Shown: piece after piece, positions 1 to 64,000 of the stretch
How the letters are laid out: every line of letters starts with the position of its first letter
Numbering within the stretch: the stretch's first letter is position 1
Source: Mucilaginibacter pankratovii
Lineage (GTDB): Bacteria > Bacteroidota > Bacteroidia > Sphingobacteriales > Sphingobacteriaceae
Assembly (NCBI RefSeq): GCF_014773265.1
Contig: NZ_JACWMY010000003.1
Location: 248,001-312,000, forward strand
Length of the DNA stretch: 64,000 nt
Direction: 5' to 3'
The notes under the pieces: generated by a model
The model's database searches: none
The model's input: the letters and a program-made list of their open reading frames with translations, nothing else
What the model was told of the DNA's origin: nothing
Made by a program: the position numbers and the translations under genes

Positions 1-454
1 TCTGCACCCCTAAAAAGCCAAGTGCCACAGCGCCGCCGGTATCACCGGAAGTGGCTACCAGTACATCCAGTTGTTTTTCGCCATCCTTTAAAAAGTAGCT
101 CATAACGCGGCTCATAAAGCGTGCGCCAAAATCTTTAAAAGCCAGTGAGGGACCGTGGAAAAGCTCCAGCACGTTTACCTTTTCTTCCAGTTTTACAACC
201 GGGGCATAAAAGTTAATAGCGTCTTTAATTAAAGCTTTCAGGTCTTCTGCCGGGATATCATCGCCGAGCAGGTTTTTAGCTACATGATAGGCAATTTCGG
301 GCAGGGTGTACTGATCGAGGTTGTGGATGAATTTATCGCCCAGGTGTGGGATCTCCACGGGCATATAAAGGCCCTTATCCTGTGGCATGCTGTTAAAAAC
401 GGCCTCTTTAAAGCCAACCCTTAGTTCGGTATTATTGGTACTGTAGAATTTCAT
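1..454 (-). CDS. thrC: Threonine synthase, N-terminal part (cut by window edge)
   Basis: Threonine synthase converts O-phosphohomoserine to L-threonine with pyridoxal phosphate, the last step of the pathway. Only the first 151 codons lie in the window; the open frame runs off position 1. The start ATG is at 454 and the protein begins MKFYSTNNTELRVG. HGPSLAFKDFG at about residues 100-110 carries the expected PLP lysine (K107), and ATSGDTGGAVA at about 134-144 is the phosphate-binding loop of the family. It is the last gene of a thrA-thrB-thrC operon, 125 bp after thrB; that gap holds a perfect inverted repeat. The identification is secure; the C-terminal part cannot be judged. Confidence 0.95.
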   Translation of the reverse strand, partial: MKFYSTNNTELRVGFKEAVFNSMPQDKGLYMPVEIPHLGDKFIHNLDQYTLPEIAYHVAKNLLGDDIPAEDLKALIKDAINFYAPVVKLEEKVNVLELFHGPSLAFKDFGARFMSRVMSYFLKDGEKQLDVLVATSGDTGGAVALGFLGVQ

Positions 455-482
455 TTTGATTTCGGATGTCTAAAAACCCACG

Positions 483-567
483 CGTCATTGCGAGGAACGA
501 AGCAATCTCTACACTTTACATATACGCCATGCATTGCCGGGAGATTGCTTCGTTCCTCGCAATGACG
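483..567. repeat. Perfect 27-bp inverted repeat between thrB and thrC
   Basis: The arms at 483-509 and 541-567 are exact reverse complements (CGTCATTGCGAGGAACGAAG... type) around a 31-nt loop. The arm matches a palindromic text found in intergenic DNA of many unrelated bacteria (recognised from memory). Transcribed, it would form a very stable hairpin inside the thr operon mRNA, between the thrB stop and the thrC start. There is no U-tract on either side, so it is not a typical terminator. Confidence 0.9.
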
Positions 568-579
568 TGGCGGAGGATA

Positions 580-1566
580 CTACCCTATCACCCTCGGCCC
601 TGCATCGTTTATAGTTGATACATAAATATTGGAGCCTATTTTGATGCTGGTTAAATGTTTTTGTAATTTTTGTGTGATGCGTTTGGCTGTCTCCTCATCG
701 CGGGTAAAAGCAAACACTGATGGCCCCGAACCGGAGATGCCGAAGCTTACCGCGCCCATTTCCATAGCCATTTCGCGCATGATGTAAAAATCGGGGATGA
801 GCATGCTGCGCACCGGTTCTACCAGCACATCTTTCATGCTGCGGCCAATGAGGTCGATATCCTGCATAAACAGGCCGCTTACCAACCCGGCAATATTACC
901 CCATTGGGTAACGGCATCTTTCATAAAGATCTTATTGCGGATGATCTGCCTGGCCTCGCGGGTGGGCACATCCACATCCGGGAAAACAATGGCACACCAT
1001 AAGCCTGCCGGATGCGGCAAACGCACTACGTCCAATGGCTCGTAGCTGCGGATGAGTACAAAACCGCCTAACAATGCCGGTGCAACGTTATCGGCATGGC
1101 CGTGCCCACATGCCATCTCCTCGCCCTTCATGGCAAAGGGAAGCAGCGTAGCAGCATCTGTATCGTCACCCAACAGGGTTTTGATAGCAAATAGCCCGGC
1201 AACCGTACTTGCCGAGCTGGAACCCAGCCCACTACCAATAGGCATTTTTTTGTGCAGCTCGATATCTAAACCAATGTCCATCCGGCCCACGCTTTGCAGG
1301 TAATGCTGTACGCTTACGCTCACCGTATTCTTGGCCGGGTTAAGCGGCAGGCGACCGTCATCGCCGGTAATTTTGCTGATGGTGATACCTGGTTTATTAG
1401 TGCGGCGCATGATCACCTCATCACCCGGCTCGTTTACGGCGAACCCCAGTACATCAAAACCACAAACCACGTTGGCAACAGTAGCGGGTGCGAAAACCTG
1501 GATGCTATCCAAAAGCTTTTGCGTTGTTACCATTGGTTGTTTTAAATCTTGTATATCGTTACTCAT
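580..1566 (-). CDS. thrB: Homoserine kinase
   Basis: A GHMP-family kinase that phosphorylates L-homoserine with ATP, feeding threonine synthase. The 328-residue protein has the GHMP ATP-binding loop PIGSGLGSSSAS at residues 109-120, a N-terminal FAPATVANVVCGFD segment, and a C-terminal FGISGSGPSVFAF motif, all typical. Length is normal. It lies 66 bp downstream of thrA and upstream of thrC on the same strand, so it is the middle gene of the threonine operon and should share the attenuator in front of thrA. The ATG start is followed by a short N-terminal extension of about 20 residues before the conserved part. Confidence 0.96.
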   Translation of the reverse strand: MSNDIQDLKQPMVTTQKLLDSIQVFAPATVANVVCGFDVLGFAVNEPGDEVIMRRTNKPGITISKITGDDGRLPLNPAKNTVSVSVQHYLQSVGRMDIGLDIELHKKMPIGSGLGSSSASTVAGLFAIKTLLGDDTDAATLLPFAMKGEEMACGHGHADNVAPALLGGFVLIRSYEPLDVVRLPHPAGLWCAIVFPDVDVPTREARQIIRNKIFMKDAVTQWGNIAGLVSGLFMQDIDLIGRSMKDVLVEPVRSMLIPDFYIMREMAMEMGAVSFGISGSGPSVFAFTRDEETAKRITQKLQKHLTSIKIGSNIYVSTINDAGPRVIG

Positions 1567-1632
1567 AAATCTATTTCTTAAGGGAGGCTAACAAGCGTTT
1601 TTTCTTGTCTCTTGATTCTTTGCTCTTGTATA

Positions 1633-4083
1633 TCAATTCGCTCCCACATTTATCAAATCCGCAAACACACCGGCGGCGGTTACTTCGGCACCTGCGCCGG
1701 GGCCTTTTACTACCAGCGGGCGTTCTTTATACCTGTCGGTTGTGAACGAGATGATGTTATCGCTGCCGCTGAGCATATAAAAAGGGTGGTTCTCATCAAC
1801 CATTTGCAGGGTGATGGAGGCCTTGCCGTTTTCCAGTTTGCCAATGTAGCGTAACACCTTTTTGTCCTTTTCTGCTGTATCCTTTAAGTTTGCAAAGAAA
1901 GCATCTTCGCTTTTTAATGCAGCATAAAAATCTTCAACAGTTTGGGCCTCCAGGCAGGCTTTGGGCAATATAGCATCTATGTGCACATCGCTTGCCTCCA
2001 TTTCGTAGCCGGCATCGCGGGCCAGGATCAGCATTTTGCGCATGAAATCTTTGCCGCTCAAGTCATCGCGCGGATCTGGTTCGGTATAGCCTTTTTCCTG
2101 CGCTTCTTTTACTACGTCGTGGAAATTGGCATCGCCTTTAAAGTAATTAAAGATATAGGATATAGTGCCCGAGAGGATCGCTTCTATCCGCTGCACCCTG
2201 TCGCCGCTGCTCATCAAATCTTTTAATGTACGGATGATAGGCAGGCCGGCACCCACATTGGTTTCGTAAAAGAAATCGACACCATGGCGGCGGGCGGTAT
2301 CCCTAAAGGTTTTGTACTGGCTGTAACTTGCCGAGTTGCCTATTTTATTGCAGGTAACTACCGAGATATTCGATTTAAAAACCTCCTCGTAAATACTTAT
2401 AGGCGCAAGGCTGGCGGTATTATCAATAAACACACAATTGGGCAGGTTCATTTCCTTCATGTGATGGATAAAGGTTTTCAGGTCGGCCTCGTGATGCGAT
2501 TGCGCCAATTCATCTTCCCAGCTGTCGAGCGGCAAACCGTCGGCATTGAAAACCATTTTACGGGTGTTACTGATGCCTGCTATTTTAACCTGGATACCGT
2601 TGTTCTTTTGCAAAAACTCGCGGTGGGCATTCAGCTGATTGAACAGGGTTTTACCAATGTTGCCCGTGCCTAAACAAAAGGCATGAAGCGTTTTGGTGAG
2701 CTGGATAAAGAACGCATCGTGAACAGCATTAAGCGCTTTGGCCAGATCCGTCGCGGAAATGATAACAGAAATATTGTACTCTGACGAGCCTTGTGCTATC
2801 GCCCTTACGTTAATACCATTACGGCCAAGCGCGTGGAACAATTTACCACTTACGCCCGGTGTTTGTTTCATGTTTTCACCTACGATAGCTAATATCGCCT
2901 GCCCCTTTTCTACTACAAGCGGCTCCAGCTTATTGGCTAAAAGCTCCAGCTCAAACTCCTGCTCTATCAGCATTTGGGCCTTGCCAACATCTGTTGGCTG
3001 CACCGCAAACGTGATGCTATGTTCTGATGAGGATTGCGTAATTAAGATGATGTTGATCTGCTCTCTTGCCAGCAGCGAGAACAAACGGCCGCTAAAGCCA
3101 GATTTGCCTACCATGCCGCTGCCTTCAAGGCTGAGGATGCTGATGTTATTGATAGAGGAGATGCCCTTAATTGGTAGGTTAGAAGATTTACAATCATGAC
3201 GGATCACAGTTCCTGCAAATTCCGGCTCGAAGGTGTTTTTGATCACGATAGGGATCTTCTTCAAAAAGGCAGGGATCATGGTTGGTGGGTAAATAACCTT
3301 GGCGCCGAAATAAGAAAGTTCCATCGCCTCGGTATAAGTAAGCTCCTCCAGAGAGAACGCCTTTTTAACCATGCGCGGGTCGGCGGTCATCATGCCGTTC
3401 ACGTCGGTCCAGATCTGGATTTCCTGCGCATTTAGTGCCGAGCCAAAGATGGCTGCGGTATAATCGCTGCCGCCGCGGCCCAGCGTGGTGATCTGCCCGG
3501 CATCGTTACCGGCAATGAAGCCGGTTACGATCAAGAGTTTATCGCTATGCTCTTTATAAAAAGATTGGATAAGCAGATCGGTAAGTTCGAGGTTAACCCG
3601 GGCGTTGCCAAATGCACTGTCTGTTTTTATCAGTTCGGAGGCATCCACAAACATCGCCTCGGGGAAATGCTGCGCCGCTATCTTGCTGATCATCATCGCC
3701 GAACAGCGCTCACCATAACTTAGGATGGTGTCGCGGGTCTTGGCGGTAAGCTCTCTTAAGGTAAGCACACCCTGTAGTAACTCCTCTAACTGGTTAAAAT
3801 GAATTTTTAAGCGGGTGTAAGCCGGGTTTTGGTTTTGGATATCCAACAGGGCTTTTACTACTTCAAAGTGGCGGCGTTCCAGTTCGGCAAGCTCTGCCGT
3901 AAACTCTTTGCCTGCCGCTGCCCCTTCTGCCATAGAAATAAGCAGGTTGGTAATGCCGCTCATGGCCGATAATACTACCACCGGCTTGCTGCCGTTCTTG
4001 TTCTCTTCCTTTAAGATGTCGAGCAGTGTTTTGATGCTGTTTACCGACCCGACCGAGGTTCCCCCGAATTTTAGTACTTTCAT
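1633..4083 (-). CDS. thrA: Bifunctional aspartokinase / homoserine dehydrogenase I
   Basis: It catalyses the first and third steps from aspartate toward threonine: aspartate phosphorylation and NAD(P)H-dependent reduction of aspartate semialdehyde to homoserine. The 816-residue protein starts MKVLKFGGTSVGS, the aspartokinase signature, and has LGRGGSDYTA at 201-210. Tandem ACT-type regulatory segments follow at roughly 310-460. The dehydrogenase half begins with the Rossmann motif GTGNIGKTLFNQL near residue 467. This is the usual fused architecture and length. It is the first gene of thrABC. Upstream is a Thr/Ile leader peptide and a terminator, so expression is very probably controlled by attenuation; allosteric inhibition by threonine is expected from the ACT region but cannot be read from sequence alone. 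Confidence 0.97.
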   Translation of the reverse strand: MKVLKFGGTSVGSVNSIKTLLDILKEENKNGSKPVVVLSAMSGITNLLISMAEGAAAGKEFTAELAELERRHFEVVKALLDIQNQNPAYTRLKIHFNQLEELLQGVLTLRELTAKTRDTILSYGERCSAMMISKIAAQHFPEAMFVDASELIKTDSAFGNARVNLELTDLLIQSFYKEHSDKLLIVTGFIAGNDAGQITTLGRGGSDYTAAIFGSALNAQEIQIWTDVNGMMTADPRMVKKAFSLEELTYTEAMELSYFGAKVIYPPTMIPAFLKKIPIVIKNTFEPEFAGTVIRHDCKSSNLPIKGISSINNISILSLEGSGMVGKSGFSGRLFSLLAREQINIILITQSSSEHSITFAVQPTDVGKAQMLIEQEFELELLANKLEPLVVEKGQAILAIVGENMKQTPGVSGKLFHALGRNGINVRAIAQGSSEYNISVIISATDLAKALNAVHDAFFIQLTKTLHAFCLGTGNIGKTLFNQLNAHREFLQKNNGIQVKIAGISNTRKMVFNADGLPLDSWEDELAQSHHEADLKTFIHHMKEMNLPNCVFIDNTASLAPISIYEEVFKSNISVVTCNKIGNSASYSQYKTFRDTARRHGVDFFYETNVGAGLPIIRTLKDLMSSGDRVQRIEAILSGTISYIFNYFKGDANFHDVVKEAQEKGYTEPDPRDDLSGKDFMRKMLILARDAGYEMEASDVHIDAILPKACLEAQTVEDFYAALKSEDAFFANLKDTAEKDKKVLRYIGKLENGKASITLQMVDENHPFYMLSGSDNIISFTTDRYKERPLVVKGPGAGAEVTAAGVFADLINVGAN

Positions 4084-4090
4084 TATTGCG

Positions 4091-4132
4091 ATAAAAAATA
4101 AAAAAGCCTTCCTCTTTGCGGAGGAAGGCTTT
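4091..4132 (-). terminator. Attenuator terminator of the thr operon
   Basis: On the minus strand a 12-bp perfect stem (4103-4114 with 4121-4132, core AGCCTTCCTC / GAGGAAGGCT) with a 6-nt loop is followed by TTTTTTATTTTTTA, an intrinsic terminator ending only a few bases before the thrA ATG at 4083. The 5' arm and adjoining loop bases on the RNA (4120-4127) contain CTTCCTCC. This is exactly complementary to GGAGGAAG at 4171-4178 near the end of the leader peptide, so a competing antiterminator is available. Confidence 0.9.
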
Positions 4133-4166
4133 CATTTGGTTTGTCTTTATGTTTTACACCATACGA

Positions 4167-4232
4167 TTATCTTCCTCCAAGTTTTATCCCGGTGGTAATA
4201 ATTGTTGTAATTGTGGTGTTGTTAGTTGTCAT
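4167..4232 (-). CDS. thrL: thr operon leader peptide (Thr/Ile-rich, 21 aa)
   Basis: A 21-codon frame, ATG at 4232 and TAA at 4167-4169, contains 8 threonine and 4 isoleucine codons, with the central run TTITTIITT. It sits just upstream of the terminator in front of thrA. This is the layout of the enterobacterial thrL attenuator, where scarcity of charged tRNA-Thr or tRNA-Ile stalls the ribosome and lets an antiterminator form. The last codons (GGA GGA AGA) overlap the antiterminator half that pairs with the terminator arm, so a ribosome reaching the stop codon would mask it. The peptide sequence is unrelated to E. coli ThrL except for its composition. Function is inferred from composition and position, and the fit is very strong. 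Confidence 0.88.
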   Translation of the reverse strand: MTTNNTTITTIITTGIKLGGR

Positions 4233-4338
4233 ATATAATGTCGGTAAAGTAAGTAGATTATTTTTTAACAAACAAGGATTATTTTCATTTTTATTAAATC
4301 TCCGATATAATGTGTATTATTTGTAACATTAGCTCATT

Positions 4339-4920
4339 ATGAAACGGTATTTAATAACAGCAGTTTTGGCGCTTCTGCTTAAGTGTTCTCTTGCCCAGGA
4401 TGTAAAAGATTCGCTTGTATATAATCTGCCTATGGTGAATGATAAGCTAATCTATGCTGACACCGTTAAGGTAACAGGTAGCAAAGCCGTATTAGATAGG
4501 GTAGCCAATGCCTGGTTCAAAAACTACTTCAAAAACTATCGACCCTATCCGGCAGACCGAGAAGTTGATGTAGGCGCAGCTGTTTTTGACCAGGCCATGT
4601 TAGAGTACAAAGTGTCGCCCGGGCTGATAGCTATCGATTACTTCGCTGCGGTTTCTATAAAAATAACCAGTGGCAATAACTTTTACGCTTATAAAATTTA
4701 TGAGATTAGTTTCCGGCCAAAGAACGGCGTGCTGAATAAGATCGGTTATCAAAACGATCCGGACTATTTGATCAAGCTTTATAAAAAGAAACATTTAGGG
4801 TTGATAACCTCGATGAGCTTAAGCCGCGGGATGATAAGGGAATACCTGGATAAAATGAATACGGCAGTTATTGCCTGTATTGCATCGCTAAATAAGGCGA
4901 TGGCGAATAAAACGATGTAA
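4339..4920 (+). CDS. Exported protein, possible DUF4468-type
   Basis: A 193-residue protein with an N-terminal signal peptide (MKRYLITAVLALLLKCSLAQ, cleavage likely after SLA or AQ). The mature part (YADTVKVTGSKAVLDRVANAWFKN near residues 39-62, then a mixed alpha/beta segment) resembles the periplasmic DUF4468 proteins of Bacteroidota, but this is a weak pattern match made by eye. No catalytic motif is visible. It is transcribed divergently from the thr operon, and its ATG lies 106 bp from the leader peptide start, so the two promoters probably share that gap. No partner gene nearby suggests a role. Confidence 0.75.
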   Translation: MKRYLITAVLALLLKCSLAQDVKDSLVYNLPMVNDKLIYADTVKVTGSKAVLDRVANAWFKNYFKNYRPYPADREVDVGAAVFDQAMLEYKVSPGLIAIDYFAAVSIKITSGNNFYAYKIYEISFRPKNGVLNKIGYQNDPDYLIKLYKKKHLGLITSMSLSRGMIREYLDKMNTAVIACIASLNKAMANKTM

Positions 4921-4925
4921 TTAAG

Positions 4926-4933
4926 TATTTTTG
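4926..4933 (+). promoter_or_regulatory. -7 promoter element of rsgA
   Basis: TATTTTTG matches the Bacteroidota -7 consensus TAnnTTTG. It ends 9 bp before the rsgA ATG at 4943 and contains the in-frame TTG at 4931 that would otherwise look like a start codon. Confidence 0.6.
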
Positions 4934-4942
4934 GCGCTGAAT

Positions 4943-5860
4943 ATGCAGGGGCTCGTAACAAAATCAACCGGAAGCTGGTACCAGGTGAAAGCCGGAGAAC
5001 AGACTATAGATTGCCGTATTAAAGGAAAATTCCGCACTAAAGGGATTACTACCACCAACCCGTTGGCGGTTGGCGACGTGGTGGATTTTGAAATGGAACC
5101 CGAGCAGGAAACCGGCATAATAACCAACCTGCAGCAGCGCAAAAACTACATTATCCGCAAATCTATCAACCTGTCTAAGCAAGCGCAGATCATCGCGGCC
5201 AACCTGGACATGGCCCTTTTGGTGGTAACCCTGGCATCGCCCCGTACCTCGCTTGGCTTTATCGACCGCTTTTTGGTTACTGCAGAAGCATATGGCATAA
5301 CTGCCTGTTTGATATTTAACAAACTCGATTTGTTCAGCAATGAAGGATTAGAGATCCTTTCCGAATACCAGGCCGTTTACGAGAATGTCGGCTATAAATG
5401 CTATTCCGTATCGGCATTGGAGGGTACGCATATTGATACCGTTCAGGATCTGTTGAAAGATAAGGTTACCCTGTTTTCGGGCCACTCAGGGGTTGGTAAA
5501 TCCAGCCTGATCAACCGCCTGTTGCCCGATCTGGATCTGCGCACGCACATGATCTCCGACTGGAGCGACAAGGGTATGCACACCACCACCTTTGCCGAAA
5601 TGTTCGAACTCCCGCAGGGTGGATACATTATAGATACCCCGGGCATCCGCGAACTGGGTGTTATTGATATTGAAAAACAGGAGCTTGGCCACTTTTTCCC
5701 CGAGATGCGCGAACTAATGAACCAATGCCGTTTTAACAATTGCAGGCACATTAACGAGCCCGGCTGTGCGGTGCTGGCTGCTATTGAGGAGGGTGATATT
5801 GCCATATCCCGCTATGACAGCTATTTGAGTATTTATAATGGGAACGATACGAGGGCTTAA
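4943..5860 (+). CDS. rsgA: Ribosome small subunit-dependent GTPase A
   Basis: A circularly permuted GTPase that helps the final maturation of the 30S subunit. From the ATG at 4943 (MQGLVTKSTGSWYQV) it has an N-terminal OB fold and then the permuted G motifs: NKLD (G4), GHSGVGKSS (G1, P-loop) and DTPGIREL (G3). The C-terminal zinc knuckle is seen as CRFNNCRHINEPGC. The length of 305 residues is normal. An upstream in-frame TTG at 4931 is rejected as start because it lies inside a promoter -7 box. The stop is followed by a CCCCCTGAAGGGGG repeat, then dtd. Confidence 0.95.
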   Translation: MQGLVTKSTGSWYQVKAGEQTIDCRIKGKFRTKGITTTNPLAVGDVVDFEMEPEQETGIITNLQQRKNYIIRKSINLSKQAQIIAANLDMALLVVTLASPRTSLGFIDRFLVTAEAYGITACLIFNKLDLFSNEGLEILSEYQAVYENVGYKCYSVSALEGTHIDTVQDLLKDKVTLFSGHSGVGKSSLINRLLPDLDLRTHMISDWSDKGMHTTTFAEMFELPQGGYIIDTPGIRELGVIDIEKQELGHFFPEMRELMNQCRFNNCRHINEPGCAVLAAIEEGDIAISRYDSYLSIYNGNDTRA

Positions 5861-5862
5861 GC

Positions 5863-5888
5863 ACCCCGGCCCCCTGAAGGGGGAGCAG
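5863..5888. repeat. CCCCCTGAAGGGGG-type palindrome, single copy
   Basis: The sequence GGCCCCCTGAAGGGGGAGCA between rsgA and dtd belongs to the same family as copies near 8480, 42620, 45350, 45430 and 46830. No inverted partner is recognisable near it, unlike the doublets elsewhere. Confidence 0.8.
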
Positions 5889-5910
5889 AATTTAAAATAA
5901 CGAGATAGAC

Positions 5911-6369
5911 ATGCGCGCAATTATACAACGTGTTACCCAGGCATCCTGTACGGTTGATGGCAATATTACCGGACAGATAGGATTAGGCTTTTTAGTTTTG
6001 ATAGGCATAGAGGATGCCGATACCGACGAAGACCTGCAGTGGCTGGCACAAAAGATAACCGGCTTGCGCGTTTTTGGCGATGAAAATGGGCTGATGAATA
6101 AAGCACTTTCGGATATCGGCGGGGATATATTGCTTATATCTCAATTCACGCTGTTTGCACAAACAAAAAAAGGCAACCGCCCATCTTTTATCCGTGCCGC
6201 AAAGCCGGATAAGGCAATACCGATGTACGAAAAGATGATTGCCGTACTGGAAACCCTGACCGGAAAAACAATAGCCACGGGTATCTTTGGCGCCGATATG
6301 AAGATAAGTCTGTTGAACGATGGGCCGGTGACTATTGTAATGGATACTAAAGATAAAGACAATCATTAA
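5911..6369 (+). CDS. dtd: D-aminoacyl-tRNA deacylase
   Basis: It hydrolyses the ester bond of D-aminoacyl-tRNAs (and Gly-tRNA-Ala), protecting translation from mischarging. The 152-residue protein starts MRAIIQRVTQASCTVDG. It carries the two family signatures, LISQFTLFA near residues 75-83 with the S-Q-x-T-L active-site motif, and LNDGPVT near 133-139 for the Gly-x-Pro D-chiral selectivity region; here the dipeptide is GP, as normal. It is followed after 3 bp by the MazG-like gene, so the two are probably co-transcribed as a small housecleaning unit. Confidence 0.95.
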   Translation: MRAIIQRVTQASCTVDGNITGQIGLGFLVLIGIEDADTDEDLQWLAQKITGLRVFGDENGLMNKALSDIGGDILLISQFTLFAQTKKGNRPSFIRAAKPDKAIPMYEKMIAVLETLTGKTIATGIFGADMKISLLNDGPVTIVMDTKDKDNH

Positions 6370-6372
6370 GCG

Positions 6373-6705
6373 ATGGCTATAACGATAGACGAGGCACAAC
6401 AAGCCGTTGACAACTGGATAAAAACAACCGGCATCCGTTACTTTAATGAGCTTACTAATACGGCTATTTTAATGGAGGAGGTTGGCGAAGTTGCCCGCAT
6501 TATGGCGCGGCAATACGGCGAGCAATCCTTCAAAAAATCGGATACGGAAGTTAATCTGGCGGATGAAATGGCCGATGTGCTATTTGTACTGATATGCCTG
6601 GCTAACCAAACCGGTATTAACTTAACCGAAGCACTGGAGAAAAATATGATTAAAAAGAGCATTCGCGATGCCGACAGGCATCGGAATAATGAGAAGCTAA
6701 AATAA
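6373..6705 (+). CDS. MazG-like nucleotide pyrophosphohydrolase
   Basis: A 110-residue all-alpha NTP pyrophosphohydrolase. Such enzymes remove the pyrophosphate of non-canonical or excess (d)NTPs. The metal-binding pattern ExxE...ExxD is visible as ILMEEVGEVARI at about residues 32-43 and LADEMADVLF at about 61-70. The protein is the single-domain short type, not full MazG. It starts 4 bp after the dtd stop codon, which suggests one operon with dtd. The substrate cannot be told from sequence. Confidence 0.88.
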   Translation: MAITIDEAQQAVDNWIKTTGIRYFNELTNTAILMEEVGEVARIMARQYGEQSFKKSDTEVNLADEMADVLFVLICLANQTGINLTEALEKNMIKKSIRDADRHRNNEKLK

Positions 6706-6730
6706 CAGCCTTCGATATAAAAATCTATTT

Positions 6731-6769
6731 ATTTTAATTATACAGAATATAATTCTGTATAATTAAAAT
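6731..6769. repeat. 39-bp near-perfect palindrome, AT-rich
   Basis: Two perfect 18-bp arms (6731-6748 and 6752-6769, core TTATACAGAAT / ATTCTGTATAA) flank a 3-bp spacer (ATA). It lies in the gap between the MazG-like gene and the DUF4349 lipoprotein gene. It could be a bidirectional terminator with AT-rich stem or a protein-binding operator for the downstream gene; there is no clear U-tract. Confidence 0.85.
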
Positions 6770-6826
6770 TATGTACAATATAATAGTGCGGTGTTCGTTT
6801 GGAAGATAAAACTAAACCACATTATT

Positions 6827-7780
6827 ATGAAAGCTTATTTTTTCTTTTTTGCAACGTCACTGTTAATTACTGGCGGCTGTAAGAATAGCAATACCAATGG
6901 GGTAGAGCAAATGGTTCTCGACAGTGTAGCAATGGACAAACCAAAGCTGGCGGAAGTGATGATGCCACCCCCGGTTGAAAAAGAAGACAACCAAGTGTAT
7001 GCAAGCGTTGAAAGCGCCCCTGAGTTTGTAGGGGATAGTGAATCAAACACAGACGTCGAAGTTGATGCTCCGGTAGTAAATGCCAGGGTAAAAACTGCGA
7101 CAGATGTTACTCAAAAGATAATTAAACAAGGCGACATTAGTTTTGAAACAGCCGATGTGAAAATCACCCGGCAACGAATTATCTCATCCCTTAAAAAGCT
7201 AAAGGGCTACGTACAATCTGACCAGGAAACTGATGACGGCGAATATGGACGTAAAGAATACGAGCTGAATATTAAAATACCCGCAGTTAGCTTTGACGCT
7301 TTTTTTAGTTCGGTATCATCTACCGCAACCAAAATAGACAGCAAAAACATCAGCATCCGCGATGTAACCACGCAATTTATTGATACTAAAACCCGGTTAG
7401 AGAATAAGCTGGTATTGGAAAGGCGCTACTTAGAACTACTGAAGCGGGCTACCAAAATATCTGAAATGCTGGAGATTGAAAATAAACTCGCAGAGATAAG
7501 AACGGACATCGAATCGAACCAGGGACAGCTTAATTACTTAAACAAACAGGTTGATTACAGTTCGCTAACCATCAAGTTTTATACCGAGCGTCCTTCGCAA
7601 AGGGAAACAAGTGTAGGTTTTGGCTACAAAATAATGAAGGCGCTGGGCAGTGGTTCTTCTTTGTTGCAGGAGATGTTCTTCGGTATTTTGTCGCTTTGGC
7701 CTTATTGGTTTGTAGTATTTGCGCTATACCTTTTTATCAAAAGATGGCGCAAGCGGCGACATGTTGCGAGGGCGGCCTAA
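6827..7780 (+). CDS. DUF4349 lipoprotein
   Basis: A membrane-anchored lipoprotein of unknown function. From the ATG at 6827 it has a signal peptide MKAYFFFFATSLLITGGC whose Cys is a lipobox cysteine. An unstructured acidic stretch follows, then the DUF4349 domain: IIKQGDISFETADV near residue 105, and a charged coiled-coil-like segment (TRLENKLVLERRYLELLKRA... IENKLAEIRTDIESNQGQL) near 185-240. A C-terminal transmembrane helix (FFGILSLWPYWFVVFALYLFI) is followed by a basic tail. An upstream GTG at 6791 is possible but would spoil the signal peptide. The gene is convergent with comB; the two stop codons overlap by 4 bp. Confidence 0.88.
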   Translation: MKAYFFFFATSLLITGGCKNSNTNGVEQMVLDSVAMDKPKLAEVMMPPPVEKEDNQVYASVESAPEFVGDSESNTDVEVDAPVVNARVKTATDVTQKIIKQGDISFETADVKITRQRIISSLKKLKGYVQSDQETDDGEYGRKEYELNIKIPAVSFDAFFSSVSSTATKIDSKNISIRDVTTQFIDTKTRLENKLVLERRYLELLKRATKISEMLEIENKLAEIRTDIESNQGQLNYLNKQVDYSSLTIKFYTERPSQRETSVGFGYKIMKALGSGSSLLQEMFFGILSLWPYWFVVFALYLFIKRWRKRRHVARAA

Positions 7781-8529
7781 ACCAGCTTCACCAATCTATC
7801 GCCATCCAAAACGGGGATGGCGGTAGTAAGGTCTACCTGCAGGCAAAAGGCGATATCTTTTTCGATGCCCAGTTTTTTCATGCGCTCGCCGTGAGACGTT
7901 TTATCGAGGTATTTGGTAATATCGGTTTTGCCGACCTGGAAAAGGTCGTTTGCAGCGATCGCGGGGTCGTCCAACACATAGCCGTTGCCTTTCAATTGCT
8001 CGATAACCGCACCGGCGAACAGGGTATCCTCCAGGTTAAAGTTATTCTTCCAACCCGCGCAAACCAGCAGGATGTTTTCGTTCTGCGTTTTTAGCCAGTT
8101 GCAAAGCGCGCTAAGATTAAGGAATGAACCGATGACGATGCGTTTGGCGCTGCGCGATAAATGTAGTGCATGGGTTCCGTTTGTGGTAGTCAGGACGACG
8201 GTTTTGCCGGAGACTTTTTCGGGCGTGTAAGAGAAGGGCGAATTACCAAAATCAAAGCCATCAACCACTTCGCCGTTACGCTCGGCAGCCAGCAGGTAAT
8301 CTAATCCTTTCTCGCGATAAGCGGCACACTCCTCTACTTCAGATACAGGGATGATAGCTTCTGCGCCGTTTTCGATACCATAGCAGATAGAAGAGGTAGC
8401 GCGGAAGATATCGATTACCACTACGATGTAATCTTCTACATTATAGAGTGGAATTAATGCGGGAGTGAGGCAAACGTCTAACCCCCTAATCCACTGAAGG
8501 GGGAACTTTTGATGTGCTGATTCTGACAT
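7777..8529 (-). CDS. comB: 2-phosphosulfolactate phosphatase family (ComB-like)
   Basis: ComB-family phosphatases release sulfolactate from phosphosulfolactate, a step of coenzyme M synthesis in archaea; the bacterial role is less clear. The 250-residue protein has the family's N-terminal VCLTPALIPLYN and VVVIDIFRATSS, the LLAAERNG segment, and VVLTTTNGTHAL. The only in-frame ATG upstream of the conserved part is at 8529. Residues 9-18 (FPLQWIRGLD) are encoded by a copy of a dispersed palindromic repeat, so the natural N-terminus appears to have been replaced by repeat sequence. The start codon lies in the loop of a repeat doublet shared with the gcvT 3' end. The family call is firm; the exact substrate is not. 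Confidence 0.88.
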   Translation of the reverse strand: MSESAHQKFPLQWIRGLDVCLTPALIPLYNVEDYIVVVIDIFRATSSICYGIENGAEAIIPVSEVEECAAYREKGLDYLLAAERNGEVVDGFDFGNSPFSYTPEKVSGKTVVLTTTNGTHALHLSRSAKRIVIGSFLNLSALCNWLKTQNENILLVCAGWKNNFNLEDTLFAGAVIEQLKGNGYVLDDPAIAANDLFQVGKTDITKYLDKTSHGERMKKLGIEKDIAFCLQVDLTTAIPVLDGDRLVKLV

Positions 8530-8572
8530 GCTAATTCTGCTCCTCCGTTAGCTAACAGAGGCTGGGGGTTAC
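8478..8572. repeat. REPIN-like inverted doublet over comB start and gcvT stop
   Basis: The left arm at 8478-8506 (CTAACCCCCTAATCCACTGA then AGGGGGAAC) and the right arm at 8534-8572 (ATTCTGCTCC, hairpin TCCGTTAGCTAACAGA, GGCTGGGGGTTAC) are members of one family in opposite orientation. Each arm also folds on itself. The loop holds the comB start codon. The left arm is read as ComB residues 9-18, and the gcvT stop codon (TAA at 8569-8571) lies in the right arm. Confidence 0.8.
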
Positions 8573-9648
8573 TTATAAAACGGCGGTTTTACCACCTTTG
8601 CTTTTACTTTGTTATCGCGGATGCTGATGTAAATCTCGCTGCCTTCTTTGGCGAATTCGTTCTTCACGTAGCCCAGGCCAATTGCTTTTTGCAGCGATGG
8701 CGACTGCGTGCCCGATGTTACCCTGCCAATGTTGTTGCCTTCGGCATCTACAATGGTGTAATCATGGCGGGGGATACCGCGGTCTATCATTTCAAAGCCA
8801 ACCAGTTTTTGCGAAACGCCGGCTTGTTTCTGCGCTTGCAAAGCTTCGGAATTGGTAAACTCCTTGCTGAATTTGGTTACCCAACCCAGGCCGGCTTCCA
8901 AAGGAGAAGTTGTATCATCAATATCATTACCGTACAGGCAGAAGCCCATTTCCAGGCGCAGGGTATCACGTGCTGCCAGGCCAATTGGTTTTATACCGAA
9001 TGGCTCGCCGGCTTTAAATACCGCGTCCCAAATAAATTCTGCATGTTCGTTATCAAAATAAATTTCAAAACCGCCTGCGCCGGTATAGCCTGTTGCAGAA
9101 ACCACAACATTGTTGATGCCCGCAAAGGTGCCTTTTTTGAACGTATAGTACTCCATCGATGCCAGGTCGATATCCGTCAGGCTTTGAAGCGCTTCAGCGG
9201 CTTTTGGGCCTTGGATGGCTAAGAGTGATGTACGGTCACTGATATCTTTCATCTCCACGCCATCGGTATTGTATTTAGAGATCCAGTTCCAGTCTTTTTC
9301 GATGTTGGAAGCGTTTACAACCAGCATGTAGGTTTTCTCGTCAATACGGTAAACCAGCAGGTCGTCTACAATGCCGCCGTCTTCGTTTGGCAGGCAGGAG
9401 TATTGCACCTTGCCATCATATAGTTTAGAGGCATCGTTACTGGTAACCTTTTGTATCAGCGCCAGCGCGTTTTCGCCTTTCAAAATAAATTCGCCCATGT
9501 GGCTTACATCAAACACGCCAACGCCTTTGCGTACGGTTTCGTGTTCGGCATTAATGCCTGTGTATTGTACCGGCATATTGTAGCCCGCAAAGGGTACCAT
9601 TTTAGCGCCAAGTGCGGTGTGTACTCCGGTTAATGCTGTGTTTTTCAT
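8569..9648 (-). CDS. gcvT: Glycine cleavage system T protein (aminomethyltransferase)
   Basis: It transfers the aminomethyl carbon from the lipoylated H protein to tetrahydrofolate, releasing ammonia and giving methylene-THF. The 359-residue protein begins [29 protein letters not shown], as expected, and has FDVSHMGEF near residue 47, [13 protein letters not shown] near 185 and LEAGLGW near 250. It lies upstream of comB with only a repeat element between. gcvH and gcvP are not in the window, as is common in this phylum. A promoter -7 box is present 19 bp upstream of the ATG. Confidence 0.96.
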
Positions 9649-9666
9649 GCTTAGTTATTATCGGGG

Positions 9667-9674
9667 CAAAAGTA
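9667..9674 (-). promoter_or_regulatory. -7 promoter element of gcvT
   Basis: On the minus strand TACTTTTG matches TAnnTTTG, 19 bp before the gcvT ATG. No convincing -33 TTTG is seen at the usual distance. Confidence 0.5.
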
Positions 9675-9700
9675 GTAAAATAGGTTTAATTGCCCGCTGT

Positions 9701-10897
9701 TTAGATAATGGACCGGTAAAAGTCTACCAGGCTTTCGGTAACCTTATTTATATCGTGCTGCTCTTCCATTAATTTACGTGCGTTTTGCCCAACGGTACGG
9801 CAATATTCTTCATCCCTTACACACTTCAACACAGCGTTGTAAAACTCATCGGCGTTGTTGGCTATAAGGATGCTCTCGTTGTGTACAAAGCTGATCCCCT
9901 CCGCTCCGATGGAAGTAGAAATGATACACTTCTGCATAGCCATCCCTTCTACAATTTTTACCCGCATCCCACCACCCGAAAGCAGGGGCACTATCATGAT
10001 GGATTTACTGTTGATAAATTCCAGTGCATCATCTACTTCGCCTTGTATAAATACTTTGCCGGGTACCTCGTATTCGTCAAACTCCTCGGGGATGCTGTTG
10101 CCGGCTACGTAGAATTTTACCTTAAGCTCGCCATCCACAATATCTTTATGAAAATTATCCATAAACCATTCTATGCCCTCCCGGTTGGGGAGCCAATCCA
10201 GCGAGCCTAAAAAGAACAAACTGGGGCACTCTGTTTTGGCTGGCATAGGTACGTACATAGCCAGATCTACCCCTATGGGTAAAACCCGCAAGGGTATTTT
10301 AGTGCCGAAGGATAGCATGGAGGTTTTATCCTGCCCGGTAAACACGGCTATACCATCAAACTTGTTAAGCAGTTCCAGCTCGTAGGTTTTTACGCGCCGT
10401 GCAAGCAGATTAAGATACCATTTTTTAAATGGATCGCCTTTTTGCTGTGCCAGCCTGCGCCATACCTGGTGCTCGATATTGTGCGCCCGATAAATAACCT
10501 TCACTTTTGAGTTTTTGCGGATGGCCGCAAGATACGGGACTACAAAAAGCCCTTCCAGTTGTATAATGTCATATTCGTTATCCTTTAAGTTTTGAACCAG
10601 CAGTTTTTCAAAACCGGCATCATAATACTTATCAATATTATATGGGTTTTTGGTGAAAAGGTTGCTTACAAATTCTATCATAGATACACGAGTATCAATG
10701 TCATATTCTGTGTAAGCGATCTTGTTTAATAACTCGTCGCGCTCAAAAATTTTGTCGGTATGCTTTTTTACGTTAAGGCTGACGAGCGAAACTTCGTGAC
10801 CGTGGTTGATCAAACCCTTTATAGTATTGCCTACCACAATAGGGTAGCCGCCATTCTGTGGAAATGGTACACGGTGGGTTAAGATCAGGATCCTCAA
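9701..10897 (-). CDS. Glycosyltransferase (GT4-type)
   Basis: A GT-B-fold glycosyltransferase of 398 residues, probably acting in polysaccharide or cell-surface glycan synthesis. The start chosen is the TTG at 10897, giving MRILILTHRVPFPQNGGYP; the frame is open further upstream but that part is not conserved-looking. Visible motifs are YRAHNIEHQVWRR near residue 115, SLFFLGSLDWLPNREGIEWF near 226, and the C-terminal donor-site region FINSKSIMIVPLLSGGGMRVKIVEGMAMQ near 304-332, where E of the EGMA segment fits the nucleotide-sugar site. Sugar specificity cannot be read. It follows rnhB on the same strand with a gap of 61 bp. Confidence 0.85.
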   Translation of the reverse strand: MRILILTHRVPFPQNGGYPIVVGNTIKGLINHGHEVSLVSLNVKKHTDKIFERDELLNKIAYTEYDIDTRVSMIEFVSNLFTKNPYNIDKYYDAGFEKLLVQNLKDNEYDIIQLEGLFVVPYLAAIRKNSKVKVIYRAHNIEHQVWRRLAQQKGDPFKKWYLNLLARRVKTYELELLNKFDGIAVFTGQDKTSMLSFGTKIPLRVLPIGVDLAMYVPMPAKTECPSLFFLGSLDWLPNREGIEWFMDNFHKDIVDGELKVKFYVAGNSIPEEFDEYEVPGKVFIQGEVDDALEFINSKSIMIVPLLSGGGMRVKIVEGMAMQKCIISTSIGAEGISFVHNESILIANNADEFYNAVLKCVRDEEYCRTVGQNARKLMEEQHDINKVTESLVDFYRSII

Positions 10898-10958
10898 AGC
10901 GAGTAAATAATTGGTTCTTTCAAAGTTATCAACCTTGCACGGTTTGGCAAAGCAATGG

Positions 10959-11555
10959 CTAAAAAATAGTAAGCTGTGGGTTGGTAACTTTAAAAGTTTT
11001 ACGATGATATGGCGTATGCCCCAGTTCCAGCACGGTTTTGCGGTGCGCAATGGTTGGGTAGCCTTTATTGCTGTGCCAGTTATACTCGGGGTGCTCAGCG
11101 GCAATTTGCTTCATGTAATCGTCGCGGTAGGTTTTGGCGAGGATGGATGCCGCCGCAATGCTGAAGTATTTGCCATCACCCTCTATAATGCAGGCATGTG
11201 GTGTGCTACCGTATTTATTAAAGCGGTTTCCATCTATAATTAAAAATTGCGGCGATAAATGCAGCTTCGCGATGGCCCGGTGCATGGCGAGGAAAGAAGC
11301 GTTAAGGATATTGATCTGGTCTATCTCCAAATTATCGCACCAGGCAACTGCATGGGCAACGGCTTTTTGTTCTATCTCGATGCGGAGTTCGTAGCGTACC
11401 TCTTCTGATAACTGTTTAGAATCATTCAGTAAATGATGGTCGAAGTCATCGGGCAAAATAACGGCGGCGGCAAACACCGGGCCGGCAAGGCAGCCGCGGC
11501 CTGCTTCGTCGCATCCGGCCTCAATAAATTCGTGCTGGTAACGTGCTAATAACAT
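10959..11555 (-). CDS. rnhB: Ribonuclease HII
   Basis: It cleaves the RNA strand of RNA-DNA hybrids and single ribonucleotides embedded in DNA. The 198-residue protein has the catalytic CDEAGRGCLAGPV motif with D16 and E17, the LNDSKQLS motif near 43-50, IIDGNRF near 105-111, and SIAAASILAKTYRDDYM with the last catalytic Asp near 131-147. The length is normal and the ATG start is well placed. The glycosyltransferase follows on the same strand. Confidence 0.96.
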   Translation of the reverse strand: MLLARYQHEFIEAGCDEAGRGCLAGPVFAAAVILPDDFDHHLLNDSKQLSEEVRYELRIEIEQKAVAHAVAWCDNLEIDQINILNASFLAMHRAIAKLHLSPQFLIIDGNRFNKYGSTPHACIIEGDGKYFSIAAASILAKTYRDDYMKQIAAEHPEYNWHSNKGYPTIAHRKTVLELGHTPYHRKTFKVTNPQLTIF

Positions 11556-11664
11556 GTATACAAATATCTTAAAATAGCCCGACCGATAGAGCCCGCTGTG
11601 GAAAAATAAACCACTTCGCAGTCAAAATGGTCAAACTTACAACCTTAACGAATGTTACAGCATT

Positions 11665-12138
11665 ATGCGGATAATGAAAGGCATATTTATTTTAATGTGG
11701 TTGATCACATCCTCATTCTGCTTCGCCCAGAAGCCGCCGCCGCTACCACATGGGATGGTTTTTGGCATAAAGCCTGCAAATATTGGCCCCACTGCCGCCA
11801 CGCAGATGGAAATCACGATTGCTAAGAAAACACGTATCACAACCGCTATTCGCGGTAGAATTATCCGGGTAACTAAATCAAAGGGCGGCTGGTTTGAAAT
11901 TGATGCCGGCCGGGGGAAGATAATTAACGCCCATTTTAAAAATTATGGCATCGATCTGCCGAAAGCTTTGCGCGGCCGTATTGTGATCATAGAAGGTGTT
12001 GCACAAAAGCAGTTTATAGCAGACGATATGCAGCACTTTGCCGGCGATACGGTTATTGGAGCTAAACAGCATCAAATAAAAACAAACCCTAAGCAGCGGC
12101 TAACGTTTGAAGTAAGGGGATTGATGGTGGATGAGTAA
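11665..12138 (+). CDS. DUF4920-like exported protein
   Basis: A 157-residue secreted or periplasmic protein. The signal peptide (MKGIFILMWLITSSFCFAQ) fits better with the second ATG at 11674, so the true start may be 9 bp downstream. The mature part has GRIIRVTKSKGGWFEIDAG, then NAHFKNYGIDLPKALRGRIVIIEG and QHFAGD, which follow the pattern of DUF4920 proteins; the cysteine of the usual GCW motif is replaced (GGW). The function of the family is unknown. The gene stands alone between rnhB (divergent) and the ACP-like gene (convergent). Confidence 0.75.
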   Translation: MRIMKGIFILMWLITSSFCFAQKPPPLPHGMVFGIKPANIGPTAATQMEITIAKKTRITTAIRGRIIRVTKSKGGWFEIDAGRGKIINAHFKNYGIDLPKALRGRIVIIEGVAQKQFIADDMQHFAGDTVIGAKQHQIKTNPKQRLTFEVRGLMVDE

Positions 12139-12181
12139 AGCAGTTTGCAGTGAGCGGTTTGCAGTTTGCGAAGCCCCAAAA

Positions 12182-12218
12182 CAAAAAAATAGCGATGGGT
12201 TTCAAGCCCATCGCTATT
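12182..12218 (-). terminator. Intrinsic terminator of the ACP-like gene
   Basis: A 12-bp perfect stem (12188-12199 / 12207-12218, AATAGCGATGGG with CCCATCGCTATT), 7-nt loop, and TTTTTTTG following on the minus strand. It ends transcription of the gene at 12247-12942. Confidence 0.85.
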
Positions 12219-12246
12219 GATATATGCTTTTCGTTCTCAGCTTTAA

Positions 12247-12942
12247 CTATGCAAACTTTGCTTCCTTAGTTAACACCGACATTTCCAATTGGAACGATTC
12301 TGCAAATAGTTCCTTTACCTTTTGTACTACTTCAGTACGGTTTACGGTAGAAGCATCGCGGCGGCATTTGAGATAATGCTCACGGGCAATTTTTTCGGCC
12401 AGGTCGCCAATGGTTTTTACTTTAAGTTCTTTGCCAAAACGTCCGGCAAGCCTTAGGCCTGCTATAGAAACAATTAAACCCAGCGTTGCAATGGTTGTGT
12501 TTACCCAGAATAAAGCGATAGAAGCAACCAGCATCAGCCCGAAAGTCCAAACTATCCAGGCCTTAGGCTGCAGCAGGTTCATGTGGAAACCCATCTCGGC
12601 CTCAATATCTGCAACCACCTCTATACGGTTATCCCGGGGGAATAGCTCGCAAAGTTTGGTTTGGGGCTTTACCAGGTATTTTTCTGTTGGATTTTTGGCG
12701 TTAATAGCGCTGCGCAGCTTGTAAAAAGCATGCTGCGTGGTGCAACTGTCGGCCTGCGCGTGTTTCACTTTTGCTACTACAACATCGCATAGTGCGCCAA
12801 AGGTTTTTGCCTCTTTTAAATCGTCATCAGCAAAGGTAATATCAAACGATTTTTCAATCTTAAGCAATACATCGCCAATATCTTCGGCGTCGAAGTTGTT
12901 TAAATTAAGGCCAGGGGTGGCACTTTTTATGTTAAGTTTCAA
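12247..12942 (-). CDS. Membrane protein with acyl-carrier-protein-like segment
   Basis: A 231-residue protein of unknown function. Residues 12-60 (DAEDIGDVLLKIEKSFDITFADDDLKEAKTFGALCD in order) follow the helix II-IV pattern of an acyl carrier protein, but the DSL serine that carries phosphopantetheine is absent. Two transmembrane helices lie at about 128-146 and 149-166. After them comes FGKELKVKTIGDLAEKIA (170-186), which again looks like the end of an ACP-like fold. It could be a scaffold or docking protein rather than a carrier; that is inference. It is a single transcription unit ending in a clear terminator. Confidence 0.7.
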   Translation of the reverse strand: MKLNIKSATPGLNLNNFDAEDIGDVLLKIEKSFDITFADDDLKEAKTFGALCDVVVAKVKHAQADSCTTQHAFYKLRSAINAKNPTEKYLVKPQTKLCELFPRDNRIEVVADIEAEMGFHMNLLQPKAWIVWTFGLMLVASIALFWVNTTIATLGLIVSIAGLRLAGRFGKELKVKTIGDLAEKIAREHYLKCRRDASTVNRTEVVQKVKELFAESFQLEMSVLTKEAKFA

Positions 12943-13035
12943 TACGATCGAACTAAATTAAACCATCGTTTACAACAGCAATTGCGGCTGCAATAAACCT
13001 ATAAAAAATTAAATTCCAAAAAAACGGAACAAAAT

Positions 13036-15852
13036 TTATTTACTCAAGTACATTGATTTTTCTTTATACAGGTGCCTGAAATAAGGGTCCTGCAGATTCG
13101 GGATAAACCTGATCGCCTCTCCGGTCGATTTCATTTCTGGCCCTAATTCTTTGTTCACTTCAGGGAACTTATCGAAAGAGAATATCGGCTCTTTGATGGC
13201 ATAGCCCCATAGTTTGCGCTCGATGGTAAAATCTTTCAGTTTGTTAACTTCCAGCATTACTTTGGCAGCAATATTAATATAAGGCACATCGTAAGCTTTG
13301 GCAATGAAAGGTACCGTACGTGATGCACGCGGGTTTGCTTCAATTACATAAACGGTGTCATTCTTCACAGCAAACTGGATGTTAAGCAAGCCACGCACGT
13401 TAAGCGCACGTGCAATTTTCTCGGTGTACTCTTCCATCTGGCTGATCACGCTATCGCTCAGGTCGAACGGCGGCAATACCGCAAACGAATCGCCCGAGTG
13501 GATCCCGGCCGGCTCGATGTGCTCCATCATACCAATAATGTGTACGTCCTCGCCATCATGGATAGAATCCGATTCGGTCTCAGACGCACGGTCGAGGAAG
13601 TGGTCGATCAGTACGCGGTTGCCTGGCAGGTTTTTCAGCAGGTTTACAACCGCTTTTTCCAGGTCTTCATCGTTTATCACGATGCTCATACCCTGGCCGC
13701 CTAATACATAGCTTGGGCGAACCAATACAGGGTAGCCTACTTCGTGTGCAACAGCCAGTGCTTCTTCGGCACTCTCGGCAACGCCATATTTAGGGTAAGG
13801 GATGTTCAGTTCTTTCAGCAGATCTGAGAAACGGCCACGGTCTTCGGCAATATCCATGTTATCGAAAGATGTACCGATAATTTTGATGCCATTCTGATGC
13901 AGTTTCTCAGCCATCTTCAACGCTGTTTGCCCGCCAAGCTGAACAATAACGCCGTGTGGTTTTTCCAGGTCGATGATCTCGCGAACATGTTCCCAGTAAA
14001 CCGGCTCAAAGTAAAGCTTATCGGCCATGTTAAAGTCGGTAGAAACCGTCTCCGGGTTACAGTTAACCATGATGGCCTCAAAACCGCTTTCTTTAGCGGC
14101 TAACAAGCCATGCACACAGCTGTAATCGAATTCGATACCCTGGCCAATGCGGTTAGGGCCCGAGCCTAACACGATGATCTTCTTTTTATCTGATACGATG
14201 GATTCGTTCTCTCCCTCGTAAGTTGAGTAGTAGTATGGGGTTTTGGCGGCAAACTCTGCAGCGCACGTATCCACCATTTTGTAAACCCGGCGGATGTTTA
14301 ATGCTTTGCGGCGCTGGTAAACATCTTCTTCGGTAACGTTGCCTAATATGTAGGCTATTTGTGTATCCGAAAAGCCTTTTTGTTTTAGCGTGAAGAAGAA
14401 ATCCTCAGGGATGTTGTTTAATGAATAGCGGCGAAGCTCGTTCTCCATATTCACCACTTCCTGTATCTGGTTCAAAAACCAGCGGTCTATTTTGGTTGCC
14501 TTGCGGATAGACTCGACAGGTACGCCCAGGCTCATGGCATCATAGATGTGGAAAAGCCTGTCCCAGCTCGGATGCTCCAGGCTGTGCATAATTTCTTCGA
14601 GGTTGCGGCTTTGGCGGCCATCGGCACCTAAACCGGCGCGGCCAATTTCCAAACTCTGGCAGGCTTTCTGCAAAGCCTCGATAAAGCTGCGGCCAATACC
14701 CATTACCTCACCTACCGATTTCATGGTAAGGCCAAGCTCGCGGTTAGCGCCTTTAAATTTATCAAAGTTCCAGCGGGGGATCTTTACAATAACATAATCA
14801 AGCGTTGGCTCAAAGTATGCCGAAGTAGTTTTGGTGATCTGGTTTTCAATTTCATCCAGGTTGTAACCAATGGCCAGCTTTGCAGCTATTTTGGCAATTG
14901 GGTAACCGGTTGCTTTTGATGCAAGGGCCGATGAACGCGATACACGCGGGTTGATCTCGATAGCGATGATCTCCTCGTTGGCCGGGTTTACCGAGAACTG
15001 TACGTTACAGCCACCTGCAAAATTACCAATGGCACGCATCATCTTAATAGCCTGGTTGCGCATCTCCTGGTAGCAGCGGTCGCTCAGCGTCATGGCCGGG
15101 GCCACGGTGATCGAATCGCCGGTGTGGATGCCCATCGGGTCGAAGTTCTCGATAGAGCAGATGATAATTACGTTATCGTTACTATCGCGCAGCAACTCCA
15201 GTTCGTATTCTTTCCAGCCTAAAACAGCCTGCTCTACCAAAACCTCATGGGTTGGTGAAGCCTGTAGGCCGCGGCTTAAAGCAGCATCAAAATCTTCTTT
15301 TTTGTGTACAAAGCCTGCGCCTTTACCACCCAGCGTGTAGCTTGGGCGAATAACCAGCGGGAACCCAATTTCCTGGGCGGCTTCTTTACCCTCCAGGAAG
15401 GAGTTGGCAATTTTTGAAGTTGCCACCCCAACGCCAATATCCACCATTAACTGGCGGAAGGCTTCGCGGTTCTCGGTTTTTTCAATCGCAGCGATATCAA
15501 CACCTACAATTTTAACACCGTATTTTTTCCAGATGCCCTGCTCGTCAGCTTCAATACAAAGGTTTAGCGCGGTTTGGCCGCCCATGGTAGGTAGCACAGC
15601 ATCAATTTTTTGTTCCTGTAATATTTTCTCGATGCTTTCGCAGGTGAGGGGCAGCAAGTAAACATGATCGGCAATAACCTTATCCGTCATGATAGTGGCG
15701 GGGTTGCTGTTGATAATGGATACGGAAATGCCTTCGTCTTTTAGCGAAAGGGCGGCTTGCGAGCCGGCGTAGTCAAATTCGCATGCCTGGCCAATAATAA
15801 TAGGGCCGGAGCCGATGATCAGGACGGATTTGATGGAGGTATCTTTGGGCAT
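13036..15852 (-). CDS. carB: Carbamoyl-phosphate synthase, large subunit
   Basis: It makes carbamoyl phosphate from bicarbonate, ammonia (from the CarA glutaminase) and two ATP, for pyrimidines and arginine. The 938-residue protein has the two homologous ATP-grasp halves. The first starts SVLIIGSGPIIIGQACEFDYAGSQ and has RPSYTLGGKGAGF. The second starts IIVLGSGPNRIGQGIEFDYSCVH and has RPSYVLGGQGMSI. It ends at about the point where the C-terminal regulatory (MGS-like) domain of the 1073-residue E. coli enzyme would begin, so this domain is missing. carA is not adjacent. A promoter and a hairpin precede it. Confidence 0.96.
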   Translation of the reverse strand: MPKDTSIKSVLIIGSGPIIIGQACEFDYAGSQAALSLKDEGISVSIINSNPATIMTDKVIADHVYLLPLTCESIEKILQEQKIDAVLPTMGGQTALNLCIEADEQGIWKKYGVKIVGVDIAAIEKTENREAFRQLMVDIGVGVATSKIANSFLEGKEAAQEIGFPLVIRPSYTLGGKGAGFVHKKEDFDAALSRGLQASPTHEVLVEQAVLGWKEYELELLRDSNDNVIIICSIENFDPMGIHTGDSITVAPAMTLSDRCYQEMRNQAIKMMRAIGNFAGGCNVQFSVNPANEEIIAIEINPRVSRSSALASKATGYPIAKIAAKLAIGYNLDEIENQITKTTSAYFEPTLDYVIVKIPRWNFDKFKGANRELGLTMKSVGEVMGIGRSFIEALQKACQSLEIGRAGLGADGRQSRNLEEIMHSLEHPSWDRLFHIYDAMSLGVPVESIRKATKIDRWFLNQIQEVVNMENELRRYSLNNIPEDFFFTLKQKGFSDTQIAYILGNVTEEDVYQRRKALNIRRVYKMVDTCAAEFAAKTPYYYSTYEGENESIVSDKKKIIVLGSGPNRIGQGIEFDYSCVHGLLAAKESGFEAIMVNCNPETVSTDFNMADKLYFEPVYWEHVREIIDLEKPHGVIVQLGGQTALKMAEKLHQNGIKIIGTSFDNMDIAEDRGRFSDLLKELNIPYPKYGVAESAEEALAVAHEVGYPVLVRPSYVLGGQGMSIVINDEDLEKAVVNLLKNLPGNRVLIDHFLDRASETESDSIHDGEDVHIIGMMEHIEPAGIHSGDSFAVLPPFDLSDSVISQMEEYTEKIARALNVRGLLNIQFAVKNDTVYVIEANPRASRTVPFIAKAYDVPYINIAAKVMLEVNKLKDFTIERKLWGYAIKEPIFSFDKFPEVNKELGPEMKSTGEAIRFIPNLQDPYFRHLYKEKSMYLSK

Positions 15853-15943
15853 AGGGCTTTTTTTAATTAAAAAGTTCTAAGTGTAAGAAGTCAAAGTATA
15901 TCAATATGATAACGATTTTTCCTATGCGCTGAAAGCGAGAAAT

Positions 15944-15972
15944 CCCGACTTCAGCGTCGGGGTGCAAAGATA
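15944..15972 (-). promoter_or_regulatory. carB promoter with hairpin at mRNA 5' end
   Basis: TATCTTTG on the minus strand (15965-15972) matches the -7 consensus. Directly downstream, CCCGAC at 15956-15961 and GTCGGG at 15944-15949 form a 6-bp GC stem, which would lie at the very start of the carB transcript, about 90 nt before the ATG. The rest of the 292-bp gap holds no gene. Confidence 0.55.
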
Positions 15973-16077
15973 CGCTTTGTTGAAACATTTTAATCTTTTT
16001 TTTAGAATTAATATGTTGTGCCTCTTTGTAAGCCTCTGCGAGGTTAATTTGCCGTTAAATTAGCCTTAACGCCCGCT

Positions 16078-16115
16078 CCCACAGCGACAATTTAAAATGT
16101 TATTGCCGCTGTGGG
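16078..16115. other. Hairpin downstream of desaturase gene
   Basis: The arms CCCACAGCG (16078-16086) and CGCTGTGGG (16107-16115) pair perfectly, and the stem continues after one mismatch with CAAT/ATTG. It lies 30 bp after the stop of the desaturase-type gene. No U-tract follows, so it may be an mRNA 3' stabiliser rather than a simple terminator. Confidence 0.6.
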
Positions 16116-16144
16116 TTTAAGCAGAAAATAGCCAACAACCACGC

Positions 16145-16864
16145 TTACTCTTTATGCACATCCTTAAACTGCAACATTTCGGCAAGGCGCAGCTCTTTTT
16201 CGGTATCAAAACCGCAGGATGTTGTAAACTCTTTAGGGTTAGCGTAAGTACCAAAAAGCATATCCCACCAAACAATGTCGCCGTAGTTACTGGTGTGTTT
16301 CTCGTATTCGTGGTGGATACGGTGCATCTCGGGCCGTTGAAATACATAGCCTACCCATTTTGGGGTTTTTATGTTGGTGTGGTAAAAAAACTCGCCCAGT
16401 GCGGTGCAGAGGGTGTAAATGGCACCGGCTTCGGGGTTTAAGCCCAGCAAGGTATACACCAGCAGGCTGCCGATAATGGAGTTTACCAGCATCTCTAAGG
16501 GGTGTTTGTAAAAGGAGGTGATTACCTCTATGCGCTGGGCGCTATGATGGATCTGATGAAAGCGTGTCCACAAAAAATCGCTTTCGTGGCGCCAGCGGTG
16601 CCACCAGTAAAAAATAAACGTGGCTATAAAATAAGCAATAACGCCGCCAAGCCAGTTGGGTAAATGGCTTGACAGGTTGAACAGCGAATAAGCGGAGAGC
16701 CATTTTTCCCAGCTGAAACCGGCAGCCACAACAATAAGCAGTTGCGCAAAGTTAATGGCCAGTACGCGGATGGTCCAAGTGGGTACGGCGGGCAGTTTCC
16801 AGCCGGGGATGATTTTTTCTATCAGGAAACAGATAGCGAAGCAGATCAAAATAATGGTAAGCAT
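16145..16864 (-). CDS. Sterol desaturase / fatty acid hydroxylase family protein
   Basis: An integral membrane di-iron enzyme of 239 residues. Hydrophobic segments span roughly residues 1-20, 30-50, 65-85 and 115-150. The histidine clusters of the superfamily are present: WWHRWRHESDFLW with FHQIHHSA near 86-110, YHTN near 165, and HRIHHEYEKHTSNYGD near 181-196. Such enzymes hydroxylate or desaturate lipids; the substrate here is unknown. It follows the Crp/Fnr regulator by 74 bp in the same direction, so the two may form one unit, with the regulator controlling it. Confidence 0.88.
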   Translation of the reverse strand: MLTIILICFAICFLIEKIIPGWKLPAVPTWTIRVLAINFAQLLIVVAAGFSWEKWLSAYSLFNLSSHLPNWLGGVIAYFIATFIFYWWHRWRHESDFLWTRFHQIHHSAQRIEVITSFYKHPLEMLVNSIIGSLLVYTLLGLNPEAGAIYTLCTALGEFFYHTNIKTPKWVGYVFQRPEMHRIHHEYEKHTSNYGDIVWWDMLFGTYANPKEFTTSCGFDTEKELRLAEMLQFKDVHKE

Positions 16865-16938
16865 AAGATTTGTTTTTTTATCAAATCTCGATGCAAAGGC
16901 GGCTGATAAGGTTTGACTAAAGTCAAAAAACAGGATCG

Positions 16939-17508
16939 CTAAACTTTTGCCCTTATTCTGCTGAGGGTTTCCTGCTTAATGCTGAGGTAGCTGGCAATTT
17001 GCCCTAAGGTGGCTTTTTGCAAAATGCCCGGGTAGGCCAGCAGCAGGGCATCGTATCGCTGCTTTGCCGTTAGCGTTTGCAGGGCGATTGATCGCTCTTC
17101 GCTTTTTATGTAGTATTGCTCGGTAATGAGCCGGCCTGTAAGATTAAACCCGGGGAAGGTTTTGTATAGCTGCTGCAACTGATCCCAATTGATGGATTGC
17201 AGTACACTGTTCTCTAAAATCTGGATATTCTCAAACGATGGCTTCCTGGAGAAGAAACTGTATACCGATACGATGATATCGCCCTGCCCCATAAACCAAC
17301 TGGTATAATCGCTGCCGTTTTTTTGATAGAAGGCCCGTATAAACCCTTCTTTTATAAAGTAGATGCGCTGCGATACCTGGCCGGCTTTTAGTATAATGGC
17401 TTTCCTGTTAAAGCGCTCTTCAATTAAGTGCAATTTTATTTCCTGCTGTATGGCCGGCGATAATATGGTAATATTGTTAAGCGTTTGTATAAGGCTGTTG
17501 GCTTCCAT
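16939..17508 (-). CDS. Crp/Fnr family transcriptional regulator
   Basis: A 189-residue protein with a cyclic-nucleotide-binding-type beta barrel (IILKAGQVSQRIYFIKEGFIRAF near 38-60) and a C-terminal helix-turn-helix (ATLGQIASYLSIKQETLSRIRAKV, 165-189). No Fe-S cysteine cluster of Fnr type is visible and the phosphate-binding cassette is degenerate, so it may not bind cAMP. This short-tailed type is widespread in Bacteroidota. It is divergent from the lipoprotein gene at 17602 and upstream of the desaturase-family gene, which are its likely targets. Confidence 0.88.
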   Translation of the reverse strand: MEANSLIQTLNNITILSPAIQQEIKLHLIEERFNRKAIILKAGQVSQRIYFIKEGFIRAFYQKNGSDYTSWFMGQGDIIVSVYSFFSRKPSFENIQILENSVLQSINWDQLQQLYKTFPGFNLTGRLITEQYYIKSEERSIALQTLTAKQRYDALLLAYPGILQKATLGQIASYLSIKQETLSRIRAKV

Positions 17509-17601
17509 GATGTTAATAGGGCTATTTGCAAGCTTAACTATTGCGTAAAACTAATTTGCGTTTATAACGTAATAATACATACTATTACCCATCCCCAGGC
17601 T

Positions 17602-18126
17602 ATGAAAAAAAAATTGATCTTATTTGCCCTGTGCGCATTTATCTGCGCAAGCTGCGGCACCGTACAATCCATCATTAAATCCAGCTTTCCGTATACGGCA
17701 ACGTTGGTTATACCGGCATCATCTGCTACCGGCACCACCCTCACGGCCATTAGCCAGGGTAACAGCTTCGACCAAAACTTTGCAAAAAACGGCAACAACG
17801 GGGCCCGGGTAAGCGATGTACACATCGTTTCGGCCAAAATGGTAGCCACTATTCCGTCCGATTTTAACATCGGCAACCTGGTATCGGCAAAAATATACAT
17901 GGCCAAAGCAAACGGAGATGGTGAGGTGATGGTGGCATCGCGTACGGATATAGGCTCAAACAGCGGCAATAACATTGTGCTGGATATTGATAACACCCAC
18001 TTTTTAGATGAGCTGGTGCGCGAAAAAAGCGTGCGCATAAAAATGGTTTACCAGCTGAGGAACAAAATAAGCCTTGATGCCAGCTTAAGGGTGGTGCTGG
18101 GTATTACCGCCGACCCGACAAAGTAA
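17602..18126 (+). CDS. Lipoprotein of unknown function
   Basis: A 174-residue protein from the ATG at 17602. The signal peptide MKKKLILFALCAFICASC ends in a lipobox cysteine at residue 18. The mature part is rich in Ser, Thr and Val and probably all-beta (TATLVIPASSATGTTLTAIS, then SAKMVATIPSDFNIGNLVSAKIYM). No known domain was recognised. The frame is open 117 bp further upstream, but that extension overlaps the divergent regulator gene and would bury the signal peptide. It is convergent with the TonB-domain gene, with only 7 bp between them. Confidence 0.8.
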   Translation: MKKKLILFALCAFICASCGTVQSIIKSSFPYTATLVIPASSATGTTLTAISQGNSFDQNFAKNGNNGARVSDVHIVSAKMVATIPSDFNIGNLVSAKIYMAKANGDGEVMVASRTDIGSNSGNNIVLDIDNTHFLDELVREKSVRIKMVYQLRNKISLDASLRVVLGITADPTK

Positions 18127-18133
18127 ACTGGAA

Positions 18134-19093
18134 TTACTGCAGTACAAAATTTACCGGCACGGCGTAGGTTACCCTTACGGGCTTGCCAAAGCGTGTTCCG
18201 GGGATCCACAGGGGCGACCGTTTTATTACCCGCGTGGCTTCCTTATCCAACCCCGGGCTTACCGATTTTTGTACCCTTACATCGGTAATGCGGCCATCTT
18301 TTTCAACAACAAACTGCAAAACAACAATGCGGTATATTTCGTTTTTTCGTTCGATATCGGGATAGATAATGTTTTTGCCCAGGTAGCTGCCAAATGCCTT
18401 GGTTCCGCCGTCGAATTTGGGGCTCGTCATCCTGCTGCCGGCATAGGCGGAGCTTAAGCCGGCGCTATCGATAGCGGTGCCCGATATCAGCGCGCCATCT
18501 TTATATGTTTCAGTAAAGGTAAGCTTCATGTTTTTGTCAATACCCTTCCAGGTGCCATTGCGCCTGCCATCTCTAACCGGGCCTTCTTCATCTATATAAG
18601 CAAACTTGTTATTAAAGCCCCTGTAATACCCTTGCCCTTCGGCTACCTGGGATGTGCCAAGCGAATCGAGATTGGTGATAATAAGGTAGTCGTTTGCAAA
18701 ATGATTGTCGGTTTTAACACTATCGGGATATTTTATCAACCGGTATAATTTTCCGTTGGGATAAAACTCAAAGCCATTGCCCACCCGGCCTTTATCAGTG
18801 TATTGGTACAGGCTCTCTCTGTTGCCGTTTTCAAAAAAGCTGGTATACTGGCCCATATACCTTGGCGGATCTATCTTAGCGGATTTTCCTATCGCCTTGG
18901 CTTTGCCATTTTTATAATACTCCGAAACGTTATAAAGGGTGGAGCCCGTATCCGGTGGTTTTACCACCCGCATATAATCGGCGCTATCTAATTTGTCTAC
19001 GTACCGGCCTCCGTTTTTAAGGAAGTACACATTTTGCTGCGCATAGCCGGCAAATACGGCGAGTGTTAAAAGAGAAGTAAAAAACAGTTTCAT
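18134..19093 (-). CDS. TonB C-terminal domain protein with MORN-like repeats
   Basis: A 319-residue exported protein (signal peptide MKLFFTSLLTLAVFAGYAQ). Residues about 55-145 hold toxin_MORN-like repeats (EYYKNGKAKAIG, SFFENGNRESLYQY, EFYPNGKLYRLIKY). The C-terminus (about 225-319) is a TonB_C domain: VVLQFVVEKDGRITDVRVQKSVSPGLDKEATRVIKRSPLWIPG in order, ending YAVPVNFVLQ. Proteins of this plan are common in Bacteroidota. The lack of an N-terminal TonB transmembrane anchor and Pro-rich spacer makes a role as the main energy transducer unlikely. Confidence 0.85.
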   Translation of the reverse strand: MKLFFTSLLTLAVFAGYAQQNVYFLKNGGRYVDKLDSADYMRVVKPPDTGSTLYNVSEYYKNGKAKAIGKSAKIDPPRYMGQYTSFFENGNRESLYQYTDKGRVGNGFEFYPNGKLYRLIKYPDSVKTDNHFANDYLIITNLDSLGTSQVAEGQGYYRGFNNKFAYIDEEGPVRDGRRNGTWKGIDKNMKLTFTETYKDGALISGTAIDSAGLSSAYAGSRMTSPKFDGGTKAFGSYLGKNIIYPDIERKNEIYRIVVLQFVVEKDGRITDVRVQKSVSPGLDKEATRVIKRSPLWIPGTRFGKPVRVTYAVPVNFVLQ

Positions 19094-19125
19094 TAAATAA
19101 AAAAGGGCTTCTTATAGCCGCTAAT

Positions 19126-19476
19126 TTATTTAATTAATTTGTTATTGGCGTCCGGGAAGATCAAAATGGGCTCGTAACTGCGCGCTTCTTCGGCTTCCAT
19201 GTAAGCGTAACTCATAATGATGATGATATCGCCTACCTGCGCCAGCCTCGCGGTTGCGCCGTTAAGGCATACTGTACCGCTGCCGCGTTCGCCCTTTATC
19301 ACATAAGTTTCAAAGCGGGCGCCGTTATTGTTGTTTACTATCTGTACCTTTTCGTTGGGTATAATATTGGCGGCTTCTATCAGGTCTTCATCTATGGTAA
19401 TACTGCCAACGTAATTCAGTTCGGCCTGTGTTACCTTAACGCGATGGAGCTTTGATTTTAAAATCTCGATAATCAT
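19126..19476 (-). CDS. panD: Aspartate 1-decarboxylase
   Basis: A pyruvoyl enzyme making beta-alanine from aspartate for pantothenate and CoA. The 116-residue precursor has the self-cleavage site G24-S25 in [10 protein letters not shown], where Ser25 becomes the pyruvoyl group, and the conserved CLNGATARL near residues 70-78. Length and start are normal. panC lies 220 bp upstream on the same strand, but panD has its own promoter in the gap, so the two pantothenate genes are neighbours with possibly separate transcripts. Confidence 0.96.
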
Positions 19477-19549
19477 AATTGACGGTCATCTCTCAATAAT
19501 CCTACCACTTATCCATGTGCAACAAAGCGGCAACCTAAAAATGACGGTG

Positions 19550-19581
19550 CAAAGATACGAGTATTTTTAGTCCGTGGTCAA
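19550..19581 (-). promoter_or_regulatory. panD promoter (-33 TTG, 21-bp spacer, TATCTTTG)
   Basis: On the minus strand TTG (19579-19581) and TATCTTTG (19550-19557) are 21 bp apart, matching the Bacteroidota sigma-A layout. The -7 box is 73 bp upstream of the panD ATG. Confidence 0.6.
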
Positions 19582-19696
19582 TAGCTAATAGTTCATGACT
19601 GATGGTTCATAGATGATATTAGTTTTGAGGACTGAGTGCCATAAGGTCAGTATCTTATTACTGAGCGGCTATGAACTATGATCCATTTACTATCAA

Positions 19697-20527
19697 CTAC
19701 CGTATCACCACGTTATCTATCAGCCGGGTTTTGCCTACCCGTGCCGCGGTAAGCGCAATTATTGATGTGGAGCTTTCATCGGCAGGCAGCAGCGTTTTGC
19801 CGTCGGCAATTTCAATGTATTCGGGCTCAACGCCGGGTTCGCTTTGTAGCATGGCCATGGCATCCTGCTCTAACTGAAAAATTTTGTTTACATCAAAATT
19901 GGCTTTAAGCCAGTTTAAAGTTTTCGATAAGATAAGCGAATGCTGCCGGTCATCAGCCGTTAAATGGATATTTCGCGAGCTCATGGCCAGGCCGCCTGGT
20001 TCGCGCTCTATGGGGCACATTACCAGCTGTACAGGGATCTTAAGTAATTCAACCATCCGGCTTATCACCATAAATTGCTGATAATCTTTTTGCCCTAAAT
20101 AAAGCCTGGTTGGCTTTACAATATCAAGCAGTTTATAAACTACCTGCGTTACCCCCTGGTAATGCCCGGGGCGAAACTCACCCTCCAGCAAAAACTCCAG
20201 CGGGCCTATGTTTAAATGCCAATGCTCATTATCATCATAAATTTCTGACACGGGCGGATGGAACAAAATATCGCATTCCGCAGCCTCCAGTTTGCTTATA
20301 TCGGTGGCTATAGGGCGCGGGTAGTTCTCCAGGTCTTTTGGGTCGGTAAACTGTGTTGGGTTCACAAAAATGCTGCAAACAACTACGTCGTTGCCGGCTT
20401 TGGCTTGTTCTATTAACGAAATATGGCCGCGGTGCAACGCGCCCAATGTGGGTACAAAGCCAACGGTTTTGCCGTTTAACGAGGCTAAATATTGCTGAAT
20501 TTCGCTTCGGGTGCTGAATATTTTCAA
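19697..20527 (-). CDS. panC: Pantothenate synthetase
   Basis: It joins pantoate and beta-alanine with ATP to give pantothenate. The 276-residue protein has the nucleotidyltransferase HIGH-type motif in PTLGALHRGHISLIEQA near residues 26-42, GQKDYQQF near 147-154, and the KMSKS-like SSRNIHL near 182-188. It lies in tandem with panD, whose product is one of its substrates. Start and length are normal. Confidence 0.97.
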   Translation of the reverse strand: MKIFSTRSEIQQYLASLNGKTVGFVPTLGALHRGHISLIEQAKAGNDVVVCSIFVNPTQFTDPKDLENYPRPIATDISKLEAAECDILFHPPVSEIYDDNEHWHLNIGPLEFLLEGEFRPGHYQGVTQVVYKLLDIVKPTRLYLGQKDYQQFMVISRMVELLKIPVQLVMCPIEREPGGLAMSSRNIHLTADDRQHSLILSKTLNWLKANFDVNKIFQLEQDAMAMLQSEPGVEPEYIEIADGKTLLPADESSTSIIALTAARVGKTRLIDNVVIR

Positions 20528-20601
20528 TTGATTTTTGGCTGGAAAAATTTGCTAAAGGTGGGCAATAGATTAAAAATTACCAAATAGGCTTGCATTATTG
20601 G

Positions 20602-20632
20602 TTGCCAGTTGATATAATAATGCTTATATTTG
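20602..20632 (+). promoter_or_regulatory. Promoter of the GT5-like gene
   Basis: TTG at 20602-20604 and TATATTTG at 20625-20632 are 20 bp apart, an excellent match to the phylum consensus. The ATG follows 49 bp after the -7 box. The gap is shared with the divergent panC. Confidence 0.7.
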
Positions 20633-20681
20633 CAGACTCAAATTTTTTGACTTCTTTACATTTTAAAATTCTGATTTAGTG

Positions 20682-21506
20682 ATGGGTAAATCTAAGCTTT
20701 TGTTCATAACTCATGAAATGTCTCCTTTCCTCGAACTCACAAAAATTGCCGAAATAACACGCCAGCTTCCGCAAGCAATGCAGGAAAAAGGTTACGAAAT
20801 ACGCATTTTAATGCCGCGTTTCGGGAATATCAATGAGCGCAGGAACCGTTTACATGAAGTTATCCGTTTATCAGGGATGAATATTATTATCAACGATAAT
20901 GATAACCCGCTGATTATAAAAGTAGCATCTATCCCGGCAGCACGTATGCAGGTTTACTTTTTAGATAACGAAGAATATTTTCAGCGTAAGCATGTATTTG
21001 CCGATAAAGACGGTAAATTTTATGCCGATAACGACGAGCGCATGATCTTCTTTTGTAAAGGTGCGTTAGAAACCGTTAAGAAACTGGGCTGGGCACCGGA
21101 TGTGATCCATTGCCATGGCTGGATGAGTGCTTTGGTGCCTGCGTATTTAAAAACCACGTACAAAGACGACCCTACCTTTAAAAACTCAAAAGTGGTTTAC
21201 TCTATTTACGAAAACGAGTTTACTGAAAAAATGGATGCTGATTTTGCACGTAAAGCCGTTATGGGCGATATGACAGAAGCACATACCGAAGTATACAAAG
21301 AAGGTACCAACTCGGCCATGTATGCGGGTGCTATACAATACAGCGATGGTATTGTACTGGCCAGCGAAAACATCAATGGTGATGTGTTAAATAATGTTAA
21401 AAACAGCAATAAATCGGTGTTGGATTACGTTTCCACTGCAGATTACGAAAATTATTACAATTTTTACGACGAAATCACCAGCGACGAATTGGTGCATGTT
21501 GCATAA
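20682..21506 (+). CDS. Glycogen/starch synthase N-terminal domain protein
   Basis: A 274-residue protein matching only the N-terminal half of GT5 glycogen synthases: KLLFITHEMSPFLELTKIAE (residues 4-23), PRFGNINERRNRLHEVIRLSG, and DVIHCHGWMSALVPAYLKT near 145-163. The C-terminal Rossmann domain with the nucleotide-sugar ExxxxxxxE site is absent, and the gene ends with its own stop, not a frameshift. The Lys of KxGGL is replaced by LTKIAE. It is followed after 15 bp by the DUF4270 gene. Stand-alone copies next to panC and DUF4270 are recurrent in this phylum (from memory). A catalytic role is doubtful. Confidence 0.8.
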   Translation: MGKSKLLFITHEMSPFLELTKIAEITRQLPQAMQEKGYEIRILMPRFGNINERRNRLHEVIRLSGMNIIINDNDNPLIIKVASIPAARMQVYFLDNEEYFQRKHVFADKDGKFYADNDERMIFFCKGALETVKKLGWAPDVIHCHGWMSALVPAYLKTTYKDDPTFKNSKVVYSIYENEFTEKMDADFARKAVMGDMTEAHTEVYKEGTNSAMYAGAIQYSDGIVLASENINGDVLNNVKNSNKSVLDYVSTADYENYYNFYDEITSDELVHVA

Positions 21507-21521
21507 GCTTTAAAACTATAT

Positions 21522-22910
21522 ATGAAATTTTACAAATTAGGCTTATTAACCCTGTTAATAAGTCTTTTTATTTTGAGTAGCTGTAAAAACCAGGACGGCA
21601 TAGGTTTAGGTGTTGATGCCGGAAACCAGCTTAACGGAACCTTGCTTGCCGATACTAACATAGTCGTAACCAATGTTTTAGAAGACTCTGTAGTTACATC
21701 GGCCCTTTTTAGAACGCCACTTTCTTACTTTAAGGACCCTGAGTTTGGCGTAACAGAATCTAATATTGCTGCACAGCTAACTTTACCCGGCGGCGTGGCT
21801 TATACACTGCCTACTGGTACAATCAGTATCGATTCTGTGTTATTGGTGCTACCATACGCATCATCAGGGTTTTACGGCGATTCACTTACGTCCAAATACA
21901 AAATAAATGTTCACCAATTAAACGAAAAGTACGTTTCCCAAACTTACTATAATATCAAACAGTGGGACTACTCTCCTACATTATTGGGTACAAAAACTTT
22001 TACCGCGCGCTCACACGATACTATCAAAATAGTTGATGTTGTAAAAGGCGGCAACGATACTTTAAAAAAGGTGTCCCCTCAAATTCGGATTCCAATTAAT
22101 CCTGATTTTATTGGCGGGGGTAATTTTTTTGAAGGGCCTACCACGGTTCGTTCGTCTACCCTTGCGTTTCAAAATAATATAAAAGGGATTTACCTTACGC
22201 TTGATAAAGCAGGCACCACCGGGCCGGGCGGTAATCTTATGTTGTCGATGGATTCTGCCCGTATAGCTGTTTATTTTAAAGCGAATAACGCGGGCGTTAT
22301 AGATACAACGCTAATATCATTACCGGTATCTACAGGCAGCCATATGGCATCTATTAAGCATACCTACAGTGCTAAGGTACAAGCTTCTTTAAATAAAACC
22401 TCAACAGACGGACTCATCTACCTGCAAGGGCTTGCCGGTTTAAGGGCCAAGGTAGAATTTCCAAATATTAAAAGTACGTTTGCATCCGTTGGGGGCGACG
22501 TGATTATTAACCGTGCAGAATTAGTTATTAAGGCGGCACCGGGTACAACGGTTCCTTTTGCAGCATTAAGCAGGCTTACCATGTATCAGCTCGATCTGGC
22601 AAAACAGCGGATCAGGATACAGGATGCGTCAACAAGCGACCCGAGAGGGGTTAACGGGCCATCGTTCTTCAGCGGTTTTTACAACAAGGCAAACGGCGAA
22701 TACCATTTCCTGGTTACAGCCTACATTCAGGACCTTGTTAGAGGTAAAACGGTAGACTACGGCACCTACATAGCGCCGGTAGACCCTACGCTTGCTACGC
22801 TGATAAACATCAACCCCACAGCAACGTATGCCGAGCGTACTATAACGCCGGCTAAAAACTCGCCTTCGCGCATCAAGCTCAATATTATCTACACCAAGAT
22901 AAATCAATAG
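21522..22910 (+). CDS. DUF4270 lipoprotein
   Basis: A 462-residue lipoprotein: signal peptide KFYKLGLLTLLISLFILSSC with lipobox LSSC (Cys at residue 21), and then the DUF4270 pattern (GIGLGVDAGNQLNGTLLADTNI, and later beta-rich segments ending in AERTITPAKNSPSRIKLNIIYTKI). Probably outer-membrane attached and surface exposed, but the function is unknown. It follows the GT5-like gene closely and precedes a strong hairpin, so these two form one operon. Confidence 0.88.
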   Translation: MKFYKLGLLTLLISLFILSSCKNQDGIGLGVDAGNQLNGTLLADTNIVVTNVLEDSVVTSALFRTPLSYFKDPEFGVTESNIAAQLTLPGGVAYTLPTGTISIDSVLLVLPYASSGFYGDSLTSKYKINVHQLNEKYVSQTYYNIKQWDYSPTLLGTKTFTARSHDTIKIVDVVKGGNDTLKKVSPQIRIPINPDFIGGGNFFEGPTTVRSSTLAFQNNIKGIYLTLDKAGTTGPGGNLMLSMDSARIAVYFKANNAGVIDTTLISLPVSTGSHMASIKHTYSAKVQASLNKTSTDGLIYLQGLAGLRAKVEFPNIKSTFASVGGDVIINRAELVIKAAPGTTVPFAALSRLTMYQLDLAKQRIRIQDASTSDPRGVNGPSFFSGFYNKANGEYHFLVTAYIQDLVRGKTVDYGTYIAPVDPTLATLININPTATYAERTITPAKNSPSRIKLNIIYTKINQ

Positions 22911-22926
22911 CCAGCACAACTTATCC

Positions 22927-22966
22927 GCAAAATCCATGTTTATTAAGTAATAGACATGGATTTTGC
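22927..22966 (+). terminator. Hairpin ending the GT5-DUF4270 operon
   Basis: A perfect 13-bp stem (GCAAAATCCATGT, 22927-22939, with 22954-22966) around a 14-nt loop. The 3' arm contains TTTT but no long U-tract follows. It separates the DUF4270 gene from glmS. Confidence 0.65.
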
Positions 22967-23010
22967 TGTATTAAGATTATTTTTACGGCGATACATCTAA
23001 ACTTTAATAT

Positions 23011-24846
23011 ATGTGCGGTATAGTTGGTTATATAGGTTACCGGGATGCATATCCTATTATAATAAAAGGTTTACACAGGCTGGAATACCGCGGCTACGAC
23101 AGCGCCGGTATAGCCCTTGCAGATAAAGGCCTGAAGGTTTATAAAAAAGCCGGTAAGGTTAGCGATCTGGAGAACTTTGTAAAAGGCCTTACACTTACTG
23201 CTACTGCAGGTATGGGCCACACGCGCTGGGCCACTCACGGCGCACCAAGCGACCGTAATTCGCACCCTCACTCATCGGCCGACCGCAAGCTTACCATCAT
23301 CCATAACGGGATCATTGAAAATTATGTGGTGCTTAAAGAGGCGCTGACAGCTAAAGGGCATACTTTTAAAAGTGATACCGATACAGAAGTACTGATCCAC
23401 CTGGTGGAGGATATTCAAAAAACTACGGGGTTAGGTCTGCAGGAATCTGTGCGCCTTGCCCTTAACCGCGTGGTTGGTGCATACGCTATTGTAATTATGA
23501 GCGCCGACACCCCCGATGAACTGATCGCCGCCCGTAAAGGCAGCCCCATGGTAATTGGAGTTGGTAAAGGCGAATACTTTATTGCTTCGGATGCTACGCC
23601 AATAGTGGAATACACCAAGAATGTTATTTATTTAAATGATAACGAGATCGCCTACATTAAGCGCGACGACCTGCTGATCAAAAACATCGACAATACGGTG
23701 CAAACCCCGTACATACAAGAGCTTTCTTTAAAGCTGGAGATGCTGGAAAAAGGCGGCTACGACCACTTTATGATGAAGGAGATCTACGAGCAGCCGCGCT
23801 CTATCCGCGATTGCCTGCGGGGGCGTATTTATCCGACAAAAGGATTGGTACAATTAGGGGGCATCAAAGAGTATGTGGAGAAACTGAAAAATATCGACCG
23901 TATTATCATTGTAGCCTGCGGCACATCATGGCATGCCGGCCTCGTTGGAGAGTACCTGATAGAAGAATACGCGCGCGTGCCTGTAGAGGTTGAATACGCA
24001 TCTGAATTTAGGTATCGCAACCCTATTATCACATCTAAGGACCTGGTAATTGCCATTTCGCAATCCGGCGAAACGGCTGATACCATGGCTGCCATAGAAC
24101 TGGCCAAAGAGCGCGGTGCAACCATATTTGGTATTTGCAATGTGGTGGGTGCTTCTATACCGAGGCTTACCCACGCGGGAGTTTATACCCATGCCGGCCC
24201 CGAGATTGGTGTTGCGTCTACCAAAGCATTTACGGCACAGGTTACGGTATTAACTTTAATTGCGTTTTACATTGCGCAGCAAAGGGGCACCATCACCCAG
24301 GGTAAACTGGTGGAATACCTTACCGAGCTGAACGAGATACCCGACCTGGTTACGCGGGCCTTAAAAACCAACGACCAGGTGAAACTTATTGCCGAGCGTT
24401 TTAAAGATTCGCCAAACTGCTTATTCCTCGGCAGGGGAAGCTCCTTCCCTGTTGCACTGGAGGGTGCTTTAAAGCTCAAGGAGATCTCCTACATTCACGC
24501 GGAAGGTTACCCGGCTGCCGAAATGAAACACGGCCCCATAGCCCTGATTGATGCCGATATGCCGGTGATATTCATCGCCACACAAAATTCTTCGTATGAA
24601 AAGGTAGTGAGCAATATACAGGAAGTAAAGGCACGTGGCGGGCATGTTATTGCCATCGTATCCGAAGGAGATACTGATGTAAAAGAAATGGCCGAATATG
24701 TGATAGAGATACCCCAAACAGGCGAGGCCTTTGTGCCGCTGCTGGCTACCATACCCCTGCAGTTACTTGCTTACCACATAGCGGTGCTTCGCGGCTGTAA
24801 TGTAGATCAGCCGAGGAATCTGGCGAAATCGGTAACGGTAGAGTAA
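23011..24846 (+). CDS. glmS: Glutamine-fructose-6-phosphate aminotransferase
   Basis: It makes glucosamine-6-phosphate from fructose-6-phosphate and glutamine, the entry to peptidoglycan and LPS amino sugars. The 611-residue protein begins MCGIVGYIG with the N-terminal nucleophile Cys, has HTRWATHG near residue 70, and two SIS isomerase domains (IVACGTSWHAGLVG near 297, SQSGETADT near 350, GRGSSFPVALEGALKLKEISYIHAEGYPA near 478). It ends LAKSVTVE, the normal C-terminus. No glmS ribozyme is recognisable upstream. The gene is probably monocistronic and followed by a GC-rich hairpin. Confidence 0.97.
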   Translation: MCGIVGYIGYRDAYPIIIKGLHRLEYRGYDSAGIALADKGLKVYKKAGKVSDLENFVKGLTLTATAGMGHTRWATHGAPSDRNSHPHSSADRKLTIIHNGIIENYVVLKEALTAKGHTFKSDTDTEVLIHLVEDIQKTTGLGLQESVRLALNRVVGAYAIVIMSADTPDELIAARKGSPMVIGVGKGEYFIASDATPIVEYTKNVIYLNDNEIAYIKRDDLLIKNIDNTVQTPYIQELSLKLEMLEKGGYDHFMMKEIYEQPRSIRDCLRGRIYPTKGLVQLGGIKEYVEKLKNIDRIIIVACGTSWHAGLVGEYLIEEYARVPVEVEYASEFRYRNPIITSKDLVIAISQSGETADTMAAIELAKERGATIFGICNVVGASIPRLTHAGVYTHAGPEIGVASTKAFTAQVTVLTLIAFYIAQQRGTITQGKLVEYLTELNEIPDLVTRALKTNDQVKLIAERFKDSPNCLFLGRGSSFPVALEGALKLKEISYIHAEGYPAAEMKHGPIALIDADMPVIFIATQNSSYEKVVSNIQEVKARGGHVIAIVSEGDTDVKEMAEYVIEIPQTGEAFVPLLATIPLQLLAYHIAVLRGCNVDQPRNLAKSVTVE

Positions 24847-24903
24847 GATAGATTATTTGAGATGTGAGATGTGAGACAAGAAGTTTCATGTTTTGCTGAT
24901 AAG

Positions 24904-24940
24904 AGGGGCCGCTGTGGGAAACCAAAGCGGCCCCTTTGCT
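24904..24940 (+). terminator. Terminator of glmS
   Basis: AGGGGCCGCT (24904-24913) pairs perfectly with AGCGGCCCCT (24926-24935) around a 12-nt loop, followed by TTGCTTTG. It is GC-rich with a weak U-tail. Confidence 0.7.
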
Positions 24941-25002
24941 TTGTAGCTTTATCTCAATCTCAAATCTAAATTAAGGGTTATAGATAAAAACAATATTTTT
25001 AT

Positions 25003-25010
25003 TAGTTTTG
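25003..25010 (+). promoter_or_regulatory. -7 promoter element of oxyR
   Basis: TAGTTTTG matches TAnnTTTG and ends 25 bp before the oxyR ATG. Confidence 0.5.
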
Positions 25011-25035
25011 CATAGTTTATATCTATTCAAACAAG

Positions 25036-25971
25036 ATGACCATTACACAACTGGAATATATTATAGCCGTTGATACCTACCGAAGCTTTGTAGGCGCGGC
25101 CGACAAATGTTTTGTAACCCAACCTACGCTAAGTATGCAGGTACAAAAACTGGAGGATACCCTGGGCGTGAAACTGTTCGACCGCAGCAAGCAGCCAGTG
25201 ATCCCTACAGAAATTGGCAGCGAGATCATCGCACAGGCACGGATATTACTCGCCGAAAGCGAGAAGATCAAAGAGATCATCAGCGACAGGCAAAAAGAGC
25301 TTTCGGGGGAGCTGAAGGTGGGCATTATCCCTACTGTTGCCCCGTACATACTGCCAAAGATCATACAAGGCTTTGTAGAGAAATACCCGGGGGTGAAGCT
25401 GATCGTTTGGGAACAAACCACCGAGCTGATTATCCAGCAGCTTAAATTGGGTACGCTGGATTGTGGTATACTATCCACCCCGCTGCATGAAACCAGCCTT
25501 ACTGAGGTGCCGGTATTTTATGAGAATTTTGTGGCCTACGTATCAAAAAACAGCAAGCTATCTAAAAAGAAGAACATCGTACCGGAGGATATTGATATGG
25601 AGGAGATCTGGGTGCTGAACGAGGGGCACTGCATGCGCGAGCAGGTGTTAAACATTTGCCAGCGCCGCAAAGCCACCAAGGGGTACCAGCATTTTGAGTA
25701 CAATACCGGCAGCGTGGAAACCCTTAAGCGAATGGTGGATATGAACAATGGCGCCACCATTTTGCCCGAGCTTGCTCTTGCCGATCTGAACGAAAAACAA
25801 CTGGACAAAGTACGCTATTTTAAAAGCCCCGAGCCCGCCCGCGAAGTAAGCATTGTAATGCACCGTAACTTTCTGAAAAGGCGAATGATAGAGGCCTTAA
25901 AAAACGAGATCCTAAATTTTGTGCCGAAACGGCTCCGCAGTAAAAAGAAGAAGGAGATAATGGATATATAA
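25036..25971 (+). CDS. oxyR: Hydrogen peroxide-sensing regulator OxyR
   Basis: A LysR-type regulator of 311 residues. The N-terminal winged HTH is MTITQLEYIIAVDTYRSF...CFVTQPTLSMQVQKLE. The sensor domain has cysteines at exactly 199 and 208 (EGHCMREQVLNIC), the two residues that form the regulatory disulfide in E. coli OxyR, and T100 in VGIIPT. This makes a peroxide sensor far more likely than a generic LysR protein. A basic tail (PKRLRSKKKKEIMDI) ends it. No catalase or Dps gene is adjacent, so targets must lie elsewhere. Confidence 0.93.
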   Translation: MTITQLEYIIAVDTYRSFVGAADKCFVTQPTLSMQVQKLEDTLGVKLFDRSKQPVIPTEIGSEIIAQARILLAESEKIKEIISDRQKELSGELKVGIIPTVAPYILPKIIQGFVEKYPGVKLIVWEQTTELIIQQLKLGTLDCGILSTPLHETSLTEVPVFYENFVAYVSKNSKLSKKKNIVPEDIDMEEIWVLNEGHCMREQVLNICQRRKATKGYQHFEYNTGSVETLKRMVDMNNGATILPELALADLNEKQLDKVRYFKSPEPAREVSIVMHRNFLKRRMIEALKNEILNFVPKRLRSKKKKEIMDI

Positions 25972-25994
25972 ATTCGCGCAGAAAAATTTAAAAC

Positions 25995-26105
25995 CGTCAT
26001 TCTGAACTTGTTTCAGAACCCCACGGGACAGGTATTCATGTTGCAAGTCGATTAAGTATAGCGGCTACCTTTATGATGGGGTGTTGAAATAAATCCAACA
26101 TGACG
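25995..26105. repeat. Imperfect foldback, CGTCATTCTGAACTTG type
   Basis: The left arm begins CGTCATTCTGAACTTGTTTC and the right arm read in reverse complement begins CGTCATGTTGGATTTATTTC; both continue into CA(A)CCCC-like ends. The pair spans the gap between the convergent oxyR and HIT genes. The left arm is a repeat text widespread in bacterial intergenic DNA. Confidence 0.65.
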
Positions 26106-26132
26106 ACGGGTTTTTATTGAATATTTTAGCGC

Positions 26133-26543
26133 CTACTCTTCGTTCGTAACTACCTTCAGCGCTTCTCTTATTTTCTCGGCTGTAGCAGTCAATTCCTCCT
26201 GGCTTGGGGATAGTTTGGGACGGGCAAAATTCATATCGTCCACACGGTTCATCGGTATTAAGTGGATGTGTGCATGGGGAACTTCCAGCCCGATAACCGC
26301 AACACCCACTTTTTTGCAGGGGATAGCTTTTTTTACACCGATAGCTACAATCTTGGTGAAGATCTGCAACTCGTTGTATGTTGTATCATCCAGGTCGAAA
26401 ATATAATCCACCTCTTTTTTAGGGATCACCAGCACATGCCCTTCGGCCAGCGGGCTGATATCTAAAAATGCCAAAAAATCATCCGTTTCGGCAACTTTAT
26501 GGGCCGGTATTTCGCCTGCTATTATTTTTGAAAAGATAGTCAT
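26133..26543 (-). CDS. HIT family nucleotide-binding protein
   Basis: A 136-residue histidine triad hydrolase or transferase acting on nucleoside phosphoramidates and dinucleotides. The catalytic triad motif is PHAHIHLIPM near residues 96-105. The N-terminal TIFSKIIAGEIPAHKVAET and DISPLAEGHVLVIPK segments are typical of the Hint branch. It lies downstream of greA on the same strand, separated by about 100 bp of palindromic repeat. Confidence 0.92.
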   Translation of the reverse strand: MTIFSKIIAGEIPAHKVAETDDFLAFLDISPLAEGHVLVIPKKEVDYIFDLDDTTYNELQIFTKIVAIGVKKAIPCKKVGVAVIGLEVPHAHIHLIPMNRVDDMNFARPKLSPSQEELTATAEKIREALKVVTNEE

Positions 26544-26549
26544 GGGTAA

Positions 26550-26640
26550 TGAGTGATTTTTGAGGGAGTGAATTAGTGAATTAGTGATTTAATGAATTGC
26601 GCTGTTCGCTCATTCAAAAATCACTCATTCACTAATTGTA
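26550..26640. repeat. Foldback repeat between HIT and greA
   Basis: AGTGATTTTTGAGGGAGTGA followed by tandem GTGAATTA copies on the left, and an inverted TTCAAAAATCACTCATTCAC on the right, form a long imperfect hairpin occupying almost the whole gap of 99 bp. Confidence 0.65.
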
Positions 26641-26642
26641 AA

Positions 26643-27116
26643 CTACCTGCTAACTTCCAGTATCTCAAATTCAATTTTACCGGCAGGTACGGTTATCTCG
26701 ATGGTTTCGCCTACCTTTTTGCCTAAAAGGCCCTTAGCGATAGGCGATGCTACCGATATTTTACCGGTTTTCATATCCGCTTCGCTCTCAGAAACCAGCT
26801 GGTAGCTCATGGTAGCGCCGTTCTTCAGGTTCTTTATTTTTACGATAGATAATGCCAGCACTTTAGATACATCCAGTTTAGATTCATCCAGTAAACGGGC
26901 GTTTGCCAGCGTTTCCGACATCTGGGCAATCTTGGCTTCGTGCAAACCCTGTGCTTCTTTAGCGGCATCGTATTCCGCGTTTTCAGACAGGTCGCCTTTA
27001 TCGCGTGCCTCCGCAATTTGTTTTGATATATCAGACCTGCCGGTGGTTTTTAACCTTTGTAATTCTTCTTTTAATTTTTCTAAACCTTCTTTGGTGTAGT
27101 AAGAAACATCTGCCAT
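26643..27116 (-). CDS. greA: Transcription elongation factor GreA
   Basis: GreA stimulates transcript cleavage by backtracked RNA polymerase. The 157-residue protein has the N-terminal coiled coil (YYTKEGLEKLKEELQRLKTTGRSDISKQIAEARDKGDLSENAEYDAAKEAQ in order) with the catalytic acidic tip D41/E44-type residues in GDLSENAEYD. The C-terminal FKBP-like domain (PIAKGLLGKKVGETIEITVPAG) follows. It is preceded by its own promoter and a two-hairpin leader that includes a strong terminator, so expression may be attenuated. Confidence 0.96.
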   Translation of the reverse strand: MADVSYYTKEGLEKLKEELQRLKTTGRSDISKQIAEARDKGDLSENAEYDAAKEAQGLHEAKIAQMSETLANARLLDESKLDVSKVLALSIVKIKNLKNGATMSYQLVSESEADMKTGKISVASPIAKGLLGKKVGETIEITVPAGKIEFEILEVSR

Positions 27117-27151
27117 TGTACTAATAATAAAATTTATTTACGTTGAGCGCC

Positions 27152-27191
27152 AAAAAAAACCGCCCTACTATTTCTAACAAATAGAAGAGCG
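27152..27191 (-). terminator. Intrinsic terminator in the greA leader
   Basis: On the minus strand CGCTCT pairs with AGGGCG and, after a T-T mismatch, CTATTT pairs with AAATAG around the loop GTTAG. G and eight T residues follow (27152-27159). It stops 35 bp before the greA ATG, and downstream of the apparent greA promoter. Confidence 0.8.
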
Positions 27192-27250
27192 TGATGGCCT
27201 TAAAAACAAACAAGACTACGTCGGCCGGGCCTGCATAGTCTTGTTTAGTG
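27152..27250 (-). ncRNA. Putative greA leader RNA (about 100 nt)
   Basis: A transcript starting about 5 nt after the -7 box would begin near 27250 and end at the U8 tract near 27152. It would contain hairpin 1 (AAACAAGACTA / TAGTCTTGTTT, 27208-27246, perfect 11-bp stem, 17-nt loop rich in GGCC) and hairpin 2 (the terminator). Alternatively hairpin 1 could simply be the terminator of the upstream dehydrogenase gene, since GTTTTTAAG follows it. Confidence 0.5.
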
Positions 27251-27255
27251 TAAAA

Positions 27256-27288
27256 CGAAGATAAGGTAATTAAGTTTTAATATCCAAA
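27256..27288 (-). promoter_or_regulatory. Probable greA promoter
   Basis: On the minus strand TTTG (27285-27288), a 21-bp spacer and TATCTTCG (27256-27263; one mismatch to TAnnTTTG) give a good sigma-A promoter directly upstream of the leader hairpins. Confidence 0.55.
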
Positions 27289-27392
27289 TTTATTGTTGGG
27301 ATTCCACCGATGGAGAAGGGATTGCACCGATTTTTGTAGCGGCAGTTGAAAATGATTTTGTTAATTGTGCCTAAGCAACCACCCACCACTCC

Positions 27393-28331
27393 CTATTCAC
27401 CACTCAGCGGCAACGCAACCAGCTTTTCAGCCATTACTTCGCTTATTTTGCGGTAGCTGTCAAACGTCCACCCGGCGACGTGGGGACTCAGGATCACCTT
27501 GCCCGATTGGCGCAACTCATCAAACCAAAGTTGCTCTCCCAGGGCCGGGAATTTTTCAACTTCCAGCACATCAAGCCCGGCGCCTATTATTTTATTTTGT
27601 TTAATGGCATTTAAAACGGCGCTTGTTTTTACCACCTTGCCGCGGGAGGTGTTGATCAAAAAGAAGGGGTTTTTAAAGTGGAACAAAAACTCGTCATCTA
27701 TAAGTCCATTGGTTTCGCGCGTGAGCGGAATATGCAAACTTAGCACATCGGCATGTTTTACAATTTCTTCCATGCTTACTTCCCGGGCATATTTATCGCT
27801 AAAGCCGGTTTTGTATTTATCATAGGCCAGCACTCCTACCTGGAAACCAGATAGCTTGCGTGCAAAGCTTTGCCCCATATGCCCGTAACCAATGATGCCG
27901 ATAGTTTTACCTTTCAGTTCGTAGCCCCGGTTTGCCTCGCGCTGCCAGCTGCCCGCGCGGATCTGCGCATCGGCAATGTTGATATTGTTCATCAGCGACA
28001 GCAACAAACCGATGGCATGTTCGCCTACGGCATCAGAGTTTCCTTCGGGTGCGTTGATAAGAGTGATGTTCCGTTTGATAGCGTAATCCTCATCGATATT
28101 ATCCATCCCGGCCCCGGCGCGGCAAATAAAGCGCAGGTTTGGTGCCAGGTCTATCACGGCCTTATCCACCTGGAATTTGGAACGGATCACCAATCCGTCG
28201 TAACGGTTTAATATGCCAATAGCTTCGTCGGTTTTGATGGTTGGCTGATAATCGCAGGTGTAACCGGCAGCGTCGGCACGTTCAATAAATATGGGGTGGA
28301 TATCATCAACGATAAGAATATTGTTTTTCAA
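27393..28331 (-). CDS. D-2-hydroxyacid dehydrogenase (SerA-like)
   Basis: An NAD-dependent dehydrogenase of 312 residues from the TTG at 28331 (MKNNILIVDDIHP). Motifs: RAGAGMDNID near residue 73, the dinucleotide fold GKTIGIIGYGHMG near 141, LHIPLTRETNGLI near 199, and the catalytic His in LSPHVAGWTFDSY near 283. It resembles phosphoglycerate dehydrogenase without the ACT domain; serine synthesis is the most likely but unproven role. An ATG at 28385 would add 18 residues that look unlike the family. Its last residues (LSGE) and stop are encoded in a repeat-like text (CTGAGTGGTGAATAG). Confidence 0.87.
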   Translation of the reverse strand: MKNNILIVDDIHPIFIERADAAGYTCDYQPTIKTDEAIGILNRYDGLVIRSKFQVDKAVIDLAPNLRFICRAGAGMDNIDEDYAIKRNITLINAPEGNSDAVGEHAIGLLLSLMNNINIADAQIRAGSWQREANRGYELKGKTIGIIGYGHMGQSFARKLSGFQVGVLAYDKYKTGFSDKYAREVSMEEIVKHADVLSLHIPLTRETNGLIDDEFLFHFKNPFFLINTSRGKVVKTSAVLNAIKQNKIIGAGLDVLEVEKFPALGEQLWFDELRQSGKVILSPHVAGWTFDSYRKISEVMAEKLVALPLSGE

Positions 28332-28439
28332 TGCTTTGAATTTGAAGAAGACAAAATTAAGAAATTGCTTATGATTACTTAACATTCGCCACAGATGTGT
28401 TTATTGGATGACGAAGGGCATATGCGATCCACCTTCAAA

Positions 28440-28520
28440 TCGTAGCCAAATCCTCTCCAAAGGAGAAGACTTTAAAAGCTTTTTTGAACCCTCTCCTTTG
28501 GAGAGGGCAGGGTGAGGCCC
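28440..28520. repeat. CCTCTCC...GGAGAGG inverted pair
   Basis: CCTCTCCAAAGGAGAA on the left and CCCTCTCCTTTGGAGAGGG on the right, each self-complementary, separated by an A/T-rich spacer, in the gap before the EcsC gene. The layout resembles the CCCCCTGAAGGGGG doublets seen elsewhere in the window. Confidence 0.65.
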
Positions 28521-28601
28521 TTCCCTGCCACATCTGCCGCCTTTTAAAACTGGCACGCAAATAGCATATACCTATATACGGAGCTTAAAACCGTAACCAA
28601 A

Positions 28602-29165
28602 ATGAAACTACCTTTTAAAAGAACACGATCAGATATAAAACAATACGCCGAAAAGCTATCGCACGACGGCTTTAAACAGATCTTCGACCATATAGATCAG
28701 CTCAACATCAAAAAAGGGGTGGATAAAATGGGCCTTGATAAGTTCATCAACCAATGCGCATATTTGGCGGCAGGCTCGGGTGCCATATCCGGTAGTGGCG
28801 GCGTGTTTACCATGGTAGTGGGTATGCCTGTGGATTTTGTGAATCTTATTACCCAGCAGTTCAGGGTTACTATGGCCATTATGTACTACAGCCGCGGCAG
28901 TTACAAAATCACCTTCGAAGAATTTATGGGCTTGGTTGCCGCCTCTTTCAAAATAGAAGCGGGCGTAGCCATGACCAAAACCGTAATGGAAACCGTTGCT
29001 GAAAAACTATTGCTGGCCTTTGGCGTGCGTACAGCCGAAAGACTGATACCCGTCGTCGGCGCAGTTATCGGCGGCACAGCAAACTATCTTTTTGTAAAAC
29101 GTATGGCCGATTCGGTGAAGAAATCGCAGGGCATCAGTGGGCCGGTGGAGATTAAAGTTTACTAA
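28602..29165 (+). CDS. EcsC family protein
   Basis: A 187-residue protein related to the C-terminal domain of Bacillus EcsC. A glycine-rich hydrophobic segment (AAGSGAISGSGGVFTMVVGMPVDFVNLITQQ, residues 52-82 approx.) and a second one near 145-165 (RLIPVVGAVIGGTANYLFV) could insert into or lie on the membrane. The biochemical function is unknown. The 3' end overlaps the end of the convergent hypothetical gene by 4 bp. Confidence 0.82.
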   Translation: MKLPFKRTRSDIKQYAEKLSHDGFKQIFDHIDQLNIKKGVDKMGLDKFINQCAYLAAGSGAISGSGGVFTMVVGMPVDFVNLITQQFRVTMAIMYYSRGSYKITFEEFMGLVAASFKIEAGVAMTKTVMETVAEKLLLAFGVRTAERLIPVVGAVIGGTANYLFVKRMADSVKKSQGISGPVEIKVY

Positions 29166-29473
29166 CGGGGAAACATACCCCATACCCATGTGGGTGCATA
29201 CAAATCTTCCGAGTCGTAAATTAGAACAATGTAATTTCGGCCTTGCATTAAAACATTACAAAGAAAAATGCTATCGAACTCATTCGTGCCGATAGCATTT
29301 TTTGTTTGTTTAAGTTCATCGATCTCGGAAGGTGTAATCGCGCTCCCTATTTCGTCGAAGAACGCCTTTGAATAACCGTACGATTCCACGATGGAGATCT
29401 CCTCGATAGATTTGATGGAAACGGTAGCGTACTTCGCTATCAATTGAGCAAAAGCAACAATTAAATGAGACAC
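29162..29473 (-). CDS. Hypothetical protein, 103 aa
   Basis: A small soluble protein starting MSHLIVAFAQLIAKYATVSIKSIEEISIV and ending APTWVWGMFPR. No domain is recognised, no signal peptide or membrane helix is convincing. The coding frame is supported by its tight fit: 3 bp downstream of rsmA on the same strand, and a 4-bp overlap with the convergent EcsC gene. It is probably co-transcribed with rsmA. Confidence 0.65.
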   Translation of the reverse strand: MSHLIVAFAQLIAKYATVSIKSIEEISIVESYGYSKAFFDEIGSAITPSEIDELKQTKNAIGTNEFDSIFLCNVLMQGRNYIVLIYDSEDLYAPTWVWGMFPR

Positions 29474-29476
29474 TTC

Positions 29477-30256
29477 TTATTTATTCACGGTTATCTGATT
29501 CGTCAATTTCACAAAATCTTCCACGTTTAAACGCTCGGCACGCAGGTCCAGCATTTTGTTTTCGGTCATCTTTTCTTTGTTGATAAGGGACGACAAGGCG
29601 TTGCGCAACGTTTTGCGGCGCTGATTAAAACCGGCCTTCACCACCTGCCAAAACAGTTTTTCATCGCAGCCAAGGGTTTCGGTTTCGTTGCGGGTTAGGC
29701 GGATAACGGCAGATAATACCTTTGGCGGCGGGTTAAACACACCGGCTTTCACAGTAAAAAGGTACTCTACTTTGTAATAAGCCTGCAAAAAAACGCTCAG
29801 GATGCCATACTCCTTACTGCCCGGTTTGCTGGCGCAGCGCTCGGCCACTTCTTTTTGGAACATGCCTACCACCTCCACAACCTGTTTACGATTATCAAGG
29901 ATCTTAAAAAGTATCTGTGAGGATATATTGTAGGGGAAATTGCCAATAACTGCCATTTGCGGCTGAAAAGTGGCCGGGAAGTCCAGCTCAAGAAAATCGG
30001 CATTGATCAAATGCGTACCTAAGGCAGGGTATTTCTTTTGCAGGAACGTGTAAGATTCGGTATCTATATCGATCAAAAAAACCTCGTATTCCGGCTTCTG
30101 AAGCAGAAAATCCGACAGGATGCCCATGCCTGGGCCAACCTCCAGCACCTGTTTGTATTTATCAGCCGGGCGCAGGCTCTCCACAATTTTTTGCGCCATA
30201 TTTTTATCAGTAAGAAAGTGTTGGCCTAAATGTTTTTTTGCTCTTACTAATGTCAT
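29477..30256 (-). CDS. rsmA: 16S rRNA (adenine1518/1519-N6)-dimethyltransferase
   Basis: It dimethylates two adjacent adenines in helix 45 of 16S rRNA. From the ATG at 30256 (MTLVRAKKHLGQHFLTD, 259 residues) it has the SAM-binding VLEVGPGMGILSDFLL near residue 41 and the catalytic NFPYNISSQILFK near 105. The C-terminal domain contains FNQRRKTLRNALSSL. A start at 30277 would add seven residues before the normal N-terminus. Divergent from pdxA. Confidence 0.96.
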   Translation of the reverse strand: MTLVRAKKHLGQHFLTDKNMAQKIVESLRPADKYKQVLEVGPGMGILSDFLLQKPEYEVFLIDIDTESYTFLQKKYPALGTHLINADFLELDFPATFQPQMAVIGNFPYNISSQILFKILDNRKQVVEVVGMFQKEVAERCASKPGSKEYGILSVFLQAYYKVEYLFTVKAGVFNPPPKVLSAVIRLTRNETETLGCDEKLFWQVVKAGFNQRRKTLRNALSSLINKEKMTENKMLDLRAERLNVEDFVKLTNQITVNK

Positions 30257-30437
30257 TATGCAAGTATATTTAAGCAAATTAAGGCATATTTGCGCTTTAT
30301 TAAGGAATTATAAACTTAAAATCTTTTTATTTGCATATTAAGTAGAATGCCTAAAGCGCAAAGCTTAAAGCAATTATAACAGTCGATTAAGCCTTTCCAC
30401 CTAATAAATTGTTTCGCAAATCAACTTGTGAACCTCG

Positions 30438-30475
30438 ATAATCGGTGAAATCAGAAGCTATAATCGGTGAAATCA
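30438..30475 (+). repeat. 16-bp direct repeats upstream of pdxA
   Basis: ATAATCGGTGAAATCA occurs at 30438-30453 and 30460-30475, 22 bp apart (about two helical turns) and ending 7 bp before the pdxA ATG. The spacing could suit a dimeric regulator; it could also be a slippage product. Confidence 0.75.
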
Positions 30476-30482
30476 TAAAATC

Positions 30483-31538
30483 ATGAGCGATAAACCTAAA
30501 ATAGGCATAAGTATTGGCGATGTTAACGGTATTGGATTAGAGATAATCATCAAAACCCTGGCCGATGCAAAAATATACGATTACTGCACCCCCATTGTTT
30601 ACGGGCATACCAAAGTGGCATCTTTCCATCGCCGAGCTACGCATATCAACGAGCTGAATTTTAATGTGGTAGGCGATGCATCGCAATCAATTGCAAAACG
30701 TGCCAACATGATCAATTGCTGGGAAGAAGATGTGCGCATAGAACCCGGTACGGTTACAGCCGACGGCGGTAAATATGCCTACCTGTCCCTGCAACGTGCC
30801 ACCGACGACCTGCTGAGCGGTATGATAGATGGCCTGGTTACGGCACCGATCAATAAAGACAATATCCAAAACGAGGATTTTAACTTCCCCGGCCATACCG
30901 AGTACCTGCAATCGCGCGATAGCGCGGAAGAATCGCTAATGTTTTTGGTGAGCGAAACCCTGCGCGTTGGTGTTGTAACCGGCCATATCCCGGTATCAAA
31001 GATCTCTGAAAGTATCACTACCGAAAAAATTATTGCCAAGCTAAAGCTGATGCACAGCAGCCTGCGCGATGATTTTTGGATCCGCAAACCCAAAATTGCG
31101 GTTTTGGGCCTAAACCCCCACGCCAGCGATAACGGGCTGATAGGTTCTGAAGAGAAAGACGTAATTATCCCGGCCATTGAGGAAGCACGCGCGCATGATG
31201 TTTTGGCGTTTGGACCGTACGCTGCCGATGGTTTTTTTGCCAATGGCACCTACCTGCAGTTTGATGCCGTATTGGCCATGTATCACGACCAGGGGCTTAT
31301 CCCCTTTAAGCAGATCGCGTTTGAATCGGGTGTTAATTATACCGCTGGGCTGAGCTTTGTGCGCACATCGCCAGATCATGGTACCGCGTACGATATTGCC
31401 GGTAAAAACATGGCATCAGAGATCTCGTTCCGCGAGGCATTGTTCACTGCTTTGCATGTTATTAAGCATCGCCGCGAAACAGCCGAGCTAAACGAAAATC
31501 CACTTTTATTTAGCAAACTGAGCCGAGACAGGGACTAA
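30483..31538 (+). CDS. pdxA: 4-hydroxythreonine-4-phosphate dehydrogenase
   Basis: NAD-dependent oxidation and decarboxylation of 4-phosphohydroxy-L-threonine in the DXP-dependent pyridoxal phosphate pathway. The 351-residue protein starts KPKIGISIGDVNGIGLEI and has TAPINKDNI near 120, the FPGHTEYL segment near 133, LGLNPHASDNGLIGSEE near 205, AMYHDQGLIPFK near 265 and RTSPDHGTAYDIAG near 294, all conserved metal- or substrate-binding motifs. Monocistronic as far as seen; a pair of 16-bp direct repeats lies just upstream. Confidence 0.96.
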   Translation: MSDKPKIGISIGDVNGIGLEIIIKTLADAKIYDYCTPIVYGHTKVASFHRRATHINELNFNVVGDASQSIAKRANMINCWEEDVRIEPGTVTADGGKYAYLSLQRATDDLLSGMIDGLVTAPINKDNIQNEDFNFPGHTEYLQSRDSAEESLMFLVSETLRVGVVTGHIPVSKISESITTEKIIAKLKLMHSSLRDDFWIRKPKIAVLGLNPHASDNGLIGSEEKDVIIPAIEEARAHDVLAFGPYAADGFFANGTYLQFDAVLAMYHDQGLIPFKQIAFESGVNYTAGLSFVRTSPDHGTAYDIAGKNMASEISFREALFTALHVIKHRRETAELNENPLLFSKLSRDRD

Positions 31539-31617
31539 AGCACCGGTTAGCGATACTGTTTTAAACAAATTGCCGTTTATTTAAAACATTTATCTCTAAA
31601 AAACATTTCCCTGTTTA

Positions 31618-32802
31618 ATGAGTAATTTAATTAACCGCATCAGGTCAATTGATGCGTTTCGTGCGGTTACCATGTTCCTGATGATCTTCGTGAATGATCT
31701 CGACGGCGTACCCAATACGCCCGAATGGCTCAAGCACGCAGCTGTAAATGCCGATGGATTAGGATTAGCCGATACGATATTTCCTGCCTTTTTATTTATT
31801 GTGGGGTTGGCCATCCCATACGCTTTTGAACACCGGTCGAAAAAGGAGGACTCCAAAATACCGATGCGCATTATCACGCGCTCTTTCGCCTTAATATTTA
31901 TCGGTTTTTTCCATGCCAATATGGAAACTTACGACGAGGCACACGCCATTTTGCCCCGCCCTGTTTGGGACAGCCTGGCCACTTTCAGCTTCTTTTTTAT
32001 TTTTATCGATTACAGCAAAACCACCTCGCTTGTTAAGCGCTATTTATGCCAGGGCTTTGGCATTGCCTTGCTTATACTGGTATGTATCGTATATAAAAGC
32101 TCCGACCCCGGGCACTCCTGGCTGCATTTAACGTGGTGGGGTATATTGGGATTAATTGGCTGGTCTTATCTTGTTTGCGCCTTTATTTACCACTATTCCG
32201 ACGGAGCACTATGGGTACAGGCCGCCGCTTGGCTTTTCTTTATGTTTTTTAATATCGATTACCACTTTGGGCTGCTTAATTTCCTGGCACCGGTGCAAAA
32301 ATACGTGTGGATCTCTGGTAACGGGGCTATGCAGGCCTTTACTATGGCAGGCATTTTTGTATCGGTGCTGTACATCAGGCTTACGCAAAACGGCGAATTA
32401 AAAATGCTTTGGGTGGCCATGTTTTTGATCGCCATTATCCTGTTTAACCTGGGCTTTATTGTGAGGTACTTTAGCGGCGGTATCTCCAAAGCCCGCGATA
32501 CGCCTTCGTGGGTACTTATCTGTACTGGCATCAGCCTTATTGTATACGCCATATTTGTTTTTGTGGTAGATACCTGCAAGAAGTACCATTGGTTTAAAGT
32601 GATAGAACCCGCAGGCACCAACACATTCACCTGCTACCTGCTGCCCTATTTATTTTACCCCATGTATCAGATGACAGATTTTAATTACCCTCAATACTTT
32701 GACCAGGGCACCGGCGGCCTTATCCGCTCATTGATACTTGCGCTGGTAATTGTTTGGCTTGCAGGGCTGCTGCAGAAGATAAACATCAGGCTGAAGATAT
32801 AG
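31618..32802 (+). CDS. DUF5009/HGSNAT-like membrane acyltransferase family protein
   Basis: A 394-residue polytopic membrane protein with about ten hydrophobic helices. The start RIRSIDAFRAVTMFLMIFVNDLDG and FPAFLFIVGLAIPYAF match the heparan-alpha-glucosaminide N-acetyltransferase-like (DUF5009/DUF1624) superfamily, in which an acetyl group is carried across a membrane. The central acyl acceptor histidine is not obvious to me. The C-terminus GTNTFTCYLLPYLFYPMY is also typical. No glycan gene lies next to it, so the substrate is open. Confidence 0.82.
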   Translation: MSNLINRIRSIDAFRAVTMFLMIFVNDLDGVPNTPEWLKHAAVNADGLGLADTIFPAFLFIVGLAIPYAFEHRSKKEDSKIPMRIITRSFALIFIGFFHANMETYDEAHAILPRPVWDSLATFSFFFIFIDYSKTTSLVKRYLCQGFGIALLILVCIVYKSSDPGHSWLHLTWWGILGLIGWSYLVCAFIYHYSDGALWVQAAAWLFFMFFNIDYHFGLLNFLAPVQKYVWISGNGAMQAFTMAGIFVSVLYIRLTQNGELKMLWVAMFLIAIILFNLGFIVRYFSGGISKARDTPSWVLICTGISLIVYAIFVFVVDTCKKYHWFKVIEPAGTNTFTCYLLPYLFYPMYQMTDFNYPQYFDQGTGGLIRSLILALVIVWLAGLLQKINIRLKI

Positions 32803-32864
32803 TTGGGGAGTGGTGAATAAGTATTTTCGCTAACAGCCATCAACCAGCCTCTATCAACCATGAA

Positions 32865-33146
32865 CTATATCTTCTGTATCCAGGGGCAGCAATGGTAAAA
32901 CGCTTTCCTCAGGGTGTCTTTGGGGATGCCGGTTGCGGGTAGCTCGTCGGGATAGGTTTTTTCAAATACCTTTATCATGCAATCGCAAAGCTCGGCTTTT
33001 TGCTGTTTGGTGCCCGCCGCCGCTGGCAGGTTTAGTTTAAGCCGGGTGGTGATGGTATCTTTTACGGTTTGCTTGTATTCCGGGCTCCAGCCACTGCACG
33101 ATGCCAATGTCAAAATTACAGAAAGAAAGAGTAGGGTTCTTTTCAT
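32865..33146 (-). CDS. Small lipoprotein of unknown function
   Basis: A 93-residue lipoprotein: signal peptide MKRTLLFLSVILTLASC with lipobox LASC, Cys at residue 17. The mature part has two CxC/CC features (AELCDCMIKVFEKTYP and AFYHCCPW) and is otherwise helical. A preceding ATG at 33149 gives one more Met. No homologous family was recognised. Gene neighbours give no functional hint. Confidence 0.75.
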   Translation of the reverse strand: MKRTLLFLSVILTLASCSGWSPEYKQTVKDTITTRLKLNLPAAAGTKQQKAELCDCMIKVFEKTYPDELPATGIPKDTLRKAFYHCCPWIQKI

Positions 33147-33323
33147 CACTAAAAAATTTGAAGCTAAAATAAGTAAAAAAAGCGTCGCAAATCCGCCATC
33201 TTCATTGATCCAATTTTTCTTTTTCCGGCCTCTTAATTCTTATTGTCTTGCGTCTGTGCCGGGCATTGTTTATAACCTCATTTCTATTTAAAAAAAACAG
33301 TTTCCAGTTTTAGGATTTTTACC

Positions 33324-33331
33324 TACATTTG
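33324..33331 (+). promoter_or_regulatory. -7 promoter element of the DUF177-fabH-acc cluster
   Basis: TACATTTG matches TAnnTTTG. It contains an in-frame TTG (33329) that cannot be the start codon; the likely TTG start is at 33350, 19 bp after the box. Confidence 0.6.
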
Positions 33332-33349
33332 CGGGCTAATTGTTGCTCA

Positions 33350-33871
33350 TTGAAATCGCTAAGGACATACGCAATCCCTTTTACCGGCTTAAAGCTGGGT
33401 AAACACCTTTTTGAATATGAAATTGGTGAGGAATTTTTTAAGGAGTTTGAGTATTCGCTGGTTAAAAAAGCCACCCTGCTTTGCAAGGTTGAGCTGGAAA
33501 AGCAGGAAACGATGATGATCCTTAACTTTGATATCACCGGAACGGTTACAGCCACCTGTGATAAATGCTTATCGGAATATCAGCAGCCGATAGCTATTGA
33601 AGAGCAACAGATAGCCCGTTTCAGCGAAGAGGAAATGGGTGAGGATGATGAAATTATTACCCTCGGTAAAAATGATCACGAGATCAATATTGCCGGGTTG
33701 ATATATGAATATGTTACCGTTGCCATGCCATTTGTTGCTTTATGCAGCAACCAGGGCGACGGAAAGCAATGCGACGAGGAAATGCTTGATAGCTTAAACA
33801 AGTTATCGGTAAATGACGAACAAACAGAGAAAATAGACCCAAGATGGGACGCTCTGAAAAAATTAAAGTAA
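33350..33871 (+). CDS. DUF177 (YceD-type) protein
   Basis: A 173-residue protein of the family always found in front of rpmF; YceD is linked to 23S rRNA maturation in plants and bacteria. The start is taken as TTG at 33350, giving MKSLRTYAIPFTGLKLGKHLFEYEIG; the frame extends to 33329 but that TTG is part of the promoter. Paired cysteines TCDKCLSEY and ALCSNQGDGKQCDEE could bind metal. It is the first gene of the DUF177-rpmF-plsX-fabH cluster, 16 bp before rpmF. Confidence 0.9.
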   Translation: MKSLRTYAIPFTGLKLGKHLFEYEIGEEFFKEFEYSLVKKATLLCKVELEKQETMMILNFDITGTVTATCDKCLSEYQQPIAIEEQQIARFSEEEMGEDDEIITLGKNDHEINIAGLIYEYVTVAMPFVALCSNQGDGKQCDEEMLDSLNKLSVNDEQTEKIDPRWDALKKLK

Positions 33872-33887
33872 ATTAAACAACAGGATC

Positions 33888-34079
33888 ATGCCACATCCAA
33901 AAAGGAAAATTTCGAAATCGAGAAGAGATAAACGCCGTACGCACGATAAAGCGTTAGCGCCAACCTTAACTACTTGCCAAACTACTGGCGCCGTGCATTT
34001 GCCACACCGTGCCTACACTGTTGATGGTAACGTATACTTCAACGGTAAAATTCTTATTGAGAAAGCAGTAGCAGTATAA
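33888..34079 (+). CDS. rpmF: 50S ribosomal protein L32
   Basis: A 63-residue protein starting MPHPKRKISKSRRDKRRTHD, the L32 signature (normally MAVPKRK), with CHLPHR-like AVHLPHRAY in the middle. Only one cysteine (LTTCQTTG) is present, so this is the zinc-free type. It stands in the classic yceD-rpmF-plsX-fabH order, which links ribosome and membrane lipid synthesis. Confidence 0.96.
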   Translation: MPHPKRKISKSRRDKRRTHDKALAPTLTTCQTTGAVHLPHRAYTVDGNVYFNGKILIEKAVAV

Positions 34080-34093
34080 GTTAATTTTCTGAA

Positions 34094-35032
34094 ATGAAGA
34101 TTGGCTTAGATATAATGGGCGGCGATTACGCCCCCAAGGCGGCCGTTTTAGGAGCGATAGAAGCATGTAAGGTGCTCTCTGCCGGCCAAAAACTGGTGCT
34201 TATTGGCGATAGAGATATCGCGGTTACTATTCTTCAGGAAAATAACTTTAGCCCCGATAACTTTGAGTTTGTACACACAACCGAAGTTATCACCATGGGC
34301 GAACACCCTACCAAGGCCATTGTGCAAAAGCCCGATAGCAGCATTGCTGTGGGCTTTAAAATGCTGAAGGAAAATAGCATACAAGCTTTTTCATCGGCAG
34401 GTAATACCGGTGCCATGCTGGTAGGTGCTATGTTTAGCGTAAAAACCATACCTGGTGTTATACGCCCGGCTATGACAACCATTGTACCCAAACTTAAAGG
34501 CGGTTTGGGTATTATTTTGGATGTGGGCGCTAACGCCGATTGTAAGCCCGATGTGCTTGTGCAGTTTGGTGTTTTAGGCAGCCTGCTTGCCGAATCGGTT
34601 TACAATATTCCAAATCCCCGCATCGCCCTGATGAACATTGGTGAGGAGGAAGAAAAGGGCAACTTGCTTGCCCAGGCCACATACCCTTTAATGCGCGATT
34701 CGAAGTTATTTAACTTTGTGGGCAATATAGAGGGGCGCGACCTTTTTGAGGATAACAACGATGTGGTGGTTTGCGATGGTTTTACAGGTAATGTGATATT
34801 GAAGCTTGCTGAATCGTTCTACGTTATTACCTTAAAGAAAAGATTGAAAGACGAGTTTTTCGACCGCTTTAATTACGAGCAATACGGAGGCAGCCCTATA
34901 CTTGGGGTAAACGCCCCGGTTGTTGTGGGCCACGGTATCTCCAGCCCCGAAGCCATCAAAAACATGGTACTTTTGTCGAAAAACATGATCGAGACCAACC
35001 TCATCGATAAAATTAAACAAGCTTTTCAGTAA
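34094..35032 (+). CDS. plsX: Phosphate acyltransferase PlsX
   Basis: It makes acyl-phosphate from acyl-ACP, the acyl donor for PlsY in glycerophospholipid synthesis. The 312-residue protein has [20 protein letters not shown] at the start, [16 protein letters not shown] near 97, [21 protein letters not shown] near 138, [10 protein letters not shown] near 183 and [14 protein letters not shown] near 222. It sits 14 bp after rpmF and 5 bp before fabH. Confidence 0.97.
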
Positions 35033-35037
35033 AAAAT

Positions 35038-36033
35038 ATGAGTAAGATCCATGCCGCTATTACCGCAGTAAATGGTTACGTGCCCGATTATATCCTCACC
35101 AACCACGAACTGGAAACGATGGTGGAAACCAACGACGAGTGGATAATGAGCCGTACCGGTATCAAGGAACGTAGGATATTGAAAGGCGAAGGAATGGGCA
35201 CATCTGAAATGGCCGTACCGGCTGTAGAGGGCCTGCTAAAAAAACGCGGCATAAGCGCAGAGGAAATCGACCTGATTATTTTTTGCACCGTAACGCCAGA
35301 TCTTACCTTCCCTGCAACCGCAAACATACTGGCTCATAAAATCGGCGCGAAGAACGCATGGGGGTACGACCTGCAGGCGGCCTGCTCGGGATTTTTATTT
35401 GGGCTGGCTACAGGAGCGCAATTTATAGAGAGTGGTAAACACACAAAAGTATTGGTAGTTGGCGGCGATAAAATGTCGTCTATCATTAATTATGAAGACC
35501 GTGCTACCTGCATTATATTTGGCGATGGCTGCGGCTGCGCCTTACTTGAGCCCAATAGCGAAGGCTTGGGCATCATGGATTCTATTTTGAAGACAGATGG
35601 TTCGGGAGCGCAGCTCCTTTATCAAAAAGCCGGCGGCTCCGTTCGCCCGGCGTCGCACGAAACGGTTGATAATAAAGAGCACTACGCATACCAGGAAGGC
35701 CAGGCAGTATTTAAGTTTGCTGTTACCAATATGGCCGATGTTGCTGCCGAAGTAATGGAGCGCAATAGTTTAATTGCTGATGATATTGCGTGGCTGGTGC
35801 CACACCAGGCCAACAAACGTATTATAGATGCAACCGCTAACCGTACAGGCATAAGTGCCGATAAGGTTATTATTAATATAGAGCGTTATGGCAATACCAC
35901 CAATGGTACCATCCCGCTGTGTTTATGGGAATGGGAAAGCAAATTTAAAAAAGGCGATAACCTCATACTGGCTGCCTTTGGCGGCGGGTTTACCTGGGGA
36001 TCTATCTATTTAAAATGGGCCTATAACTCATAG
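35038..36033 (+). CDS. fabH: Beta-ketoacyl-ACP synthase III
   Basis: It starts fatty acid synthesis by condensing acyl-CoA with malonyl-ACP. The 331-residue protein has the Cys-His-Asn triad: [10 protein letters not shown] (Cys near 116), [11 protein letters not shown] (His near 258) and [13 protein letters not shown] (Asn near 289). The start is 5 bp after plsX, so they are translated together. The stop codon is followed at once by a repeat region, then accB. Confidence 0.97.
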
Positions 36034-36170
36034 ATGTGCAGATTTTAAATGTGCAGATATGCAGATTTAAAATTAAAACATCTTAAAATTGTGCTTGTTA
36101 AATAATATATTCATTAAAAATCATTTGCACATTTGCATATCCGCACATTTGCATATTTTATATATACTTT
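36034..36170. repeat. TGTGCAGATATGCAGAT-type repeat region
   Basis: After the fabH stop, ATGTGCAGAT / ATATGCAGAT units on the left and the inverted GCACATTTGCATATCCGCAC / ATTTGCATAT on the right make an imperfect foldback that fills the gap before accB. The same text recurs at 43553-43712 and 44607-44645. Confidence 0.7.
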
Positions 36171-36194
36171 TATCCAAAACCAATTAGCTCCAAC

Positions 36195-36665
36195 ATGGAT
36201 ATTAAACAAATTCAGGATCTTATACGCTTTGTTTCCAAATCGGGTGTAAACGAAGTTTCCATCGAACAAAAGGATTTCAAGATCACGATCAAAACCAACG
36301 AGGCTGCACCGGCAGTTTACCATGCTACCCTGCCTGCGGCTCCACTTGCAGCAGCAGCAGCCCCCGCCCCGGTTGCAGTAGCACCAGCGCCTGAGCCGGT
36401 TGCACCTATAGCCGATACAAGCAACTATATTACTATAAAATCGCCGATGATAGGTACGTTCTACCGCTCGGCATCACCGGAGAAGCCACTGTTTGTAAAC
36501 GTGGGCGACGAGATAAGCAACGGCAGCGTGCTTTGCATTATCGAAGCAATGAAGCTGTTTAACGAAATAGAATCGGAAGTATCGGGCCGTATTGTGAAAA
36601 TATTGGTTGATAACGCATCGCCGGTAGAATACGACCAGCCTTTGTTTTTGGTTGAACCTAAGTAA
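36195..36665 (+). CDS. accB: Biotin carboxyl carrier protein of acetyl-CoA carboxylase
   Basis: The 156-residue carrier for carboxybiotin. It has an N-terminal dimerisation part ([25 protein letters not shown]), an Ala/Pro-rich flexible linker at about residues 38-73, and a C-terminal biotinyl domain with the biotinylated lysine in [11 protein letters not shown] (K near 119). It is followed by accC, its biotin carboxylase partner; carboxyltransferase genes are not in the window. Confidence 0.97.
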
Positions 36666-36668
36666 TTT

Positions 36669-36775
36669 GAAGATTAGTTAATTTGAAGATTTGAAAATTA
36701 CCGTTTTCAAATCGTTACGCTAAGTATTTAGTTATTCATTTTCAAATTACCACATTTTCAAATTTTCAAATTAGA
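36669..36775. repeat. AATTTGAAAATTTGAAAAT-type foldback between accB and accC
   Basis: TTGAAGATTAGTTAATTTGA... on the left and the inverted ...CAAATTTTCAAATTAG on the right pair imperfectly over the entire accB-accC gap. This A/T-rich repeat begins 4 bp after the accB stop and ends just before the accC ATG, so it would be a hairpin inside the operon mRNA. Confidence 0.7.
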
Positions 36776-36779
36776 GCAA

Positions 36780-38114
36780 ATGTTTAAAAAAATATTAATA
36801 GCCAACCGTGGCGAGATTGCCCTGCGAATTATTCGTACCTGTAAGGAAATGGGCATCAAAACCATAGCGGTTTATTCCACTGCCGATAGGGACAGCCTGC
36901 ATGTACGTTTTGCCGATGAGGCCGTATGTATTGGCCCCCCCGCAAGCCGCGACTCTTACCTCAATATCCCCAATATAATTTCTGCTGCCGAATTAACCAA
37001 CGCCGATGCGATCCATCCGGGCTATGGTTTCCTTTCGGAAAATGCCAAATTTTCTGCTATCTGTGCCGAATATGGCATCAAATTTATCGGTGCAACTGCA
37101 GATCAGATCAACAGAATGGGAGATAAAGCTTCGGCTAAAGAAACCATGAAAAAGGCTGGTGTTCCCATCGTTCCGGGTTCCGAAGGCTTACTTTCGGATA
37201 TCAAATCAGGCATCGTTATCGCCAATAAAATTGGTTACCCGGTTATACTTAAAGCAACCGCCGGTGGCGGTGGCCGTGGTATGCGCATTGTTTGGAAAGA
37301 CGAAGAGTTTGAAAATGCCTGGGATAGCGCACGTGCCGAATCCGGCGCTGCCTTCGGTAACGACGGCCTCTATCTTGAAAAATATGTACAGGATCCACGC
37401 CATATTGAAATACAGGTAGTGGGCGACCAATACGGCAAAGTTTGCCATTTATCCGAGCGCGATTGTTCTATACAACGTCGTCACCAGAAACTGGTTGAAG
37501 AAGCGCCATCGCCTTTTATGACAGATAAGCTGCGTAAAAAGATGGGCGAGGCCGCTATTAAAGGCGCAAAAGCGGTAAAATACGAAGGTGCCGGTACGGT
37601 AGAGTTTTTGGTTGATAAAGACCGCAACTTCTACTTTATGGAAATGAACACCCGTATCCAGGTAGAGCACCCGGTTACCGAAGAAGTAATTAACTTCGAC
37701 CTGATCAAAGAACAAATAAAAGTTGCTGCCGGTATCCCAATCTCGGGTAAAAACTACGAGCCAACCATGTGCGCTATCGAGTGCCGCATCAACGCCGAAG
37801 ACCCGGCCAACAACTTCCGCCCGTCGCCAGGTAAAATAACCAACTTCCACTCGCCAGGTGGCCATGGTGTGCGTGTAGATACGCATGTGTACAGCGGTTA
37901 CACCATTCCGCCAAACTACGATTCGATGATAGCCAAGGTAATATGCATGGCCCAAACACGCGATGAAGCATTGGCAACCATGGAGCGCGCGCTAAGCGAG
38001 TTTGTTATAGAAGGTATCAAAACCACCATCCCATTCCATTTAAAATTACTCAAGGACCCTAACTTTAGGGCCGGTAATTTTACTACCAAGTTTATGGAGA
38101 CCTTTGAATATTAA
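36780..38114 (+). CDS. accC: Biotin carboxylase
   Basis: The ATP-dependent enzyme that carboxylates the biotin on AccB. The 444-residue protein has the N-terminal [36 protein letters not shown] near 78, the ATP-grasp glycine loop [12 protein letters not shown] near 158-169, and [17 protein letters not shown] near 283-299 with catalytic Glu/Asn/Arg. Length and ends are normal. It completes the fatty-acid initiation cluster. Confidence 0.97.
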
Positions 38115-38191
38115 TAAATAAAAACTTTTAAGGCCACATAAAACGTAAATAGCATTCCTGAGCGTTAAAGGAGTGATATTTAAAACAGATA

Positions 38192-39055
38192 ATGAGCGAT
38201 AACAAACTAATAAAGGCTATAAAAGAAAAAGGCCAGACGATGGAAGCCGAAATGTCATTTTTTGACCATTTGGAGGCTTTACGATGGCACCTTATCCGGG
38301 CAGCTATCGCTATCGTTATTTTTACTATCGGCGCGTTTTATTTTTACAATTTTATATTCGATACCATTATCCTGGGCCCAAGCCGCACCGATTTTTGGAC
38401 GTATCGCATGCTTTGCAAACTGGGCGATCTGCTGGGAAAATCTGGCTTTTGCATCGATAAAATAAACATAAAGCTTATTAACACCGAGATGGCCGGGCAA
38501 TTTACCCTGCAAATAAACTCGTGTTTGTTAATTGGTGTGATGTTGGGCTTTCCCTATTTATTATACGAGGTATGGTTGTTTGTAAAACCCGCCCTGCACG
38601 AAAAAGAACGTAAGGCGGCAACGGGTTTTGTGTTTTATGCTACCTTCCTGTTCGTCCTGGGCATCCTTTTCGGCTATTACGTAATCACTCCCGAGTCTAT
38701 TAACTTTTTATCGGGCTTTACCGTTAGCGATAAAATAGAGAACTACTTCGATATCGATTCGTACCTGTCATCGGTAGCCACACTAACATTAGCTACCGGC
38801 ATAGTTTTCCAGCTACCAATATTGGTATATATCCTATCCAGCCTGGGTATTTTAACGCCTAAGTTTATGCGCAGCGGCCGGCGGTACGCTGTGGTGGCTA
38901 TTTTAGTTATCTCGGCAGTAATTACCCCAACACCCGATATGATGACCATGACCATTGTGAGTATACCGCTCTTTGTGCTTTACGAAGTGGGTATTGTGGT
39001 GGCTGGTGTGGTAGAAAAACGCAAGTTAAAACGCGAAGCAGAACTGGATTTGTAG
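38192..39055 (+). CDS. tatC: Sec-independent protein translocase TatC
   Basis: The core membrane receptor of the twin-arginine pathway. The 287-residue protein begins with the cytoplasmic MSFFDHLEALRWHLIRAAIAI and has about six membrane helices, with LLYEVWLFVKPALHEKERK and FQLPILVYILSSLGILTPKFMRSGRRYAVVAILVISAVITPTPDMMTM in the right order. It follows accC by 77 bp; tatA is not adjacent. Confidence 0.94.
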   Translation: MSDNKLIKAIKEKGQTMEAEMSFFDHLEALRWHLIRAAIAIVIFTIGAFYFYNFIFDTIILGPSRTDFWTYRMLCKLGDLLGKSGFCIDKINIKLINTEMAGQFTLQINSCLLIGVMLGFPYLLYEVWLFVKPALHEKERKAATGFVFYATFLFVLGILFGYYVITPESINFLSGFTVSDKIENYFDIDSYLSSVATLTLATGIVFQLPILVYILSSLGILTPKFMRSGRRYAVVAILVISAVITPTPDMMTMTIVSIPLFVLYEVGIVVAGVVEKRKLKREAELDL

Positions 39056-39081
39056 CCCTCGCTAATAACACTCGATCTTTA

Positions 39082-39116
39082 AAAACGCCCTCTCCTTTAC
39101 AAGGTGGGGGCGTTTT
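39082..39116 (+). terminator. Terminator of tatC
   Basis: AAAACGCCC (39082-39090) pairs with GGGCGTTTT (39108-39116), enclosing a TCTCC...GGTGG-type inner stem; the 3' arm ends in TTTTG. Confidence 0.75.
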
Positions 39117-39142
39117 GTTATCAGACCATCAGGCAAAATAAT

Positions 39143-39250
39143 GTCGAACGCCGAATATTGAATATCGAATGATCGGGTAAAAAGCTTTGCTGTATAGCGC
39201 ATCACTCCTGCGTTCAGTATTCATCATTCGAAATTCGGTGTTCGATATTA
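39143..39250. repeat. CGAACGCCGAATATTG-type foldback
   Basis: GTCGAACGCCGAATATTGAA...TCGAATGAT on the left and the inverted ATCATTCGAAATTCGGTGTT...CGATATTA on the right pair imperfectly. They occupy most of the gap of 270 bp between tatC and rpiB, which holds no gene. Confidence 0.7.
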
Positions 39251-39313
39251 ATTCTCCTTTTTCGACCTTCCCTTCCTATCAAAAAATTTACGTAAGCCCT
39301 TGTATAAAAATTA

Positions 39314-39321
39314 TACATTTG
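39314..39321 (+). promoter_or_regulatory. -7 promoter element of rpiB
   Basis: TACATTTG, a perfect TAnnTTTG match, ends only 4 bp before the rpiB ATG. If used, the mRNA would be leaderless or almost so. Confidence 0.5.
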
Positions 39322-39325
39322 AATA

Positions 39326-39760
39326 ATGAAAACAGGGTTAAAAATTGCCATTGGCGCGGATCATGCCGGCTTTGAATATAAGCAAGCCATTTTGGGCATG
39401 TTTGATGATATCGAGTTTAAAGATTTTGGTACTGATTCGGCTGAATCTGCTGATTATCCTGATTTTGCTCACGCCGTAGCTTCAGCAGTAGAAGCGGGCA
39501 GCGTTGATTTCGGCATCCTGCTTTGCGGCAGCGCCAACGGTGTAGCCATGACGGCCAATAAGCACCAGGGTATCCGCGCAGCCATCTGCTGGAAAGAAGA
39601 AGTAGCCATCCCCGCCCGCACCCACAACGATGCCAATGTACTGTGCATCCCCGCCCGCCATGTAACACTGGATGAGGCCAAAACTATTATAGAAAGATTT
39701 TTAACCGAAGAGTTTGAAGGCGGCCGACACGCAAGGCGCGTAAGCAAAATTGGCTGCTAA
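39326..39760 (+). CDS. rpiB: Ribose-5-phosphate isomerase B
   Basis: It interconverts ribose-5-phosphate and ribulose-5-phosphate. The 144-residue protein has KIAIGADHAGFEYK (residues 5-18), DYPDFAHAVASAV near 46, the anion-binding loop GILLCGSANGVAMTANK near 63 with the active-site Cys, and ARTHNDANVLCIPARHV near 92. LacA/B-type proteins are related, but no sugar operon is nearby. Length and start are normal. Confidence 0.95.
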   Translation: MKTGLKIAIGADHAGFEYKQAILGMFDDIEFKDFGTDSAESADYPDFAHAVASAVEAGSVDFGILLCGSANGVAMTANKHQGIRAAICWKEEVAIPARTHNDANVLCIPARHVTLDEAKTIIERFLTEEFEGGRHARRVSKIGC

Positions 39761-39789
39761 ATACATTAACAATAGATAATTTAAAATAG

Positions 39790-41367
39790 ATGAAGAAAGT
39801 ATCACTTTTTATAACCGCCCTGGCTATAGGTGCAAGTGCATGTGCACAGCAAAATGCCACCGCGGTTAAGTACGGTAAATTAATTACAGCCGAAGATGCC
39901 AAAAAGCACTTAAGCATTTTAGCGTCAGACGAGTTTGAAGGTCGCGAAACTGGCAAACCCGGTGCAGAGAAAGCCGCCAACTACATAGCAGGCGAGTTTA
40001 AAAAATTAGGCTTGCAAGCCCCTGTTAACGGCTCATATTTTTTTGACGTGCCCTTGGCCGAAACTAAGCTCACCATCAGCGCGTTTTCTATAAATGGCCA
40101 GGCTTTTGCCAACTGGACAGATTTTTTTGTCCGCGGCACTTTTCCTGATAAAACCATTAATGCTGCCGATGTTGTTTTTGTTGGCTACGGAACTGCTGAG
40201 GAAATTGCAGGTACCGACCTGGGAGGTAAAATTGTATTACTAATAAACGAGGATAAACCCGTTGTAGGTACAAAAACAAATACCAGCTACCGTGCAACAG
40301 CTGCACGCCAGGCCATCTTAACCGCTATCCGCGAGCAGAAGCCTGCTGTTATATTGGCTGCAAACGGAGAAATTGCAGGCTTGCTTAAACGCTTTGGTGG
40401 GCAAAACCCAAGCGGTGGTGGTGCCTTAGCTATAAAAAAACCGGCAGACAATAGTAATGCGGCTACGCCTGTTTTTAACGTATCCACAACCGTTGCGGAT
40501 GCAATTGTTAAATCTACCGGCAAAACATACGAGGAGCTTAAAACAGCAGCAGCTGCCGGCAAAACAACACAAACCGTAAAAGCAACCGCGGAAATAGCTT
40601 TTAAGACAACCATGACGGATGTAAAAGCGGTTGACGTTTTAGGCTTTTTACCAGGTTCGGACCCAAAGCTTAAAAACGAGGTTTTGATTTTCTCTGCCCA
40701 TTACGACCACATCGGTCTGGTTACCAAACCCGGTGCAACCGATAAAGTAAACAACGGTGCCGATGATGATGGCAGCGGTACCACCGGTATGCTGGAGATT
40801 GCGCAGGCATTTACCAAAGCAAAAAAAGACGGTAAAGGCCCGCGTCGCAGTGTATTATTCCTGGGTAACGTTGGCGAAGAAAAAGGTTTATTAGGTTCTG
40901 AATACTATACCGATCATCCGGTTTATCCTTTGGCTAACACCATTGCCGATTTGAATATTGATATGATAGGCCGTGTGGGCGAAGAATACATTGGCAAACC
41001 CGATTCTGCCAACTATGTATATTCAATTGGTTCTAACATGCTAAGCTCAGATCTGAATAAAATTGGCAAGGACGCAAACAACACCTACACTAAAATGAAA
41101 CTGGATTACAAGTATGATGATCCTAACGATCCTAACCGTTTCTACTACCGTAGCGATCATTACAACTTTGCCCGTTACGGCGTACCAATTATATTTTACT
41201 TCAACGGTGTACATGCCGATTATCACCAGCCTGGTGACGAAGTAAGCAAAATTAACTTCCCGCTGTTGGCAAAACGTGCGCAGCTGGCATTTTACACCGG
41301 CTGGGAACTGGCAAACCGCGATGCCCGCCCTGTTGTAGATAAAAAACCAGCAGGCGGTACCCGCTAA
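39790..41367 (+). CDS. M28 family metallopeptidase, exported
   Basis: A 525-residue zinc aminopeptidase-type enzyme with an N-terminal export signal (MKKVSLFITALAIGASACAQ). A protease-associated-type insert spans about residues 115-265. The M28 metal ligands follow in order: SAHYDHIG near 302, NGADDDGSGTTGMLEIA near 318, GEEKGLLGSEYY near 359 with catalytic Glu, NIDMIGRVG near 384, and the final His in ARYGVPIIFYFNGVHADYHQPGDE near 463-486. Probably periplasmic; peptide specificity is unknown. A clean terminator follows. Confidence 0.92.
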   Translation: MKKVSLFITALAIGASACAQQNATAVKYGKLITAEDAKKHLSILASDEFEGRETGKPGAEKAANYIAGEFKKLGLQAPVNGSYFFDVPLAETKLTISAFSINGQAFANWTDFFVRGTFPDKTINAADVVFVGYGTAEEIAGTDLGGKIVLLINEDKPVVGTKTNTSYRATAARQAILTAIREQKPAVILAANGEIAGLLKRFGGQNPSGGGALAIKKPADNSNAATPVFNVSTTVADAIVKSTGKTYEELKTAAAAGKTTQTVKATAEIAFKTTMTDVKAVDVLGFLPGSDPKLKNEVLIFSAHYDHIGLVTKPGATDKVNNGADDDGSGTTGMLEIAQAFTKAKKDGKGPRRSVLFLGNVGEEKGLLGSEYYTDHPVYPLANTIADLNIDMIGRVGEEYIGKPDSANYVYSIGSNMLSSDLNKIGKDANNTYTKMKLDYKYDDPNDPNRFYYRSDHYNFARYGVPIIFYFNGVHADYHQPGDEVSKINFPLLAKRAQLAFYTGWELANRDARPVVDKKPAGGTR

Positions 41368-41390
41368 GCATTAAACAATATTATATAAGA

Positions 41391-41415
41391 AGCGCCCCAC
41401 AAGGGCGCTTTTTTT
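41391..41415 (+). terminator. Terminator of the M28 peptidase gene
   Basis: AGCGCCC (41391-41397) pairs with GGGCGCT (41403-41409) around CACAA, followed by six more T residues. Confidence 0.9.
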
Positions 41416-41452
41416 GCTTATACACATTTCAATTCCCTCCTTTCCCACTAAG

Positions 41453-41880
41453 GCGGTGTCCTCAACATGGGTGTTCGGAAGATTATTTTTGTTCCCATCT
41501 TGAGAGGGGGCGCGAGTGATCGTGTGGTGGCGGGGTGTGTTACCCGTTATCTAATTGCGGAATGCATGGAGCAGAAACACACCCCTCAACCCTTCTCAAG
41601 AGGGGAATAGCCCATGATTAGACAGATTTCATAAAACGTTCCGTTGGAACGTAAAAATTGTCTTTATTTTTTCTACCCATGAGACGTTCCTCTGGAACGA
41701 CCTGTTTTCATCCCATCGGAATGTTTTATGGGTAGAAAATGCCAAAGAACCACCGTACGTTCCAGCGGAACGTCTTATGAATTACCCGTCTGTCTTATGA
41801 TGGGCTATTCCCCTTAAGTGGGGAATCGCACATTTTCTCCGCTTTTTTAATCTTCAGAACACCTATAGTGAGGACACCGC
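41453..41880. mobile_element. Gene-free foldback element, MITE-like (428 bp)
   Basis: Terminal inverted repeats of 33 bp (41453-41485 and 41848-41880, starting GCGGTGTCCTCA) match at 29 of 33 positions. A second nested inverted pair (AATAGCCCATGATTAGACAG near 41607 and its partner near 41785-41811) and several small palindromes with the core ACGTTCC...GGAACGT lie inside. No reading frame of note is present, and no clear target duplication is seen. This fills almost all of the 590-bp gap between the M28 gene and the next coding start. Confidence 0.75.
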
Positions 41881-41911
41881 ATTAAATAGATTATTAAAAT
41901 AACACTTGCAG

Positions 41912-41956
41912 AAATGTAAAGTATGCTTTACATTTGGTAAACCAAGCTTTACAAAT
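41912..41956 (+). promoter_or_regulatory. Promoter with palindromic operator for the membrane/XRE pair
   Basis: AAATGTAAAG (41912-41921) and CTTTACATTT (41926-41935) form a perfect 10-bp inverted repeat with a TATG spacer. The right half contains the -7 box TACATTTG (41929-41936). A further half site CTTTACAAAT lies at 41947-41956, just before the ATG. A protein bound here would block the promoter; the XRE protein encoded in the operon is the obvious candidate. Confidence 0.65.
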
Positions 41957-41957
41957 C

Positions 41958-42413
41958 ATGAAACCTTCGATGTTGTTTCCTTATAAGAGCCGCTTTATAG
42001 GATTGGCGCTTATTGTTGCGCATGTGCCCGTAAGAGCGATTTGGGAAATGATAAACCCTGATATTGATGAAAGCCATAAACTACCTGTCAACGCAGGAGA
42101 TTCGGCACTTTTCACTAATGGGCATTTGTTTTTTATAGCGTCGACCCTATTGGTATTAACGGGGCTATTTTTGGTAGCTTTTGCAAAGGAGAAAATAGAA
42201 GATGAGCAGATCTCGCAATTGCGGCTAGAATCGCTGCAGTGGGCTATCTACGTGAATTATTTTATCCTTATCATGAGCCTGGTATTTACCAACGGCATCG
42301 ACTTTATCGACATGCTGCGCTTGAACCTGCTGATACCACTGGTGTTTTTTATAGTTCGTTTCCGCTGGAAGCTTTGGCAGCTTAACCGCTTGCTAAAAAA
42401 GGAAGAGGTATAG
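41958..42413 (+). CDS. Membrane protein paired with XRE regulator
   Basis: A 151-residue protein with four predicted membrane helices (RFIGLALIVAHVPV, HLFFIASTLLVLTGLFLVAF, WAIYVNYFILIMSLVF, LNLLIPLVFFIVRF). The segment FAKEKIEDEQISQLRLESLQ between helices 2 and 3 is a hallmark of a Bacteroidota family that is typically followed by a small HTH gene. Function unknown. The TTG at 41934 in the same frame belongs to the promoter, so the ATG at 41958 is used. The XRE gene starts 4 bp after its stop. The protein resembles the C-terminal half of the one at 43722-44600. Confidence 0.8.
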   Translation: MKPSMLFPYKSRFIGLALIVAHVPVRAIWEMINPDIDESHKLPVNAGDSALFTNGHLFFIASTLLVLTGLFLVAFAKEKIEDEQISQLRLESLQWAIYVNYFILIMSLVFTNGIDFIDMLRLNLLIPLVFFIVRFRWKLWQLNRLLKKEEV

Positions 42414-42416
42414 GCG

Positions 42417-42617
42417 ATGAAAAATAATATGCGGGTGGAGCGCGCCATCAAAAACATCACCCAGGCCGAACTGGCGGAACTGATCAGCGTATCGCGGCAA
42501 ACCATCAACACCATCGAAAGTAACCGCTATGTGCCATCCACCGTATTGGCGCTGAAAATTGCCCGGGTGTTTGGTAAACCCGTGGAGGAAATATTTACAT
42601 TAGAGGAAGAAGATTAA
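42417..42617 (+). CDS. XRE-family HTH regulator, 66 aa
   Basis: A minimal helix-turn-helix protein of the Cro/CI type, YozG/YgzD-like. The HTH runs NITQAELAELISVSRQTINTIESN (about residues 13-36), followed by ALKIARVFGKPVEEIFTLEEED. It has no sensor domain, so it probably works with the membrane protein encoded immediately upstream. It likely represses its own operon through the palindrome over the promoter; this is inference. The stop is followed by a REPIN-like repeat. Confidence 0.92.
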   Translation: MKNNMRVERAIKNITQAELAELISVSRQTINTIESNRYVPSTVLALKIARVFGKPVEEIFTLEEED

Positions 42618-42618
42618 T

Positions 42619-42733
42619 AGCCCCCTAACCCCTGAAGGGGGAATTGAAAGTTTGAAAAAGTAAGTAATCTAGATAATAAAATGAACATCACTATAAATCC
42701 TGCTCCTCCGTTAGCCAACGGAGGTTGGGCGGC
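42619..42733. repeat. REPIN-like inverted doublet over the VOC gene start
   Basis: The left arm (AGCCCCCTAACCCCTGAAGG then GGGAA, 42619-42643) and the right arm (CCTGCTCCTCCGTTAGCCAA then CGGAGGTTGGGCGGC, 42699-42733) have opposite orientation, as in the doublet at 8478-8572. The loop contains the ATG of the VOC gene (42681), and the right arm is translated as about residues 7-18 of the protein. Confidence 0.8.
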
Positions 42734-43112
42734 AGTTTTTGCCCCGGAATTATTCATCCCCAATGGGATAACCGATGTAAGTTTTTATGAAAAAGCATTC
42801 AGCGCGGTAGAGCTGCGCCGTTTTGGTAACGATGACGGTTCGATCCATGTGTCGGAATTTTCTATTGGCGGCACACTATTTCATTTGCACGAACAAACAC
42901 GCAATTCCAATGCGGTAAGCCCGGATGCAATTAACGGAGGTACAACCGTGGTCATAGGGTTGTTTGTGGATGATGTGCACGCGGTTGTTGCACAGGCTGT
43001 GGCTGCCGGTGCAATCATTACATCGCCCGTGCAGGATTACGATTACGGCTACAGGCAGGGTTCCATCCGCGACCCATTTGGGCATTTGTGGCAGATACAG
43101 AAGGCGATTTAG
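42681..43112 (+). CDS. VOC family (glyoxalase/PhnB-like) protein
   Basis: A 143-residue protein of the vicinal-oxygen-chelate fold. The PhnB-like pattern is FAPELFIPNGITDVSFYEKAFSAVELRRF, then LFHLHEQ, VVIGLFVDDVHAVVAQAVAAGA and DYGYRQGSIRDPFGHLWQIQ. Residues 7-18 (PAPPLANGGWAA) come from a dispersed repeat; the conserved part begins only at about residue 20, so the N-terminus is probably a graft. The reaction is unknown. A second VOC gene follows after 62 bp. Confidence 0.85.
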   Translation: MNITINPAPPLANGGWAAVFAPELFIPNGITDVSFYEKAFSAVELRRFGNDDGSIHVSEFSIGGTLFHLHEQTRNSNAVSPDAINGGTTVVIGLFVDDVHAVVAQAVAAGAIITSPVQDYDYGYRQGSIRDPFGHLWQIQKAI

Positions 43113-43174
43113 AGAAAAGAATCAAGAAGCAAGAATCAAGACACAAGATAAAGCATACCTAGAATTATAAACCA

Positions 43175-43549
43175 ATGGCAAACCAGGAACCCATATTCGG
43201 GCACGGAAAGATCTGTTATGTGGAGATTCCCGCTCTCGATATAGCGCAGGCAATAACGTTCTATCAAAAAGTATTTGGCTGGGAAATTCGTAGCGACGAG
43301 CAAGGCAACGCCAATTTCGACGACGGTACGGGCGGTGTTAGCGGCATGTGGTTTAAAGTTGATGAACCGGTAACAACATCGGGCATGCGGGTATCTATCA
43401 TGGTAGATGATGCGCAAAAAACACTTGACGTGATCGTAGTGGTCGGAGGCACTGTGGTTGAGCCGTTCGATGCCGATTCCGGTGTGCCGATCGCCCGCTT
43501 CGCCGACCCGTCCGGCAATGTGTGGACGATTTATCAGCATGGAGGATAG
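43175..43549 (+). CDS. VOC family protein, 124 aa
   Basis: A small vicinal-oxygen-chelate protein: KICYVEIPALDIAQAITFYQKVFGWEI (about residues 11-37), then GGVSGMWFKVDEPV, MRVSIMVDDAQKTLDVIVVVGG and VPIARFADPSGNVWTIYQHGG. It belongs to the bleomycin-resistance/dioxygenase-like branch; members include lyases, dioxygenases and binding proteins, and the role here is open. It is not closely similar to the VOC protein just upstream, so a recent duplication is unlikely. Confidence 0.88.
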   Translation: MANQEPIFGHGKICYVEIPALDIAQAITFYQKVFGWEIRSDEQGNANFDDGTGGVSGMWFKVDEPVTTSGMRVSIMVDDAQKTLDVIVVVGGTVVEPFDADSGVPIARFADPSGNVWTIYQHGG

Positions 43550-43552
43550 CGA

Positions 43553-43712
43553 GAATGTGCAAATTTCAGATTTCAGATGTGCAGATGGAGGAGTACCATG
43601 ATAGCTTCTGCACGGAAGCGATCGTTCAGATCTACAAATAACGGCTTATCGCCAAAAAGCCTTTTATATCTGCATATCCGCACATCCGAATTTTGCACAT
43701 CTAAACGCCTAT
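43553..43712. repeat. TGTGCAGAT...ATCTGCATATCCGCACA foldback
   Basis: GAATGTGCAAATTTCAGATT and ATGTGCAGAT on the left, and CTGCATATCCGCACATCCGA with TTTTGCACAT on the right, are inverted relatives of each other and of the repeats at 36034-36170 and 44607-44645. The gap between the VOC and membrane protein genes holds nothing else. Confidence 0.7.
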
Positions 43713-43721
43713 CTTTAGTGC

Positions 43722-44600
43722 ATGTTGCTACCGCGGATATTTAGGATACTTGGCTGGATACTTTTACTGCCTGCTTTGGTTTTATGTTTCAAAGTACAGT
43801 TTGGGCATTATGTAATACCGTTTCTAAATTATAATGGTCGGACAGAGCAGGTACTCGAGTTCGGTAATGGAATGAATAATTTTACCGATGAGGTGTCTAC
43901 CACTATTTTGATAGCTGCGTTATTGTTCATTGCCTTTGGCAAGCTGAAAAACGAGAGTCCCCTTACCGGGAAGATCCGCATGCTGGCGTTCTATGGGTCG
44001 GCCATCATTACATGGGCATCAACGGTCCTGTACCTGGCTTTAGCAGTTTTGCCAATAGCAACCGATACTAAGTCGAGGCTCCTCGATTTTGTTTCCCAGG
44101 CGGGGGCTTATTTTACTCTTAATAACTTTCTGATCCCGATAGCGCTTTTTATACCGGTTTTCTGGTATTTCAAACGGAAGATAAAACAGGAACATCAGCT
44201 TAAACAATTGTACCTGCTACCATATATGCCCTTCAACATGATCGGGAAATGGGGTACCCTACTGTTCATGCTGTTTTTTACCGTGAGCGAAATGTTTTCC
44301 ACCAAATACAATATTTATTCGGATATCTCCATGCTGTTCCCGGCGGCGCTGGCACTTTGGACGTGCTCAAGGGAACGTGTGGAAAACGAAGTGCTTTTTG
44401 AGATTAGGTTAAGGGCATTACAAATAAGCTTTTTGGCGCACTATGTATTATTTGTTGTGTTGTACTGGCTGGTATACGGCTGGGACTACTTCGATGCGCT
44501 TTTTTGCAGCATTATTTCCATGCAACTCATTTTCCTGGTTGTGTTTTATTGGATGAAGTATAAAACTTCAAAACAAAACCAATTAGTAGAAGCAGCCTAA
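43722..44600 (+). CDS. Polytopic membrane protein of unknown function
   Basis: A 292-residue protein with about seven hydrophobic helices. The C-terminal third ([43 protein letters not shown] in order) is similar in pattern to the XRE-paired protein at 41958-42413 (DEQISQLRLESLQWAIYVNYF...GIDFIDML), suggesting a related, longer family member. Unlike that one it has no adjacent HTH gene. No enzymatic motif is seen. Confidence 0.75.
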
Positions 44601-44652
44601 TCCCCCAATCTGCACACCTGAAATCCGCATATCTGCACATCTGCCAAATCAC

Positions 44653-44660
44653 TATCTTTG
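44653..44660 (+). promoter_or_regulatory. -7 promoter element of trmD
   Basis: TATCTTTG, a perfect consensus match, ends 4 bp before the trmD ATG, implying a very short or absent 5' leader. A copy of the TGCACATCTGC repeat lies directly upstream (44607-44645). Confidence 0.5.
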
Positions 44661-44664
44661 CGCC

Positions 44665-45339
44665 ATGCGTTTCGATATCATTACCGTATTGCCCGGCTTG
44701 CTGGAAAGCCCCTTTACCCACTCTATTTTGCAGCGTGCCCAAAAAAAGGGCGTAGCCGAAATTGTGGTGCATAACCTGCGCGATTATGCCAGCGGCAAAC
44801 AAAAAAGCGTAGACGATTATCCCTATGGCGGCGGCAGCGGCATGGTGATGACGATCCAACCCTTCGCGGCTTGTATTGAAAAGTTAAAATCTGAACGCGA
44901 GTACGACGAGGTGATCTTTATGTCGCCCGATGGTGAAACGCTTAATCAAAAAATAGCCAACCAGCTATCTATTAAAGGCAACATCATCATCCTTTGCGGG
45001 CACTACAAGGGGATCGATCAGCGCATCCGCGATATCTTTGTTACCCGCGAGATCTCCATAGGCGACTATGTGCTCTCGGGCGGGGAACTGCCCGCAGCGG
45101 TGCTGGTTGATGCCGTAGTGAGGCTGATACCGGGTGTATTGTCTGATGAGACCTCCGCCCTGTCAGATTCGTTCCAGAACGACCTGCTGGATGCCCCCGT
45201 TTACACCCGCCCGGCAGATTGGAACGGCCACAAAGTGCCGGATATCCTGCTCAGCGGCGATACCCCGAAAGTAGAGCAATGGCGCTTTGAGCAGGCAATA
45301 GAACGTACGAAGCAGAGAAGGCCGGATCTGTTGGAATAG
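44665..45339 (+). CDS. trmD: tRNA (guanine37-N1)-methyltransferase
   Basis: It methylates G37 next to the anticodon and prevents frameshifting. The 224-residue protein starts [17 protein letters not shown] and has the trefoil-knot SAM site: [11 protein letters not shown] near 52, [13 protein letters not shown] near 111, and [28 protein letters not shown] near 132. Length is normal. rpsP and rimM, its usual neighbours, are absent; rplS is about 1.7 kb further down with the sigma cassette in between. Confidence 0.97.
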
Positions 45340-45344
45340 GATCA

Positions 45345-45461
45345 CGGCGAGCCCCCTAACCCCCTGAAGGGGGAGCCTTTTAAAAGTTAACGGTATCTTT
45401 ATGGAGTAGACTTAATACGCAAGTAAACTTCTGCTCCACCTTCAAGGGGCTGGGGGGCGAC
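45345..45461. repeat. REPIN-like inverted doublet after trmD
   Basis: The left arm CGGCGAGCCCCCTAACCCCC then TGAAGGGGGA (45345-45374) and the right arm CTTCTGCTCCACCTTCAAGG then GGCTGGGGGGCG (about 45428-45459) are inverted relatives. The left arm is identical over 30 bp to the copy at 46825-46854, so the sigma-factor cassette lies between perfect direct repeats. Confidence 0.8.
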
Positions 45462-45474
45462 TGCAACCAAATTC

Positions 45475-45482
45475 TATTTTTG
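45475..45482 (+). promoter_or_regulatory. -7 promoter element of the sigma factor gene
   Basis: TATTTTTG lies just after the repeat doublet and 14 bp before the GTG start of the sigma factor gene. Confidence 0.5.
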
Positions 45483-45496
45483 CGTTATACCTAACA

Positions 45497-46060
45497 GTGG
45501 ATGCCAAAAAAGAACAGCAGCTTATACAGCGATGCCGGGATAACCCGGCCGCATTTGGCGATGTTTTTGATATTTGGTATGCCCCGGTGTTTGGCTACAT
45601 CTATCGCCGCACCGCCGATTACGACCTCTCCCGCGATATTGCCGCCGAAACATTTTTAAAGGCCTACCTGAATATCGGCAAGTTTAGCTGGCGGGGTATC
45701 AGCCTTTCCTCGTGGATCTACCGTATTGCCACTAACGAGCTTAACCAATACTACCGTAGGCAAAAATACCAGCCGCAATCGTTACAGCAACTATTGGAGG
45801 AACCCGGCATGGAAAAGCTGCTGCATGCACAGGCAGATAACGAAAAGGAAATTATTGAGAAAGAAATGGAGCACCTGAGCACCTACAAGCAGGTGCGAAT
45901 AAACCTGCTGCAACTGGATATTAAGTATCAGGAGGTGATCTCCCTGCGCTACTTCGAGCAAAAAACCAATACCGAAATAAGCAATATACTGGATAAGAAC
46001 GAAGGGACGGTTAAATCGCTGCTTTCGCGCGGACTGGAGAAATTGAGGAATATGCTTTAA
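45497..46060 (+). CDS. ECF-type RNA polymerase sigma factor
   Basis: A 187-residue extracytoplasmic-function sigma factor starting with GTG (MDAKKEQQLIQRCRDNP). Region 2 is seen as DLSRDIAAETFLKAYLNIGKF and SLSSWIYRIATNELNQYYRRQK (about residues 48-95). Region 4 is LDIKYQEVISLRYFEQKTNTEISNILDKNEGTVKSLLSRGLEKLRNML, with the HTH near 157-180. The two membrane genes that follow are placed where an anti-sigma factor gene is expected. Its promoter and targets are unknown. Confidence 0.9.
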   Translation: MDAKKEQQLIQRCRDNPAAFGDVFDIWYAPVFGYIYRRTADYDLSRDIAAETFLKAYLNIGKFSWRGISLSSWIYRIATNELNQYYRRQKYQPQSLQQLLEEPGMEKLLHAQADNEKEIIEKEMEHLSTYKQVRINLLQLDIKYQEVISLRYFEQKTNTEISNILDKNEGTVKSLLSRGLEKLRNML

Positions 46061-46102
46061 AACTGCAACCAATTATCATTTACACATTATAGTGATATAA
46101 CA

Positions 46103-46630
46103 ATGAAAGATAAAGACGAATTTTTAAAAGAAATGGAAACCCTGCAAGTCCCCAATGCCGATCCGTCGGCACAACACCAAAACAGCGTTAAAATGGCCAT
46201 CATGAATGCCAACCGTTCTGCCGCCCTTGGGGCCTGGCTTTTGGCTATACCTTCTTACTTTTTGCTTTGTGTTTTTATATATTATTACTCGCACGGGCAA
46301 AGTAACTGGTTCGAGGCTATGTTTAATGTGATCATTAGCATGGATAACACACCCTGGCTCGATTTTATGGCACCGATAGTACTTATCATACTGCCAATAG
46401 TGTGTATTATTATTAATATACTGGCTATCACCCATGTGCAATTAAAAAAAGCAGGGCATACGCGTAAGTACAGGGAATTCAGTTTTACCATCAGGATAAG
46501 ATGGTGGAACGTGCTGCTCATCGTACTCAGTAAGCTAATCATAGCGGCATTTCTTGCGTTTGCTATGACAGAAAATATCTCTATCACAAAAAAATCACCC
46601 GATCATGAAATTAAATTGGTTCACCCGTAA
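46103..46630 (+). CDS. Membrane protein, possible anti-sigma partner
   Basis: A 175-residue protein with a cytoplasmic N-terminus of about 38 residues (MKDKDEFLKEMETLQVPNADPSAQHQNSVKMAI in order) and three hydrophobic helices (AWLLAIPSYFLLCVFIYYY, APIVLIILPIVCIIINILAI, VLLIVLSKLIIAAFLAFAM). It follows the ECF sigma gene by 42 bp. The short acidic-helical N-terminus before the first helix is reminiscent of anti-sigma membrane proteins, but no zinc-binding or known domain is visible, so the role is inferred from position only. Confidence 0.75.
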   Translation: MKDKDEFLKEMETLQVPNADPSAQHQNSVKMAIMNANRSAALGAWLLAIPSYFLLCVFIYYYSHGQSNWFEAMFNVIISMDNTPWLDFMAPIVLIILPIVCIIINILAITHVQLKKAGHTRKYREFSFTIRIRWWNVLLIVLSKLIIAAFLAFAMTENISITKKSPDHEIKLVHP

Positions 46631-46847
46631 AGGCGTTATTTACTTGCCTGCATCTATCACCGGATGGCTTATATTTGCCGCCGCATTGGTGTATGCCGTT
46701 TACACTTTTGTTGATATCGACAGCCGCTCGCATTCGGTAAGCGATACGCTTATTAACTTTGTGTTTAACTTATTATTGATAGGATTGGCATATACGATAG
46801 TGGCTTATTTTACCGAGAAAAAGCCGGCGAGCCCCCTAACCCCCTGA
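46605..46847 (+). CDS. Small two-helix membrane protein
   Basis: An 80-residue protein with two hydrophobic helices (YLPASITGWLIFAAALVYAVY and FVFNLLLIGLAYTIVAYF). It overlaps the upstream membrane gene by 26 bp, so translation is probably coupled. Its last six residues (ASPLTP) and the TGA stop are encoded by a CCCCCTGAAGGGGG repeat, so the original C-terminus seems to have been cut or replaced by the repeat. Function unknown. Confidence 0.75.
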   Translation: MKLNWFTRKGVIYLPASITGWLIFAAALVYAVYTFVDIDSRSHSVSDTLINFVFNLLLIGLAYTIVAYFTEKKPASPLTP

Positions 46848-46854
46848 AGGGGGA
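46825..46854. repeat. CCCCCTGAAGGGGG repeat supplying a stop codon
   Basis: A 30-bp copy identical to 45345-45374, in the same orientation. It codes for the C-terminus of the gene at 46605-46847. The remaining 210 bp up to rplS contain no gene that I can support. Confidence 0.85.
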
Positions 46855-47064
46855 ACAGAAGTTTGCATTGACATTAGCTTTGCTACTGTAGGATAAAGTT
46901 TTAAGCGTTTCAAAAGCTCCTTCTTAGAGTGCCGGGAGGCTTCTGATTGTGTATAAAAAACAAAATGTGGAAATTTTTAAAACATACTTTTTTATTTCAA
47001 ATAATTTCCCTATTATTGCACTCCGATTTTTACGGGTTAAAAGTCGCTTTAAGAGCTAAAAATC

Positions 47065-47412
47065 ATGGATTTAGTAAAATTTGTAGAAGAGCAATCAGTA
47101 GTTAAGAATCAATTTCCCGCTTTTAAAGCCGGTGACACTGTTAGCGTGTATTATAAAATCAGAGAAGGTAACAAAGAACGTATACAACTTTACCAGGGTG
47201 TTGTACTGCAACGCAATAGCGTTGGCAACAGCGAAACCTTTACCGTGCGTAAAGTTTCTAACGGTATAGGTGTAGAGCGTATATTCCCTTACAATTCTCC
47301 AAACATTGATAAAGTAGAAGTAAACAGCGTTGGTAAAGTACGCCGTGCTAAATTGTTCTACCTGCGTGCCCTTACCGGTAAAGCAGCCCGTATCAAATCA
47401 AAAAGAGTTTAA
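47065..47412 (+). CDS. rplS: 50S ribosomal protein L19
   Basis: A 115-residue ribosomal protein located at the 30S-50S interface. [33 protein letters not shown], then [29 protein letters not shown] and [25 protein letters not shown] are all diagnostic. Length is normal. A strong terminator follows 20 bp after the stop, so it is transcribed alone from an unidentified promoter in the 217-bp gap upstream. Confidence 0.98.
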
Positions 47413-47431
47413 TTTACATTTTTGTATATTA

Positions 47432-47467
47432 AAGCCTTTCTGCATCTTGCAGAGAGGCTTTTTTTGT
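47432..47467 (+). terminator. Terminator of rplS
   Basis: AAAGCCTTTCTGCA (47432-47445) pairs with TGCAGAGAGGCTTT (47449-47462; one G-U pair) around a 3-nt loop and is followed by further T residues. It lies inside the frame upstream of the GldN-domain gene, which shows that this gene cannot start at 47422. Confidence 0.9.
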
Positions 47468-47484
47468 TTCAACCCGGCTTGCTG

Positions 47485-48711
47485 ATGAGATACTTATTTT
47501 TTGTAGCTGCTTTTTTGATAGGGAATATTGCTTTGGGGCAAAACTTAACGGGTAAATGGCTGGGCGAGCTGCCCCAAAACAACCGCGATGTAAAATTTAA
47601 GCTGGAGATAGACCTGGTGCAAACCGGTAAAAGTCTTGTAGGTACCTCCACTTTTACTACAGTAGATAATCATAAGGTTGTTTTTGCCCTGCAGGGGAAC
47701 ATTGAAGGCAAAAACGTAATGCTGGAAGAGTACAAAGGCGTAAGCTGCGATTGCGAAAGCGGCAAGTACGAGTTTTGTCTTAAAAAAATGAAGGGGACTT
47801 TTACCGTAGACTCACTAAACACGCTGTTTGTTATTGACGGTACGTGGACGAGCGAAAGATCGTTCAACGGTAAGGAATACCTTACCAGTGTATGCGAACC
47901 GGGCCGGTTTACCATTGTAAAGCCCGCTTTTATTCGCCCGCTGGATGGTTATTACCACAAAAACAATATCGCCAATTCAACAAAGCCAACGGCGTATGCC
48001 AATGCGCGTGAGGCTGACGTGATATTTGCAAAACGCGTTTGGCGCGAGATAGACCTGCGCGAAAAAATGAACCAATATCTGGCATCGCCAAAACAGCGGT
48101 TGATGGATGTATTGCTTGCAGCGGTGCAAAACAGGGACGTAGTGGCTTATGACCCCACCTCCACCAGGGAGGACCCCAGTGGAGACGCTTTCTCCAGGCG
48201 CTTAACCGTAGCCCAGGCACTCCGGAGGTTGGCCGATAGCAGCGTAGTAGATATAATAGACAAAAAAACAGGTGAGAAAACAGGGTCGAAAGTTGTTGCC
48301 GGGGAGTTTAACCCCGATGATATTGTGAAATTTCGACTGAAGGAGGATTGGCTGTACGATAAACAACGTGGCATTTTTGAGCCGCGCATTGTAGGCATTG
48401 CACCGCTTGTGAAAATTAAAACGGCCGGAGGTGTAACTAATAATGAATATCAGCCAGCTTTTTGGATTTATTTCCCCGAAGTGCGCAGCATATTGGCAAC
48501 TAAAGAAGCTGTGAACCGAAGCAGCGATGCCGCCGCCCTGAGCTTTGATGATGTGTTTATGAAAAGACTTTTTACCAGCTATATTATCAAACAATCAAAT
48601 GATAGGGATGAGCGCATTCGCGATTATACCCAGGGTATTGATAAGCTTTACGAAGCCGAACGGCAAAAGCTAAACCTGAAAGGCTGGGAGCTTGGCTTGT
48701 GGCAATATTAG
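47485..48711 (+). CDS. GldN/PorN-domain protein with N-terminal beta domain
   Basis: A 408-residue exported protein (signal peptide MRYLFFVAAFLIGNIALGQ). Residues about 20-140 look like a lipocalin-type or other beta-sandwich domain (LTGKWLGELPQN...LVGTSTFTTVD...FVIDGTWTSERSF). Residues about 178-405 match GldN/PorN of the gliding and type IX secretion machinery: RVWREIDLREKMNQYL, MDVLLAAVQN, FRLKEDWLYDKQRG, EPRIVGIAPLV, FWIYFPEVRSIL, SFDDVFMKRLFTSYIIKQSN. Typical GldN is shorter and encoded after gldM; here no gldK, gldL or gldM is near. Possibly a paralogue with an added ligand-binding domain. The family assignment is from remembered motifs. Confidence 0.8.
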   Translation: MRYLFFVAAFLIGNIALGQNLTGKWLGELPQNNRDVKFKLEIDLVQTGKSLVGTSTFTTVDNHKVVFALQGNIEGKNVMLEEYKGVSCDCESGKYEFCLKKMKGTFTVDSLNTLFVIDGTWTSERSFNGKEYLTSVCEPGRFTIVKPAFIRPLDGYYHKNNIANSTKPTAYANAREADVIFAKRVWREIDLREKMNQYLASPKQRLMDVLLAAVQNRDVVAYDPTSTREDPSGDAFSRRLTVAQALRRLADSSVVDIIDKKTGEKTGSKVVAGEFNPDDIVKFRLKEDWLYDKQRGIFEPRIVGIAPLVKIKTAGGVTNNEYQPAFWIYFPEVRSILATKEAVNRSSDAAALSFDDVFMKRLFTSYIIKQSNDRDERIRDYTQGIDKLYEAERQKLNLKGWELGLWQY

Positions 48712-48765
48712 TGGTGAGTAGTGAATAGTAAGTAGGAAATAGATCTTATTGTGAGTTATAGATGC

Positions 48766-48803
48766 AAAAAAAGGTTCGCAGCATTTACGCTGCGAACCTT
48801 TTT
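48766..48803. terminator. Bidirectional terminator between GldN-like gene and psd
   Basis: A 15-bp stem (48768-48782 with 48789-48803, core GGTTCGCAGC / GCTGCGAACC) with loop ATTTAC, A-run before and T-run after, fits convergent genes on both sides. Confidence 0.88.
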
Positions 48804-48850
48804 ATTTAGGCGAAAAATCAAATGACTCAACCACTCACTATTTAACCAAA

Positions 48851-49711
48851 CTATTTCTTCGGTTTCGCGAATTTCTCTTTTGGGGCTATTTTAGCCTGCG
48901 GGCCTCTCTTTGCCTTTTTCGGTACGTCTTCATGTTCAACTACCATGGTAGGTTTACCGTGCGCGTTAGATAAGGGGGCCGACGATGGCTCTGTAAAATT
49001 CGGGATATGTACTTCATCAGGTACATCATCAATATCTACAAAAGTACCTACGGACGGCAGTTCGGCCAATATAGTGCGGCCGCCTTTTACAACCTCGTTA
49101 ATGGCTACGTTAATTTTAGAATTGAGCGGTAAAAAGATATCCACCCGCGATCCAAACTTGATGAAACCAAACTGGTGCCCTTGCTGCACCTGGTCACCTT
49201 CTTTTACATACCATACAATACGGCGGGCCAAAGCGCCTGCTATCTGGCGGAACAATACTGCTACGCCTTCGCTGTTTTCGGTTACCACGGTGGTGCGCTC
49301 GTTCTCGGTAGACGATTTTGGGTGCCAGGCCACCAGGTATTTGCCCGGGTGATATTTAAAATATTTTACAAAGCCGCTGATAGGGTTACGGTTAATGTGT
49401 ACGTTAATAGGCGACATAAATACCGAAATTTGGATGCGTTTATCCTTAAAAAATTCGGTTTCTTCGGTTTCTTCAATAACCACAACTTTACCGTCGGCAG
49501 GGCAAAGTACCTGGGTCTCTTCGGCATTTATAGCAAGTATTGGGCTGCGGAAAAACTGCAGGATGATAAAAAACAACAGGGCCGACAGGATGTAAACCAC
49601 CCATTTCAGCGTATTAGCTTCGGGGAGGTAAAACTGTATCAGCGCATTCACAACAGCTATGAACAAAACGCACAAGGCTATGGAGGTATATCCTTCTTTA
49701 TGGATAGTCAT
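48851..49711 (-). CDS. psd: Phosphatidylserine decarboxylase (short type)
   Basis: It makes phosphatidylethanolamine from phosphatidylserine. The 286-residue precursor has two N-terminal membrane helices, MSPINVHINRNPISG near residue 99, YHPGKYLVAWHPKS near 121, ENERTTVV near 136, and the self-cleavage site in GFIKFGSRVDIFLP near 207-220, where GS is cut and Ser becomes pyruvoyl. A charged, Lys/Pro-rich C-terminal tail of about 40 residues (after HIPNFTEPSSAP) is extra compared with short Psd proteins. It is the last gene of an operon after cdsA. Confidence 0.92.
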   Translation of the reverse strand: MTIHKEGYTSIALCVLFIAVVNALIQFYLPEANTLKWVVYILSALLFFIILQFFRSPILAINAEETQVLCPADGKVVVIEETEETEFFKDKRIQISVFMSPINVHINRNPISGFVKYFKYHPGKYLVAWHPKSSTENERTTVVTENSEGVAVLFRQIAGALARRIVWYVKEGDQVQQGHQFGFIKFGSRVDIFLPLNSKINVAINEVVKGGRTILAELPSVGTFVDIDDVPDEVHIPNFTEPSSAPLSNAHGKPTMVVEHEDVPKKAKRGPQAKIAPKEKFAKPKK

Positions 49712-49747
49712 ATGAGCTTATATATTGGTTAAAAAATTATTACAAAA

Positions 49748-50605
49748 CTAAACATTTACAACAAAGTACAGGTATGTGTATACAATTGGCGCGGCAATTA
49801 AAAATCCATCGAACCTGTCCAGCAAACCGCCGTGGCCCGGCAATATACCGCCCGAATCTTTTATATTGATACTACGCTTAAACATCGATTCTACCAGGTC
49901 GCCCAGTGTGCCGAAACAGCCGATGATAATGGCGATAGATACCCACTGGTTCCAGGGCAGATCTTTAAAATAAAGGCTGATGATAAAACCAACCACGGCA
50001 GCTATCAAAACGCCGCCTATGAAACCCTCCCAGGTTTTTTTTGGCGAGTGGCGCTCAAACAGTTTTGTGCGGCCGATGGCGCGGCCTACCAAATAAGCGC
50101 CGGTATCGTTAGCCCAAAGCATCAGCAAAAAGCCGAGGGGGATGTGCAGGTTGTGCCCAAGCTCCAGGCCCGGCGGCTTCACATAAGCCAAAGCAACAAA
50201 AAAACTAAATGGGATACATACCATTACAACCCCTAAAATAGTATAAGCAATATTGGTAAACGGGGATGCATCTATCTTAAAAAGTTCGTGGATCAATATG
50301 GCACTTACCGATAGCGGTAGCAGAAAAAGCAACCTGTGCCCCCATACAGTTGATGTTTCTGTAGCTGGTAATGCCGACAGACTGGCGTAATTGATGAGTG
50401 CAAAGCCCGAGAATATTAAAATAGCGGTAATAAAACCTGCCAGCCTGTTGGGCTGAATGCCGCTTTTGATATTCAAGCCGTAAAACTCGTGGAGACAAAG
50501 CAGGCAAAGTAAAAGGTAAAAAGCTCCGAAAACGTAATCGCCCGCGTTTACCGAGCCCAGCATTACAATAATAAAAAAGAAGCCTGTGATGGCGCGTGTC
50601 TTCAT
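49748..50605 (-). CDS. cdsA: Phosphatidate cytidylyltransferase
   Basis: It makes CDP-diacylglycerol from phosphatidate and CTP. The 285-residue protein has about eight membrane helices and the family signature near the C-terminus: SMFKRSINIKDSGGILPGHGGLLDRFDGFLIAAP (about 236-269). It also has WANDTGAYLVGRAIGRTKLFERHSPKKTWEG near 163-193 with catalytic Asp and Lys. It overlaps the DUF2007 gene by 4 bp (ATGA) and is followed by psd, so precursor and head-group enzymes are co-transcribed; the CDP-DAG to PS step (pssA) is not present here. Confidence 0.95.
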   Translation of the reverse strand: MKTRAITGFFFIIVMLGSVNAGDYVFGAFYLLLCLLCLHEFYGLNIKSGIQPNRLAGFITAILIFSGFALINYASLSALPATETSTVWGHRLLFLLPLSVSAILIHELFKIDASPFTNIAYTILGVVMVCIPFSFFVALAYVKPPGLELGHNLHIPLGFLLMLWANDTGAYLVGRAIGRTKLFERHSPKKTWEGFIGGVLIAAVVGFIISLYFKDLPWNQWVSIAIIIGCFGTLGDLVESMFKRSINIKDSGGILPGHGGLLDRFDGFLIAAPIVYTYLYFVVNV

Positions 50606-50814
50606 AAGTTCAATTGGTTCAAGATCATTATCTCAACGGCAGTGCTAAAGTTTTCCTGGTGAATATACACCTCAATGTCGCCAAAATCTTGATGGGATGA
50701 TGCCTGCCGGTTGAGTAGTACAGCATCAATATGGTGGCCGGTAAGCATTTGCTTAACAATTTCTGATTGATAAAAATTGGTTGATGTAAAAATTTTAACC
50801 CAGTTCTTCTCCAT
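50602..50814 (-). CDS. DUF2007 small protein
   Basis: A 70-residue protein of the putative signal-transducing DUF2007 family, with a ferredoxin-like pattern: WVKIFTSTNFYQSEIVKQMLTGHHIDAVLLNRQAS (about 5-39), then GDIEVYIHQENFSTAVEIMI. It overlaps the CPBP gene by 20 bp upstream and cdsA by 4 bp downstream, so all are translationally coupled. Its partner is unknown. Confidence 0.9.
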   Translation of the reverse strand: MEKNWVKIFTSTNFYQSEIVKQMLTGHHIDAVLLNRQASSHQDFGDIEVYIHQENFSTAVEIMILNQLNL

Positions 50815-51739
50815 TAATGTTAGCCAGCTGCTTTTTGCCCGATGCTATGTTTTTATAAACTAACAGCAAAATTATAATAATTATCGCGCTAAATATATAG
50901 CCCCCGTAAGTAAAAGTGTGGGTGTCATCGGGGTTTACCTTTATTTTTTTCTGCTGAAACAAATATGTTACCAAAACGGCGGTGCCATTATTTAAAAAAT
51001 GCCCCCATACAGCCGGCCAGATGCTGCCGCTCCAGGCCACAAAGTATCCAAATAGCCCTCCTAAAAGCATCCTGGGCAAAAAACCATAAAACTCCAGGTG
51101 GAAAGCGCTAAACAATGCCGCGGTTATCCAGATGGCGGCGTGGGTATTCTTCGTCCAGCGCTGCATAATGGTTTGCAGCACACCCCTAAACATAAACTCC
51201 TCGGCTATCGCGGTAAGCAAGCCTATCAGCAAAACGTTTTTCAGCATATCCCAAACGTTATCCATTTTTAAAATGGCTTTGGTGATCAGTTGGGCCTGCT
51301 CCTCGCTGCGTTTCATCCAGGCTTCCAGTCCGCTTAGCCATTTTGGCAATACCATCTGCTGGTTAATATTGCTCAAAAGCTCTATCAACGGTGTGGATGT
51401 CATCATTACAAAAAAGGCAACGATCAGCAACAGCCAGTGAAAGCGGAACGATGGTTTAAGGTAATCCCCCGGTTCATTTACAATAAAACGGGCGAAGACC
51501 AGCGGGGCAAGCATAATGGGTACGGTAGTACTGATAAACTGCAAAATATACAGTGCCTGTTGCATCTGCGGGTCAGAAAAATTCATCTGTGAGATCTGCT
51601 CAATAAGTTTTAGACCGTATATCGCGATGATCAATGCCAGCCCAATGAGGTTGAAAAGAAAGATAGTTCCAACAGAAAGCCCTAAATAAATAGCCAGTTG
51701 CAGGCCCGGTGATAACTGATTTACAGGCTTTTTTACCAT
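50795..51739 (-). CDS. CPBP family intramembrane glutamic endopeptidase
   Basis: A 314-residue polytopic protein of the CAAX-protease/bacteriocin-processing (Rce1-like) family. Motif 1 is AIAEEFMFRGVLQTIMQR (about residues 180-197) with the catalytic Glu pair and Arg. Motif 2 is LFSAFHLEFYGFLPRMLLGGLFGYF (about 211-235) with His, and motif 3 is AVWGHFLNNGTAV with His and Asn. The substrate is unknown. It is the first gene of the operon CPBP-DUF2007-cdsA-psd, so a link to membrane lipid state is plausible but unproven. Divergent from dusB. Confidence 0.92.
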   Translation of the reverse strand: MVKKPVNQLSPGLQLAIYLGLSVGTIFLFNLIGLALIIAIYGLKLIEQISQMNFSDPQMQQALYILQFISTTVPIMLAPLVFARFIVNEPGDYLKPSFRFHWLLLIVAFFVMMTSTPLIELLSNINQQMVLPKWLSGLEAWMKRSEEQAQLITKAILKMDNVWDMLKNVLLIGLLTAIAEEFMFRGVLQTIMQRWTKNTHAAIWITAALFSAFHLEFYGFLPRMLLGGLFGYFVAWSGSIWPAVWGHFLNNGTAVLVTYLFQQKKIKVNPDDTHTFTYGGYIFSAIIIIILLLVYKNIASGKKQLANINGEELG

Positions 51740-51754
51740 TTAGCTTAAATTTCG

Positions 51755-51762
51755 TAAATTTG
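51755..51762 (+). promoter_or_regulatory. -7 promoter element of dusB
   Basis: TAAATTTG matches TAnnTTTG, 14 bp before the dusB ATG, in the short gap with the divergent CPBP operon. Confidence 0.5.
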
Positions 51763-51776
51763 CACGAATATAATTC

Positions 51777-52769
51777 ATGTCGGTACAAATAGGAAATATA
51801 GATTTAGGGGAATTCCCGCTGCTGCTGGCACCGATGGAAGACGTGAGCGATCCGCCTTTCCGCTACGTGTGCAAGCAGAATGGCGCGGATATGATGTATA
51901 CAGAGTTCATTTCTTCGGAGGGATTGATCCGCGACGCAGCCAAGAGCCGCCAGAAGCTGGATATATTTGAATACGAGCGCCCCATCGGCATCCAGATCTT
52001 CGGCAGCGATATCGATCATATGCGCGAAGCAACGGAAATTGCCAGCCTTGCCGGTCCCGATTTGATGGACATTAACTACGGCTGCCCTGTAAAACAGGTG
52101 GCATGCCGTGGCGCGGGCGCAAGCCTGTTGCAGGATATAGACAAAATGGTAGCCATGACCAAAGCGGTTGTGAACGCTACGCACTTGCCTGTAACGGTAA
52201 AAACCCGCCTCGGCTGGGACGATAACACCAAAAACGTTTACGAAGTTGCCGAACGCCTGCAGGATGTGGGCATCAAAGCGCTCACTATACACGGCCGTAC
52301 CCGCGCCCAAATGTACAAAGGCGCTGCCGACTGGAGCCTGATACACTCTATCAAAAAAAACCCGCGTATTAAGATCCCTATCTTCGGTAACGGAGATATC
52401 GATTCGCCTGAAAAAGCGGCCGAATGGCGGATGCAGTACGAAGTGGATGGTATGATGATAGGCCGCGCTGCCATTGGCTACCCCTGGATCTTCCGCGAAA
52501 TAAAGCACTACTTTGCTACTGGCGAGCATTTGGATAAGCCAACTATTGCCGAGCGGATAGAGATTTGCAAAACGCACTTGCAAAAATCAATGGAATGGAA
52601 AGGTGCCCGCACCGGTATTTTTGAGATGCGCCGCCACTACAGCAACTATTTTAAAGGCGTGCCCGATTTTAAAGAGTTTAGGATGAAACTTGTTACCGCG
52701 GCCACCGTAGAAGAGATCATGGATATTTTAGCAGAGGTCGACAAAAAATATGCGCTCGAAATGGCGTAA
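51777..52769 (+). CDS. dusB: tRNA-dihydrouridine synthase
   Basis: An FMN enzyme that reduces uridines in the tRNA D-loop. The 330-residue protein has LLLAPMEDVSDPPFR (about 15-29), the catalytic Cys in DINYGCPVKQVACRGAGASLLQD near 96-118, TVKTRLGWDD near 139, TIHGRTRAQMYKGAADW near 169, and NGDIDSPEKA with MIGRAAIGYPWIF near 203-243. DusB-type by length and C-terminal helical domain. apaG follows after 47 bp on the same strand. Confidence 0.95.
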   Translation: MSVQIGNIDLGEFPLLLAPMEDVSDPPFRYVCKQNGADMMYTEFISSEGLIRDAAKSRQKLDIFEYERPIGIQIFGSDIDHMREATEIASLAGPDLMDINYGCPVKQVACRGAGASLLQDIDKMVAMTKAVVNATHLPVTVKTRLGWDDNTKNVYEVAERLQDVGIKALTIHGRTRAQMYKGAADWSLIHSIKKNPRIKIPIFGNGDIDSPEKAAEWRMQYEVDGMMIGRAAIGYPWIFREIKHYFATGEHLDKPTIAERIEICKTHLQKSMEWKGARTGIFEMRRHYSNYFKGVPDFKEFRMKLVTAATVEEIMDILAEVDKKYALEMA

Positions 52770-52816
52770 TATTTGTTCGGATGCTATATATTTGAATTAA
52801 AAGAGATTAACAAGCA

Positions 52817-53203
52817 ATGGCTACTACCATAACTGAAGGTGTTAAGGTTTCAGTTGAAACAATTTACCAGCCCGAATATTCTAACCCGGCTAACGACCAC
52901 TTTATGTTTGCATACAGGGTAAGCATAGAGAACCTGGGTAATTATGCTGTGCGCCTGCTTAGCCGCCATTGGTACATTTTCGATTCTAACGGTGCAAAAC
53001 GCGAAGTAGAAGGCGAAGGTGTGGTGGGCCAGCAACCCATTATCGAACCCGGCTCCTCCCACGAATACGTATCCGGCTGCAACCTCAAAACCGATATGGG
53101 CAGCATGAAAGGCGAATACCAGATGGAACGCCTTTTAGACAGCTCTGTTTTTAACGTGCAGATCCCTGAATTTTATTTGGTAGCACCTTACCGGTATAAT
53201 TAA
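52817..53203 (+). CDS. apaG: ApaG domain protein
   Basis: A 128-residue immunoglobulin-like beta protein (ApaG, historically linked to Co2+/Mg2+ homeostasis; the molecular function is unsettled). It has VETIYQPEYSNPANDHFMFAYRVSIENLG, RLLSRHWYIFDSNGAKREVEGEGVVGQQPIIEPGSSHEYVSGC and DMGSMKGEYQMER in the right order. Full length. It is convergent with the 23-residue-repeat protein gene. Confidence 0.95.
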   Translation: MATTITEGVKVSVETIYQPEYSNPANDHFMFAYRVSIENLGNYAVRLLSRHWYIFDSNGAKREVEGEGVVGQQPIIEPGSSHEYVSGCNLKTDMGSMKGEYQMERLLDSSVFNVQIPEFYLVAPYRYN

Positions 53204-53258
53204 CCGTAGAAGTAGGACTTTTAGAGTCAGGAGTCAAGATACGCGCTTCCTTCAACGC

Positions 53259-53861
53259 TTACGGTTGCTCCGAGATCTCCACATCATCCGATATTTTATC
53301 TGAGAACATTACCATTACTTGTGGCGAAATGCCTTTAACAGCTTTAACATGGCCGGTTTTCGATTGGCTGTTAAACCTGTCGTAATAGCTGATGTTGATC
53401 TGTCCTACCGATTTTAGTTTACCGCTTAGCTCGCTCAGGTCAAACCTATCATAGTATTTAAGCGGCACACCGCCAATGGATTTAAGCTTTCCCTGCAGTT
53501 CGCTTCTATCGAAGATATCGTAATAGGTGAAGCTTACATCGCCGATGCTTTTTACTTTTCCGTGGAGTTCATCGCGGTCAAACCTGTCATAATATTGTAT
53601 TTTGAGGCCACCGATTGTTTTTAATTTACCGATGTTATCGCTGTCGAATTTATTGTAGTAATCGGTTTCGGTCTTGTTGTCCGAATCGAAATGGATATTG
53701 CCTTTGAGATCGAAAGTTAAGAGCATATCATCAATCTCAATAGCGTTCACCATCGCGTAACGGTTTGTTACTTTTAGATCAATCTGAAACGGCGACTGCG
53801 CGTAGCACCCAAAGCCAGTAAAAAACAGCAGGGCGAAAAAAATATAACGTTTGGCTAACAT
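53259..53861 (-). CDS. Exported protein with 23-residue tandem repeats
   Basis: A 200-residue protein with a signal peptide (MLAKRYIFFALLFFTGFGCYA). Residues 78-169 are four units of exactly 23 residues with the consensus GKLKSIGGVxxxYYDRFDxSEL, preceded by a degenerate unit (54-77) and followed by a partial one (170-180). The units probably stack as beta hairpins. No known domain was recognised. The gene ends convergently with apaG, and no functional neighbour is present. Confidence 0.82.
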   Translation of the reverse strand: MLAKRYIFFALLFFTGFGCYAQSPFQIDLKVTNRYAMVNAIEIDDMLLTFDLKGNIHFDSDNKTETDYYNKFDSDNIGKLKTIGGLKIQYYDRFDRDELHGKVKSIGDVSFTYYDIFDRSELQGKLKSIGGVPLKYYDRFDLSELSGKLKSVGQINISYYDRFNSQSKTGHVKAVKGISPQVMVMFSDKISDDVEISEQP

Positions 53862-54003
53862 TGTGCAAAAGTATAGAATTGATATTTCCCTGCAATAGCA
53901 AGGCGTGCCGACGTTGGATGCAATCCTCCTCGCTTGGTTTAACAGGGGCGAACATTAAATTTAGAAGGAAGACATCGGACACGGGGATGTATGTCGCGCC
54001 CGC

Positions 54004-54831
54004 CTAAAGCAAGGGCGCTCCACAAAACTTGCAAAAAGCAGCGTCGCCATCGTGCCCTTCGCGGCCGCAATTGGGGCAGGCTTCGGGTAATTCCTTCTTT
54101 TCTTTTTTGGCTGCCATCGCCAGGTCGTGCGTGAGGATACCCGTTGGCACCGCTATAATGGCATAACCTATCAGCATCACTACCGAAGCGACGAACTTAC
54201 CCATAGGGGTAACCGGGGATATGTCGCCATAGCCAACAGTGGTGATGGTAACAATAGCCCAGTAAATACTTTCGGGAATGTTGGAGAAGCCATTCTCTTT
54301 TTGCTCTACCAGATACATAATGGAGCCTAATATTACCGTTAAGGTGAGCACGGTAAGCAGGAAGATACTGATCTTGCGCAGGCTGCTTTTTAATGCGATG
54401 GTTAAAAAATCGATCTCGGTAAGGAATCGGCTCAGTTTAAAGATCCTGAACACCCTGAGCAGCCTTAACGCCCGGAATACCAATAACGATTGCGCGCCGA
54501 TAAAGAAAATACTGAGGTAAGATGGGATAAGCGCAACCAGATCGATAATACCCAGCGGACTAAACACATACCGCATAGGTTTGCGGATGCTGATGAGCCG
54601 TAAAACGTATTCAACCGTAAACAACGCCGTGTAGCACCACTCCACTCGCTGTAATAAACGCCCATGTTCCTGATGGATACTTGCTACGCTATCTATCATC
54701 ACCACTAATATACTGGTGAAAATGGCTATCAGTAGCCCAACGTCAAATGCTTTGCCTGCAGCGGTGTTCGATTCGTAGATGATCTCGTGCAGCAGGAAAC
54801 GCCAGTCTCTTTTGTTTTGGGGTGATGCCAT
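54004..54831 (-). CDS. Voltage-gated-type potassium channel with zinc ribbon
   Basis: A 275-residue six-helix ion channel. The S4 helix has basic residues at every third position: R120, R123, R126, R129, K132, R135. The selectivity filter is TVGYGD at 198-203, after the pore helix ESIYWAIVTIT. The cytoplasmic tail ends in a zinc ribbon with C252, C255, C267 and C270 (CPNC...CKFC). Thus it is very likely a voltage-sensitive K+ channel; the zinc ribbon may serve assembly or sensing. A hypothetical Kv-like role in envelope potential is inference. It stands alone. Confidence 0.9.
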   Translation of the reverse strand: MASPQNKRDWRFLLHEIIYESNTAAGKAFDVGLLIAIFTSILVVMIDSVASIHQEHGRLLQRVEWCYTALFTVEYVLRLISIRKPMRYVFSPLGIIDLVALIPSYLSIFFIGAQSLLVFRALRLLRVFRIFKLSRFLTEIDFLTIALKSSLRKISIFLLTVLTLTVILGSIMYLVEQKENGFSNIPESIYWAIVTITTVGYGDISPVTPMGKFVASVVMLIGYAIIAVPTGILTHDLAMAAKKEKKELPEACPNCGREGHDGDAAFCKFCGAPLL

Positions 54832-54959
54832 GGTTTAGCGTAAACACAATAATACACATGTTTGTGTGCAACAGCGTTTTTTCATGGGTTTTAAAATAAA
54901 TAGGCTGCCCCAAAGGAGCCTGGCACAGCACACGATAAGCATCTGTTACAGGATAAACC

Positions 54960-54988
54960 CAAAAAATCGCTCCGATTGCGGAGCGATT
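54960..54988 (-). terminator. Terminator of the zinc metallopeptidase gene
   Basis: AATCGCTCCG (54965-54974) pairs with CGGAGCGATT (54979-54988) around a 4-nt loop. On the minus strand it is followed by TTTT then GGG, and it lies downstream of the gene at 55028-55756. Confidence 0.88.
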
Positions 54989-55027
54989 CCTGTCTTTATT
55001 CTTTGGTCTTAATTCTTTAATCTAAAC

Positions 55028-55756
55028 TTAGTTTCTCCTGTTAAGTAAAAACGATGCGTAGTAAACCAGCGTAGCCAACGAGCCTAATGCGGCAACGACA
55101 TAGGTCATGGCGGCCCACCAAAGGGCGTCTTTTGCCTGGCTGTGCTCTTTACTGGTTTGCATAATATTATAATTGTTGTTCAACCAGGCTAATGCACGGT
55201 TACTGGCATCAAACTCTACTGGCAGCGTAATAAAGCTAAATAAGGTTACAAAAGCCAGAGCAACCACACCAATTGCCAGTAGAAAAATACTGTGCATGAA
55301 AAACAACAGCATCACACCGATGAACAGCGTCCATTGCGTAAGGGTTGATGCTATGTTAACCACGGGCACTAATGATGACCGCAGGCTTAACCAGGCATAA
55401 GCTTTGGCGTGCTGCACCGCGTGCCCGCATTCGTGGGCTGCAACGGCGGCGGCGGCAATACTGCGGCTGTTATAAACATCGGCGCTAAGGTTAACGGTTT
55501 TGTCGGCCGGGTTGTAATGGTCCGTAAGCTGGCCTTCAACAGAAATTACGCGTACATCGTAAATGCCGTTATCGCGCAGCATTTTTTCGGCCACGTCTTT
55601 ACCGGATAGGCCCGATAGCAGCGGGATCTCCGAATATTCCCTGAATTTGCTCCTGAAGCGCGACTGGACAATAAAACTCACGAGTGCGATAGCGGCCATC
55701 AGCAGCCATGCCGAACCCGTATTTATAATTCCGAATATGATAGATAGGTGAAACAT
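55028..55756 (-). CDS. Neutral zinc metallopeptidase (YugP-like)
   Basis: A 242-residue membrane-bound zinc metallopeptidase. The zinc motif is AAHECGHAVQHA near residues 106-117, and membrane helices lie at about 15-30, 130-150, 155-180 and 215-235. The segment SGLSGKDVAEKMLRDNGIYDVRVISVEGQLTDHYNP is typical of the YugP family. Its substrates are unknown. The gene has its own terminator and is divergent from the FAD oxidoreductase. Confidence 0.93.
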   Translation of the reverse strand: MFHLSIIFGIINTGSAWLLMAAIALVSFIVQSRFRSKFREYSEIPLLSGLSGKDVAEKMLRDNGIYDVRVISVEGQLTDHYNPADKTVNLSADVYNSRSIAAAAVAAHECGHAVQHAKAYAWLSLRSSLVPVVNIASTLTQWTLFIGVMLLFFMHSIFLLAIGVVALAFVTLFSFITLPVEFDASNRALAWLNNNYNIMQTSKEHSQAKDALWWAAMTYVVAALGSLATLVYYASFLLNRRN

Positions 55757-55860
55757 CTCAATAGTTTTTTATAGAAAGGCTATTTCAAAAAGTATTCCAT
55801 TTTGAGAGAAAGGATGGTATGACAAAAGGTGAAAGACGCTGTTTTTGAGGTTGGAATTTT

Positions 55861-55868
55861 TACATTTG
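55861..55868 (+). promoter_or_regulatory. -7 promoter element of the FAD oxidoreductase gene
   Basis: TACATTTG is a perfect consensus match. The frame of the downstream gene is open through it and contains TTG codons, which are therefore not the start. Confidence 0.5.
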
Positions 55869-55871
55869 AGT

Positions 55872-57011
55872 TTGGAAGCAAATTTTTCATACTGGGAACG
55901 TACCGCGTTTATTGATAACGCCGATGTAATTATCATCGGCAGCGGAATTGTGGGCCTGAGTGCCGCGCTGCAATTAAAAAACCGCGAGCCCAACTTAAAG
56001 GTGCTGGTGCTGGAACGAGGCTTCCTGCCCAGTGGTGCAAGCACAAAAAACGCCGGATTTGCCTGTTTTGGCACCGTTTCCGAGCAATTATCATCTTTAA
56101 CGGATTCGTCCGAAGAAGAAGTAGCCCGGTTGGCAAACTATAAATGGCGGGGCCTGCAGCGCCTGCGCCAAAACCTTGGCGATGCCAATATCGATTACCA
56201 CCAACATGGGGGCTACGAAATGTTTATGCACGGAGAGGAAGGCCATGCCGATGAATGCATCGGGAAAATAAGTTACCTCAATAATTTATTAAAGAACGCC
56301 ATTAGCGGGCATGACATTTATTCAGTAGCGAATGAAAAAATTGCAGGTTTTGGCTTTGATAAAGTAAGCCGGATGATTTATAACCCCTTTGAGGGACAGA
56401 TACATACCGGTAAAATGATGCGTACCCTGCTCAATAAATGTTACCAAAAAGATGTGATGGTTTTGAATAACTGTGCGATAAGCAATGTGGCGCAGGAAAG
56501 TAAATACATCCATTTGCGAACCTCCCAAGGCGATTTTAAAGCGGCTAAAGTGATCCTGGCGACCAACGCCTTTGCCAACCAGTTATTTCCTGAATTAAAA
56601 GTAACCCCTGGCCGCGGGCAGGTATTGGTAACAAAACCTATCCCCGGTTTAAAGCTACAGGGTACCTATCATTTTAACGAGGGGTACTATTATTTCCGCA
56701 ATATCGACGGAAGGGTGCTTTTCGGCGGCGGGCGCAACCTCGATTTTGCAGCCGAAGAGACCAGCGAGTTCGGGCATACCGATGCCGTAAAGCAAATCCT
56801 CGTTGCTTACCTTAACGAAGTTATCCTGCCGGGGCAAAACGCAGAGATAGACTATTGGTGGAGCGGCATTATGGGATTCGGCGAAGGCATCAGCCCCATT
56901 GTAAAACAGGTAGAGCCCAACATTTATTGCGCCGTGCGCTGCAACGGCATGGGTGTGGCCATGGGTAGCCTGGTAGGCGAAGAGGTGGCAGATCTGGTAC
57001 TAAATAATTAA
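55872..57011 (+). CDS. FAD-dependent oxidoreductase (DAO family)
   Basis: A 379-residue flavoprotein related to D-amino-acid and glycine oxidases. The start is uncertain: TTG at 55872 gives MEANFSYWERTAF; earlier in-frame TTG codons at 55845 and 55866 overlap the promoter. The dinucleotide fold is ADVIIIGSGIVGLSAALQLK near residues 18-37. KVILATNAFANQLFPELKVTPGRGQVLVTKP lies near 220-250 and the C-terminal FAD contact is AVRCNGMGVAMGSLVGEEVADLV. The substrate is unknown. The 3' end overlaps the convergent helicase gene by 4 bp. Confidence 0.85.
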   Translation: MEANFSYWERTAFIDNADVIIIGSGIVGLSAALQLKNREPNLKVLVLERGFLPSGASTKNAGFACFGTVSEQLSSLTDSSEEEVARLANYKWRGLQRLRQNLGDANIDYHQHGGYEMFMHGEEGHADECIGKISYLNNLLKNAISGHDIYSVANEKIAGFGFDKVSRMIYNPFEGQIHTGKMMRTLLNKCYQKDVMVLNNCAISNVAQESKYIHLRTSQGDFKAAKVILATNAFANQLFPELKVTPGRGQVLVTKPIPGLKLQGTYHFNEGYYYFRNIDGRVLFGGGRNLDFAAEETSEFGHTDAVKQILVAYLNEVILPGQNAEIDYWWSGIMGFGEGISPIVKQVEPNIYCAVRCNGMGVAMGSLVGEEVADLVLNN

Positions 57012-59581
57012 AATCCCTTTTTCCTGGTAATACCAATTTTGCGCGGGCGTGGTGCCGGCTCGGGTACATCATCTTCATCGGCCCCATAGCGGCGGGCCAT
57101 TTTGGCAATGCGTTCTTCCATGGTTTCGGTAGTTAGTTTCTCCCTGCCAAGGCTATCCACCATGATGGGGAAGGCAAAGGGAGTAGGCCGTTCAATAGTT
57201 TTTAAAACGATGCTTTGCGTTTGGATGCGCTGCAAGGCTGCCCGCAGGCGGAACTCTTCCAGCTGAAATGCCAGAGCCTCGTTATAAGCCTGCCTCACCA
57301 AAAGGTTATCGGGCTCGTACTCGTTAAATACTTCGAACAACAATGAAGTAGATGCCTGCAAATGCTTATTTTTCATCGGCTGACCCGGGTAGCCGGTAAA
57401 TACCAACCCGCCGATGTGTGCAATGTCCCTGAAGCGGCGGCGGGCCATCTCGTTAGCGTTAAGGCTGTTTTGGATATCTTCTATCAGGTTGTTGATGGAA
57501 AAGAAGTCGGCATCTTCCAAAGCCTGTTCGATGGGGATATCCTCATCTGTGAGCAATTCAAAGCCATAATCATTCATGGCGATGGAAAAACTGGCGGGCT
57601 TTATTTTGGAGATGCGAAAGGCCAGTAAGCTGGCCATCCCCTCGTGCACCAACCTGCCTTCGAAGGGATAAAAAAGCAAATGGTGCCCCTCTCGCGATTT
57701 AAACGATTCGATCAAAAACTCGTGGCTCTGCGGTAAGTGTGATAACCGCGCCTGCAGGTCGAACAGTGGTTTTAGGGCTTTTACCTCGATATCCTCTTCT
57801 ACTCCCTGTGCCACCTCATCCAGTTTATCGCGGAAAACGGCGGAGAGCTGCGAGGATAGCGGCATCCTGCCTCCCGCCCAGCTGGGTATCAGCCCTTTGG
57901 TTTTGGTTGATTTTTTTACGTAGGCGGTCATTTCCTTTACCTTGATAAACTCGAGGCTTCGCCCTGCAAACCAAAATGTGTTGCCGGGCTTTAGTTTTGC
58001 TATAAAGCCTTCCTCCAAAGTGCCCAGGCTGCCGCCGCTGAGCCATTTTACGCGAATGCTGAGCTCGCTGGTAATGGTGCCGATGCTCAGGCGGTGCCGC
58101 ATCGCCACCCGGCGGTTGTTCACTTTAAACAGGCCGTTCTCTACCTCCACCTTCAAAAACTCATCGTACTGGGCAAGCGTTTTGCCGCCGTTGGTGATAA
58201 AATCAAGCAGCTGGTTAAATTCATCGCGCCGCAGATCGGCAAAGGCAAAGGTTGATTTTACCTCGGCATATAATTCATCTGCCCGGAAACCTTCGGATAC
58301 CGCCAGGGTAACCATATATTGGATCAGCACATCCATCGTAAGCAGCATCGGGTCGCGGCTTTCGAATACGCCTTGTTTGATGGCTTGTTTAAGGGCCGCA
58401 CCCTCCAGTAGTTCCAGCGAATGGGTAGGCACAAAGTAGGCTTTGGAAACAGCGCCTGGATGGTGCCCGCTTCGCCCGGCGCGCTGCATAAAACGGGCCA
58501 CCCCTTTAGGGCTGCCTACCTGCACCACGGTATCCACCGGGCGAAAATCAACCCCCAGGTCGAGGCTGGAGGTACACACCACCACCTTCAGCGCTTCGGC
58601 ATGCAGGGCCTGCTCTACCCAGTTGCGCAACTCGTTGTCCAGCGAGCCATGGTGCATGGCCATGATGCCGGCGTACTCGGGGTAATTATCAATAATGGCA
58701 TGGTACCAGATCTCGGCCTGCGAGCGGGTATTGGTAAATATGAGGGTAGTTTTGCTTTTGGCTACTATCTTCATCACCTGCGGCAACAGCTTTACACCGA
58801 TGTGTCCCGCCCAGGAGTAATTCTCAATATTCTCCGGGATCACCGATTCTATCACCAATTTTTTTTCGATGTTGGCCCGTACCATTCTCACCTGCTCCGG
58901 CGGGAAATCGTTTCCCAACAAAACTTCTGCAGCCTGCTCCAGGTTGCCAATGGTTGCAGAGATACCCCATACTTTTAGTGAGTGGTGAGCAGTGAGTAGT
59001 AAATGTTTTTCTTCGGCTTTATGCTTTCCGCTTAGTGCCTTCAGCTTACTTAACCCCAACTCAACCTGTACGCCGCGTTTGGTGCCGAGGAGTTCGTGCC
59101 ACTCGTCGCATACCAGTACCTGCAGGCCGGAGAATACTTTTGGATATTCTTTTTGGGCGAGCATGAGATGCAGGCTTTCGGGCGTGGTGAGCAATACTTC
59201 GGGCAGCTTTCGTTTAAGGGCGGCTTTCTCAGCGGCGGAGGTATCGCCGGTGCGGGTCATGATGCGCCAAGGCAGGCCGATATCGTCGCATACTTCCTGC
59301 ATCGCTTTGCGGATGTCGTTGGTTAAGGCACGCAGGGGTGTTATCCAAAGCATCAGTAAACCGTTGTTGCTATTGGTGGTGTAGTTGTCGGGATGTTTAT
59401 TAATAAAATCAGCCAGGAAAGGCAGAAAAAGCGCGAAAGTTTTACCGCTGCCGGTAGGAGCATTTAACAGGCCCGAGAAGCCGGATAAATACGCCTCTTC
59501 CATCTCTTTTTGAAAGGGAAACTGCTTCCATGCCTTTTGCTTGTACCATTGCTGAATAACCTGCTGCCCTTTTGTTGTCAT
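57008..59581 (-). CDS. Lhr-like ligase-associated DEXH-box helicase
   Basis: An 857-residue ATP-dependent helicase. Motif I is APTGSGKTFAL near residue 36, motif II is CDEWHELLGTKRG (DEWH) near 163-175, motif III WGISATIGN near 203-211, and motif VI QRAGRSGHHPG near 361-371. A long C-terminal domain follows, as in helicases that accompany an ATP-dependent DNA ligase and an exonuclease in a DNA-repair cluster; those partners are not in the window. About residues 193-202 (LLLTAHHSLK) are encoded by a dispersed repeat, inserted just before motif III. The start is the ATG at 59581. Confidence 0.9.
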   Translation of the reverse strand: MTTKGQQVIQQWYKQKAWKQFPFQKEMEEAYLSGFSGLLNAPTGSGKTFALFLPFLADFINKHPDNYTTNSNNGLLMLWITPLRALTNDIRKAMQEVCDDIGLPWRIMTRTGDTSAAEKAALKRKLPEVLLTTPESLHLMLAQKEYPKVFSGLQVLVCDEWHELLGTKRGVQVELGLSKLKALSGKHKAEEKHLLLTAHHSLKVWGISATIGNLEQAAEVLLGNDFPPEQVRMVRANIEKKLVIESVIPENIENYSWAGHIGVKLLPQVMKIVAKSKTTLIFTNTRSQAEIWYHAIIDNYPEYAGIMAMHHGSLDNELRNWVEQALHAEALKVVVCTSSLDLGVDFRPVDTVVQVGSPKGVARFMQRAGRSGHHPGAVSKAYFVPTHSLELLEGAALKQAIKQGVFESRDPMLLTMDVLIQYMVTLAVSEGFRADELYAEVKSTFAFADLRRDEFNQLLDFITNGGKTLAQYDEFLKVEVENGLFKVNNRRVAMRHRLSIGTITSELSIRVKWLSGGSLGTLEEGFIAKLKPGNTFWFAGRSLEFIKVKEMTAYVKKSTKTKGLIPSWAGGRMPLSSQLSAVFRDKLDEVAQGVEEDIEVKALKPLFDLQARLSHLPQSHEFLIESFKSREGHHLLFYPFEGRLVHEGMASLLAFRISKIKPASFSIAMNDYGFELLTDEDIPIEQALEDADFFSINNLIEDIQNSLNANEMARRRFRDIAHIGGLVFTGYPGQPMKNKHLQASTSLLFEVFNEYEPDNLLVRQAYNEALAFQLEEFRLRAALQRIQTQSIVLKTIERPTPFAFPIMVDSLGREKLTTETMEERIAKMARRYGADEDDVPEPAPRPRKIGITRKKGF

Positions 59582-59645
59582 GCCCTTATTATACAACGCA
59601 AATTGGAATAAGTTGCGTTGCTATCAAAGTACCAATGGCATTTAT

Positions 59646-60332
59646 TTACAGCATTGGGGTTAGTGCGGCTCTGTTGATGGCTTTTTCCCTATCAGGCGTG
59701 TTATACAAATGCTCGGGTATTTGGGCGAGCGTAGACGAATGTACCTGTTCGCCCAGGCCATAAAACTGCTGAAAGCTCATGATGAGCGGCTTCCATTTGT
59801 TAGGGTCTACGCGGTTTGGATGACCATCCAATAATATCGACTCATCCAGGTAAACCCGTTTTATCAGTAATTCGAAAGTTAAAATTTTCCCCCGCATCTC
59901 GGCGTCGCCATCTGCAAGCCCGTGCACTGCTTCTACCACCGCTTCCATTTGTACCGGGCATTCCTGCACCCTTGGCGCCTGTACGGTTTCTGATGCCTGT
60001 TTGTTCAACCCGGCAAGCGAGAATTTGTCCTCGTGATATCGGTAGCCTTTTTGAACTTTGCCTGGGGGAACCGGGTTGCTGCCGGTGGTTTTCGCAAGAA
60101 AATCTACCGCGCCTGCCTGGTGAACCGATGGTAGGTTTAACACGCATTCTCCCGTATGGATCAAATTCTGCGTTGTTTTGGAGGCCGCCGCTAAACCAAT
60201 AATACAACGCCAGCCCAGCCAGAAAATGGACGACATAGGCGCAAGGTTATCGGTGTGGTTTTGGTTTTTTGTGCTGATGAGAACTACCGGCGTGCCGAAA
60301 TATAAGATGGATGGTTGACTGTCAATATGCAT
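59646..60332 (-). CDS. Flavin reductase family protein
   Basis: A 228-residue FMN-binding split-barrel protein. The family pattern is visible as YFGTPVVLISTKNQNHTDNLAPMSSIFWLGWRCIIGL (about 11-47), QNLIHTGECVLNLPS near 56 and CPVQMEAVVEAVH near 125. Such proteins reduce flavins or act as FMN-binding oxidoreductases on varied substrates. It stands alone; the preceding helicase gene runs in the same direction, 64 bp downstream of its stop. Confidence 0.88.
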   Translation of the reverse strand: MHIDSQPSILYFGTPVVLISTKNQNHTDNLAPMSSIFWLGWRCIIGLAAASKTTQNLIHTGECVLNLPSVHQAGAVDFLAKTTGSNPVPPGKVQKGYRYHEDKFSLAGLNKQASETVQAPRVQECPVQMEAVVEAVHGLADGDAEMRGKILTFELLIKRVYLDESILLDGHPNRVDPNKWKPLIMSFQQFYGLGEQVHSSTLAQIPEHLYNTPDREKAINRAALTPML

Positions 60333-60461
60333 ACATTGTGTTTATACGCAAAAGTAACGCTACGGGCAGTTGGGTTAAACCCGATTCTTGCTGACAATGC
60401 ATCTAACAAAAGGCAAGTTTTATAGTTATAAGTAAAGGGTTTAACATAAATATTAAAAAGG

Positions 60462-61064
60462 ATGAAGCGCTATACTTATTTGACTATACTTTTTGCAATT
60501 GTGTTAGCCGTTGCCTGCAAGCAAAAAACCAAAGATGCAGCCGGAAACGATACCCCCGAACCGCCGGATACTACCGAAGTAAAGGCTATCCCCGCCGAAC
60601 AGCTGATTAGCCCCGGGCAAAGCATAGGGCATATTAAGCTCGATGGCAGCGCCGATTCGATAGTGCAATTACTTGGCCGCCCTGATACCGGCGACGCGGC
60701 CATGGGGAGCCAGCTGGCTACCTGGTACGCCGACCATGATACCGCAGGTTACCAAACCAGCATTTTTAGCCGCCGGGATATGGGCGGTAAGGACGAGCCT
60801 GTTAGCCGCATCAAAAAAATCCTGGTCACCTCGCCCTGGTTTAAAACAGCCGAGTACATCAGCACGGGCAATAACCTAAAGGATATTGGGATGTACTACA
60901 CGCTTAAAGAGGGCAGTTCTTACAAAAAAAACGGACAAACGATTAAAACATATACCGATATAGAGAAAGGGATTTCATTTGAAATAGATATGCAAGGCAA
61001 ATGTGTCGGCATATTAGTGCATCAGCCTAATTCTGCAGCAGACACGTATTTGAATATGCATTAA
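60462..61064 (+). CDS. Lipoprotein of unknown function, 200 aa
   Basis: The signal peptide MKRYTYLTILFAIVLAVAC ends in a lipobox cysteine at 19, followed by a disordered linker rich in Pro, Glu, Asp and Thr. The globular part starts near residue 48 (ISPGQSIGHIKLDGSADSIVQLLGRPDTGDAAMG in order), a pattern that recalls small periplasmic repeat folds that begin with GxSxxxVxxxLGxP. It ends ...ADTYLNMH. No function can be given. The gene is convergent with the M16 peptidase gene and shares a bidirectional terminator. Confidence 0.78.
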   Translation: MKRYTYLTILFAIVLAVACKQKTKDAAGNDTPEPPDTTEVKAIPAEQLISPGQSIGHIKLDGSADSIVQLLGRPDTGDAAMGSQLATWYADHDTAGYQTSIFSRRDMGGKDEPVSRIKKILVTSPWFKTAEYISTGNNLKDIGMYYTLKEGSSYKKNGQTIKTYTDIEKGISFEIDMQGKCVGILVHQPNSAADTYLNMH

Positions 61065-61144
61065 ATGGACACTAATTTCACGAATGCCTTGCAAAGCCAA
61101 AAGGCTTATAGCTATACCATTAAAAGAAAAAGTATCATAACAAA

Positions 61145-61172
61145 AAAATGCCCGGTTAGAGCCGGGCATTTT
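61145..61172. terminator. Bidirectional terminator
   Basis: An 11-bp stem (AAAATGCCCGG, 61145-61155, with CCGGGCATTTT, 61162-61172) and a 6-nt loop between the convergent lipoprotein and M16 peptidase genes, with A- and T-runs on the two sides. Confidence 0.88.
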
Positions 61173-61192
61173 CCTTTATAACATAATGGAGC

Positions 61193-64000
61193 TTATTTCT
61201 TCTCCGGCATTAATATCAGTTTCACCAGGTTGGTGGTGTTTAAATATTTAGCAGCGGTTTGTTTGGTGCTTTCAACGGTGATCTGCTCCAGGCTGCTCAC
61301 GTGCTTTAAAATATCATCGGGGTTTTCGTCGTTTTGCGATGCACCGCCAAGGTATCCTGCCCAAAATACATTCTCCTTTAACTGCACCTGGGTAGAACGG
61401 GCTTCTTCGGCAACAAATTTTTGTATGTCGGCCGGGGTGGCGCCATTCAGCTTCAGTTTGCTTATCTCGTCAAGCGTAGCAGCTATCAGCTTATCAACAT
61501 TGGCGCTGCTGCAGGTAAAGTAAATGGTAGCCGTGTACCTTCCCGATGGGATTTTTGCATAAGATATTCTTACACCCGGTGCATAAACACCGGCTTCCTG
61601 TTCGCGCAGGCGCTCGGTAAGTTTAATGTTCATCACCTCTTCCAGAGCATCCAGCTGGATGTTGTTGGTTTCGTTGTATTCGTAAGTGCCGCTGAATACC
61701 ATTTGTACGGTGGCTTTGTCGTCGAGGCCTTTGTAAACGGTTTTTGTTAACTGCCCTGCCGGCGGATGGATACCCAGATCCTTATATTTCTCTTTTTTGT
61801 TGGTTGACGGAAGGGAGCCTAAGTACGATTCGATGTATGGTTTTAACACATCAACATCAAAATTACCCACAAAGGTGAAGGTAAAACCGCTTGCATCGGC
61901 AAAGCGGTCCTTATAAAAATTATAGGCTTTATCTAAACTGGCCGAATTTAAATTTGCCAGCGTGGTAACCATCGACCGCATATTATAGCTGCTCAGCACA
62001 GCAGATACGGTATCCTGGTAAACGCTTCCCGGGTCGAGCCCGCGGTTAGTCAGTATCGACCGCGTTTGGCTGATATTACCCTTCCAGATATCCTCATCCC
62101 TGCGCGGCTGTGTAAAATAAAGATGTATCAGCTGCATAGCGGTTTCAAAATCTTTTGGCGATGTATTGGCGCTGATGCCCTGGGCAATATCGCTTATATA
62201 AGGGCTTACACTTACGTTTTTACCGGCAAGCATCTTGTCCAGCTGGCCCTGGTTAAAATCGGCGATGCCGCTGCCACCAATAATTGGGGCGGCTAAGTTA
62301 GCCGAAGTAAAATCCTGGTCGCTGGCAAGCGATGTACCGCCAAAGCTGTAACCGTTTATTAAAACCTGGTCGTTCTTAAATTTTGTTGGCTTCAATATAG
62401 CCTTTAAGCCATTTTGCAAAACCAGGGTAGTGGTGCCTATGGCCTCATCTGTGGTCTCGCTTACAATTTTGCCGGGAGCGGGAGATTTTCCCATTAAAGG
62501 CCTGCTGGTAACATTATCCACGTAGGCGGTTACACCAACGCCGGCAGTGTTTATCCAGCCTAATATTGTTTTTTCGTTAGGCAGCTTATCCTTGTCTTTC
62601 TCCGGGCCTTCTATAATAATAACGCGGTTTTGATCGCTGATAAACTGGCCCGCCAAAACATTCATATCGGCAGTGCCAATTTTGTTGATGTTGGTTGCAA
62701 TGTAATTGTACTCAAACTCTATACCGGGGATGGCTTCGCCGGATATAAAGTTTCTACTGTAATCGCGTACAAAATTTGCCGAGTTGGTTTTGTCGCGCTC
62801 GTTATAGGCGTTTTGTACCTGTACCAAAACAGCTTGTTTAGCACGTTCCAGTTCGGTTAAGGTGAACCCAAATTTGCGGGCCCGCTCCGTTTCGGCAACC
62901 ATGGTTTTTACGGCGTTTTCCAGGTCGCCGGGTTTGGCTATCACTACCGATGAAAAGGCATCCTGCTTGGCAATTAACGCTGAGTAGCTTGCCCTCGCGT
63001 ATAAATACGGAGGCTCGGGCTTTTGCAGCAACTCGTTTAGCCTTTCGCTCATCATGTAATTAAACAGGTTGATGCGCAGGCTGCGCATGTAAGTCGCCGT
63101 GTTGGTAACCGTCGCCTGCGGGTGCTTCACCACAATTTGCGCCAGCGTATAAGGGAACTCTTTATCCGTAGCAATTTTAACTACTGTGCCCGGTGTTGGC
63201 GGTACCGTGAAAGCAGTGCGTGGTTTTTCGCCGGCAGGGTTGGTTAACAGCCCGAATTTATTTTTAATAATCTCTTCCACCACTTTCACATCAAAATCGC
63301 CCACAGCAATAATAGCTTGTAAGTTTGGCCGGTACCAATCATGGTAAAAGCTTTTTATGGTTGCGGCATCAAATGTTTTCAGCACGCTCTCCTGCCCAAT
63401 TGGCAAGCGCGAAGCATATTTGGAATTATTAAGGATCACCGGAAGTGTTTGCAGGCTTAAGCGTTCCTGCGCGTTTTTACCACGTGCGCGGGCCTCTTCT
63501 AAAACAACGCCGCGCTCTTTATCAATTTCGGCGGCATCAAAGCTTACGTAGCCGGCCCAGTTGGCCAAAATATTAAAGCCGTTGGTGAATACCGCAGCGC
63601 TATCGGTAGGTAAAGGCAACTGGTAAACGGTTTCATCAAAAGAGGTGTATGCGTTAAGATCGGCCCCAAACTTTACGCCCGATTTTTGCAGGTAGTTAAC
63701 CAGCTCGTTCTTTGGGTAATCGCGCGTGCCGTTAAAGGCCATGTGCTCGGTAAAGTGGGCCAGGCCCTGCTGTGCATCGGTTTCTAATATCGAGCCGGTT
63801 TTTACCACCAGGTAAAGCTCTGCGCGGTTTTTTGGCTGCTCGTTATGGCGGATGTAGTAAGTTAGGCCATTTGGCAGTTTACCAATAAGCACATCAGGGT
63901 CTGTTGGTAACAGCGATGGACGGATCTGTACGGCTGCGGCAACAGGTTTTGTTTTTGGTGATGGAGTGGGTTTTCTTTTAACCTGTGCAAAGCTGCTTGT
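61193..64000 (-). CDS. M16 family zinc peptidase (5' end beyond window)
   Basis: A pitrilysin/insulinase-type peptidase with two homologous halves. The frame is open to the right edge; upstream of the conserved region (DVLIGKLPNGLTYYIRHNE) it reads SSFAQVKRKPTPSPKTKP, which looks like the end of a signal peptide and a Pro/Lys-rich spacer, so the start codon should lie only about 15-20 codons outside. The zinc motif is GLAHFTEHMAFNG (HxxEH), with the third ligand expected in DKERGVVLEE. The C-terminal half (from about GKSPAPGKIV) lacks the zinc motif, as is usual. Exported, probably periplasmic; substrate unknown. Confidence 0.92.
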   Translation of the reverse strand, partial: TSSFAQVKRKPTPSPKTKPVAAAVQIRPSLLPTDPDVLIGKLPNGLTYYIRHNEQPKNRAELYLVVKTGSILETDAQQGLAHFTEHMAFNGTRDYPKNELVNYLQKSGVKFGADLNAYTSFDETVYQLPLPTDSAAVFTNGFNILANWAGYVSFDAAEIDKERGVVLEEARARGKNAQERLSLQTLPVILNNSKYASRLPIGQESVLKTFDAATIKSFYHDWYRPNLQAIIAVGDFDVKVVEEIIKNKFGLLTNPAGEKPRTAFTVPPTPGTVVKIATDKEFPYTLAQIVVKHPQATVTNTATYMRSLRINLFNYMMSERLNELLQKPEPPYLYARASYSALIAKQDAFSSVVIAKPGDLENAVKTMVAETERARKFGFTLTELERAKQAVLVQVQNAYNERDKTNSANFVRDYSRNFISGEAIPGIEFEYNYIATNINKIGTADMNVLAGQFISDQNRVIIIEGPEKDKDKLPNEKTILGWINTAGVGVTAYVDNVTSRPLMGKSPAPGKIVSETTDEAIGTTTLVLQNGLKAILKPTKFKNDQVLINGYSFGGTSLASDQDFTSANLAAPIIGGSGIADFNQGQLDKMLAGKNVSVSPYISDIAQGISANTSPKDFETAMQLIHLYFTQPRRDEDIWKGNISQTRSILTNRGLDPGSVYQDTVSAVLSSYNMRSMVTTLANLNSASLDKAYNFYKDRFADASGFTFTFVGNFDVDVLKPYIESYLGSLPSTNKKEKYKDLGIHPPAGQLTKTVYKGLDDKATVQMVFSGTYEYNETNNIQLDALEEVMNIKLTERLREQEAGVYAPGVRISYAKIPSGRYTATIYFTCSSANVDKLIAATLDEISKLKLNGATPADIQKFVAEEARSTQVQLKENVFWAGYLGGASQNDENPDDILKHVSSLEQITVESTKQTAAKYLNTTNLVKLILMPEKK

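Follow-up and report, generated by a model that had tools for sequence, protein, structure and literature searches.

The window, the 64,000-nucleotide stretch of Mucilaginibacter pankratovii DNA that was analyzed, carries a threonine operon on its minus strand. NCBIfam profiles placed thrA first, followed by thrB and a partial thrC. The thrABC assignment of the first-pass annotation was borne out, with scores above the cut-off for thrA and thrB and below it for the thrC piece. The thrA ATG lies at 4083 and is preceded, in the direction of transcription, by a short leader ORF and then by a terminator hairpin. The features, from upstream to downstream, are the following.

4244..4251, minus strand: promoter-like −7 box TACTTTAC, 19 nt before the leader ATG
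4167..4232, minus strand: leader ORF MTTNNTTITTIITTGIKLGGR with its stop codon (ORF read from the sequence; codon pattern in 67 distinct 21-codon leaders)
4190..4195, minus strand: segment 1, in the last two Thr codons and the Gly codon (ACC ACC GGN), with its partner at 4174-4179 (RNAalifold)
4171..4178, minus strand: segment 2, GGAGGAAG, the 5' half of the antiterminator, in the final leader codons (sequence and geometry)
4158..4166, minus strand: 5' side of the inner antiterminator helix (TCGT.TGGT), overlapping the conserved UAUGGUGUAA (constrained fold)
4154..4162, minus strand: mini-ORF ATG-GTG-TAA (start, one codon, stop), 4 nt past the leader stop (spacer survey)
4132..4140, minus strand: 3' side of the inner antiterminator helix (ACCA.ATGA) (constrained fold and pairing counts)
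4120..4127, minus strand: segment 3, CTTCCTCC, common to antiterminator and terminator (sequence and constrained fold)
4102..4133, minus strand: intrinsic terminator hairpin of 13 pairs, with a U-rich tail at about 4105-4093
1633..4083, minus strand: thrA, bifunctional aspartate kinase/homoserine dehydrogenase I (NF006959, 1050 bits, cut-off 726)
580..1566, minus strand: thrB, homoserine kinase (NF002288, 375 bits, cut-off 194)
2..454, minus strand: thrC, threonine synthase, truncated by the window edge (TIGR00260, 66.8 bits over the part present, below the cut-off of 167.1)

The leader runs from the ATG at 4232 to the TAA at 4167. Its 21 codons contain 8 Thr and 4 Ile codons, as had been claimed; this is the short upstream ORF with a run of product codons that is expected of an attenuator. 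Across 67 distinct Mucilaginibacter leaders of 21 codons, a count over the codon table gave 583 Thr or Ile codons among the 603 at positions 6-14. Thr and Ile frequently replaced each other at codons 7, 8, 11, and 12. This exchange inside the run provides natural evidence for a switch that reads Thr and Ile alike. The nucleotides themselves were mostly kept at codons 13-15 (ACC ACC GGN) and 19-21 (GGA GGA AGA), which are the RNA-pairing stretches of the leader.

The terminator, described by the first-pass annotation as a 12-bp stem with a U-rich tail adjoining the thrA ATG, was located at that place. The hairpin at 4133-4102 has 13 pairs, 12 Watson–Crick and one G-U, and its U-rich tail ends 9 nt from the ATG. 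The claimed exact 8-nt complementarity between GGAGGAAG (4178-4171) and CTTCCTCC (4127-4120), in the 5' arm of the terminator, was also found. The description of the antiterminator as this 8-mer proved correct but incomplete, since the inner helix and the pairing of segment 1 are conserved as well. The leader region as a whole folded with z = −4.5, and none of 200 shuffles was equally stable. In the constrained fold, the energies of the antiterminator (−19.7 to −20.3 kcal/mol) and the terminator (−18.9 kcal/mol) were nearly equal.

We assessed the pairings in the Mucilaginibacter alignment. Segments 2 and 3 could pair in 98.8% of the cells (73 sequences), with no two-sided changes. The 8-mer hardly varies within the genus, so that this result demonstrates conservation and no covariation. 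The same holds for segments 1 and 2, a pairing found with RNAalifold. It was possible in 98.4% of the cells of 73 aligned leaders, as compared with 21-59% when the segments were slid, again without two-sided changes. The inner helix (UCGU.UGGU with ACCA.AUGA) was paired in 85.9% of the cells, the slid controls for the whole structure giving 39-66%; its two-sided changes (3 pairs) did not exceed those of the slid controls. The terminator stem was paired in 97.8% of the cells. Its two-sided changes amounted to 41 cells; column shuffles gave 15.1, and sliding gave 1-7. An intrinsic terminator ahead of the first structural gene is thus seen both in the sequence and in the covariation.

To survey the design, we applied a detector for the terminator, the antiterminator helix, and the Thr/Ile-rich leader ORF to sequences upstream of thrA. 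The set consisted of 132 distinct loci, 91 from Mucilaginibacter and 41 from 16 other genus labels (g2-g4, g7, g10-g20, and g22) of the Sphingobacteriaceae. This count leaves out genera g5 and g8, which had been removed beforehand and whose ThrA shares only 48-50% identity. A partial match of G223 was excluded, and five of the genus places without a locus were retrieved. The terminator was detected in 121 loci, terminator and helix in 118, and all three elements in 117. The same cumulative steps yielded 13, 4, and 0 passes in 1056 dinucleotide shuffles, and 56, 30, and 4 in 1649 other segments of named loci. Among the 15 strict failures, 11 had no terminator by the detector's rule, 3 no helix, and 1 no leader. 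Relaxed inspection of the 11 terminator failures revealed a hairpin and a helix in 7; L137, L140, L144, and L145 were assessed by eye alone. At least one strict pass was obtained for 15 of the 16 genus labels, and g17, represented by one genome, passed only with a relaxed tail.

A held-out set comprised 78 loci outside Mucilaginibacter, among the matches newly listed in a larger family search. For its scoring, the terminator finder was made tolerant of bulges, and the thresholds were relaxed slightly. Terminators were present in 78/78 loci and the full design in 73/78, the corresponding counts in shuffles being 48/390 and 0/390. Conservation of the Thr/Ile codons and the terminator in relatives, the check proposed in the first-pass annotation, was thereby run, and the attenuator reading survived it. 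Segments 2 and 3 differed in step across the held-out genera (CGGGGC:GTCCCG, CGGGAC:GTCCCG, GAGGGAAGT:GCTTCTCTC, TATCGGGA:TCCCGATA, and TCGGGAAGGT:GCCTTCCCGA). Segment 2 was selected here as the best helix, so the shuffles serve as the control. Together with the 8-nt complement and the distances, this co-change points to a mutually exclusive antiterminator with a 5' half that would be covered by a ribosome at the leader stop and left clear by one stalled in the run. We give almost no credence to the view that the hairpin simply ends transcription between divergent genes and that the Thr-rich ORF is there by chance: a divergent 193-aa ORF does lie at 4339-4920 and the hairpin scores as a terminator on the plus strand too, but the leader, its codons, segment 2, and the terminator are kept together as counted above, and the final leader codons vary in step with the terminator arm.

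Partner-swap comparisons, made for the 20 loci whose terminator arms diverge, gave a mixed picture. The own partner beat every swapped arm in L139, L203, and L213 alone. Among the remaining 17, the leader end was in most cases matched at least as well by the arm common in the family; in a few loci, the arm had been wrongly set by the relaxed finder.

A second alternative grants that the leader senses Thr and Ile but places the control in Rho, RNA decay, or the translation of thrA. Thr-run leaders without a strong U-tract terminator occur in other Bacteroidota, which makes a second mechanism possible in the phylum. For the family studied here, we consider this alternative very unlikely, given the strong U-tailed terminator in every held-out relative, the covariation of its stem, and the match of its arm to segment 2.

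From its anatomy, conservation, and geometry, the locus is very probably a classical ribosome-mediated transcription attenuator that controls thrABC, and regulation of the operon by Thr and Ile is predicted. This agrees with the original reading of the locus. Transcription would start at a putative promoter just upstream of the 21-codon leader gene. If charged tRNA-Thr or tRNA-Ile runs short, the first ribosome on the leader would stall in the Thr/Ile run (codons 6-14). The stalled ribosome would mask segment 1 (ACC ACC GG) and leave segment 2, GGAGGAAG, unpaired. Free segment 2 could then form the antiterminator with segment 3, CTTCCTCC, aided by the inner UGGU:ACCA helix, and RNA polymerase would continue into thrA. 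When Thr and Ile are plentiful, the ribosome would reach the stop codon and sit over segment 2, and segments 3 and 4 would form the terminator. Termination would occur about 10 nt upstream of thrA. If the leader is not translated, the pairings 1:2 and 3:4 can coexist, which would also lead to termination.

The distances suit this scheme. Stalls with codons up to Thr13 in the A site leave at least 17 nt to the pairing segment. The distance is 14 nt for Thr14 and 8 nt for Ile16, so a stall at Ile16 would be too close to free segment 2. A ribosome that has the leader stop codon in its A site extends over segment 2; the earlier proposal, that the antiterminator half is covered at this point, is thereby upheld. 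Since segment 2 is clear of the stalled ribosome and covered at the stop, we infer that a shortage of Thr-tRNA or Ile-tRNA should let transcription pass and that plenty should terminate it.

Promoters of the TAnnTTTG type are the consensus in Bacteroidota. The position of the box TACTTTAC predicts a very short 5' UTR. A loosened TAnnTTTG-like box within 45 nt upstream of the leader was found in 83 of 107 distinct family loci and in 327 of 2140 shuffles, with a pattern picked after viewing the sequences. The strict box occurred in only 7 of the 107. A TTG at 4273-4275 is a possible upstream promoter element. The box, the segment-1 pairing, the inner antiterminator helix, and the family survey are the parts that the follow-up added.

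The spacer between leader and terminator also drew attention to a mini-ORF. One of 1-3 codons was present in 77/77 distinct Mucilaginibacter spacers, against 43% in shuffles. The form [A/T]TG-NNN-stop appeared in 26 of 37 spacers of other genera (expected 4.6), with 3-5 cases at spacings 1, 2, 4, and 5. In the held-out spacers, start-NNN-stop occurred in 34/66 (expected 9.3), and 18-24 start/stop cases were also seen at spacings 0, 2, 5, 8, and 9. We dropped the mini-ORF as a family feature because 32/66 held-out spacers did not contain it and other spacings were common too. Part of the signal arises because AUGG pairs with CCAU.

We extended the survey to 79 further thrA upstream sequences. 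Class and family searches supplied 39 (g5, g8, and other families; two genomes contributed two loci each), and a phylum search supplied 40, picked for diversity of family labels among the matches listed. The detector found the classical design in 2/79 (L203 and L213) and did not find it in genera g5 and g8. The two come from separate families of the phylum outside the Sphingobacteriaceae, and each has a Thr-run leader and entirely different stems (CAGAAAGGT:GCCTTTCTG in L203 and CTGAAGTTGG:CCGACTTCAG in L213). In each, the own partner outdid every one of the 129 swapped partners, whichever way the swap was made.

A different arrangement was more frequent in this set. In 18/79 sequences, as compared with 2/790 shuffles, a perfect hairpin carried the stop codon of a Thr-rich ORF in its loop. 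The strict screen demanded at least 3 Thr among the last 14 codons, and its hits carried six family labels (f14, f20, f32, f44, f49, and f72). With at least 5 Thr, the counts were 17/79 and 1/790. The stems vary freely (ACCCC/GGGGT, ACGGG/CCCGT, AATCCGCT/AGCGGATT, ACAACCC/GGGTTGT, and CCCGG/CCGGG), and these leaders have no strong U-tract terminator. Visual inspection added another 13 similar leaders, in which the hairpin is weaker or the stop codon lies elsewhere, and L188 was included in one earlier set. As a check on whether these 31 leaders (type 2) might be classical attenuators in disguise, a hairpin with a T-rich stretch was sought downstream of them; a weak one followed 12/31, against 12.3% of shuffles, and the count for the classical leaders (type 1) was 117/117. 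Visual inspection of the hisG leader in the M. pankratovii genome (MDLYKQHHLHLHHHRPVMNR) showed a stem that spans the end of the His codons. The GTTTCTACGCGAAA stretch downstream resembles those of L188 and L191, which are thr leaders of other families. The ilvD upstream sequences of four Mucilaginibacter, viewed by eye, displayed nothing obvious.

Tentatively, and with more doubt than conviction, we suggest that thr operons of the Bacteroidota keep the Thr-run leader and swap the RNA device, the stop-in-loop hairpin being an undescribed, widespread switch that senses the arrival of the ribosome at the stop codon. If this is true, the classical design serves the Sphingobacteriaceae and two further loci, and members of at least six other family labels use the hairpin with the stop codon in its loop.

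The closest known system is the E. coli thr leader (thrL, NC_000913.3 190-255 with the following terminator; Rfam RF00506). Both have a 21-codon Thr/Ile leader, a segment 2 in the final codons, a terminator arm that pairs with segment 2, and aspartate kinase/homoserine dehydrogenase I downstream. The same detector code found the E. coli leader, with segment 2 = GGTGCGGGCT at 54 nt after the ATG; the distance is 53 nt in Mucilaginibacter. A thrL-type mechanism, as first proposed, is therefore supported at the sequence level by the same design and nearly the same geometry. The stem sequences are unlike each other, and Mucilaginibacter differs in its very short predicted 5' UTR, its inner antiterminator helix, and its UAUGGUGUAA element. 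The leader peptide had been called unrelated to that of E. coli. This was too strong as put: the peptides are equally long and agree at 9/21 positions without gaps, a value that permutations of the window peptide reach in 5.0% of cases. The peptide comparison thus favors neither homology nor its absence.

Homology to thrL, carried with the operon by ancient descent or transfer, could account for the shared enzyme family of the operon's first gene, the equal leader length, the nearly equal segment-2 offset, and the matching residues. It is also in keeping with the whole-genome Thr_leader search, where the locus ranked first of 9 weak matches in the M. pankratovii genome. The Rfam scores tell against it. 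Cmscan gave no gathering-level match in the window, and a lax scan of 241 bases gave 36.5 bits for Thr_leader, below the gathering score of 55. Over 148 genomes of the class, a Thr_leader match at E ≤ 1 was obtained in 139, and more than 40 scores in other genomes of the class were equal or higher among the matches listed. We rejected the 36.5 bits as proof of kinship, such weak matches being so common. The only match above the cut-off (G168:C7:55202-55323) lies on a different contig from the thrA of that genome. The rarity of the design in other families and in genera g5 and g8 argues in the same direction, and we regard homology, as opposed to convergence, as unlikely.

Bacteroid-trp RNA (RF01692), a curated cis-regulatory leader of the Bacteroidota, appears in a table of PMC2864571. 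The M. pankratovii genome has a copy at G000:C30:23660-23778 (50.1 bits, cut-off 49), and the family was absent at the thrA locus among the cmscan matches of the window and of the lax 241-base scan. By eye, it resembles the thr attenuator in its parts: a leader ORF that contains regulatory codons (WWW) comes first, and both a terminator hairpin and a complementary segment come after it. It differs in reading Trp instead of Thr/Ile, in having its own leader stop codon in a hairpin, and in its unrelated sequence.

Among the hits listed by full-text literature searches, no title or opening of an abstract dealt with a Bacteroidota thr attenuator. Lyubetsky 2007 and Lopatovskaya 2010 reportedly predicted attenuators in several phyla that include the Bacteroidetes, so an earlier prediction of this attenuator is possible. 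Both works are cited in PMC4833913. For amino-acid operons of Flavobacterium psychrophilum, a member of the same phylum, leader-peptide attenuation has been suggested, with no thr leader described in the excerpted text (PMC9723704). Short ORFs "reminiscent of leader peptides" are mentioned for Bacteroides thetaiotaomicron (PMC7366714). Leader-peptide attenuation is thus already known or suspected in Bacteroidota, and the thr attenuator is a further case. Translation initiation is unusual in Bacteroidota, and the family-wide alignment offers a resource for testing transcription–translation coupling there. The comparison shows the textbook design of the thr attenuator kept far from E. coli.

Upstream of thrA in other Bacteroidota, a second design of Thr-run leader was seen, in which the stop codon sits in or beside a short hairpin and a strong U-tract terminator is missing. 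These loci were collected by a strict screen (a Thr-rich ORF with its stop codon in the loop of a perfect hairpin) or assigned by eye, with weaker hairpins or other stop positions.

Upstream loci with leaders of the second design
Strict screen: L171-L173, L180, L181, L183, L211, L217, L220, L223-L225, L229, L231, L234, L236, L237, L242
Assigned by eye: L161-L164, L169, L179, L182, L191, L192, L226, L230, L232, L233

An Rfam scan of 20 second-design loci (E <= 0.1) gave no match except one CRISPR-repeat model in L191, located apart from the leader hairpin. Across 148 genomes of the class, the sole match above the Rfam cut-off for Thr_leader (RF00506), the model of the E. coli thrL attenuator, was found in genome G168 (C7:55202-55323, minus strand; 55.3 bits), on a different contig from the thrA of that genome. 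The leader MTTIMSIMGDVQSWR was seen upstream of the thrA of genome G149 (L165). It contains 2 Thr only and several Met codons, and the complementary segments are still there, as judged by eye. The downstream ThrA starts with GTG and is 63% identical to that of the window.

Shortly 3' of the stop codon of the window's thr leader lies a very short frame, ATG-GTG-TAA (4154-4162). All 77 distinct Mucilaginibacter spacers carry a frame of 1-3 codons at the same place; in other genera, such a frame follows the leader stop in many spacers, not all.

Between the terminator and thrA, the repeat GCCTCACCCTGCCCTCTCC or its variants occurred in 12 of the 91 Mucilaginibacter loci, starting at most about 20 nt past the last G-C pair of the terminator. 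This placement behind terminators looks as if the repeat preferred such sites. A perfect copy of the 19-mer is also present in the window at 28500-28518.

Mucilaginibacter loci with the repeat
L006, L012, L013, L014, L016, L020, L027, L040, L045-L047, L061

Two further amino acid leaders were noticed in the window's own genome. Upstream of hisG (L260, G000:C3:134020-134562, minus strand), the His-run leader peptide MDLYKQHHLHLHHHRPVMNR is accompanied, as judged by eye, by a stem where the His run ends; His-rich ORFs were found in 8 of the 9 Mucilaginibacter hisG upstream regions inspected, this genome included. The other is a Bacteroid-trp RNA (RF01692; L267, G000:C30:23660-23778), which, as read by eye, combines the leader MKINTLNNNWWWLNENS with a terminator and a complementary segment.
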